Source: an uncultured Roseburia sp.
GTDB lineage: Bacteria > Bacillota > Clostridia > Lachnospirales > Lachnospiraceae
NCBI GenBank assembly: GCA_947567625.1
Contig: CANONN010000037.1
Location: forward strand, 1-35,310
Reading direction: 5' to 3'
Length of the DNA stretch: 35,310 nt
Each line of letters starts with the position of its first letter. Position 1 is the first letter of the stretch. The position numbers were made by a program, and so were the translations under genes. Positions 1 through 35,310 of the stretch are shown here, piece after piece. The notes below the pieces were generated by a model, which searched no databases, was not told the DNA's origin, and saw only the letters and a program-made list of their open reading frames with translations.

Positions 1-74
1 TCCTAATGTTCAGGCCGTTTATTCGATTTTCAAAGATCTTAACTAACTGACATTGTTTCACCTGCGTGAATCGG

Positions 75-1451
75 TTATTCTCCACTCATAACATACGCCA
101 TCGCGTCTTTTACCGTCCGCACGCCGACGAGCCTGATCCCCTCGATGGGCTTTAGCATCTCGCGGCATACCTCCGGCAGGAGGCACACGCCAAATCCCAG
201 CTTCTTTGCCTCGAGCACACGCTGCTGCGCCATACTGACTGCCCGCACTTCTCCGCTCAGTCCCACTTCCCCAAAGCAGATGGTTTTCTCGTCGATAGCG
301 ATATCCTTATAGCTGGAAATGACAGAGAGCACGATGCCAAGATCTACTGCCGGCTCATTCATGCGAATACCGCCCGCTATATTGACATAGGCGTCACAGC
401 TTCCAAGAGACAGGCCCAATCGTTTCTCCAGCACCGCCATCAACAGATTGACGCGGTTGAAGTCGGTGCCCGCCGCCGTTCTCCTTGGCATACCGAAATT
501 ACTGTGGCACACCAGCGCCTGAATCTCAATCAGAATCGGGCGCGTGCCCTCCATCGAACAGGCCACCACAGAGCCCGATGCGTTCTTTGGTCTTCCGTTT
601 AACATGTATTCGGAGGGATTTTCGACTTCCTCTAAGCCCGTCTCCCTCATTTCAAAAACACCGATCTCATTGGTAGAGCCAAACCGGTTCTTCACCCCGC
701 GCAAAATACGGTAAGCCACATGGCGGTCGCCCTCAAAATATAAAACCGTGTCAACCATATGCTCTAAGACGCGCGGCCCCGCAACCACGCCCTCTTTCGT
801 CACATGGCCCACAATAAAAACGGCAATCCCCATTCCCTTGGCAATCTGCATCAGGACTGCCGTAGACTCCCGCACCTGTGAGACACTGCCCGGCGCGGAT
901 GTGACATTTTCATTGTACATCGTCTGGATGGAATCGATCACCACAACCTGGGGTTTTTCCCTGTCAATCACGCCTCTGATGGTTTCCAGATTCGTCTCGC
1001 AGAGCAGGCGCAGGGAATCCTCAAAGCTGCCGATGCGCTCCGCACGAATCTTGATCTGCTGTAGGGATTCCTCCCCCGATATGTACAAAACCCGCATCCC
1101 CTGATTGGCGAGCTGCCTGCATACCTGCAACAGCAGCGTCGATTTGCCGATTCCGGGATCACCGCCCACCAGCACCAGGGAACCCGTGACGATTCCGCCG
1201 CCCAACACGCGGTCGAGTTCCTTGATTCTGGTAGCAATCCGCTTTTCCTGAAGCGACTCGATCTTAGAAATCGGCAACACAACGCTCTCTACAGCCGACG
1301 CAGCGCCCGCCCTCGCGCTTCCCTTTTTCTTCTCGACGATTTCCTCCACAAATGTATTCCACTCTCTGCACCCCGGACACTGCCCCATCCACTTCGACGA
1401 CTCAAAGCCGCAGGACTGGCAGAAAAAAACACTGGTCTTTCCTTTCGCCAT
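75..1451 (-). CDS. radA: DNA repair protein RadA
   Basis: RadA is a RecA-like ATPase with a Lon-like C-terminal domain that helps process recombination intermediates and stalled forks in the cytoplasm. The 458-residue product shows an N-terminal C4 zinc finger (CQSC and CPGC, residues 11-28), a Walker A motif GDPGIGKST (98-106), the RadA signature KNRFG (254-258) and the Lon-like domain from about residue 290. Length is normal for the family. The open frame extends 10 codons upstream, but the ATG at 1451 is preceded by AGGGAG at 11 nt while the upstream ATG has no ribosome binding site. clpC-radA proximity is conserved in Firmicutes; here a 136-residue gene and a terminator pair lie between them. 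Identification is secure. Confidence 0.97.
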   Translation of the reverse strand: MAKGKTSVFFCQSCGFESSKWMGQCPGCREWNTFVEEIVEKKKGSARAGAASAVESVVLPISKIESLQEKRIATRIKELDRVLGGGIVTGSLVLVGGDPGIGKSTLLLQVCRQLANQGMRVLYISGEESLQQIKIRAERIGSFEDSLRLLCETNLETIRGVIDREKPQVVVIDSIQTMYNENVTSAPGSVSQVRESTAVLMQIAKGMGIAVFIVGHVTKEGVVAGPRVLEHMVDTVLYFEGDRHVAYRILRGVKNRFGSTNEIGVFEMRETGLEEVENPSEYMLNGRPKNASGSVVACSMEGTRPILIEIQALVCHSNFGMPRRTAAGTDFNRVNLLMAVLEKRLGLSLGSCDAYVNIAGGIRMNEPAVDLGIVLSVISSYKDIAIDEKTICFGEVGLSGEVRAVSMAQQRVLEAKKLGFGVCLLPEVCREMLKPIEGIRLVGVRTVKDAMAYVMSGE

Positions 1452-1630
1452 AATACGATATACTCCCTTCTCTATCGACATGCAACGATATCATCTCTCT
1501 GTCAAAGAAAATCATAGTCTTACGCTCTTTGCGGTGAAAAATATTTCTTTCGACAGAATAAAACAGACACGCTCTAAAAACAGACAAGTTCGTGTCAGCA
1601 AATAAGCGTACTTTGCGATGTATTTCTCCA

Positions 1631-1658
1631 TAAAAAAGAATCACTTCGTGATTCTTTT
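1631..1658 (-). terminator. Hairpin with T6 tail
   Basis: A perfect 11-bp stem (1634-1644 with 1648-1658) closes a 3-nt loop and is followed on the minus strand by six T residues (1637-1632, overlapping the stem base). It lies downstream of the 136-residue gene and behind a first terminator at 1686-1737, so it looks like a second stop before radA. The T-run on the plus strand is shorter. Confidence 0.6.
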
Positions 1659-1683
1659 GACGACACAATTTCCTGTAAAGTAA

Positions 1684-1737
1684 GAAAAAGGCAACAATCT
1701 GAAGCGTTCGTAACATCCTACAGATTGCTGCCTTTTC
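1684..1737 (-). terminator. Intrinsic terminator of the 136-residue gene
   Basis: Arms 1686-1701 and 1721-1736 pair over about 16 bp with one mismatch around a 19-nt loop, and the minus-strand product ends in a T-rich run. It sits about 35 bp after the stop of the gene at 1773-2183. Confidence 0.75.
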
Positions 1738-1772
1738 AAATCATGATCTCATCTTTCGATCTATGAAAAACT

Positions 1773-2183
1773 TTAGCACTTCCTGACCTCTACCGCTACC
1801 GGATGCTCGCCAAGCTCTACACTGACACTCAGCTTGCCCCCCAGATTGGTCTTCATCCTGCCTGCGTTTGCACCGTCAATTATGATATCATACTCCGTAC
1901 CACTCTCCAGCTCTACCGTAATCTGTGCATCCTCCGGCCCCTCTACCAGAAAAGAAATCCCCGTCTCCGTCGCCTGTAGATTGGCAACCGCGGTGCCGGG
2001 CACCGACTCATATACAAACATGCCATTGCGCTCGAGCTTGGTAATCTCCTGAAATGTTTTCACCTTGTACAGGTCCCCCTGATGCTCAAAATTGTCCAGC
2101 TTTGCCTTTGCACCAAGAGAATAATCCCCAAAACTAATGCTACCATCCGCTTCTGAACGAAGTAATTCACTAATAACAGCCAT
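1773..2183 (-). CDS. Conserved 136-residue protein, function unknown
   Basis: Soluble, acidic protein with no signal peptide or membrane segment. It begins MAVISELLRSEADGSISFGD and ends in a beta-rich, Val/Glu-rich half that suggests a small beta-sandwich. From memory, close relatives occur in many Lachnospiraceae and are often labelled 'endosialidase catalytic beta chain'; nothing in this sequence supports an enzymatic role, so I do not adopt that name. The start is firm: AGGAGG lies 5 nt before the ATG. A TATAAT-like -10 is present at 2248-2253 without a clear -35. It has its own terminator, so it is probably monocistronic between clpC and radA. Confidence 0.8.
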   Translation of the reverse strand: MAVISELLRSEADGSISFGDYSLGAKAKLDNFEHQGDLYKVKTFQEITKLERNGMFVYESVPGTAVANLQATETGISFLVEGPEDAQITVELESGTEYDIIIDGANAGRMKTNLGGKLSVSVELGEHPVAVEVRKC

Positions 2184-2260
2184 CTCATCCTCCTGTATCT
2201 CCGCAACATAAGCTTCTGCGGCTATTTTCCGTAAATACTATGGTCTTATTATACAATAAT

Positions 2261-2281
2261 TACAAACACTTTTCCAGTGTT
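2261..2281 (-). terminator. Weak hairpin after clpC
   Basis: A 6-bp stem (AACACT at 2265-2270 with AGTGTT at 2276-2281) lies 18 bp past the clpC stop and is followed by a T/A-rich run with interruptions. It may be a weak terminator for the glucosaminidase-cohesin-clpC unit. The -10 of the next gene begins just beyond it. Confidence 0.4.
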
Positions 2282-2298
2282 ATTAGCACAATTTACAA

Positions 2299-4755
2299 TT
2301 ATTTCACTTTTTCAATCACAAGCTGATTCTTTTTCGTCGTCACTACCCATTCAGTACCGGAAACAGCGGTTCCCTCCAAAATCTGCTCCGCCAGCTTATC
2401 TTCAATCTCCTCCTGCATCTTGCGCCGTAGCGGCCTCGCACCGTACTTGGGATCATACGCTTTTTCTACTATATAATTCTTTGCGCCATCCCGCAAGGTC
2501 AGTGTGATATTCAACTGCTTTTGACAGCGCTCCGCCAGCTCTTTTCCCATGATCGAAACGATCTGCTTCATATCCTCCCGGTTTAGCGAGCGGAATACGA
2601 TGGTCTCGTCGATTCGGTTCAAAAACTCCGGCTTGAAAATGCGCTTTACCTCTTCCATCACACCGCTTTTCATGCGCTCATAATCCTGCTTTTCATTATC
2701 GCCGGAAGCAAAACCCAGTTTTTTGGGTTCCACAATCGCCTGTGCGCCTGCATTCGACGTCATGATGATGATGGTATTTTTAAAGTCTACGCGTCTGCCC
2801 TGGGAATCTGTAATGTGTCCGTCATCGAGTACCTGAAGCAAGATATTAAATACATCGGGATGCGCCTTTTCAATCTCGTCAAAAAGGATAACCGAATACG
2901 GATTTCTGCGAACCTTCTCGCTGAGCTGCCCGCCATCCTCATGACCCACATATCCCGGCGGCGAACCGATCATTTTAGAAACGCTGTGTTTCTCCATATA
3001 CTCGGACATATCGACGCGAATCATCGCCTGCTCACTGCCAAAAACCGCCTCGGTCAATGCCTTGGAGATCTCGGTCTTTCCCACGCCTGTCGGCCCCAAA
3101 AACAAAAATGATCCGATCGGCCGTCTCGGGTCCTTTAAGCCCACGCGCCCTCTTCTCACAGCTTTGGAAACCGCAGTCACCGCATCCTCCTGCCCCACCA
3201 CACGCTTGTGCAGAGAGGACTCTAAACGCCGCAGGCGCGCCGATTCCCCCTCCGCCAGTCTCTTCACGGGAATCTTCGTCCAATCGGAGACAATCTCCGC
3301 GATCTCGTCCTCCGTCACCTTAATATTTTTTCTGGAATTTTCTTTCTTTGCCTTATCCGCAATCTTTTCCAGCCTCTGCTCTAACGCCTGTTTCTCCTCC
3401 TTTGCAGCCTTTGCAGCCAGAATATTGCCTGCCTTTAAAGCAGCCTCGAGCGCCGCCACCTGCTCGCTTATCTGCCCGCGCAGCCGTGCATAATCCTCCA
3501 CATGCACATCGGCTTTCAAACGCGCCTTCGCCGACGCCTCGTCCATCAAATCGATCGCCTTATCCGGCAAAAATCTGTCATTGATATAGCGGGCAGCCAG
3601 ATGAACCGCAGCTTCCACCGCATCATCGGTAACCACCACCTGGTGGTGTGATTCATACTGATAGCGCAGTCCTTTTAAGATTTCCACTGCCTGCTCCTCC
3701 GTGGGCTCCTCCACCGTCACAGGCTGGAAACGGCGCTCTAACGCTGCATCCTTCTCGATATGCTTGCGGTATTCCTCGATCGTCGTAGCTCCGATTACCT
3801 GAATTTCCCCACGCGCCAATGCCGGTTTTAAAATATTCGCCGCATCGATGGCTCCCTCTGCTCCCCCTGCTCCGATAATGGTATGGAGCTCATCAATAAA
3901 CAACAGGACATTGCCGGCGCGCCGGACCTCCTGCAGCACCCGCTTGATGCGCTCCTCAAACTCTCCGCGGTACTTAGAACCCGCCACAAGCCCCGACACA
4001 TCCAGCGATACGACGCGCTTGCCCAGCACCGTATCCGGCGCCATGCCGCTGACGATGCGTTCTGCAATGCCTTCCACGATAGCGGTTTTACCGACCCCCG
4101 GCTCGCCGATCAGACAAGGGTTATTCTTGGTTCTGCGGCTCAGGATTTGAATCACGCGATTGATCTCTTCTGTTCTGCCAATCACAGGGTCTAGGGCCCC
4201 CTCCGCCGCCAAATCCGTCAAATCTCTGGAAAACTGATCTAACACCGGCGTACCGTCCTGGCTTTTTTGCCTGCCTGGCCTGCCATTCACAAACTCTTCT
4301 TTATAAAGATTGGCGTCCTCCCCCATCGCAATTAAAGTATCGACATACAATTTTTGAATATTGATGGCAAGTGTATTTAACAATCTGGAAGCGACGCAGT
4401 CCGCCTCTTTTAACATTGCAAGCAATATATGCTCCGTTCCGATCTTGTCTGCCGAAAAGCGCCTTGCCTCCTTGCCTGCATTGGCAAGCACCCGCCCGGC
4501 GCGGGGCGAATAGACGGCTTTCTCCTCGGTCAGCAGGTCGGCAGGCGGCGCGATGAGCTCCTCGATCAACTGTATAATTTTTGCCAGCTCCACATTGTTA
4601 TCCTTTAACACCAGCGAAGCGACGCCTGTTCCCTCTTTCAGTAATCCAATCAACAGATGCTCCGTGCCAATGTACTGATGACGCATGGATTTCGACATCC
4701 TGGCAGCGATATCGATCGCTTTTTTGGCCTTTGCCGTATATATTGTCTGCATCAT
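2299..4755 (-). CDS. clpC: ATP-dependent Clp protease ATPase subunit ClpC
   Basis: Class I Clp/Hsp100 unfoldase that feeds substrates to ClpP. The 818-residue protein shows two N-terminal Clp_N repeats (about 5-150), the first AAA+ module with Walker A GEPGVGKT (217-224) and FIDELH (286-291), a coiled middle domain (about 415-475), the second module with GPTGVGKT (554-561) and FDEIEK, and an LGF tripeptide near residue 680 in the position of the ClpP-docking loop. AGGGAG precedes two adjacent ATGs (4755 and 4752); the second has the better spacing. It lies 32 nt after the cohesin-like gene and seems to share its promoter. The usual ctsR-mcsA-mcsB partners are not in the window, and I see no CtsR-type operator upstream. 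Confidence 0.97.
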
Positions 4756-4787
4756 TGTCTCCCTTCAAATTCCAACATTTCGTTTCC

Positions 4788-6272
4788 TTACATATCATTA
4801 AAGTCTATAAAATCTGTATCTGCTTCCTCTCTGTTTCCCTCTTTGTCGGCTGCGCCGGCCTTGGGTACCGCTTCTGAAGGCATTTGTTCCGACTGTCTGC
4901 GCCGTTTCCTGCGCGGTGTCCTCTCCTCCAGATCGTCGGAAAACCACTCGCGTCTGGCCTGTTCTCTTCTCTGCTCCGGTGTCAGTTCTTGTTCTTCCTG
5001 CCTTGGTGCACGCGCCCTTTTTGACACACCGGTCTGGCTGTCTCCCGCAAGCGGTTCACGCTCCGTCTGCCTTCGCGGCCTCATTTTTCCGCGGCGGGTT
5101 TCTATCTCGTCATTATCGTCCTCTTTCTGATAAATGCGCAGCAGCAGATTGATAATGATCATCACCAAAATGACGGTCACAAACAGAAATATGATAATCA
5201 TGATCAGACGCGAACGCCTCAGCTTTTCATACAGCTCAGAAATCGTGTTGTATTCTTTTTGCATATATTCCATGTTGGCGGTAAGCAGCTCTACATCCAC
5301 CTCCTCCGTCTCGGTTTCCTCCGTTGGAGGCGTCTGCGTCTCCGCTGCCGTGGGATCGGATTCCTGCGGCAGTATCGTCTCGGTCTCGCTATCTGGCGCT
5401 TGGGATTCATTTGCTTCCGCTGCCGCCTCAGACTCGGCAGGCGGCTCGGTTTCGGCAGGCGCTCCCTCTGCCTCTCTGGTAACCTGCACGGTATAAGTCG
5501 CCGTCACACCGTTCTCCGCCCGCACCACAATACTGACATTATTGACGCCGACAGACAAATTTTCATTGCCGCTGACCGATTCCACCACGGCCTTTTCATT
5601 CACCGGCGTCGCCGTCACGGCAAGGCTGGTAACGCTGTTGGGAACCGTCGCCGTATATTTTGTCACGGGCCCCGAAAAAGCCGGTGACAGCGTGCCTGCC
5701 GACAACACCAGCGATTGCAGTGAATTATCCGCAGAAAGCTTCTTTTCCTCCGTGGTCGTCGTCTGCACCGGAACCGTTGGCTGCTCATCCGGCTTGGGCT
5801 TTTGGGGCGTTGTCTGTATCGTATTATTGTCAACCGGCTGTTCTGCCGCCGCATTATTTACCGTCACCGAGGCGCTGCTCTTAGCCATCGAATCCAATTC
5901 CTCGTTGGTGTCAAAGACAACACCGTCCGAACCGCTGACGGCAATCGACGACTTGCCGGCGGCAATGGCTTTTAGCGTCACCGTAAAACTGTCCGACGTC
6001 GCTGTCACACTGTTTCCGCCTCCGCCGTATGTCGCGGAACAGTTCACAAACTCTAAGATGGCTGCGTCAAACGATACGGTCATGGTGGAAACCGTCTTTT
6101 CCCCTGCCGGCCCCTGCGCTTTCACCGTGACTTTTACCTTATCACCGATGTTCACACTTGAACTGGAGACGGACACAACCGTGCTCCCGCTTGCCGCCAA
6201 GGCACTGTGCTCCGTCCGGCCAAACAAAATGACCGTCACCAGTATGATCCATAATAAACCTTTTTTCTTCAT
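4788..6272 (-). CDS. Membrane-anchored cohesin-like surface protein
   Basis: Predicted surface scaffold of 494 residues. In order: signal peptide (1-27), a cohesin-like beta-sandwich (about 28-140), a Thr/Pro linker, a cadherin-like beta-sandwich domain (about 185-267), a long Glu/Pro/Thr-rich stalk (270-326), one transmembrane helix (about 355-378) and a charged cytoplasmic tail rich in Arg and Glu. The layout places the cohesin-like domain outside and a highly charged tail inside. The preceding gene in the operon encodes a glucosaminidase with a C-terminal dockerin, the natural partner of a cohesin. The start is ATG at 6272 (GAGG then 6 nt); the longer open frame to 6314 has no ribosome binding site. 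The cohesin assignment is by fold pattern and context, not by search. Confidence 0.85.
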   Translation of the reverse strand: MKKKGLLWIILVTVILFGRTEHSALAASGSTVVSVSSSSVNIGDKVKVTVKAQGPAGEKTVSTMTVSFDAAILEFVNCSATYGGGGNSVTATSDSFTVTLKAIAAGKSSIAVSGSDGVVFDTNEELDSMAKSSASVTVNNAAAEQPVDNNTIQTTPQKPKPDEQPTVPVQTTTTEEKKLSADNSLQSLVLSAGTLSPAFSGPVTKYTATVPNSVTSLAVTATPVNEKAVVESVSGNENLSVGVNNVSIVVRAENGVTATYTVQVTREAEGAPAETEPPAESEAAAEANESQAPDSETETILPQESDPTAAETQTPPTEETETEEVDVELLTANMEYMQKEYNTISELYEKLRRSRLIMIIIFLFVTVILVMIIINLLLRIYQKEDDNDEIETRRGKMRPRRQTEREPLAGDSQTGVSKRARAPRQEEQELTPEQRREQARREWFSDDLEERTPRRKRRRQSEQMPSEAVPKAGAADKEGNREEADTDFIDFNDM

Positions 6273-6320
6273 CGTAATCCTCATTTCTTTGTTATCAGGC
6301 CACAGACCGGTCATCTTTTT

Positions 6321-8111
6321 CTATCCGCCGATTGTGGCTATTCCCAGTATATGCTTTTGCAGCAAAACTAAATCCTTGTTGGTAATTTTTCCGTCGCCGC
6401 TGATATCGGCAGCCACTGCCGCGTTTCCCTCCAAAGCGCTGATACCCAAAATATGTTTCTGCATCAGCACAAAATCTTTATTGGAGATTTTTCCGTCACC
6501 GTTCAAATCTCCAAGCGCAATAGGACCGTTGTTCTCACTGTCGGACGGCGTCTGGCTGCCCACCGTCCCCTCGGCGGCGCGTGCAATCGCAATCGTATAT
6601 TCCCGCACGGCGCCATTTTGAGCCGTACAGGTAACGACGATCGTGTTGTCCCCATAGTTTAAGTTATATTTGCCCGTCCCGTTTAGCGTGGACTTGGGCG
6701 CGACAGCTTTGGCCTCCACCTCCACCGATGCCACGTCTTTTGGCACCACCAGAGAGTAGGACGTGCCCGCGCCGGTAAATACCGGCGTCAACTGATATCC
6801 TCGGACGGAAAGTGACGACAGATAATTGTTGGGACTGCCGTTATCGGAAAATGTCACCGGTTCCGGCGGCATATTTTTATAGACGGGTATCCGAAAAACA
6901 AATGCCTGGTTTTTATTGCTGTAAGCCTTTCCCATACTGCTGCCTTCGCTGATGGCAGCCATCACATTCGTCATATACTGATGCGCGTACAAATTTTTGC
7001 TATTCACCACATTAAACTTCTCAAAATAAATCGTATTCTGGCCGCGCTTAATATAGTTCTCCGCCACAACTGCCGATCCGCCTGCAATTGAACCATAGAT
7101 AGAGTTCCATCCGTTCTTCTTTGCCGTGATCAGGCCGTTTACCGTTGTGGAGGCCGTGGAGGTCGGGAACGCCCCGACATTAAAATAATTATAATATCCC
7201 TCGTATCCCTGATAAGTGCCCGATATCAAAGGCCCCGTGCCCTTCACTCCCTGTTCCTGCCTGCAACGGGAAGCAAGATGATAGGGACTGACCGCCAGCA
7301 TTTTTCCGATCTTGGTAAACGTCGCGGCATAGCTTCTCTTTTTTCCGTCGGTATCTTGATACTTGCCGGACATAAATGTATTTTTCAATATGGCGTTTAC
7401 GCCCTCTTTTGTCTGATAATCCGCGTACTCCAACGTCTCAAACTGAAAGATCATATCCTGCGTCAGAAAATTGCGCGGGTCGAGGCAGTACGCGATAAAC
7501 TCCGGCGATGCACACACCCACCCCTCGCCGTCATATCCGTACCAGCGGTTGGTGTTCCAGTCATAGGCCGCAGCATCTGTCGACTTTCTGGCATCGTTGG
7601 CCGCACTCTGCACCAGATTCCGGCCCGGGACACTCTCTTTGGCCACCACATCGGCCCATTCTAAGCCGGTATCTACCGCCACAAACTGCCAGGCAGGATA
7701 CATCTGATGCAGTCCTAGTAGCGCCTCACAGTAACTCTCGGGAAAACCTCCCGCCATAAGCGACTGCACATAGGCATCCGTCTCGCCGCCTGCACTCTGG
7801 GTATCCTTGTTGATAAAATCCGCACGCATATAGCCGACCGCCTCGCCCGCGGCGTCAATATAGGAAATCTGATACCAGACGTAACCGTCGGAACCTGTGG
7901 TTTCCCCTATGATCGTAACAGCGGCGCCGCCTGCAAGCGTCGCCGTCACCTCGCCGTCCACCGGAGCCTTGCGCACGCGCACACTGCTCCCGTTCACCGT
8001 CGCCGCCGTACCCTCCGCGCGCACCGGTACAGCCCAAAAAAACAGCGCAATCAACAGAAAACCGATCGCAGATATATATTTTATCGTTTTATCGTAAGCA
8101 CATTTGTACAT
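6321..8111 (-). CDS. Secreted beta-N-acetylglucosaminidase with SH3 and dockerin domains
   Basis: Predicted peptidoglycan hydrolase of 596 residues cutting next to N-acetylglucosamine. Domains in order: signal peptide (1-32), bacterial SH3 domain (about 36-102), LytD/GH73-like catalytic domain (about 115-400) with the likely catalytic Glu286 in SRCRQEQG, a cadherin-like beta-sandwich (about 428-511) and a type I dockerin (532-596). The dockerin has two complete calcium loops, D535-N537-D539-S543-D546 and D569-S571-D573-T577-D580, each followed by an MQKHILG or LQKHILG helix. AGGA lies 7 nt before the ATG. It is first in the unit read from 8155-8183, with the cohesin-like protein next. The dockerin probably docks the enzyme on that protein. 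Confidence 0.93.
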   Translation of the reverse strand: MYKCAYDKTIKYISAIGFLLIALFFWAVPVRAEGTAATVNGSSVRVRKAPVDGEVTATLAGGAAVTIIGETTGSDGYVWYQISYIDAAGEAVGYMRADFINKDTQSAGGETDAYVQSLMAGGFPESYCEALLGLHQMYPAWQFVAVDTGLEWADVVAKESVPGRNLVQSAANDARKSTDAAAYDWNTNRWYGYDGEGWVCASPEFIAYCLDPRNFLTQDMIFQFETLEYADYQTKEGVNAILKNTFMSGKYQDTDGKKRSYAATFTKIGKMLAVSPYHLASRCRQEQGVKGTGPLISGTYQGYEGYYNYFNVGAFPTSTASTTVNGLITAKKNGWNSIYGSIAGGSAVVAENYIKRGQNTIYFEKFNVVNSKNLYAHQYMTNVMAAISEGSSMGKAYSNKNQAFVFRIPVYKNMPPEPVTFSDNGSPNNYLSSLSVRGYQLTPVFTGAGTSYSLVVPKDVASVEVEAKAVAPKSTLNGTGKYNLNYGDNTIVVTCTAQNGAVREYTIAIARAAEGTVGSQTPSDSENNGPIALGDLNGDGKISNKDFVLMQKHILGISALEGNAAVAADISGDGKITNKDLVLLQKHILGIATIGG

Positions 8112-8154
8112 TGGAATTCCTTATCTCATGTTGATTCTAAAATAATGCAGTCTC

Positions 8155-8183
8155 ATTATATGAAATAATGCGGTATTATGCAA
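8155..8183 (-). promoter_or_regulatory. Promoter of glucosaminidase-cohesin-clpC unit
   Basis: On the minus strand TTGCAT (8178-8183) and TATAAT (8155-8160) are separated by 17 nt, about 43 nt before the glucosaminidase start. No CtsR or CIRCE-type operator is visible beside it. Confidence 0.7.
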
Positions 8184-8286
8184 GAGATTTTATAGAACCA
8201 TATTTAGCATATCTGAAAAAGGGTTACAATTTGTGCCTACATAAAGTAAAAATCTTATGAAACCTGGCATAAGCGTGAAATGTAAC

Positions 8287-8319
8287 AAAAAAGAAACCGA
8301 TTTTCATCTAACCGGTTTC
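8287..8319 (-). terminator. Terminator of the ATPase/STAS cassette
   Basis: A 7-bp GAAACCG/CGGTTTC stem (8293-8299 with 8313-8319) is followed on the minus strand by six T residues (8292-8287). It lies directly after the stop of the gene at 8325-8762 and closes the three-gene cassette. Confidence 0.85.
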
Positions 8320-8324
8320 CTTGC

Positions 8325-8762
8325 CTATCTTACATATTGATTGTTCAATGTTTTATATAATTCCGTCATCAAATTATGTAATTCTTCCATAAAACATGTC
8401 TGCTCTTCACCCACAAATGTTTCACCAACTCCCGCAATAAGAAAGTCTTCCATATTTTGCGCCGCCTCTTTTAATTTAGCAAAATACTTTTCATCATTGT
8501 ATTTATAAAAGAGAGAATCATTTTGAAGATCTTTCATTTCCTGAATCATATCTTCGTATCCTACCAATCTGCCATTATAATTTAAGGAAATTCTTTTTCT
8601 GGCTTTTGGTATCTTAGCGATTAAATGTTCCCTATATATCTCATTAAAATAATATGAATTTAAATTTACTTTATTAATATTTCTGTTTACTACTACATCT
8701 CCAACCGCTGTCGCAACTGATATCACGAGAGCAATCACTGCGATAATATCCGAACTATTCAT
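8325..8762 (-). CDS. One-helix membrane protein, third gene of ATPase/STAS cassette
   Basis: I do not recognise a named family. The 145-residue product has one N-terminal hydrophobic helix (about 5-25, IIAVIALVISVATAVGDVVV) followed by a charged, helical soluble part of about 115 residues rich in Lys, Glu and Tyr. It is therefore probably anchored in the membrane with most of its mass in the cytoplasm. It lies 18 nt after the STAS-like gene, in the same orientation and with the same AT-rich base use. By analogy with switch-and-effector modules it could be the output component of the cassette; that role is inference. AGGA lies 9 nt before the ATG. Confidence 0.75.
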   Translation of the reverse strand: MNSSDIIAVIALVISVATAVGDVVVNRNINKVNLNSYYFNEIYREHLIAKIPKARKRISLNYNGRLVGYEDMIQEMKDLQNDSLFYKYNDEKYFAKLKEAAQNMEDFLIAGVGETFVGEEQTCFMEELHNLMTELYKTLNNQYVR

Positions 8763-8780
8763 TCTTAATTTCCTTCTCGA

Positions 8781-9065
8781 TCAATTAAGGTTATCTATTA
8801 TTATCTGCTTTATATTAGGAATTGAGGATAAAACAGTCATTCTCTCATCTATACCAGAGATACCAATGCTATTGACGATCTCCTCAAAAAAACCTTGAAT
8901 AAATGAAGAACCGATCAGATCAACCCTTTCGGGAATAACAATTGTTATGTTCTTGTCAAAGTCTATCGTTTTGCCAATCTGTTCATCATACATATCCTTT
9001 CCCAGATCAAATCCAGACAATTTGGTAAGTGCCTTATCGAAATCTAATTCAAACCTGTTTACCAT
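8781..9065 (-). CDS. STAS-like (DUF4325-type) small protein
   Basis: The 94-residue product fits the STAS-like DUF4325 pattern: a central strand (DKNITIVIPERVDLIGSSF, about 38-56), then a helix (IQGFFEEIVNSIG) and a final strand-helix. Proteins of this fold often act as partners of GHKL ATPases in partner-switching circuits. The GSSF segment sits where anti-sigma antagonists carry their phosphorylated Ser, so Ser53 or Ser54 may be a phospho-acceptor (inference). Its start lies inside the 3' end of the ATPase gene (17-nt overlap), which implies translational coupling. An AAGGAAG site precedes the ATG. Confidence 0.75.
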   Translation of the reverse strand: MVNRFELDFDKALTKLSGFDLGKDMYDEQIGKTIDFDKNITIVIPERVDLIGSSFIQGFFEEIVNSIGISGIDERMTVLSSIPNIKQIIIDNLN

Positions 9066-10206
9066 TTTCTTCTTCCTTTCTCATTACAAAATTCAAATTA
9101 TAAGCCGTTCCTGGGAAAAATATATAACTTCCGCCCAAAACTGTGTCGCTTGGTTTTTCATCAAAATAATTATTGTTATCATTAAATCCAATCCATTTTT
9201 CCTCATCGTAATGAAGAAGCTCCTGACGAAAGAAAATTGCTCTTTTACCACTTATCATATAACAATTATGTGTTTCAGAACGTTCCTGCAGCGAGGAAAT
9301 AAGTTTCGTTAGTCCTGTTCCCCCATTTGTAAAATCTTTCTCTCGTCCAGAAATTTTATGCTGGAACGCAGTTATATTGAAAAAATCTTCTTCTACATAA
9401 TTTTCTCCACTAAAAAGCCTTTGATGATTTTTATATGCTTCTTTGACAATTTTAAATCTTTCATTTAAAATATGTCCATTGTTTAATTTTTCCCTGATGC
9501 CTTCTCCAAATAGTTTTGATGAAAAATTTAATACGACAAGATTTACACCATAGTATTCACCAATATCATCTTCTTTTTCATACTCTAAAGTTACATCAAT
9601 ATCGATCAAACAATCACCATTCACATGATCATGAACATTACCTGCCAATTCAGAAACAACCTCCGACAAAGCATCTCTATTTTCTTTATCGACATGCAGA
9701 TTTTTTAAAAACCAATCTACTTGTTCCATTATTTTACAATTCAAATATTTATCATTCCAATCTTCCACTTTTACAATTTTTCGGTAATGTCTCCCATAAA
9801 TTTCGCCCATAAAATTATCTGTAAATTTTACGAAACAATCCGATTTGGCAGATGACAAAAGCGGCAGCACAGAAGAATAAATACCCTCTGTCCAAATTGT
9901 TCTTTGGACATTACACAATATGATTACTTTTTTACCATATACTGTCATAACACAATGACAAATACATTCCAATATAATATATGTTAATTTATCTTTAAAC
10001 TCTACTTTCCCCAAATCAAGAATAATGGGTATATTGGTATTATTATACTTTTTATTCACATTCTTTATAAATCCCATAATCTCTTTTATCTTTGTTCCGT
10101 CGACTATAAATTCCGAATTGTGATAATAAATACCGCCATTTCTAATACTGTATCGTTTTTGTCCCCTTGCTGTATTCCGTTTAAATAACAACTCCTCATC
10201 TGTCAT
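9049..10206 (-). CDS. GHKL ATPase with STAS-like N-terminal domain
   Basis: A 385-residue soluble protein. The first part (about 28-115) has strand-helix organisation resembling a STAS fold (PIILDLGKVEF, then VIILCN). The C-terminal half is a histidine-kinase-like ATPase: N-box SELAGNVHDH (185-194, Glu186 and Asn190) and a glycine-rich NGGTGLTKL box (294-302). The usual DxGxG Asp box appears replaced by LNFSSKLFGEGI (226-237), so ATP binding may be altered. No phospho-accepting His domain or receiver domain is seen, which argues against an ordinary two-component kinase and for an SpoIIAB/RsbW-type kinase or an ATP-driven switch. It is first in an isolated, AT-rich three-gene cassette with a DUF4325-type protein and a membrane protein. 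Confidence 0.8.
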   Translation of the reverse strand: MTDEELLFKRNTARGQKRYSIRNGGIYYHNSEFIVDGTKIKEIMGFIKNVNKKYNNTNIPIILDLGKVEFKDKLTYIILECICHCVMTVYGKKVIILCNVQRTIWTEGIYSSVLPLLSSAKSDCFVKFTDNFMGEIYGRHYRKIVKVEDWNDKYLNCKIMEQVDWFLKNLHVDKENRDALSEVVSELAGNVHDHVNGDCLIDIDVTLEYEKEDDIGEYYGVNLVVLNFSSKLFGEGIREKLNNGHILNERFKIVKEAYKNHQRLFSGENYVEEDFFNITAFQHKISGREKDFTNGGTGLTKLISSLQERSETHNCYMISGKRAIFFRQELLHYDEEKWIGFNDNNNYFDEKPSDTVLGGSYIFFPGTAYNLNFVMRKEEENGKQV

Positions 10207-10255
10207 TTTAATAATTTCCTGCTTTCAAAGACTTGACTCAACTACTGATCTTATC

Positions 10256-10284
10256 ATTATACTAGCACAAAATTTTACTTTACA
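10256..10284 (-). promoter_or_regulatory. Candidate promoter of ATPase/STAS cassette
   Basis: A perfect TATAAT (10256-10261, minus strand) lies 50 nt before the ATPase start. The hexamer 17 nt upstream, TGTAAA, is a poor -35, so the promoter may depend on an activator or an alternative sigma factor. Confidence 0.5.
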
Positions 10285-10305
10285 CAACCCAACACCATCT
10301 CCACA

Positions 10306-10641
10306 TCACCACAGTTCCTCAAATTTTACAGCTCTGTCATCTATGTAGAGATCGGCTGTAATCTTTCTGGACTCCGTTCCATAATGCTCTAACACCTCCG
10401 CAACATTTTCATTCACCGCATCAAATTCGAGCCCAAACTGCGCGCACCAAAGAACCGCTTCCCGCAGAGCGTCACCGCAGCGGCAGGTCCAAAGAACCAG
10501 TCTCTTCCCCTGTTTTTTCCACGCAAGCAGGGTTTCGATCAGTGTCATATTTGCCTCACCGATACCAGGAAATTCATCTCTGCACAGGGTACCGTCAAAA
10601 TCAACCGCTATGATTTCCACACGTTTCGTTCTCTCTGCCAT
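10306..10641 (-). CDS. Small HAD-superfamily hydrolase-like protein
   Basis: This 111-residue protein has HAD motif I DFDGT (14-18), motif II-like WTCR (51-54) and motif IV-like YIDDRA (99-104), with no room for a cap domain. Such minimal HAD proteins are probably phosphatases of unknown substrate. ATG at 10641 is chosen because GGAG lies 6 nt upstream; the earlier ATG at 10653 overlaps that ribosome binding site. It lies alone between the ATPase/STAS cassette and a dispersed repeat, and shows no obvious operon partner. Confidence 0.85.
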   Translation of the reverse strand: MAERTKRVEIIAVDFDGTLCRDEFPGIGEANMTLIETLLAWKKQGKRLVLWTCRCGDALREAVLWCAQFGLEFDAVNENVAEVLEHYGTESRKITADLYIDDRAVKFEELW

Positions 10642-10722
10642 AACTTTCTCCATTCCCGCGAGTTCTCTCTCGGCCGTTCACATAAGAAATATGCCGCCAA
10701 GCAGCGCAGAAAACAAATCAAA

Positions 10723-10789
10723 CGGCTATTTGGCACGATTGGCTACTAACTGCGCAGCAAGTGCACAGTTGCAGGCTGAACGGTTACAA
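10723..10789 (+). repeat. Palindromic dispersed repeat, copy A
   Basis: A 67-bp copy of a repeat found three times in the window (others at 19842-19942 and 21467-21569). The core is a hairpin of two 9-bp arms, AACTGCGCA and TGCGCAGTT in the best copies; copy A has one base change in the right arm (TGCACAGTT). The surrounding 10654-10901 stretch holds no gene. Translated, the repeat reads NCAASAQLQA in one frame, which gives misleading short open frames. Confidence 0.85.
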
Positions 10790-10901
10790 TCAAACTGCAA
10801 GCAATTTCTGTGTTTCCTGCATCTTATGTACCACTGGCAATTGATAAGGTATTGCAAGTAATACACATCATACACGATCTACTGTCCCATTAACAGTACA
10901 A

Positions 10902-11822
10902 TCAAATCCCCTCGCAGTCAAAAGAGGGAATAAAGCTCTCCTTGGCCGTCTCCCCCTCCTGAATAAATCCGTTTTCAATGCCGATCTCTATGGCATAGTC
11001 CACCACCGCATCATACTCAGCCTCTGTGACCCTGCGGTTTAACTCTGGATAATCCCGCATGGGCGCTAGCGGCGTATACTGATTCATGATGCTGACAAAG
11101 ATATCGTCCCCGTATGCCTGATATAGATAAAAGAGTATTTTTTTGGAATCCTCCGCCTGGCCCGGCAGCACCAGGTGACGGACAATCGTTCCCCGCTCCG
11201 CCAGCCCCGTCTCCTCATGTATCCGCACAGGGCCTGACTGGCGCACCATCTCGGCAATCGCCGCTTTCGCCACAGCCGGATAATCTTTGGCGTGTGAATA
11301 CCGCTCTGCCAGCGCCCCCTCCATGTATTTAAAATCCGGCAAATAGATATCAACATACCCCTCCAACCGCCGAAGCGTCTCCACATGCTCATAACTGCTG
11401 GTATTGTAGACGATCGGAATACGAAGCCCCCCGGCTTTCGCCTGCGTGAGCGCCGCGATTACCTGCGGCACAAAATGACCTGCCGTCACAAGATTGATAT
11501 TGTTGGCCCCCTGCGCTTCAAGCTCGAAAAATTTTTCCGCCAGGCGGGAAACGGATATCTCTTTGCCCACGCCGCCCTGGGCAATCGCACTGTTTTGACA
11601 ATAAACACAGCGCAGGGAACAGCCCGAAAAAAAGACTGCGCCAGAACCCGCCTCACCGGAGATACACGGCTCCTCCCAAAAATGGAGCGCCGCCCTCGCG
11701 ACTTTCAGGCGATCAGTCTGTCCGCAGACTCCCATCTGTCCGCGTGCACGGTTCACACCGCAGTTTCGCGGACAAAGATTACAGTTACTTTCTAAACAAT
11801 TGTTGGCATTATCTTTCATCAT
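10902..11822 (-). CDS. PflA-like radical SAM protein
   Basis: Radical SAM enzyme of the COG1313 type, resembling pyruvate formate-lyase activating enzymes. The 306 residues carry the cluster motif CxxxCxxC (Cys68, Cys72, Cys75 in GCSLRCVYCQN) and an N-terminal Cys-rich segment (Cys14, 17, 21, 33) that may bind metal. The substrate is unknown; no glycyl-radical enzyme gene is nearby. Its start lies inside the esterase gene (14-nt overlap), and the ribosome binding site is weak, so translation is probably coupled. Two adjacent ATGs (11822, 11819) are possible starts. It is the last gene of a long minus-strand run. Confidence 0.9.
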   Translation of the reverse strand: MMKDNANNCLESNCNLCPRNCGVNRARGQMGVCGQTDRLKVARAALHFWEEPCISGEAGSGAVFFSGCSLRCVYCQNSAIAQGGVGKEISVSRLAEKFFELEAQGANNINLVTAGHFVPQVIAALTQAKAGGLRIPIVYNTSSYEHVETLRRLEGYVDIYLPDFKYMEGALAERYSHAKDYPAVAKAAIAEMVRQSGPVRIHEETGLAERGTIVRHLVLPGQAEDSKKILFYLYQAYGDDIFVSIMNQYTPLAPMRDYPELNRRVTEAEYDAVVDYAIEIGIENGFIQEGETAKESFIPSFDCEGI

Positions 11823-12780
11823 GATTTAATATTTCAATAAACTTCCCGATTTCCACCCACGCGCGTTTCGACTCTGGCAGCATCTTCGCCGCCATCTGAA
11901 ATATGTGGAACATTCCGTCGTACACGCTAAGATGCACTTTTACCCCCGCTGCCCTCGCCTTCGCCACCATATCCACCGAATCTGACAGCAGCATCTCATA
12001 GGAGCCGACCTGCACCAGCATAGGCGGAAACCCTGAAAAATCTCCATACAACGGGGATAGATAAGGCAGCTTCCTGTCATTGTCACCCGCATAGCTGTTA
12101 TTGTAAATCAGGCTGTCTTTGGTGTTGCCAAAAAGCGGATCCCTCTCATAATTCGTGGTATAGGATTCGCCGGAAGCGGTCAAATCCGTCCACGGCGACA
12201 TGGCTACAATGCCGCCTGGCAGCTTCATCCCCTGATCTTTCAGGTAATGACAGAGTGCAAGCGCCAAACCGCCGCCGGCGGAATCACCCGCCAGCAGAAT
12301 CTGTGCCGGTTCGTACCCCATATCCTGCAAATATAAAAACGCCGCAAAGGCATCCATAAGGGCAGCCGGATACGGATGCTCCGGCGCCACGCGGTAATCG
12401 ATCGAAAGCACGCTCATGCCGTGGCTGACCTCCACATATAATCCCGCAAACATGCGGTACGCATTGCGCAGAGGCGCCACATACCCGCCGCCGTGAAGCT
12501 GCAAAATCACCATATTATTATTTTTTGTCAGGACGATGCCTTCCTTATTATCTTTTTTTACCTCCCCCTCTTTCACCTGCAAAAGCTCCATCTTAAAATC
12601 GGGCATTTCTATGGGGGTCAGTTCAAAATAGTCCGGGCATTTCCACGGCGGCTCCGTCTCGCTTAGCTGCCTGCGCAATTCCCCGTTCTTTACTTTTTTC
12701 CCGATCAGGTGGTCATTCGCCGCATGTGCTATCAAATCGCGCAGAATCTTGCCGCGCAGACTCCCCTCTGTCTCTCTCAT
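11809..12780 (-). CDS. HSL-family alpha/beta hydrolase (esterase)
   Basis: Predicted cytoplasmic carboxylesterase or deacylase. In residue numbers from the ATG at 12780 (323 residues): oxyanion HGGGY (96-100), nucleophile Ser167 in GDSAGGG, likely acid Asp267 in the LLSDS segment, and His292 in MFHIF. That is the full hormone-sensitive-lipase triad. GAGG lies 6 nt before this ATG; earlier in-frame ATGs at 12795 and 12792 overlap the ribosome binding site. It follows the DUF6320 and acyltransferase genes, a trio I recall seeing together in Clostridia. An acyl-group transfer or removal role on a shared lipid or alcohol is plausible but not shown. Confidence 0.9.
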   Translation of the reverse strand: MRETEGSLRGKILRDLIAHAANDHLIGKKVKNGELRRQLSETEPPWKCPDYFELTPIEMPDFKMELLQVKEGEVKKDNKEGIVLTKNNNMVILQLHGGGYVAPLRNAYRMFAGLYVEVSHGMSVLSIDYRVAPEHPYPAALMDAFAAFLYLQDMGYEPAQILLAGDSAGGGLALALCHYLKDQGMKLPGGIVAMSPWTDLTASGESYTTNYERDPLFGNTKDSLIYNNSYAGDNDRKLPYLSPLYGDFSGFPPMLVQVGSYEMLLSDSVDMVAKARAAGVKVHLSVYDGMFHIFQMAAKMLPESKRAWVEIGKFIEILNHDER

Positions 12781-12852
12781 CTCTTTCCTCATCATCCAAT
12801 TGTATTAGAAAAGATAACCAGCGTAAACAAGTTCACCTATGCTATCCTCGCT

Positions 12853-13521
12853 CTAAATATGAAATCTCCGCTTTAACTCCACTCTTGCCCTTCTATCGCC
12901 GATAATCACAGTCCCAAGAAACAGCGCCGCTGACACCGCCAGGGCAATCGCCGCCAGATAGGGGGAAGTGACAATTCCAGCCGGATAGAGCAGCAAATTC
13001 ATAGCGCCAAGGCAGATCATGCCGATCTGCCACATGATGTAGCTCTGCCAGTTGCGGGAATTATAGATCATCAAAACCAAAATACCGGTATCTACAAGCA
13101 AAATGCCGCTCGGAAGCGCGAAGTTGACAGACCAGCCCTGATAGCCCACAACAAAATCCACCGCAACGGCGATTAAAATAGCGATCATCACTAGCACCAT
13201 CGTCTTTCCTTTATAGCCGGAACGCCCCAATATCGCAAAGCGAATCAGCATATACCCGTACAATAGGCCAAGTCCCACAATCGCGCTCCACCAGATGCCG
13301 GACTCCTTTTCGGTCATCGCATTGATATAAACCAGAACGGCTTCCATCAAAATTGCCACAAACAGATAAATACGTCCCGCCAATGCCCACTTACGCGATT
13401 TGGTCCAAACATTGGGATACATATTCTCCACGTCTATCGTCTGCTCGAGCACAGAGTTGCAAAGCGGGCAGCGCTCTGTCTCGTCAAGTATCTCAAGATG
13501 GCATTGTCTGCATTTACTCAT
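12853..13521 (-). CDS. DUF6320-type zinc-ribbon membrane protein
   Basis: A 222-residue membrane protein of unknown function. The N-terminus is a zinc ribbon (CRQC, 4-7, and CPLC, 18-21), followed by about six hydrophobic helices from residue 45 to 207 and a basic tail. This matches the DUF6320 pattern. It starts 12 nt after the acyltransferase stop, with GAGGAGGGG before the ATG, so the two are almost certainly co-transcribed. It may be a membrane partner of the acyltransferase. Confidence 0.85.
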   Translation of the reverse strand: MSKCRQCHLEILDETERCPLCNSVLEQTIDVENMYPNVWTKSRKWALAGRIYLFVAILMEAVLVYINAMTEKESGIWWSAIVGLGLLYGYMLIRFAILGRSGYKGKTMVLVMIAILIAVAVDFVVGYQGWSVNFALPSGILLVDTGILVLMIYNSRNWQSYIMWQIGMICLGAMNLLLYPAGIVTSPYLAAIALAVSAALFLGTVIIGDRRARVELKRRFHI

Positions 13522-13533
13522 ATGTCCCCTCCT

Positions 13534-14880
13534 CTACCTGCTGTTTTCTCCCATACCGTTCGTCTCCACCTCCACCGTCAGCCCGTCCTCAGCCAGCTTG
13601 CGGAAAAAAGCGCGCTGCACGGATACATCGATCAGATCATAGCTGAAACTAAACACCAGCGTATCGCCGTACGAGCATATGTTCCCTTTCAGATGCTGCC
13701 CTTTCGACATGGCAAGAAAGGAGTGGAATAACTCGACATACGGGCGGTATTCCTCCGCCACGGGAATATTGCCGATATTGGTGATCGTCGTGGTGTTGGC
13801 CAATGCCGATGATGTGTAGACCATGCGCATGGCAATATTTTTGAGCACGAGCGGCACGGCCCGCGCAATCCATATTTTTTCGTTGGAAACGTTATAAGAA
13901 AACAACTGTTCCAAATGCTCTCTGTTGATCTGCTGGCGCAGGCTGTTTTTCACGATCTCCAACACCTGCTCAAATTGATAGGTATCCTCCGTCGGATGAA
14001 ACTCCGCCGACACCATGACAAAAAAATTCTTCGACGTAATAGAATTAAAGTAGGGCCGCAGATTCACCGGAACCGCCACACGGATCGGACGCTTCGAGGG
14101 CATACCGTGCAGACATTCCACATATGTGCTCCACACAAAAATCCCCACCAGGTATTCATTGATGCTGACCCCATAGCGGCGCGTCACCTCTTTTAACTCC
14201 GGCACTTTCAGATAGCCGTGCATTACCCCAAATTCACCGGGGCGCAGTTTTTCACCCCGAATCAGGTAGGCTTTCTTCGTCTGATAACCCTTTGTCGAAC
14301 TCTTCTTATAATTTTTTAAAAAACTGTCCTCACGGTTTAAGGAAATATTGCTGCTTAAGGAATCGCCGTGAATATCTTTTAACTCTGGATGGAGCAGCCG
14401 CAGATACTGATAGGTCAACTCTTTTAAAAACGTGATACCTCCCATCCCGTCCGTCAGTACATGGAACACCTCCAGATTAATCCGGTATTTGTAATAAGTC
14501 ACACGGAACATATAGCTGCGGTTCTTATTTTGCCGGATGAAACGGCACGGAAACGTGTTTTCTTCCCGCACTCTGGGCGCCGGTTTCCCGTTCTCCTCAA
14601 AATAATACCAGAAGACCCCCTGGCGCAGCCTGAGATTAAATCCGTCAAACTTAGGCAGCACAATATCCAGCGCCTGCTGCAAAAGCCTGGGCTGTATCAG
14701 TTCTGACAACGTGACGCTGATGCGGTACACATTGCTCATGCTGTCCCCGGCGATCACCGGAAAAAGGTGCGCCGTATTGTCCAGGTGGTCCCAGCGGATA
14801 TCGCGCGTCTCTTTCTTTCTCTTCTCTCTTTTTTTTTCCTGCGCCTCCTGTGCGGGAGCAAGCGGTACTTTTCTCTTCAT
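13534..14880 (-). CDS. Condensation-domain-like acyltransferase
   Basis: A 448-residue protein of the chloramphenicol-acetyltransferase/condensation superfamily (alcohol acetyltransferase or WS/DGAT-like). The catalytic HxxxDG motif is HVLTDG at 140-145, counted from the ATG at 14880, followed by MGG. The N-terminus is a basic, Lys/Arg/Glu-rich stretch (about 14-28). GGAG lies 6 nt before ATG 14880; the ATG at 14892 overlaps it. No carrier protein or adenylation domain is nearby, so non-ribosomal peptide synthesis is unlikely and esterification of an alcohol or lipid is more probable. Neighbours are the DUF6320 protein downstream and ABC exporters upstream. Confidence 0.85.
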   Translation of the reverse strand: MKRKVPLAPAQEAQEKKREKRKKETRDIRWDHLDNTAHLFPVIAGDSMSNVYRISVTLSELIQPRLLQQALDIVLPKFDGFNLRLRQGVFWYYFEENGKPAPRVREENTFPCRFIRQNKNRSYMFRVTYYKYRINLEVFHVLTDGMGGITFLKELTYQYLRLLHPELKDIHGDSLSSNISLNREDSFLKNYKKSSTKGYQTKKAYLIRGEKLRPGEFGVMHGYLKVPELKEVTRRYGVSINEYLVGIFVWSTYVECLHGMPSKRPIRVAVPVNLRPYFNSITSKNFFVMVSAEFHPTEDTYQFEQVLEIVKNSLRQQINREHLEQLFSYNVSNEKIWIARAVPLVLKNIAMRMVYTSSALANTTTITNIGNIPVAEEYRPYVELFHSFLAMSKGQHLKGNICSYGDTLVFSFSYDLIDVSVQRAFFRKLAEDGLTVEVETNGMGENSR

Positions 14881-14901
14881 CAAAATCTCCATTTATAACT
14901 G

Positions 14902-14945
14902 TCAGGCATTGACAAACGAGTCAAACCCATCAGGCATTGACAAAC
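14902..14945 (-). repeat. 28-bp direct duplication of an ABC gene 3' end
   Basis: The 16-bp sequence that encodes FVNA plus stop at the end of the ABC gene (14930-14945) occurs again, identical, 28 bp downstream at 14902-14917. It fills most of the short gap before the acyltransferase. This is the smallest of three junction duplications in the window. Confidence 0.85.
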
Positions 14946-16684
14946 TGGCTGTGATACAATTTTGCATAAAATCCATTCTTTTTCAGCAATTCTTCGTGGT
15001 CCCCCTGTTCGATAATATTGCCGTCTTTCATCACTAAAATAATATCGGCCTCCTGAATCGTCGAAAGACGGTGCGCCACAATAAAACTGGTGCGGCCCTT
15101 CATCATCCGCGCGAACGCCTGCTGTATTTTAATCTCCGTGCGCGTATCAATCGAGGACGTCGCCTCATCCAAAATCAACATGGGCGGCAGCGTAAGCATC
15201 ACCCGCGCAATGCACAAAAGCTGCTTTTGTCCCTGTGAAAGGCTTCCGCCATCCTCCGTAATCCAGGTATCGTAACCATCTGGAAGCCTCTTGATAAAAC
15301 TGTGCGCGTGAGCCGCCTTGGCTGCCTCTACGATTTCTTCCGTCGACGCCATTGGCCTGCCCATGGCAATATTATCCCGTATCGTACCGCTTCTTAACCA
15401 GGTCTCCTGGAGTACCATTCCGAAATTGCCTCTTAAACTCTTTCTCGTTAAATTCCGCAAAGGTATATCGTCCACGCAAATTTCACCGCGATTCACGTCA
15501 TAAAACCGCATCAAAAGATTGATAAGCGTCGTCTTGCCACACCCCGTGGGGCCCACGATAGCCACCCTCTGTCCGGGTTTCACAGACAAATTAAAATCTT
15601 GAATTAATTTTTGCCCCTCGGTGTAGGAAAAGAAGACATGCGACAGCGCAACGCTTCCTTCCGCCTCCTCTAAGACTTTTGCGTTTGCCGCGTCCGGCTG
15701 CTCCGACTCTTCCTCAATCAATTCGAGTACTCTGGCCGCGCAGGCCAATGCGTTCTGCAGCTCTGTGATTACGCCGGAAATCTCGTTGAACGGCTTGGTA
15801 TATTGGTTGGCATAGCTCAACATGCTGGCGAGCTGTCCGACGCTGATCCCCCCGGCGATCGCCGTCACGGCGCCCACCACGCCCACCGTGGCATAGACCA
15901 GGCTGTTGACAAAGCGGGTGGCAGGATTTGTGATACTGCTAAAGAAAATAGCACGCAGCGAGTATCTCTGCAATCTTTCGTTAATCTCGTCAAACTGCTC
16001 CTTAGCCGCCTCTTCATGAGAAAATGCCGTCACCACTTTCTGATTGCCGATCATTTCCTCAATAAATGCGGTCTGCTCACCGCGCGTCTCCGATTGCAGT
16101 TTAAACATGGAAAACGTTTTCTTGGCGATGAATCCCGCCACCAAAAACGAGATCGGCGTCAGGATGACGACCGCAAGCGTGATCTTGACATTGATTGAAA
16201 ACATAAAGATCAACGTGCCGAAGATCGTGGCAACACCCGTAAAAAATTGCGTAAAGCCCATCAACAGGCCGTCCGCGAACTGATCGACGTCCGCAATCAT
16301 GCGGCTTACGATCTCTCCGTAGGAACGGCTGTCCACATAGGAAAGCGGCATACTCTGTAATTTCAAAAACGCATCCTCGCGGATATCCCGCACCACATTG
16401 TAGGTGATCTTATTGTTGCAAACATTCATCACCCACTGTGCCGCTGCCGTCAGCACGATCACTACGGCCATCACCTTTAATATATGGTATATCCCTGCAA
16501 AATCAACCTGCCCCCTGGTCACGATACAATCGATCGCCTGACCGGTTAAAATAGGAAAATATAAGGTGAGCACCACCGTCACTGCCGCGAGCAGCAAAGA
16601 CAAGCCAAGATATGCCCAATATTTGGAGATATAGCATAGCACCCTCTTAATCGTATCCACCTGTCGTTTTCTGTTCTCTTTCAT
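14930..16684 (-). CDS. ABC exporter half-transporter, second subunit
   Basis: Type I (MdlB/LmrA-like) ABC exporter half of 584 residues: six hydrophobic helices (about 20-310) then a nucleotide-binding domain with Walker A GPTGCGKTT (378-386), signature LSQGQ (482-486) and Walker B LILDEATS (503-510), keeping the catalytic Glu. It starts 25 nt after the partner gene's stop. ATG 16684 has GAGG at 6 nt; the longer frame to 16753 runs back into the partner gene. The degenerate signature here and degenerate Walker B in the partner are typical of heterodimeric exporters with one weak site. Substrate unknown; lipid or drug export is likely. Confidence 0.93.
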   Translation of the reverse strand: MKENRKRQVDTIKRVLCYISKYWAYLGLSLLLAAVTVVLTLYFPILTGQAIDCIVTRGQVDFAGIYHILKVMAVVIVLTAAAQWVMNVCNNKITYNVVRDIREDAFLKLQSMPLSYVDSRSYGEIVSRMIADVDQFADGLLMGFTQFFTGVATIFGTLIFMFSINVKITLAVVILTPISFLVAGFIAKKTFSMFKLQSETRGEQTAFIEEMIGNQKVVTAFSHEEAAKEQFDEINERLQRYSLRAIFFSSITNPATRFVNSLVYATVGVVGAVTAIAGGISVGQLASMLSYANQYTKPFNEISGVITELQNALACAARVLELIEEESEQPDAANAKVLEEAEGSVALSHVFFSYTEGQKLIQDFNLSVKPGQRVAIVGPTGCGKTTLINLLMRFYDVNRGEICVDDIPLRNLTRKSLRGNFGMVLQETWLRSGTIRDNIAMGRPMASTEEIVEAAKAAHAHSFIKRLPDGYDTWITEDGGSLSQGQKQLLCIARVMLTLPPMLILDEATSSIDTRTEIKIQQAFARMMKGRTSFIVAHRLSTIQEADIILVMKDGNIIEQGDHEELLKKNGFYAKLYHSQFVNA

Positions 16685-16709
16685 CGCAATCCTCATTTCC
16701 GCACTGCTT

Positions 16710-18479
16710 TTACTTTTTAAACTGGGAATAATAAATTTCCTGATATACCTCACAACCCCTTAACAGCTCCTCATGGCGCCCGATACCGACAACCCTGCCG
16801 TCGTCGAGCACGACGATCTTGTCCGCCTGCTGTATGGACGCCGCCCGCTGTGAGACAATAAATACCGTCATCCCCCACGGATTTCCCGCAATCGCCTTGC
16901 GCAGTGCGGCGTCCGTGGCATAGTCAAGCGCCGACGCGCTGTCGTCCAAGATCAGTATCCTTGGCTTTCTCACGAGAGCCCGCGCAATCGTAAGACGCTG
17001 CCGCTGTCCGCCGGAAAGATTTCTTCCCCCCTGCTCGATCATAAAATCAAGTTTTCCATCCTTGGTTTCCACAAATTCTTTTGCCTGAGATATGGACAGC
17101 GCTTCCCAGATTTCTTCATCGGTTGCGTCCAAATTACCCCATCTCATATTCTCCCTGATACTTCCCTTAAACAAGACCGCTTTCTGCGGCACAACACCGA
17201 TCTTTTCGCGCAGCTTTTCCATACCGTATTCTCTGACGTCAACACCGTCCACCATCACGCTTCCCGCTGTCGCCTCATAAAACCGCGGTATCAAATTGAC
17301 AAGCGACGATTTGCCGGAACCGGTACCGCCGATAATTCCTACGGTCTCTCCCGGCCGCACCGAAAAATCAATATCCGTCAAAGACTCGTCTCCCGCGCCC
17401 GCGTAAGTCAACCCGACATGAGAAAATGCCACGCACTCCTCCTCGTGCGGCAAAGACTGTGGATTCACCGCAAGAGCCACATCCTCTTTTATCCCCGGCT
17501 TTGTCTGCCGCTCCTCGTTTGAGCGCTCCCGGATAGAAGGTTCTGTCTCAAATACCGCCGCAATACGGTTGCCGCAGGCAATGGACTTATTGATGTGTAT
17601 CACCAGATTGGCCAGCTTCACAAGCTCTACCAGAATCTGAGACATATAGTTGACCAACGCCACCACCTGGCCCTGGGTGATATGGCCAAATTCTACCCGC
17701 CATGCGCCGATTAAAATAAGCGCAATGATCGCTCCATTTACAATCACATAGGTCAGCGGATTCATTAACGCCGAGATTTTGCCCACATAGAGCTGTGCGC
17801 GTGTCAAAATATCGTTGCTGGCACTGTAAGCTTCTTTTTCACTTTCTTCTTTATTAAATGCGCGGATTACACGGATACCGGTAAGATTTTCCCGCGTAAT
17901 CCCGAGCACCTTATCCAGCGCCGCCTGCACTTTTTTATACAAAGGGACACTGACCAGCATCACCCCAAACACCACGACGGAAAGCAGCGGTATCGCCACG
18001 ACAAATACCAACGCCGCCTTTACATCGATCGTAAATGCCATGATCATGGCCCCGAAAACGATAAACGGAGAACGCAAAAACAGGCGCAGCACAAGATTCA
18101 CCCCGTTCTGCACCTGATTGACATCGCTCGTCATACGGGTGATCAATGTGGACGTTCCCACTGTATCCATCTCCGAATAAGAGAGGCTTTCAATATGAGC
18201 AAACAAGGCCCGGCGCAGCCCCGTGGCGAAGCCAACGGCCGCCTTGGCCGCGAAGTACTGGGCGGTAATCGAGCAGACTAAACCGACAACAGCCAGCAAG
18301 ATCAACACCATACACATATTGCGGATATAGCCGCCGTCCGCCCTGTTGACCCCCGTGTCGATGATGGCAGCCATCACCAGAGGCACGATCAACTCAAATG
18401 TCGCCTCCAACAGCTTAAACAGCGGTCCCAGCACGCTTTCTTTTTTATAATCCCGCAGATAAATCAGTAACTTCTTCAC
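16710..18479 (-). CDS. ABC exporter half-transporter, first subunit
   Basis: Type I (MdlA-like) ABC exporter half of 589 residues: six membrane helices (about 20-300) and a nucleotide-binding domain with Walker A GGTGSGKS (384-391), canonical signature LSGGQ (488-492) and Walker B ILDDSAS, in which Asp513 replaces the catalytic Glu. The start is GTG at 18479. Its ribosome binding site, GAGGA, 7 nt upstream, lies in the last unit of the 58-bp tandem array, so the array forms this gene's translation start region. It pairs with the next gene as a heterodimer. Confidence 0.93.
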   Translation of the reverse strand: MKKLLIYLRDYKKESVLGPLFKLLEATFELIVPLVMAAIIDTGVNRADGGYIRNMCMVLILLAVVGLVCSITAQYFAAKAAVGFATGLRRALFAHIESLSYSEMDTVGTSTLITRMTSDVNQVQNGVNLVLRLFLRSPFIVFGAMIMAFTIDVKAALVFVVAIPLLSVVVFGVMLVSVPLYKKVQAALDKVLGITRENLTGIRVIRAFNKEESEKEAYSASNDILTRAQLYVGKISALMNPLTYVIVNGAIIALILIGAWRVEFGHITQGQVVALVNYMSQILVELVKLANLVIHINKSIACGNRIAAVFETEPSIRERSNEERQTKPGIKEDVALAVNPQSLPHEEECVAFSHVGLTYAGAGDESLTDIDFSVRPGETVGIIGGTGSGKSSLVNLIPRFYEATAGSVMVDGVDVREYGMEKLREKIGVVPQKAVLFKGSIRENMRWGNLDATDEEIWEALSISQAKEFVETKDGKLDFMIEQGGRNLSGGQRQRLTIARALVRKPRILILDDSASALDYATDAALRKAIAGNPWGMTVFIVSQRAASIQQADKIVVLDDGRVVGIGRHEELLRGCEVYQEIYYSQFKK

Positions 18480-18482
18480 GTT

Positions 18483-18878
18483 CTATTCCTCTTTCAGACC
18501 TTTTAATTTTTTCAGCTCCAGTATTGATAACTTCGTCGTCCTATTCCTCTTTCAGACCTTTTAATTTTTTCAGCTCCAGTATTGGTAACTTCGCCGTCCT
18601 ATTCCTCTTTCAGACCTTTTAATTTTTGCAGCCACAGTATTGGTAACTTCGTCGTCCTATTCCTCTTTCAGACCTTTTAATTTTTTCAGCTCCAGTATTG
18701 GTAACTTCGCCGTCCTATTCCTCTTTCAAGCCCTTTAATTTTTGCAGCCCCAATATCAGCAACTTCGTCGTCCTATTCCTCTTTCAAGCCCTTTAATTTT
18801 TGCAACCCCAATATCAGTAACTTCGTCGTCCTATTCCTCTTTCAGGCCCTTTAATTTTTGCAGCCCAAGTATGACAAC
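18483..18878 (-). repeat. 58-bp tandem array at a gene junction
   Basis: Six complete 58-bp units run without spacers from 18483 to 18830 (starts 18483, 18541, 18599, 18657, 18715, 18773). The template-like seventh is the 3' end of the DUF368 gene from 18831. Each unit carries the coding end of DUF368 (reading LGLQKLKGLKEE plus stop in one frame) fused to a decayed version of the start of the ABC gene. Units 2 and 4 are identical. Units 5 and 6, nearest DUF368, resemble that gene most; units 1-4 form a second subtype. The 58-bp period is not a multiple of three, and every unit ends in the TAG. No unique spacers exist, so this is not CRISPR. Confidence 0.95.
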
Positions 18879-19709
18879 GCCGCCGATGATAAAAAAGATT
18901 ATATTGAAATCGTGAACCGACAACGCCGCCTGCGGCGTCTCTAACGTCGTAGGCCCCATAATCACCGCATATATGGAACCGATCATCAAACCAAGAATCA
19001 GATAGATCGTCTGCGCGCGAAAACTCTCCAATGCCTTGCGAATCGCTTTCACCACACCGAATATTCCCACAAGTACACCGCACCCGAAAATAAATACGAT
19101 CGGGAATACGCTGAAATTTAGATGAAGCAATTCCTTGATGGCGCTAATAATCGGAAGATAGAGCCCCATAATCAGTAAAATCGTAGAACCGGAAATCCCC
19201 GGCAGCACCATTGCGGAGATTGCGATCATACCTGCCAAAAACACCATAATTCCCAATGAAAGATTCAGATGTTCCAGGCTCACCCCCTCACCGCCGCCTG
19301 CCGGATTAAAATAGGTAATCAGACATACGGCCGCAATACCCAAAATCGAAAACAGAGCTCCCGCTTTTTTCTCCTGGAGCGCCGTTCTCTCCTCCCAGGC
19401 AACCACCGGTATGGCAAAGATAATAAAGCCAATAAAAAGAGAACTGATCGCATAAATATGTTTCTCAAACACACTCGTCAATACCAGAATCGCCGAAACC
19501 ATACCGATCACCCAGCCGATGCCAAGCTTAATCAAAAACTTCAGCGCATTTTTTTTCTTTTCCAGGCTGCCGGTGAGCAGATCGTCCACAGAACCGATAA
19601 ACTGATCGTAAAATCCCATCAAAAATGCTACCGTTCCCCCCGAAACACCCGGCACACTGTCCGCCAGCGCCATACAAAATCCCTGAAACATCTGTAAAAT
19701 GACTTTCAT
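18831..19709 (-). CDS. DUF368 polyprenyl-phosphate transporter family protein
   Basis: Multi-pass membrane protein of 292 residues. DUF368 (PopT) proteins have been characterised as translocases that recycle undecaprenyl phosphate across the membrane for wall synthesis. Two internally repeated signatures, PGVSGGT (20-26) and PGISGST (170-176), mark the two halves of the fold. ATG 19709 has GGAGG at 6 nt; an upstream TTG is too close to it. Promoter at 19784-19813. The last 16 codons are the source of the 58-bp tandem array. The following genes (ABC exporter, acyltransferase, esterase) suggest an envelope-related operon. Confidence 0.92.
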   Translation of the reverse strand: MKVILQMFQGFCMALADSVPGVSGGTVAFLMGFYDQFIGSVDDLLTGSLEKKKNALKFLIKLGIGWVIGMVSAILVLTSVFEKHIYAISSLFIGFIIFAIPVVAWEERTALQEKKAGALFSILGIAAVCLITYFNPAGGGEGVSLEHLNLSLGIMVFLAGMIAISAMVLPGISGSTILLIMGLYLPIISAIKELLHLNFSVFPIVFIFGCGVLVGIFGVVKAIRKALESFRAQTIYLILGLMIGSIYAVIMGPTTLETPQAALSVHDFNIIFFIIGGVVILGLQKLKGLKEE

Positions 19710-19783
19710 TTCCAACCTCCGTCTTACATCCTATCCATTACTCTTTTAACAATTCTTCTATTTCATACGCCCGTGCTTTTGGT

Positions 19784-19813
19784 ATTATAACCCATACCGA
19801 TTTCATTTGTCCA
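19784..19813 (-). promoter_or_regulatory. Promoter of DUF368-ABC operon
   Basis: TGGACA (19808-19813) and TATAAT (19784-19789) are 18 nt apart on the minus strand, about 75 nt before the DUF368 start. The gene-free stretch 19710-20112 otherwise holds repeat copy B, a fragment of a further copy near 19974-19990 and the tRNA terminator. Confidence 0.65.
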
Positions 19814-19841
19814 TCATTTTCCATTTTTTCGTAAACGCATC

Positions 19842-19942
19842 GTAACAGTTCAGCCTGCAACTGCGCACTTGCTGCGCAGTTAGCAGCCAGTACTGCTGAA
19901 TAGCAGGGAAGCCGCTCCTTTGCCGCAGGCAAACTTTAATGG
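19842..19942 (-). repeat. Palindromic dispersed repeat, copy B
   Basis: The core 9-bp-arm hairpin is perfect here (AACTGCGCA, GCAAG loop, TGCGCAGTT; minus orientation). Similarity with copy C extends upstream for about 40 bp more, through a second small palindrome (TTTGCC tgc GGCAAA). An imperfect inverted arm of its end lies at 19974-19990 (13 of 17 positions match 19835-19851 in reverse), so the copy sits inside a loose inverted repeat. Confidence 0.85.
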
Positions 19943-20070
19943 AGCAGATTCCGTAACAAGGAAGCAGAAGAATGAACGGTTACAACGCATATATTCTTTC
20001 GTTCCAAGGCTGAATGATTGCAGCGCCTAGATGCGATCTTTTTTTGATTTTTAAATATATTTATACACGC

Positions 20071-20104
20071 AAATAACGCGAAACTGACTTTTATCCGTTT
20101 CGCG
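20071..20104 (-). terminator. Terminator after tRNA-Leu
   Basis: An 8-bp stem CGCGAAAC/GTTTCGCG (20077-20084 with 20097-20104), then TTATTT on the minus strand, 9 nt past the tRNA 3' end. Confidence 0.7.
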
Positions 20105-20112
20105 CTCTTCAG

Positions 20113-20195
20113 TGCAGGAGATGGGACTTGAACCCACACATAGTCACCTACGTCAGATTTTGAGTCTGATGCGTCTGCCATTCCGCCACTCCTGC
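20113..20195 (-). tRNA. tRNA-Leu (anticodon CAA)
   Basis: The minus strand folds as a class II tRNA: acceptor GCAGGAG/CTCCTGC with discriminator A, anticodon stem TCAGA/TCTGA around loop CTCAAAA (anticodon CAA, reads UUG), long variable arm CGTAG-GTGA-CTATG and T-arm GGGTTCAAGTCCC. CCA is not encoded. An AT-rich region with a TATAAT lies about 30 nt upstream, without a well-spaced -35. Confidence 0.97.
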
Positions 20196-20291
20196 TGATT
20201 ATCCTTGTTCTAACTCTGTCGAACAAACATTATATTACTATAATCGCGATAAAATTACAAGTACTTTTTTATTTTTCTTAAAACTTTGCTT

Positions 20292-21299
20292 TTATCTTTG
20301 GTTCCTTCTGTTCCCCGAAACAATTTCCGGCGTGATAGATTTTTCCCGGCCCTCTTCCTCCAATTCCTCCCGGATGCGCGCCACCTCCTCGCTTGTACAG
20401 CCCGAATATAACAGAATCTTATCCTCCGTTTCCCCTGCTTCCAGCATACGCGCGACAAGGCTCCTGTTTTGTTTCCTGCGCCCCTCTTCCAGACCGGTCC
20501 GGTGCCCCTCCTCTAATCCGATCTGACGCCCGCGTTCCAGCATCCGGTCCACTTCCAGCTCCAATACTTTTCCGCCCATAACAACATCACCTATCCTTTT
20601 CCGTGCGGCCTCTTCCCGCCGCAGCATATAGTCCGAGATTTCTTTTGTCAATTCCACAAGCCGCAGGTACAGGTCTGCCGTTTCCTCATTCAAAAGCAGC
20701 CGCTCCAGCTCGCCGCGGATCGCCTCATACTCCCCGGCCAGCTCCTGTAACCGTTTCGGCTTCTGCCCAATCCCCGGCAGTTCCTTTTCATACCGCATGA
20801 TATAGTACGGCAGGAAGAATAAGAGCCTTTTCTGAAAGATCTCATCGCGCGTATATTCCTGCACTTTCACAACAGGGATCTGATACATCATGTGCCTGCC
20901 ATCCGGCATGTTGACCCTTACCTGCAGCTGTGCCGGCGTGTTTTTATTATGGCGCAGGTAGAGTACGCAAGAATGGGGGAAATTGATTTCAAAATAATCC
21001 TCTTTTTCCTGTGCCTGTTCGAGCGCCATCATAAAATCGTACTCGATCATACGGATGCTCATTCTGCAATCCTGGGTACTCTGGCACTCTACATGGTAAA
21101 ATTTATTGCGGATTCCCAGATAAGAGTCCGTAATGATCTCGCCCGATATGGTATGGTGTTCATTGCGGTACTGTTCTATTTTTTCATCCTTGGAATAGGA
21201 GGTCTGGAATACTTCATTGATTACAGGGATGATCAAGCTTGGCATCCGCTCTAACATGGTGCGGAATACATCGTCAAATATGGTATTGTTTTCACTCAT
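20292..21299 (-). CDS. Rpn-family PD-(D/E)XK nuclease / putative transposase-like protein
   Basis: A 335-residue protein of the Rpn / PD-(D/E)XK family, which are recombination-promoting endonucleases often mislabelled as transposases. The N-terminal nuclease fold shows Asp58 (ITDSYLG) and Glu71-x-Gln73 (YHVECQS), a Glu-x-Gln variant of the catalytic pair. The C-terminus has the usual GLEEG-type repeats (about 265-285) and a charged helical tail. Promoter-like TTGCAT (21341-21346) and TAAAAT (21319-21324) are 16 nt apart upstream. No terminal inverted repeats or target duplications mark an insertion sequence. It lies between inverted copies of the palindromic repeat. Confidence 0.88.
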   Translation of the reverse strand: MSENNTIFDDVFRTMLERMPSLIIPVINEVFQTSYSKDEKIEQYRNEHHTISGEIITDSYLGIRNKFYHVECQSTQDCRMSIRMIEYDFMMALEQAQEKEDYFEINFPHSCVLYLRHNKNTPAQLQVRVNMPDGRHMMYQIPVVKVQEYTRDEIFQKRLLFFLPYYIMRYEKELPGIGQKPKRLQELAGEYEAIRGELERLLLNEETADLYLRLVELTKEISDYMLRREEAARKRIGDVVMGGKVLELEVDRMLERGRQIGLEEGHRTGLEEGRRKQNRSLVARMLEAGETEDKILLYSGCTSEEVARIREELEEEGREKSITPEIVSGNRRNQR

Positions 21300-21318
21300 T
21301 TGTTTACCTATTATCTTA

Positions 21319-21346
21319 ATTTTAGCAAATTTTATAAGTTATGCAA
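21319..21346 (-). promoter_or_regulatory. Candidate promoter of the Rpn-family gene
   Basis: TTGCAT and TAAAAT separated by 16 nt on the minus strand, 20 nt before the ATG. Confidence 0.5.
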
Positions 21347-21466
21347 CTATCTTATCTGCCCGTTCGGCAAAATTAACGCTATTATCCTTCCTGCCTTTTT
21401 CAACGGCATAATCGACCGCTGCCCCATAATCTATTTTTCTTACCACAATAAAAACGAAATCCGCCC

Positions 21467-21569
21467 CCATTTAAAGTTGCCTGCGCCAAAGAGACGGATT
21501 CCCGGCTATTTGGCACGATTGGCTGCTAACTGCGCAGCAAGTGCGCAGTTGCAGGCCAAACTGTTACAA
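21467..21569 (+). repeat. Palindromic dispersed repeat, copy C
   Basis: The core hairpin (two 9-bp arms, 5-nt loop) is intact and the copy aligns with copy B over about 100 bp. It ends 28 bp before the guaB -35, so it sits just outside the promoter. The rest of 21300-21596 holds only the Rpn promoter; short frames across it are repeat translations. Confidence 0.88.
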
Positions 21570-21596
21570 AATACGTTCTCTGAGTCTTTCTCCTCG

Positions 21597-21625
21597 TTGA
21601 CACTGCGAATGTTTTTTGCTATGAT
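21597..21625 (+). promoter_or_regulatory. guaB promoter
   Basis: A consensus -35 TTGACA (21597-21602), exactly 17 nt, then TATGAT (21620-21625). The leader to the guaB start is about 55 nt and shows no guanine-riboswitch-like core. Confidence 0.9.
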
Positions 21626-21686
21626 ACAAAGAATAACATAATATTACACGAATGTACATAACTGCAAAGAAAGTGAGGAAAAATGA

Positions 21687-23141
21687 ATGGGAACAATAAT
21701 CGGCGACGGAATTACTTTTGATGATGTGCTCCTGGTTCCACAGTATTCAGAAGTGACTCCCAACATGATTCAGACGAACACACATCTCACCAAAAACATC
21801 TGCTTGAATATACCGATGATGAGTGCGGCAATGGACACGGTTACAGAGCATAGAATGGCGATCGCCATGGCACGGCAGGGCGGTATCGGCATCATCCACA
21901 AAAACATGTCTATTCAGGCTCAGGCCAACGAAGTCGATATGGTAAAACGTTCTGAAAACGGCGTCATCACAGATCCTTTTTTCCTCTCTCCCACTCACAC
22001 ACTGCAGGATGCGGAGGAGCTGATGCGCAAATTCCGTATCTCCGGCGTCCCAATCTGCGAATCGGACCGATTGGTTGGCATTATCACAAACCGTGATTTA
22101 AAGTTTGAAAAAGACTTTACCAAAAAAATCAGTGAATGTATGACTTCCAAGGGACTCATCACCGCCAAAGAGGGCATCACGCTGGACGAAGCCAAAAACA
22201 TTCTGGCAAAGGCGCGCAAAGAGAAACTTCCGATTGTCGATGAAAATTTCCATTTAAAAGGATTGATCACAATCAAAGATATCGAAAAACAGATTAAATA
22301 TCCGTTCTCCGCCAAGGACTCGCAAGGCCGTCTGCTCTGCGGCGCCGGTGTGGGAATCACCGGAAACATGATGGAACGCGTGGAAGCTCTTGTCCATGCA
22401 CACGTTGATGTGATCGTGGTAGATTCGGCACATGGCCACTCGAAAAATATTTTGGAGGCCGTAAAGAAAATCAAAACCGCTTACCCCGATTTACAGGTAA
22501 TCGCAGGTAATGTGGCGACCGGCGAGGCAACGCGCGACCTGATCGCCGCGGGTGCGGACGCGGTAAAAGTCGGCATCGGCCCCGGCTCTATCTGTACTAC
22601 CCGCATCGTTGCGGGGATCGGCGTCCCGCAGATTACCGCCATCATGGACTGCTATCAAGTCGCAAAAGAATCCGCTACTCCGATCATCGCCGACGGCGGC
22701 ATCAAGTACTCCGGTGATATGACAAAAGCACTCGCCGCAGGCGCAAACGTGTGTATGATGGGCAGCATCTTTGCCGGCTGTGACGAAGCCCCCGGCACTT
22801 TTGAACTTTATCAGGGCAGAAAATATAAAGTATACCGCGGTATGGGTTCCCTCGCGGCGATGGAAAATGGCAGCAAAGACCGCTATTTCCAGGAGGGAGC
22901 AAAGAAGCTGGTTCCTGAGGGAGTGGAAGGCCGCGTTGCCTACAAAGGCACCGTGGAGGACACAATATTCCAGCTCATCGGCGGAATCCGCTCCGGTATG
23001 GGTTATTGCGGCTGTCAGACCATTGAAGATCTAAAAACCAAAGGCAAGTTCGTAAAGATCTCCGCTGCTGCCCTGCGCGAGAGCCATCCGCATGATATCC
23101 ATATCACCAAAGAGGCCCCGAATTACAGCATTGAAGAATAA
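21687..23141 (+). CDS. guaB: IMP dehydrogenase
   Basis: Oxidises IMP to XMP with NAD, the committed step of GMP synthesis. The 484 residues show the (beta/alpha)8 barrel, two inserted CBS domains (about 95-205) and the catalytic loop [11 protein letters not shown] with Cys303; the flap Arg-Tyr region is present near 400-430. Length is typical. GAGG lies 8 nt before the ATG at 21687. A second ATG at 21683, in another frame, would encode only 12 residues and overlaps the start, so it could compete for ribosomes. The CNNM transporter gene follows after 32 nt without a terminator. Confidence 0.98.
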
Positions 23142-23173
23142 GAAAGATTAATTTTTGTTTGAGGTGAATATTC

Positions 23174-24448
23174 TTGGACTCGGCATCGATATTTCAATTA
23201 ATAATATTAGCAGTTTTACTGTTCCTTTCTGCTTTCTTTTCCTCAGCAGAAACGGCGCTTACGACAGCAAACCGGATGCGGATGCGTTCTCTGGCTGAGG
23301 AGGGCAATGAGCGGGCCAGACGGGTGCTTCGTATTACCGATGATTCCGGCAAGATGTTAAGCGCGATACTGATCGGAAACAACATTGTCAATCTGTCCGC
23401 CTCCTCCATCGCTACCTCCGTCGCGATCAAGCTCTGGGGCAGTGTGGGGGCAGGCATCGCAACCGGAATCCTGACACTGTTGATTCTGATTTTCGGCGAG
23501 ATCTCTCCAAAGACCTTAGCCACCATTCACGCAGACAAAATTGCCCTGGCCTATTCCGGGGTAATTACCTTACTCATCAAGGTATTGACGCCGTTTATTT
23601 ATATCGTCAATAAGTTATCCTTGGGCTTTTTAATGTTACTTCGCGTCAATCCAAACGCAGGCGACCAAAAGATGACGGAACAGGAGCTGCGCACCATCGT
23701 GGACGTCAGCCACGAGTCAGGTGTCATCGAGTCGGAAGAACATGAAATGATCAATAATCTTTTTGATTTCTCCGACGCGCAGGCAAAGGAAGTCATGGTT
23801 CCCCGCATTGATATGACATTTGCCAACATCAACAGCACTTATGATGAACTGATCTCTATTTTCAAACAGGATAAATATACCAGAATTCCGATCTATGAGG
23901 ACACCACAGACAATGTCGTAGGTATTCTGAATATAAAAGACCTGCTCCTTTATGAAGATAAAGAGCACTTTTCTGTGGCAAATATAATGCGAGAACCCTA
24001 CTTTACTTATGAACACAAAAATACTGCCGAGCTGTTGATTGAAATGCGCAAATCCACAATCTCCATCGCAATCGTACTGGATGAATACGGCTCCACCGCA
24101 GGTCTGATTACTCTGGAAGATCTTCTTGAGGAGATCGTAGGTGAAATACGTGACGAATATGATATGGACGAAGAAGATTCGATATTCAAAATGAGTGAAT
24201 CGGAGTATATCGTACTCGGTTCGGCCAATTTGGAGGATATCTGCCAAACATTAGCGCTTCCTTTTGAATCGGAAGATTATGATACGATCGGCGGCTACCT
24301 GATCGGCCTGTTCGACCATGTGCCGTCACCCGATGAATACATTACCACGGATGACGGTATACTGCTTCGCGTAGAGCAAATGGATAAAAACCGCATCGAA
24401 AAAATCTATATCCAAAAGCCGCTTCCTACGGAACCTGCTCAAGAATAA
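23174..24448 (+). CDS. CNNM/CorC-type transporter with CBS domains (HlyC family)
   Basis: Predicted membrane metal transporter; the family is linked mainly to Mg2+ (and Co2+) efflux despite the old 'hemolysin' label. The 424 residues contain a DUF21/CNNM membrane domain (about 1-150, with the SAFFSSAETAL motif at 19-29), a CBS pair (about 205-325) and a CorC_HlyC domain (about 338-415). The start is TTG at 23174, chosen because GAGGTG lies 7 nt upstream. Likely co-transcribed with guaB. Its 3' end overlaps the convergent last gene of the pilus operon by 23 nt. Confidence 0.93.
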   Translation: MDSASIFQLIILAVLLFLSAFFSSAETALTTANRMRMRSLAEEGNERARRVLRITDDSGKMLSAILIGNNIVNLSASSIATSVAIKLWGSVGAGIATGILTLLILIFGEISPKTLATIHADKIALAYSGVITLLIKVLTPFIYIVNKLSLGFLMLLRVNPNAGDQKMTEQELRTIVDVSHESGVIESEEHEMINNLFDFSDAQAKEVMVPRIDMTFANINSTYDELISIFKQDKYTRIPIYEDTTDNVVGILNIKDLLLYEDKEHFSVANIMREPYFTYEHKNTAELLIEMRKSTISIAIVLDEYGSTAGLITLEDLLEEIVGEIRDEYDMDEEDSIFKMSESEYIVLGSANLEDICQTLALPFESEDYDTIGGYLIGLFDHVPSPDEYITTDDGILLRVEQMDKNRIEKIYIQKPLPTEPAQE

Positions 24449-24797
24449 CCGTCCTGTCGTGACATACACGCCCCTCCTTTCCGTTGGGATATGCAAAAAT
24501 CTGGCTGATCCTGGCGGAGAGGAGGCCTTTTTGTATATCCAGACAGGCGATATCTACTTTTAAATCAGCTTCGGCATCCATAGCAACTGCCAACTGCTGC
24601 ACAAAATAGGCAAGCAGTACCTCTTTCGTAAGCCCGCTGTCATCTCTCGCCAACTGCTGCAATGTCTGCTCCCCGGCGGAGGAAAGATTGCTGTGCACCT
24701 CCGTCGCACAGTTAGCTCTCTGTGAAATGGAAAAAGCCATCGCTAATGTGAGCAAACCTAATATCATGCTACTAATCATCATAACCATATTTCTCAT
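24426..24797 (-). CDS. Tad-locus TadE-like small membrane protein
   Basis: A 123-residue protein with an N-terminal hydrophobic helix (about 5-24) and a soluble, probably extracellular part containing two Cys pairs. This fits a minor pilin or TadE-like pseudopilin, though I cannot assign a specific family. ATGAGG lies before the start ATG; here the upstream ATG runs into a stop after two codons, so it serves only as a ribosome binding site. Last gene of the pilus operon; its end overlaps the convergent transporter gene. Confidence 0.7.
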   Translation of the reverse strand: MRNMVMMISSMILGLLTLAMAFSISQRANCATEVHSNLSSAGEQTLQQLARDDSGLTKEVLLAYFVQQLAVAMDAEADLKVDIACLDIQKGLLSARISQIFAYPNGKEGRVCHDRTVILEQVP

Positions 24798-24848
24798 AGT
24801 TTACCTCATATTTATATTTTCACTTGATTCACACCTTTCCTTCTTCTG

Positions 24849-25331
24849 TCAAAGATTCCTCTGCACAGGTATCTGAATACGACAGGCTGTTTTTCTTCTG
24901 CCCTCGTCTATTGCAGACACTTCCACCGTATAAATTCCCGGCTCCTCAAATATATAACCGGTTTGCCCATCATACGGCGTCAGAGGCATAGCGGCCGGAT
25001 TTGTGCAATTTGTGACTGTAATCGGCAATTCATTGCCCGCATAGTCAACCGCCCGTATACAGTCACATAAATCAATCGCTCCGGTCCGCAGGCTGCCCGA
25101 CAGACAGTATGTGATCACTGGTTTTTCACAGACGCCCTCACTCAAATATCCGTCAAACTCCCTATACCCTTCTGGATGTGCCTCTACCCTTCTCACATTT
25201 GCGCCCGCAATGCGTAAAATGCCCTGATTGCCCTTGTCATCTTCTATGCCCCAGAAAATCCACGCCAGCAGTATGCCGGTCATTAGAATTGCCAACAACG
25301 TTTTTCCATAAGTATGTAACATCTGTTCCAT
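24849..25331 (-). CDS. Pilin-like protein with extended extracellular domain
   Basis: A 160-residue protein that begins MEQMLHTYGKTLLAIL and has one helix (about 10-28), then a soluble domain with four Cys and a possible Ig-like beta fold (EEPGIYTVEVSAIDEG). The first nine residues match the operon's pilin (ME-x5-YG). It is probably a minor or tip pilin. The start at 25331 has GGGGGA at 8 nt; the longer frame to 25349 lacks this. Confidence 0.75.
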   Translation of the reverse strand: MEQMLHTYGKTLLAILMTGILLAWIFWGIEDDKGNQGILRIAGANVRRVEAHPEGYREFDGYLSEGVCEKPVITYCLSGSLRTGAIDLCDCIRAVDYAGNELPITVTNCTNPAAMPLTPYDGQTGYIFEEPGIYTVEVSAIDEGRRKTACRIQIPVQRNL

Positions 25332-25367
25332 TGTCCGTATCCCCCGCAACTTTAGTCTAACTGCCCG

Positions 25368-25517
25368 TTATGCACCGCATATCATCAGTAGAAACGAGCT
25401 TACCAAGCGATAAATCAATCCCCCATGTCTCAATAATCCGGCCAACATACCGATCAAAATACCACCCGCCGCCAAATACAAAAAACCGACACCAAAATGC
25501 TCCGATAAAAACTCCAT
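25368..25517 (-). CDS. 49-residue pilin-like membrane peptide
   Basis: The product begins MEFLSEHFGVGFLYLAAGG and is almost entirely hydrophobic, with Gly-rich helices. ME-x5-FG aligns with the other three pilin-like starts in the operon. The longer open frames across this stretch are translations of the structured leader. The start ATG follows GGGGA by 5 nt. Function unknown; probably a minor pilin or an assembly platform peptide. Confidence 0.65.
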   Translation of the reverse strand: MEFLSEHFGVGFLYLAAGGILIGMLAGLLRHGGLIYRLVSSFLLMICGA

Positions 25518-25530
25518 AAAAATCCCCATT

Positions 25531-25632
25531 TCTGCGCACGTTTTTTGCGCATAACAAATTTGTGACAAGTGCGCGCAGACACAAAATAGCCAACGTGAAC
25601 AAGTTCACGTGTGAAAAAGGTATTTTTCACAC
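25531..25632 (-). promoter_or_regulatory. Structured leader, copy 2 (pseudoknot-capable)
   Basis: Before the 49-residue gene the minus strand holds, in order: a 10-bp hairpin (25609-25632), a 6-bp GTGAAC/GTTCAC hairpin (25594-25608 region), and two interleaved stems. Stem 1 is TTTGTG (25580-25585) with CACAAA (25559-25564). Stem 2 is TCTGCGC (25573-25579) with GCGCAGA (25531-25537). The second stem's left arm lies in the loop of the first, an H-type pseudoknot layout, ending just before the ribosome binding site. The same arrangement precedes tadA. Confidence 0.7.
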
Positions 25633-25656
25633 TACTTCCTCCCTTACAATTGTCAT

Positions 25657-25764
25657 TCAAAAAGATGTGATATACCATAAAAGTCCCGCAAACATGGCAG
25701 TGACTGCAAAGCCTGCCAATATCCCCAATAGCGTCTCTCCGTACTCCCCGATAATTATTTCCAT
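25657..25764 (-). CDS. 35-residue pilin-like membrane peptide
   Basis: Not visible as a long frame, but the 35 codons starting MEIIIGEYGETLLGILAGF encode one hydrophobic helix and fit the ME-x5-YG start shared with the pilin and two other operon proteins. GGAG lies 10 nt before the ATG. It stands between the TadE-like gene and structured leader copy 2, in the same orientation. Probably a pilin-like subunit; too short to say more. Confidence 0.65.
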   Translation of the reverse strand: MEIIIGEYGETLLGILAGFAVTAMFAGLLWYITSF

Positions 25765-25892
25765 GCTCACATTTCTCCTTCTTCTACAGTTTCTGTGATC
25801 TGAAACATCCTGTGATCGCACTATGCTAAGAAAGCCAAAAACATACGCCGCATATTTGACTCATTGACATTTCTTGAATCATACCAGAAGTA

Positions 25893-26228
25893 TCATCTGG
25901 CGATTCCTCTTGTCGTCTTCATCTCAGTAATGCCAAGAAGCGGAATTTGATACGGATAATGCAATACGATCTCTGCCATCTTGACATCCGCCTCCCTGTC
26001 ATAGTAAGCGCACTGCACATCAAGCGTATACCCCGCGTCCGCAGCCTGCTCTATACAATAGCGGATGACCTGAGGATTGAAATTGCTGCTCTCAATCTCT
26101 GCTACCACCGCCGCTTTATATTCTTTGGCCGCCGATATATCGGCGTTTATCGTCACTACGGCCAGACAGATCAAAATATTAACCAACAAAACCAGCACAA
26201 TGCTAAACGCACTTATAATATGTTTCAC
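25893..26228 (-). CDS. TadE-like minor pilin
   Basis: A 112-residue protein starting at GTG 26228, with one N-terminal helix (about 4-26, ISAFSIVLVLLVNILICLAVV) and a soluble domain with two Cys. This matches TadE-like pseudopilins of Firmicute Tad loci. GGAGG lies 7 nt before the GTG; the longer frame to 26264 is an artefact of the duplicated start upstream. It follows the TadB/TadC-like gene. Confidence 0.75.
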   Translation of the reverse strand: MKHIISAFSIVLVLLVNILICLAVVTINADISAAKEYKAAVVAEIESSNFNPQVIRYCIEQAADAGYTLDVQCAYYDREADVKMAEIVLHYPYQIPLLGITEMKTTRGIAR

Positions 26229-26293
26229 TTCCACACCTCCATAACGGCACAATGCTAAACGCACTTATAATATGTTTTACTTTCGCACCTTCC
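26195..26293 (-). repeat. 52-bp direct duplication of a pilin gene start
   Basis: The ribosome binding site, start codon and first codons of the TadE-like gene (26195-26240) recur 52 bp upstream at 26247-26293 with few changes. In the upstream copy the start codon is GTA instead of GTG and the Shine-Dalgarno is altered (GGAAGG for GGAGG), so only the inner copy can start the gene. Confidence 0.9.
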
Positions 26294-26314
26294 AGTCTTA
26301 TGCACTGCATGTTC

Positions 26315-27751
26315 TCACTGCGCCACTCCCATGCTGCCGAGAATCTGAAACATCACGATCATCCCTGTCGTCATATCGAGCAGCAGCTTGGCTGTTGCTG
26401 CAACCACCGGATAAGAAAAAATCAGCCTCATGTGAAAAGTCGCCGTCTGATTTTGCAGCTGATCTGCGGCTGCCTGCATTTCATTGACCCTGCTGATAAA
26501 ATGATTCATCTGTATCCTCACATCTCCGGTGCCATTCTCTGAGATCGCATGCATCATTTTCATACACCCTGCGACCTCCGGCAAGTCAAACTCCTTACAA
26601 AACCCGGTATACACGCCTGCCTGACCCGGCGATCTTTTCATGCGCCCGATCAATTCATCGAGTTCCCCCCACAGTACGGCCGGCGCCCGCTCCCTGGACT
26701 TTTGAACCGCCACTTCCACATTATTATGCTGCAACAGCAACGCCATCTCCATCAGCCATTCGGGCAGAGCCAGACGCATCTCCTTTGTGACATCTTTTTT
26801 CGCCAGGCGGTATCCGAACCTCTTTCTCTTCACACTGCCGGAATCGTAATCTTTGACGATGCGCCAGCACTGCCTGATATAGCTCTCCTCTTTACCGCTC
26901 TCCTCTTTTAACCAACCGGCGGTAAGGCTTCTGGCGCTTTTGACATAGACATAATACAAAAATAATAGAAACAAGACCGACGATGCCTGGATGATGCCAA
27001 TTTGAAAGATGTTGACGTCGCTGCGCGCCGCGAACAATCCTTTCATACCGTCTATCACATAGAGCGCGACCGCGCACAAAACCACTGCCACCGTGATGGA
27101 AATCACATTGTCTGTATGGCTCTTTTTCTTTTCCGCCTGCAAGTGATATCCGCGCTTCTTCCAGAGCTCCAAATCCTCCAGCAAAAGCATAACAGAATCC
27201 TCGGCCTCCCCTCCATAATTCTCCACATTCTTGAGCAGATTATGTATCATGTGAATTTTTCTGCACTGATAGCGGTTCTCAACAATCTGAAGGCTTTCGT
27301 TTAGAATCCCCAGAGAAGAATCGCTCCTGCCCGTCTCCATATGGCGTATCGCCTGATCTAACGTCTGGCGCATCAACCCCTGGTCGAAAAGCTCCCTGCT
27401 CTCTTTTAAGGCGCTTAAGACTTTCCCTGTCTTTAAAAAAGAGTACAGCACCTGCTCCATATAATCTGCCGCGTCTGCAAAGCGCTTCTGTTCATACATT
27501 TTTTTGTACATATCCAGCACCAGCAGAGGCAGCAGGCATACCGCCACCGCGGTTACGAGGAAAAAGCCCGGCGCTGCCAGCTTAAAAACCGCTCCGACTG
27601 TGCTAATTCCCGCCAAAACCGCAAGCATCCAGATACCCTGCGTTTTCCACGAAAAATGATATCCATATACATGTACCTCCTTTGCCAAATTTTTTGGATG
27701 CAGCAGTTTTAGGCTGCTCCACAAACTTCCCTCCCGCTGTTTTTTCTTCAT
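26315..27751 (-). CDS. TadB/TadC-like pilus assembly membrane protein
   Basis: Platform protein of Tad/Flp pilus assembly. The 478 residues contain paired N-terminal helices (about 40-80), a cytoplasmic helical T2SSF-like region (about 85-210), further helix pairs (about 218-280) and a second helical region ending in C-terminal helices (about 445-475). This looks like a fused or two-module GspF-type protein doing the job of TadB and TadC; no second platform gene is present. The start ATG overlaps the tadA stop (ATGA), so translation is coupled. Confidence 0.82.
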   Translation of the reverse strand: MKKKQREGSLWSSLKLLHPKNLAKEVHVYGYHFSWKTQGIWMLAVLAGISTVGAVFKLAAPGFFLVTAVAVCLLPLLVLDMYKKMYEQKRFADAADYMEQVLYSFLKTGKVLSALKESRELFDQGLMRQTLDQAIRHMETGRSDSSLGILNESLQIVENRYQCRKIHMIHNLLKNVENYGGEAEDSVMLLLEDLELWKKRGYHLQAEKKKSHTDNVISITVAVVLCAVALYVIDGMKGLFAARSDVNIFQIGIIQASSVLFLLFLYYVYVKSARSLTAGWLKEESGKEESYIRQCWRIVKDYDSGSVKRKRFGYRLAKKDVTKEMRLALPEWLMEMALLLQHNNVEVAVQKSRERAPAVLWGELDELIGRMKRSPGQAGVYTGFCKEFDLPEVAGCMKMMHAISENGTGDVRIQMNHFISRVNEMQAAADQLQNQTATFHMRLIFSYPVVAATAKLLLDMTTGMIVMFQILGSMGVAQ

Positions 27752-28812
27752 CGTCCCTCTTCCAAATACTCCTTCCAATGTTCGCAGGCAAACGGCTGTC
27801 GAATACCGGCATACACAAATTTCCGTAAGATCTCCGGCGGCAGCTGTACCGATATCACCTTTCCGTCCTTCACCAGCATGTAGATTTTATTTTCTTCCTG
27901 TTCTCTGCTGTAAAAACACAGCTGATCAATATAGCGGTGCAGCTTCCCCTCCGGCGTGCGGACACAGCGTATCAATATTCCGACATTCACATAGCGGTAG
28001 ATTCTGTTTTCCATGCGGTCCGCATCCTGCACGCTCTCCATCATATTGGATATGCGGTCGGGCAGTTTGCGCAGATCATCCAGATGAATCGTTGTGAAAC
28101 CGTTGACTCCCGTACTCCACTGTTCCAACAGCGAAGTCACCTCCAGGGAACGCGCCTCTGACAAAATCAGCCACTTGGGATTCTGCCGCAGGCAAGCCTT
28201 GATCGCGTCCGTATAAGAAAATCCCGGTCCGATTCTAAGCTCTATTGCATCGGCCCCCGGGTTGAGATCGCTGTAATGAATTTCCAGGGAATCCTCAATC
28301 GTTATAACCCGCTCTTCTTTGGGGATAAACTGCATAAAAAACTTGGCACACTCTGTTTTCCCCGCGCCCGGTTCTCCTCCAAAGACAAAATTCATGCGGG
28401 CCAGCACACAATTAATCAATAATTGCAGCACTTCCGCGCGACAAAAACCAGTTTCGATCATATCGGTTATATGATTTCTCACGATGCAGGGTGACTTGCG
28501 TATACAGATGCTGATTCCGGACGCAGCAGCAGAGGCGTGTATCATGCTGATACGCAATTCTTTGGTGTCTGCCTCCAGCACCCGGTTGGCATTATTAAAC
28601 TGCCGATTGACACAGTTTGAGATATTGTGCGTAAACGCACGAATAAATGATTCTGAAACCGCCTCGCTCACACGGTAGCGTCCGCGTTTTAAGTCCGTCA
28701 CCCAAAGTTCGCTGCCATTATAGTCCACATCCGTCACCTCGGGAACTTGCAAATATTTCCAAAAGATACCAAACTGCTCTTTGGTCGGCTCAAAATTCAA
28801 TATGTCTCCCAT
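27748..28812 (-). CDS. tadA: Tad pilus assembly ATPase (TadA/CpaF-like)
   Basis: VirB11/GspE-type hexameric ATPase that powers pilus assembly. From ATG 28812 (354 residues): N-terminal domain, Walker A GEPGAGKT (146-153), Asp box EDSLEIH (173-179), a Walker B-like LILSEAR (215-221) and His box TTIH (240-243). It is shorter than many TadA proteins, with a reduced N-terminus. The start lies after the structured leader at 28826-28909; the frame to 28866 is a translation of that leader. Confidence 0.92.
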   Translation of the reverse strand: MGDILNFEPTKEQFGIFWKYLQVPEVTDVDYNGSELWVTDLKRGRYRVSEAVSESFIRAFTHNISNCVNRQFNNANRVLEADTKELRISMIHASAAASGISICIRKSPCIVRNHITDMIETGFCRAEVLQLLINCVLARMNFVFGGEPGAGKTECAKFFMQFIPKEERVITIEDSLEIHYSDLNPGADAIELRIGPGFSYTDAIKACLRQNPKWLILSEARSLEVTSLLEQWSTGVNGFTTIHLDDLRKLPDRISNMMESVQDADRMENRIYRYVNVGILIRCVRTPEGKLHRYIDQLCFYSREQEENKIYMLVKDGKVISVQLPPEILRKFVYAGIRQPFACEHWKEYLEEGR

Positions 28813-28825
28813 AAAAATTCCCATT

Positions 28826-28980
28826 TCTGCGCTGCTTTTGCGCATAAGCGACTTTGTGACAAGCAACGCGCAGACACAAATCGCCGTGTGAGAAATTTAT
28901 TTTTCACACTAATCACCATGCCTTTCTCACAGCCTGCGCTATGACGGCCGCAGGCACGATATTGGCCACATGAACTGTGG
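28826..28980 (-). promoter_or_regulatory. Structured leader, copy 1 (pseudoknot-capable), before tadA
   Basis: Between the pilin stop and tadA the minus strand can form CCACA/TGTGG (28966-28980), GCCTGCG/CGCAGGC (28932-28955) and GTGTGA/TCACAC (28886-28909) hairpins. Two interleaved stems follow: TTTGTG (28875-28880) with CACAAA (28853-28858), and TCTGCGC (28868-28874) with GCGCAGA (28826-28832). Arm order and spacing match copy 2 at 25531-25632 within 1 nt, while linkers differ. None of the hairpins has a T-run, so termination is less likely than RNA processing or translational control. Confidence 0.7.
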
Positions 28981-28983
28981 TCT

Positions 28984-29151
28984 CTATGACCGCAAACCGT
29001 TCATGCTGCTAAAAAAACCAGTCAATGCCGACTTAAACTCCTGGGCGATATAACCGTCAGAACCGAGCGCCGCCACTAAAATTGCCCCCAGCGCCAAAAG
29101 TACGATCACTGCCAAAATCGCGTTGCCGTAATGTTTCATCACTTGTTCCAT
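28984..29151 (-). CDS. Flp-like pilin
   Basis: A 55-residue protein beginning MEQVMKHYGNAILAVIVLL, with one helix (about 10-29) and a short tail with Gly-Ser-Asp and a Phe/Ser-rich end. Size and position just before tadA suit the major pilin. No classical prepilin cleavage site (Gly before a mature Glu5/Tyr6) is present, and no prepilin peptidase gene lies in the window. GGAG lies about 10 nt before the ATG at 29151. Confidence 0.75.
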   Translation of the reverse strand: MEQVMKHYGNAILAVIVLLALGAILVAALGSDGYIAQEFKSALTGFFSSMNGLRS

Positions 29152-29305
29152 AATTGCTATTCTCCTCTTCTTTTTTTTTAATCCATTCACATAAAAACGA
29201 TTGTATCCCACAATTGCCCGTCATACGATCATCACATAACCGCCGATTAGCGTAACGATGCGATTCTCTTTTATGTATGACGCGTCTCTTCGCCGTACAA
29301 TGTAC

Positions 29306-29911
29306 CTATGCCAGATTGAGATGACGCAGTAAAAGCGTCGACGTCCGCAGTAGCTCCTGCATAAAAAGACGGTTTTTCTCGTTTCTGGCCTGCTGCCGCT
29401 CCAAAAAATCTGTCAGTCTGCCCTGCTGTGTATAATGCACAAATTCATTGTTATACGGAATCAAACCGATATCCTGCCTTTCGATTCGGTACATACAAGC
29501 AATAAAATCACGGTTCATTGTCCCATGGCTCTGATAACTGCCCAACAGATAGACAGCATTTTCAAAACACATCATATGACGCTCCATCAACTGCTCCCAT
29601 GCCCGCCTCTGCTGCGGCATATTAATCACAATCAAATCTGCCTGGCGCATCTGCCGCACGACTCTCTCATCCTGCTTTGCACCGCAGTCATAGAACTCAA
29701 GCGCTTCACCCTCAGTTTCACCCGAACTGTGCGCGCGGAGCAATTTGGCCTGCTCACGATACAAATCATAATACTCTTGCCTGACACCGCGAAAGCGGTA
29801 CACATGAATGGGATGCCCCGCACATGTCCTAGCTATCAGCGCCGCCATGGTATACATGTTCTGTGTGGTCTCAAAAGGCGCAGTTTCACCCCAAAATATT
29901 ATTTTCATCAT
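29306..29911 (-). CDS. TadZ/CpaE-like protein without a P-loop
   Basis: A 201-residue protein that begins MKIIFWGETAPFETTQNMYT, the position of the deviant Walker A of ParA/MinD-like TadZ proteins, but no Gly-Lys-Thr is present. It keeps a later strand-like LIVINMPQ (about 93-100). It may be a pseudo-ATPase that localises the pilus machinery. It is first in the operon, with GGGAG 5 nt before ATG 29911 and promoter at 30010-30038. Identification rests on this start and the locus. Confidence 0.7.
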   Translation of the reverse strand: MMKIIFWGETAPFETTQNMYTMAALIARTCAGHPIHVYRFRGVRQEYYDLYREQAKLLRAHSSGETEGEALEFYDCGAKQDERVVRQMRQADLIVINMPQQRRAWEQLMERHMMCFENAVYLLGSYQSHGTMNRDFIACMYRIERQDIGLIPYNNEFVHYTQQGRLTDFLERQQARNEKNRLFMQELLRTSTLLLRHLNLA

Positions 29912-30009
29912 CTCTTCTCCCGTTGTGGAATCTTTCCGAAATATCGGACTTGAAAAACTCTGTGATAAAACGATAGATTTAAAAAGATATTGACTTATAA
30001 GATGGGATT

Positions 30010-30038
30010 ATCATACTTCTCTTTTCCGAAAAAGTAAA
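30010..30038 (-). promoter_or_regulatory. Promoter of Tad operon
   Basis: TTTACT (30033-30038) and TATGAT (30010-30015), 17 nt apart on the minus strand, about 100 nt before the first gene. It directly follows the purB terminator. Confidence 0.65.
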
Positions 30039-30080
30039 GCATTATTTTTATCTTTGTACAACATGTATAATTTTATAGCC

Positions 30081-30119
30081 CAAAACAGGGGCGATTTTTT
30101 AACCAAAACCACCCCTGTG
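30081..30119 (-). terminator. Terminator of pur operon
   Basis: A 7-bp ACAGGGG/CCCCTGT stem (30112-30118 with 30085-30091) then TTTT on the minus strand, about 30 nt past the purB stop. Confidence 0.8.
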
Positions 30120-30149
30120 CCATACATTCTAATATTCCCGGACTCTCAT

Positions 30150-31601
30150 TTATACATTGATTTCCGCTTTTGCGCCGAGCACTTCCCGATTGGCATCCAA
30201 CACCGGCCGGACCACTTCGGCGATAAATTTTTCTACCTGCAGCGGGGCGCGCCCCACATATCTGGACGGCTCCATCGCCGCCAAAAGCTCTTCCATCGTA
30301 AGATTAAACTCAGGATCGGCCGCAATCAGCTCCAACAGATTGTTTTCTCTGCCCTCTTCCTTGACATTTTTGCCTGCCTGCATAGACAATGTACGGATTT
30401 TCTCGTGCAGTTCCTGGCGGTTGCCGCCGTTCTTGACTGCGTCCATCATGATATTCTCCGTCGCCATAAAGGGAAGCTCAGACATCAGACGCCTGGTAAT
30501 CACTTTCTCATAGACTACCAGCCCGTCCACCACGTTCAGGCACAGATCAAGGATACCGTCTACTGCAAGAAATCCTTCCGGGATGGAAAGACGCTTGTTG
30601 GCAGAGTCATCCAACGTGCGCTCAAACCACTGTGTCGCCGAGGTGATTGCCGGGTTTAAGGCGTCGATCATGACATAGCGCGACAAAGATGCAATGCGCT
30701 CTGAACGCATCGGATTGCGCTTGTAGGCCATGGCGGAAGAACCGATCTGATTTTTCTCAAAAGGCTCCTCCACTTCTTTCAGATGCTGCAATAAACGGAT
30801 ATCATTTGACATCTTGTGCGCGCTGGCCGCAATACCCGCCAGCACATTTGCCACCCTGGTATCCACCTTGCGGGAATATGTCTGCCCGGATACGGCATAG
30901 CACTGCGAAAATCCCATCTTCCCGGCTATCATCGGGTCGATTTTGTCAATCGTCTCCTGATCGCCGTCAAAAAGTTCCAGAAAACTTGCCTGCGTGCCAG
31001 TGGTGCCCTTCGAGCCGAGCAGCTTTAACGTGCTCTGCACATATTCAAGGTCCTCCAAATCCATCAAAAACTCCTGCGCCCAGAGAGTGGCGCGTTTTCC
31101 CACGGTCGTGGGCTGCGCCGGCTGAAAATGAGTAAACGCCAGCGTGGGAAGCGCTTTATACTGCTCGGCAAACTCTGCGAGCTTGGCAATGACATTTACC
31201 AGCTTTTTATGTACCAGCTTAAGCGCCTCGCTCATCACGATAATATCTGTGTTGTCACCGACATAGCAGGACGTAGCGCCCAGATGAATGATGCCCGCCG
31301 CCTTTGGGCACTGCTGCCCATAGGCGTACACATGGCTCATCACATCATGGCGGACAAGTTTTTCCCGCTCTTTTGCCACGTCATAATTGATATCATGAAT
31401 ATGCGATTTCATCTCATCGATCTGTTCCTGCGTGATGACAGGCTTACCGTTTTCGCAGAGCCCTAACTCCATCTCCGTCTCCGCAAGGGCAATCCACAGT
31501 TTTCTCCATGTGGAAAATTTCATATCCTGCGAAAATATATACTGCATCTCTTGGCTCGCATAGCGCTCCGACAGTGGACTTGTATATCTGTCTGTACTCA
31601 T
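30150..31601 (-). CDS. purB: Adenylosuccinate lyase
   Basis: Cleaves SAICAR to AICAR and adenylosuccinate to AMP. The 483 residues carry the superfamily signature SSAMAYKRNPMRSERI (288-303, catalytic Ser in the flexible loop), the THxQ motif FTHFQPAQPT (156-165) and HDVMSH (85-90). It is last in purC-purF-purB, 44 nt after purF. GAGG lies 4 nt before the ATG. Confidence 0.97.
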   Translation of the reverse strand: MSTDRYTSPLSERYASQEMQYIFSQDMKFSTWRKLWIALAETEMELGLCENGKPVITQEQIDEMKSHIHDINYDVAKEREKLVRHDVMSHVYAYGQQCPKAAGIIHLGATSCYVGDNTDIIVMSEALKLVHKKLVNVIAKLAEFAEQYKALPTLAFTHFQPAQPTTVGKRATLWAQEFLMDLEDLEYVQSTLKLLGSKGTTGTQASFLELFDGDQETIDKIDPMIAGKMGFSQCYAVSGQTYSRKVDTRVANVLAGIAASAHKMSNDIRLLQHLKEVEEPFEKNQIGSSAMAYKRNPMRSERIASLSRYVMIDALNPAITSATQWFERTLDDSANKRLSIPEGFLAVDGILDLCLNVVDGLVVYEKVITRRLMSELPFMATENIMMDAVKNGGNRQELHEKIRTLSMQAGKNVKEEGRENNLLELIAADPEFNLTMEELLAAMEPSRYVGRAPLQVEKFIAEVVRPVLDANREVLGAKAEINV

Positions 31602-31645
31602 ATTTCCTCATTTCTGCCATTATTCGGCCTATATTAAATTATAAT

Positions 31646-33115
31646 TTATTTTTCATACTCTCCGCGGATATCCTCTTTCGGCGGTTCCATGGGGTATTTA
31701 CCGGTAAAACATCCGGTACAAATCGGGACGTTGCCTACCATCTCGTTTAATCTTGGCAGCTCCAGATATCCGAGTGAATCTGCGCCGATCACCTGCCTGA
31801 TTTCTTCTATCGTGCGGTTGTAAGCGATCAACTGCTTCTGTTCCGGTATGTCCACGCCGAAATAGCATGGCCACAAAAACGGCGGGGAGCTGATTCGCAC
31901 ATGTACCTCCGTCGCACCGGCGTCACGAAGCATACGCACAATTCGATCGGACGTCGTGCCACGCACGATAGAATCGTCGATCATAATAATGCGCTTTCCC
32001 GCAACCGCCTCCTTCAATACATTGAGCTTCACACGCACGCTGGACTCACGGCTGCTCTGTTTGGGCTTGATAAATGTCCTGCCGACATATCCGTTTTTGA
32101 CAAACGCCGTCCCGTAAGGTATCCCGGACTGTAGCGAATAACCGAGCGCCGCGGCATTGCCGGACTCCGGGACCCCCACCACCAAATCCGCTTCCACCGG
32201 CGAATCCATGGCAAGATAGCGCCCTGCCGCGATACGGGAGGCATAGACACTGACTCCGTCAAAATGGCTGTCCGGTCTGGCAAAATAAATGTACTCGAAA
32301 ATGCATCTGGCCTCCTGCTGCCTGGGCAGCGCATGGGACAAATCGGACGAAATCCCTTTTTCCGGCGTGATCGTCACCACTTCCCCTGGCAGTACGTCTC
32401 TTACATACTCCGCACCGATCGTATCGAGTGCACAAGTCTCGGAAGCCAAAATATAAGCATTGTCACGTTTCCCGATACAAAGAGGTTTAAAACCGTAGGG
32501 ATCTCGGGCCCCAATCAGCTTTCTGGGACTCATCACTACGAGTGAGTAAGCTCCCTTTATCTTGCTGCAGGCCCGGCCGACCGCCTCCTCCACCGTACCG
32601 CACTTCAGCCGCTCTCTGGCGATATGGTAGGCAATGACCTCAGAGTCGATGGTTGTCTGAAAAATAGCGCCGGTATATTCCAAGTCATGGCGCAGCTCCG
32701 ACGCATTGATCAGATTACCGTTATGCGCCAAAGCGAGCGTTCCCTTGACATAGTTGAGCACCAGAGGCTGGGCATTTTCCCTGGTAGAAGAGCCGGCTGT
32801 AGAATAGCGCACATGCCCGACGCCAATATCCCCGCGCATGGACTCCAAATCCTCCTGCGTAAACACTTCGTTTACCAGGCCCATGCCTTTGTAGGCCGTG
32901 ACTTTCCCTTTCGGTCCGTTCGTCTCACTGACCGCAATGCCGCAGCTCTCCTGCCCCCGGTGCTGCAGGGCAAATAACCCGTAATATATTGTGGACGCGA
33001 CATCGCCGCCGTCAAAATCATAAATGCCAAATACGCCACATTCTTCGTGCAGACAATCTTCCATACAAGCCTCATCACAAATCTGTATATCTATTTTACA
33101 ATTTTCTTTCTTCAT
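31646..33115 (-). CDS. purF: Amidophosphoribosyltransferase (PurF, Fe-S type)
   Basis: First committed step of purine synthesis: PRPP plus glutamine to phosphoribosylamine. From ATG 33115 (489 residues): a short propeptide before the Ntn nucleophile Cys26 (EECGVFG), PRPP-binding IMIDDSIVRGTTS (377-389), and four Cys at 271, 417, 466 and 469 that match the [4Fe-4S] ligands of the Bacillus-type enzyme, so maturation and oxygen sensitivity are expected. GAGG lies 6 nt before this ATG; upstream ATGs at 33127 and 33121 overlap the site. Confidence 0.97.
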   Translation of the reverse strand: MKKENCKIDIQICDEACMEDCLHEECGVFGIYDFDGGDVASTIYYGLFALQHRGQESCGIAVSETNGPKGKVTAYKGMGLVNEVFTQEDLESMRGDIGVGHVRYSTAGSSTRENAQPLVLNYVKGTLALAHNGNLINASELRHDLEYTGAIFQTTIDSEVIAYHIARERLKCGTVEEAVGRACSKIKGAYSLVVMSPRKLIGARDPYGFKPLCIGKRDNAYILASETCALDTIGAEYVRDVLPGEVVTITPEKGISSDLSHALPRQQEARCIFEYIYFARPDSHFDGVSVYASRIAAGRYLAMDSPVEADLVVGVPESGNAAALGYSLQSGIPYGTAFVKNGYVGRTFIKPKQSSRESSVRVKLNVLKEAVAGKRIIMIDDSIVRGTTSDRIVRMLRDAGATEVHVRISSPPFLWPCYFGVDIPEQKQLIAYNRTIEEIRQVIGADSLGYLELPRLNEMVGNVPICTGCFTGKYPMEPPKEDIRGEYEK

Positions 33116-33181
33116 TTCCATCCTCATGCGCAACTGCTGCGTGCTTACTCAGTTACTCCTACTGATTTGGCCAAACTTTGC

Positions 33182-34060
33182 CTATTGCCCAAACGGTTTT
33201 CCCGTCAGCAGTTCAAATGCCTCTTTATATTTATCTACGGTCTTTTTTACGACTTCCTCGGGCAGCAGTAAGTCATTGTCGGGATTGGCCTTTAACCAAT
33301 CGCGCACAAACTGCTTGTCGAAAGACGGCTGCGACTTGCCAGGCTCATAGCCTTCCAACGGCCAAAAGCGGGAACTGTCCGGCGTCAACATCTCGTCTCC
33401 CAATACGATATCACCGTTTTCATCCAAACCAAATTCAAACTTGGTGTCGGCGATGATAATGCCGCGGCCGAGCGCATATTCCGCACATTTTTTGTACAGC
33501 GCGATCGTGTATTCTTTTATTTTTTGCGCATACGCTTCGCCTTTGCCCGGATAAGCCTTTTCCAGCACGTCCACGCTTTGCGCAAACGATATATTTTCAT
33601 CATGCAGACCGATCTCTGCCTTGGTGCTCGGCGTATAGATCGGCTCCGGCAGTTTGTCGGACTCCACCAGCCCCTCCGGCAGTTTGATGCCGCACACGGT
33701 GCCGTTCTCCTGATAGCTTGCCAGGCCGCTTCCGGTAATATATCCGCGCACAATACACTCAATCGGCAGCATTTCTAATTTCTTGCACATCATACTGTTT
33801 CCCTGAAACCCATCCTTCCGAAAGAACTCCGGCATATCCGCCGTATCCACAGAGATCATATGATTCGGCACGATGTCTTTTGTAAAATCAAACCAGAACT
33901 TTGACATCTGTGTCAGTATCGCACCCTTTTGCGTAATCTGATTCTTTAAAATGTTGTCAAACGCCGAGATACGGTCAGTCGCAACCATAATCAGGCTCTC
34001 TCCGTTGTCATAGACTTCCCGCACTTTTCCTTCTTTGAACGGCCTGTATTCCTGCATCAT
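33182..34060 (-). CDS. purC: SAICAR synthetase
   Basis: Joins CAIR and aspartate with ATP. The 292 residues show EGKVREVYD (10-18), SAFDN (32-36), VRGYITGSG (105-113) and IADTKFEFG (about 198-206), all diagnostic. This is the longer yeast-like type rather than the approximately 235-residue form common in Bacillus. GGAG precedes two adjacent ATGs (34060, 34057). First gene of purC-purF-purB, with promoter at 34147-34176. Confidence 0.96.
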   Translation of the reverse strand: MMQEYRPFKEGKVREVYDNGESLIMVATDRISAFDNILKNQITQKGAILTQMSKFWFDFTKDIVPNHMISVDTADMPEFFRKDGFQGNSMMCKKLEMLPIECIVRGYITGSGLASYQENGTVCGIKLPEGLVESDKLPEPIYTPSTKAEIGLHDENISFAQSVDVLEKAYPGKGEAYAQKIKEYTIALYKKCAEYALGRGIIIADTKFEFGLDENGDIVLGDEMLTPDSSRFWPLEGYEPGKSQPSFDKQFVRDWLKANPDNDLLLPEEVVKKTVDKYKEAFELLTGKPFGQ

Positions 34061-34146
34061 ACTCTCCTCTTTTCCGGTGCGGCAAATGCACCTAATTAAT
34101 CAGACAGGTCACTGTTCCATGACAGTTATTCCCATGTTACTTCAGA

Positions 34147-34176
34147 ATTATAATACAGGCTCATGATGTTCGTCAA
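34147..34176 (-). promoter_or_regulatory. pur operon promoter
   Basis: TTGACG (34171-34176) and TATAAT (34147-34152), 18 nt apart on the minus strand. The approximately 80-nt leader contains a small GGTGC/GCACC hairpin near purC, but I see no purine riboswitch core or PurR-box pair. Confidence 0.8.
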
Positions 34177-34259
34177 TGTTTTTGTACTTTTTTACCCCCT
34201 ATGCCTGTTTCTACGGCGTTTTCATTTCCATGGTGAACACGCTGCGGGCTTTTCTTTAC

Positions 34260-34288
34260 TTGACGCAGCAATTTTACACCGTTATAAT
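34260..34288 (+). promoter_or_regulatory. Promoter of PilZ gene
   Basis: TTGACG (34260-34265), 17 nt, then TATAAT (34283-34288). It lies inside the longest open frame of the next gene, which argues that the true start is the inner ATG at 34353. Confidence 0.8.
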
Positions 34289-34352
34289 AAAAGAGCAAAC
34301 CACAAGTTTTGGCACTGATTCCATATATTATCGAAAGGCGAATAGATTTTTT

Positions 34353-34706
34353 ATGAGAGAACGAAGGCGAAATGTCAGATATCCGGTCAGCATAAAACTC
34401 AGCATCTGCGATCTTTACAAACAGGATTACAACGGCGTCCATGAACTGGAAACACCGATAGAAGTTGAAAATATATCAAAAAGCGGCCTTAGCTTTATCA
34501 CAGAAGGGGTACTGCCCGTAGGCTATTATTTCAACGCTGCGCTCGCCTACGAGCAGCCCGGCACACCGGAAAATAATGCCCCAAATCCGCTGGTTTTTAC
34601 CACCGTAAAGATACTTTACTCCAAACCTTTAGATCACAATCACTACCGCTACGGCTGTGAATTTGCGGTCCCGACCGATAATTTGCAGGCGCTTTTGACT
34701 CTGTAA
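34353..34706 (+). CDS. PilZ-domain protein
   Basis: A 117-residue single-domain PilZ protein. The c-di-GMP binding motifs are both visible: RRRNVR at 4-9 (RxxxR) and NISKSG at about 38-43 ((D/N)xSxxG). It therefore probably binds cyclic di-GMP and works as an adaptor. It is monocistronic, divergent from purC and about 5 kb from the pilus operon; a link between the two is possible but not shown. The ribosome binding site is weak (AAAGG about 14 nt upstream). Confidence 0.88.
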   Translation: MRERRRNVRYPVSIKLSICDLYKQDYNGVHELETPIEVENISKSGLSFITEGVLPVGYYFNAALAYEQPGTPENNAPNPLVFTTVKILYSKPLDHNHYRYGCEFAVPTDNLQALLTL

Positions 34707-34745
34707 CAGTATAACAGTCCAGCTTGTGATTTTTCCATAATATGA

Positions 34746-34774
34746 TAGACTTTCTTAATCGGTTATGCTATGAT
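34746..34774 (+). promoter_or_regulatory. Candidate promoter of coiled-coil gene
   Basis: TAGACT (34746-34751), 17 nt, TATGAT (34769-34774). Its position inside the longer open frame supports the start at 34814. Confidence 0.55.
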
Positions 34775-34813
34775 ATGGTCGTACCGAGAGCACATAATAG
34801 GGAGGGGTTGTGT

Positions 34814-35251
34814 ATGACAGAAAATGAAAAATTAGACTTAATTCTGGCAGAAATGCAGAGCATGAAAGCCGATATGTCAGATATGAAAGCCGATATGTCA
34901 AATATGAAAGCCGATATATCGAACATGAGGGCCGATATATTGAATATGAAAGCTGATATATCGAACATGAAAGCCGATATATTGAATATGAAAGCTGATA
35001 TATCGAACATGAAAGCCGATATATCGGATATGAAACGGCGTATCACAAATTTGGAATTACATATTGAAAACGGTACAGACAAAAATATTCAATTAATCGC
35101 AGAAAACTTTATTGAATTGACAAAGAAACTGAATCAGGCCATTCCCGTCGCAGACAAGAACCTTGCCTATGAGGTAAAGGTGAATTATCTGATTGAAAAA
35201 GTGCAGACGCTCGAACAGGAAGTCGCCGAATTAAAAAAGAAAACAGCATAA
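34814..35251 (+). CDS. Heptad-repeat coiled-coil protein
   Basis: A 145-residue soluble protein of unknown function. After MTENEKLDLILAEMQS come nine uninterrupted seven-residue units of the type MKADISN (residues 17-79, DNA 34862-35050), then a second helical region (about 110-142) ending in LEQEVAELKKK. Regular Met/Ile spacing predicts a long parallel coiled coil. The near-identical 21-bp DNA units could change in number by slippage without breaking the frame. GGGAGGGG lies 6 nt before ATG 34814. Confidence 0.85.
   Translation: MTENEKLDLILAEMQSMKADMSDMKADMSNMKADISNMRADILNMKADISNMKADILNMKADISNMKADISDMKRRITNLELHIENGTDKNIQLIAENFIELTKKLNQAIPVADKNLAYEVKVNYLIEKVQTLEQEVAELKKKTA
34862..35050 (+). 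repeat. 21-bp in-frame tandem repeats (nine units)
   Basis: Nine 21-bp units encode the heptads. Units 5 to 7 alternate ISN and ILN types and nearly repeat as a 42-bp block (units 4-5 and 6-7), which suggests recent block duplication. The last unit (MKRRITN) is the most diverged. Confidence 0.9.
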
Positions 35252-35257
35252 CGAAAA

Positions 35258-35303
35258 GAGGGTGTCGCAAAATCATCAAATTAGATGATTGAGCGGCGCC
35301 CTC
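35258..35303 (+). terminator. Large composite hairpin after coiled-coil gene
   Basis: Outer arms 35258-35268 and 35293-35303 pair over 11 bp with two G-T pairs; inner arms AATCATC/GATGATT (35271-35277 with 35284-35290) add 7 bp. It is 7 nt past the stop codon. It probably ends the transcript, though no clean T-run is visible before the window edge. Confidence 0.6.
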
Positions 35304-35310
35304 CCTCTAT

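What the first reader, a model, noticed from the sequence alone, without database searches (positions are those of the whole stretch)
4788..8183. Cohesin-dockerin pair built for wall hydrolysis, in an operon with clpC
One transcription unit encodes a secreted glucosaminidase with a complete two-loop type I dockerin and, next, a membrane-anchored protein with a cohesin-like domain, a stalk, one helix and a charged cytoplasmic tail. Both also carry a cadherin-like beta-sandwich. Cohesin-dockerin pairs are known mainly from cellulosomes and some toxins. Here the pair would tether a peptidoglycan hydrolase to the cell's own membrane, with a cytoplasmic tail that could sense or signal. The domains are visible in sequence; the binding and the purpose are inference.
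Basis: partly seen in the sequence, partly recalled or inferred. Interest (0 to 1): 0.75.

Follow-up and report, generated by a model that had tools for sequence, protein, structure and literature searches.

The report
Membrane-anchored dock for a wall-cutting enzyme
A gut bacterium encodes a wall-cutting enzyme with a calcium-type plug and, in the next gene, a membrane protein with the matching kind of socket and a tail inside the cell, an arrangement that recurs in many related bacteria and suggests that a device known from cellulose digestion also positions an enzyme on the cell's own wall; binding is predicted, not shown.

Summary
B (6321-8111, -) is a secreted Atl/SagB-type glucosaminidase with a two-loop type I dockerin. 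A (4788-6314, -) starts 6 bases later and carries a cohesin-type domain, a cadherin-like domain, one membrane helix and a charged tail. clpC follows 32 bases on. Pfam misses A's cohesin; profiles of its relatives find it: 97.3%, E 2.5e-11 against cohesins, 0.3-0.4% for two controls. In the genus, 47 of 63 genomes have both parts, and all 51 with a dockerin have a cohesin once this domain is counted. In the wider family, 171 of 299 genomes have the domain and 47 of 60 fetched loci have B directly upstream. Best reading: a cohesin-dockerin clamp holds a wall hydrolase at the cell's own membrane. Limits: 24 family enzyme ORFs lack a detectable dockerin while the cohesin is no less conserved, and 13 of 60 loci have the cohesin protein without the enzyme (four of these scanned: LytR-CpsA-Psr genes beside all four). 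So A may be a general envelope adaptor with exchangeable partners. Its tail ends in a conserved motif. Binding was not shown; the AlphaFold2 model left docking undecided.

The parts
6321..8111 (-). B: secreted glucosaminidase with SH3-like, cadherin-like and dockerin domains, 596 aa
8016..8111 (-). B N-terminal hydrophobic helix, signal-peptide-like (about residues 1-32)
   Evidence: hydrophobic peak at residue 12; cleavage not predicted
7788..8018 (-). B SH3-like domain, residues 32-108
   Evidence: own profile E 8e-25; Pfam SH3_3 24.4 bits, below its cut-off of 27
6852..7781 (-). B glucosaminidase domain, residues 111-420 (codon of E286 at 7254-7256)
   Evidence: 6fxo E 1.2e-10, 6fxp E 1.6e-10; NF052642 SagB E 4.3e-13 but 49.1 bits against a cut-off of 425; E286 conserved
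6579..6821 (-). B cadherin-like beta sandwich, residues 431-511
   Evidence: PF12733
6345..6515 (-). B type I dockerin, residues 533-589, two symmetric calcium-loop repeats
   Evidence: PF00404; repeat symmetry
4788..6314 (-). A: membrane protein with cohesin-type and cadherin-like domains, 508 aa
5844..6191 (-). A cohesin-type domain, residues 42-157
5472..5705 (-). A cadherin-like beta sandwich, residues 204-281
   Evidence: PF12733
5151..5207 (-). A membrane helix, about residues 370-388
   Evidence: hydropathy
4791..5150 (-). A charged cytoplasmic tail, residues 389-508
   Evidence: topology inferred from a signal peptide read by eye and the single helix
4800..4814 (-). conserved C-terminal motif of A, DFIDF (residues 501-505)
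   Evidence: motif in 74 of 119 relatives against at most 4 in shuffles
2299..4755 (-). clpC, next gene downstream
8290..8322 (-). terminator-like hairpin upstream of B
   Evidence: such sites are no more frequent in the region than in shuffles, so weak alone
8155..8183 (-). promoter-like TTGCAT, 17 bases, TATAAT
   Evidence: read; below the threshold of the scan

Best explanation
A is a single-pass membrane protein that holds a cohesin-type socket and a cadherin-like domain outside the cell, and a charged tail with a conserved end inside. B is a secreted Atl/SagB-type glucosaminidase whose C-terminal dockerin plugs into A's cohesin, probably with calcium and in either of two orientations. The clamp keeps the hydrolase at the outer face of the membrane, where it can trim new glycan strands, and the tail lets the cell place or turn over the complex. 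Shown: domains, gene order, conservation, repeat symmetry, conserved tail end. Inferred: binding, calcium, topology, substrate and what the tail does.
For: Cohesin homology: the profile of 48 A domains finds cellulosomal cohesins in the PDB (3l8q E 3.6e-6, 5g5d 7.3e-6) and the NagJ chain 2jh2 over profile positions 3-115 of 120 (E 3.3e-4); PF00963 matches 31 of 48 members at E up to 0.1, best 6.9e-10; profile-profile against pieces of 30 Pfam-cohesin loci gives 97.3%, E 2.5e-11, 101 columns, controls 0.37 and 0.31%. AlphaFold2: all-beta domain with block pLDDT 92-98 except the last block (79), dockerin 92-97. Genus genomes: enzyme and cohesin 47, enzyme only 3 (fragmented assemblies), cohesin only 4, neither 9, of 63; Fisher 5e-6, relatedness not corrected. 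Of 66 loci in the first set (55 of the genus, 11 of other genera), 50 have B with dockerin and A with cohesin. B lies directly upstream of a cohesin-bearing A in 55 of 60 loci of that set and 47 of 60 of the family set, median gaps 16 and 22 bases. All 51 dockerin-bearing genus genomes have a cohesin; in 21 of them Pfam finds none and this profile does, in 3 Pfam does and this profile does not. Dockerin repeats share loop positions 9-11 within a protein (0.66) far more than between proteins (0.22), 0 of 5000 shuffles, relatedness not corrected; such symmetry goes with dual binding (passages, PMC5429695). Cohesin and dockerin distances correlate after removing ClpC and enzyme distances: r 0.24, 3 of 2000 permutations, n 36; cohesin-cadherin(B) 0.105 (247 of 2000) and cadherin(A)-dockerin 0.025 (795 of 2000) do not. 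The arrangement recurs with another enzyme: a dockerin protein before a cohesin-type/cadherin-like membrane protein in three genomes, a papain-type protease in the two that were scanned.
Against: No binding shown: the AlphaFold2 model of dockerin plus cohesin has pTM 0.56, so no confident docking. The distance correlation is not specific in the wider set (n 65, no ClpC control): cohesin-cadherin(B) 0.226 is at least as strong as cohesin-dockerin 0.182. 24 family glucosaminidase ORFs lack a detectable dockerin and the cohesin is no less constrained there (distance ratio 1.69 against 1.60). 13 of 60 family loci have the cohesin protein without glucosaminidase in the fetched stretch. In G018 (80% complete) B has no dockerin and none was found in the genome, yet the cohesin is there. 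Some genus genomes hold other Pfam cohesins, so partners may cross. Three of the 51 dockerin-bearing genus genomes have a Pfam cohesin but not this domain.
Confidence: 0.65

Rival explanations
1. A is a general envelope adaptor whose cohesin-type domain mainly binds something other than a dockerin (a C-terminal strand of B, the cadherin-like domain, an LCP protein or a wall polymer); the dockerin is an extra plug gained or lost by lineage.
For: 24 family glucosaminidase ORFs without a detectable dockerin beside a conserved cohesin; 11 of these 24 end in a hydrophobic strand-like peptide such as NVTIVP, 0 of 21 with dockerin do, shuffles mean 0.09, maximum 2; LytR-CpsA-Psr genes directly beside the cohesin gene in 4 of 4 cohesin-only loci scanned; cohesin not loosened.
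Against: In the first set 50 of 66 loci have dockerin and cohesin together, and every genus genome with a dockerin has a cohesin; dockerin symmetry is kept. L222, another of the 13 cohesin-only loci, has by its layout no large gene directly upstream on the same strand. Compatible with the best explanation for the window itself.
Confidence: 0.2
2. The N-terminal domain of A is only an Ig-like stalk and B's dockerin binds another protein or nothing; the two genes share an operon for expression only.
For: Pfam cut-off not reached by the window protein, and BatD scores nearly as well there (18.7 against 19.2 bits) and matches 21 of 48 members; docking not confident.
Against: Profile-profile 97.3% to cohesins with controls under 1%; PDB profile hits; in the own genome Pfam finds no cohesin and the cohesin profile finds one place, A.
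Confidence: 0.1
3. Remnant or small version of a cellulosome that displays carbohydrate-degrading enzymes.
For: Cohesin and dockerin families are shared.
Against: One cohesin match and two dockerins in the genome; the enzyme is of the Atl/SagB wall-hydrolase kind; no cellulose-binding domain was listed on A.
Confidence: 0.03

Closest known systems
SagB-SpdC glucosaminidase complex of Staphylococcus aureus (passages seen in PMC10581084)
   Same: A glucosaminidase of a related kind held at the membrane by a membrane protein to cut new glycan strands
   Different: SpdC is an integral membrane homologue of CAAX proteases; here a single-pass protein would hold the enzyme by cohesin-dockerin. SagB is itself membrane-associated.
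Cohesins that anchor single dockerin enzymes on the cell surface (R. albus single cohesin, passages in PMC6118326; non-cellulosomal dockerins of C. thermocellum, passages in PMC5429695)
   Same: One cohesin on the cell, dockerin on the enzyme, no large scaffold
   Different: In the passages seen they come up in the setting of polysaccharide breakdown; here the enzyme is of a wall-hydrolase kind, the anchor is a membrane helix with a cytoplasmic tail, and the two genes are neighbours
Clostridium perfringens X82 cohesins and dockerins (passages in PMC12997984; NagJ chains)
   Same: Single cohesins outside cellulosomes; the NagJ chain matches A's domain over nearly its full length
   Different: There the dockerins sit on glycoside hydrolases and NagJ is itself a glycosidase (O-GlcNAcase in the PDB listing); here the cohesin is on a membrane adaptor
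Dockerin type I PF00404
   Same: B's dockerin is a member above cut-off
   Different: Carried by a peptidoglycan-hydrolase type enzyme

Membership tests
Cohesin (PF00963) | Reaches the Pfam cut-off | tested here: not met
   Window domain 19.2 bits, cut-off 24.1; no match in the own-genome search
Cohesin (PF00963) | Homology to cohesins at profile level | tested here: met
Cohesin (PF00963) | Nine-stranded jelly-roll fold | tested here: inconclusive
Cohesin (PF00963) | Binds a dockerin | not testable with these tools
   Docking undecided at pTM 0.56; binding needs an experiment
Dockerin type I (PF00404) | Above the Pfam cut-off over the whole domain | tested here: met
   45.6 bits against 22.9, profile 1-57 of 57
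Dockerin type I (PF00404) | Two F-hand calcium loops with internal symmetry | tested here: met
   Both loops present; the two window repeats share N-K at loop positions 10-11 (position numbering recalled)
Cellulosome | Scaffoldin with several cohesins and many dockerin enzymes | tested here: not met
   One cohesin match and two dockerins in the genome
Atl/SagB-type glucosaminidase | Sequence homology with the catalytic Glu in place | tested here: met
   curated cut-off of NF052642 not reached; the Pfam Glucosaminidase model did not list B at E up to 1; the catalytic role of that Glu is recalled
SagB-SpdC complex | Partner is a polytopic CAAX-protease homologue | tested here: not met
   A has one membrane helix and other domains
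Atl/SagB-type glucosaminidase | Cuts peptidoglycan glycan strands | not testable with these tools
   needs an enzyme assay

The most novel reading that the evidence does not exclude
A is the first recognised member of a family-wide transmembrane adaptor that couples the inside of the cell to wall enzymes. Its cohesin-type socket takes exchangeable plugs: a dockerin on the glucosaminidase here, a short C-terminal strand in other lineages, perhaps LCP proteins elsewhere. Its conserved C-terminal motif docks a cytoplasmic partner, possibly ClpC. Genomes with a few dockerins and no annotated cohesin would then have had an overlooked cohesin.
Probability: 0.3. Interest if true: 0.82.

Novelty: new variant of a known kind. 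Interest (0 to 1): 0.64.

Why it matters
[quoted passage not shown] In the genus sampled here all 51 dockerin-bearing genomes have a cohesin, and in 21 of them Pfam finds none while this divergent domain is there. If it binds, cohesin-dockerin docking is a housekeeping device of the cell envelope in a large group of gut bacteria, and it offers a simple way to ask how Gram-positive cells position a wall hydrolase.

Tried and rejected
A Pfam-only test of the cohesin gave no match and would have refuted the finding; profiles of relatives reversed that. A first mixed alignment for folding put the dockerins on the cohesin and was dropped. The genome-contig scan gave one locus. A CtsR-like operator was sought with a recalled motif and not found above chance. 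Cellulosome membership was rejected. The distance correlation is not taken as proof because one search did not repeat its specificity. A role for ClpC was considered: adjacency is strong in the first set only, nothing else supports it.

Rows dropped or odd. In one search L084 was miscounted (a contig-edge piece of B was taken for A; its true A has the cohesin); L104 and L089 are cut by contig edges; L126 has the domain but not by my own profile. The 60 family loci are not random: 40 follow the ranking (already fetched ones and contig-edge G618 left out), 20 were picked further down with gaps. L180 has a broken frame; its two enzyme pieces are under 350 aa and are not among the 24. 'No detectable dockerin' in the family set is by my own profile, and by eye the printed C-termini hold no calcium loop; Pfam was not run on them. 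Cohesin-only loci were not searched for a glucosaminidase elsewhere in the genome. Of the 13 such loci, the neighbours of 6 were laid out and 4 scanned. The pieces of the 30 Pfam-cohesin loci were cut by script around the match and not checked one by one. Genome sets were typed from the tables; the cohesin profile was built from many of the same genomes, so its matches there are partly by construction.
Full report
WHAT IS THERE. On the - strand, B (6321-8111, 596 aa) is followed after 6 bases by A (4788-6314, 508 aa) and after 32 more by clpC. B has a signal-like helix, an SH3-like domain, a glucosaminidase domain, a cadherin-like domain and a complete type I dockerin. The enzyme domain matches 6fxo (bifunctional autolysin), 6fxp and 6u0o at E 1.2e-10 to 2.1e-10 (that the last two are SagB is recalled), and E286 lies at their Glu (its catalytic role is recalled). 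A has a cohesin-type domain (42-157), a cadherin-like domain, one membrane helix and a charged tail. These are the only two cadherin-like domains found in the genome.

IS IT A COHESIN. Pfam says no for this protein alone (19.2 bits, cut-off 24.1) and found none in its genome. Homology shows with relatives. A profile of 48 A domains finds cellulosomal cohesins in the PDB (best E 3.6e-6) and NagJ over positions 3-115 of 120 (E 3.3e-4); weak antibody matches start at E 0.009. PF00963 matches 31 of the 48 members at E up to 0.1; BatD matches 21. Against pieces of 30 Pfam-cohesin loci the profile-profile score is 97.3%, E 2.5e-11, over 101 columns; the cadherin-like and SH3 profiles score 0.37 and 0.31%.

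HOW WIDESPREAD. The cohesin profile matches 68 of 146 relatives and 171 of 299 genomes of the family, once in 161 of them and twice in 10. The family is probably Lachnospiraceae: one relative's contig (L005, same length as G043:C64) is titled uncultured Roseburia, and Roseburia lies there; the tool's genome groups are unnamed. In the genus, enzyme and cohesin are in 47 of 63 genomes, the enzyme alone in 3, the cohesin alone in 4, neither in 9. Of 66 loci of the first set (55 of the genus, 11 of other genera), 50 have dockerin and cohesin, 4 a B without dockerin beside a cohesin, 5 a cohesin without B, 6 no cohesin as counted, 1 a B alone at a contig edge (misreadings are listed under tried and rejected). 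In three genomes (G012, G013, G053) A has no cohesin and no enzyme-domain match was found; in G012 an SH3-like domain stands in its place. Of 60 family loci, one genus each, 47 have B directly upstream.

DOES THE PAIR BIND. Not shown. Indirect support: in 50 dockerins (46 distinct repeat pairs) the recognition loop of one repeat matches the other repeat of the same protein (0.66) far better than those of others (0.22), 0 of 5000 shuffles; such symmetry goes with dual binding (passages, PMC5429695). Cohesin and dockerin distances correlate beyond ClpC and enzyme distances (r 0.24, 3 of 2000, n 36), more than dockerin with the cadherin-like domain of its own protein (0.18, 22 of 2000). In a wider set without ClpC the cohesin correlates as well with B's cadherin-like domain (0.226 against 0.182, n 65), so this is weak. 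AlphaFold2 on a chain that holds B's dockerin and A's cohesin (49 rows, 17 relatives joined the same way) gives confident domains but pTM 0.56, which does not settle docking.

WHAT SPEAKS FOR A BROADER ROLE. In the family set 24 glucosaminidase ORFs have no detectable dockerin; 11 of them end in a strand-like peptide such as NVTIVP, which 0 of 21 with dockerin have. The cohesin is no less conserved there (ratio 1.69 against 1.60). 13 of 60 family loci have a cohesin protein without glucosaminidase in the fetched stretch; in the 4 scanned, the gene directly upstream is a LytR-CpsA-Psr gene, while L222 has no large gene there. In three genomes a dockerin protein lies directly before a membrane protein with two cadherin-like domains and a cohesin-type start: the start is matched by my own profile in L135, by the A1 profile in L130 and L135 and by Pfam in all three; the dockerin proteins of L130 and L136 are papain-type proteases, that of L135 was not scanned. 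A's tail ends in an acidic-hydrophobic motif in 74 of 119 relatives against at most 4 in shuffles, and it is kept in four A proteins where the cohesin is missing or cut off by a contig edge. The tail is thus constrained apart from the socket.

MECHANISM. Best reading (0.65): A's cohesin holds B by its dockerin at the outer face of the membrane, and A's tail links the complex to the inside. SagB-SpdC is the closest working model: a glucosaminidase held by a membrane protein to trim new strands (passages, PMC10581084). The parts differ, so this is likeness, not membership.

NOVELTY. Ten searches of the paper library listed no paper on a cohesin-dockerin pair for a cell's own wall hydrolase. This was judged from titles and starts of abstracts, and several lists were capped (20 of 42, 20 of 54, 10 of 35, 15 of 16). 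The library lacks most subscription papers; a survey of non-cellulosomal modules known to me from recall was not held. R. bromii has X modules beside cell wall hydrolase and autolysin domains, with no cohesin-dockerin link stated in the passage seen (PMC5814915). Hungate1000 describes Clostridiales with few dockerins and no cohesins as most likely non-cellulosomal (passages, PMC6118326); in this genus the 21 genomes with a dockerin and no Pfam cohesin all have this domain.

CHECK.

Noticed in passing
window 4800-4814 and relatives: A's cytoplasmic tail ends in a conserved motif (DFIDF here; EVIDFNDL or EFIDL elsewhere), in 74 of 119 relatives against at most 4 in shuffles.
   Followed up: partly
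L178, L179, L182, L184, L190, L191, L196, L197, L201, L208, L227: Glucosaminidases without dockerin end in a hydrophobic strand-like peptide such as NVTIVP after a Gly/Ser/Pro linker.
   Followed up: partly
L130, L135, L136: Dockerin protein of 1059-1703 aa directly before a cohesin-type/cadherin-like membrane protein; papain-type protease with Lectin_like domain in the two scanned, L130 and L136.
   Followed up: partly
L211, L215, L220, L233: Cohesin-only relatives of A lie directly after LytR-CpsA-Psr genes and have a different stretch between cohesin and helix.
   Followed up: partly
L138:8668-13758: The genome's second dockerin is weaker and near the N-terminus of a 1697 aa M60-peptidase-like protein.
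   Followed up: no
L075:6709-8520: An A homologue with an SH3-like domain in place of the cohesin, in a genome without an enzyme-domain match.
   Followed up: no
G037:C11, G052:C11, L137:3313-6492: Cohesin and dockerin within one reading frame.
   Followed up: no
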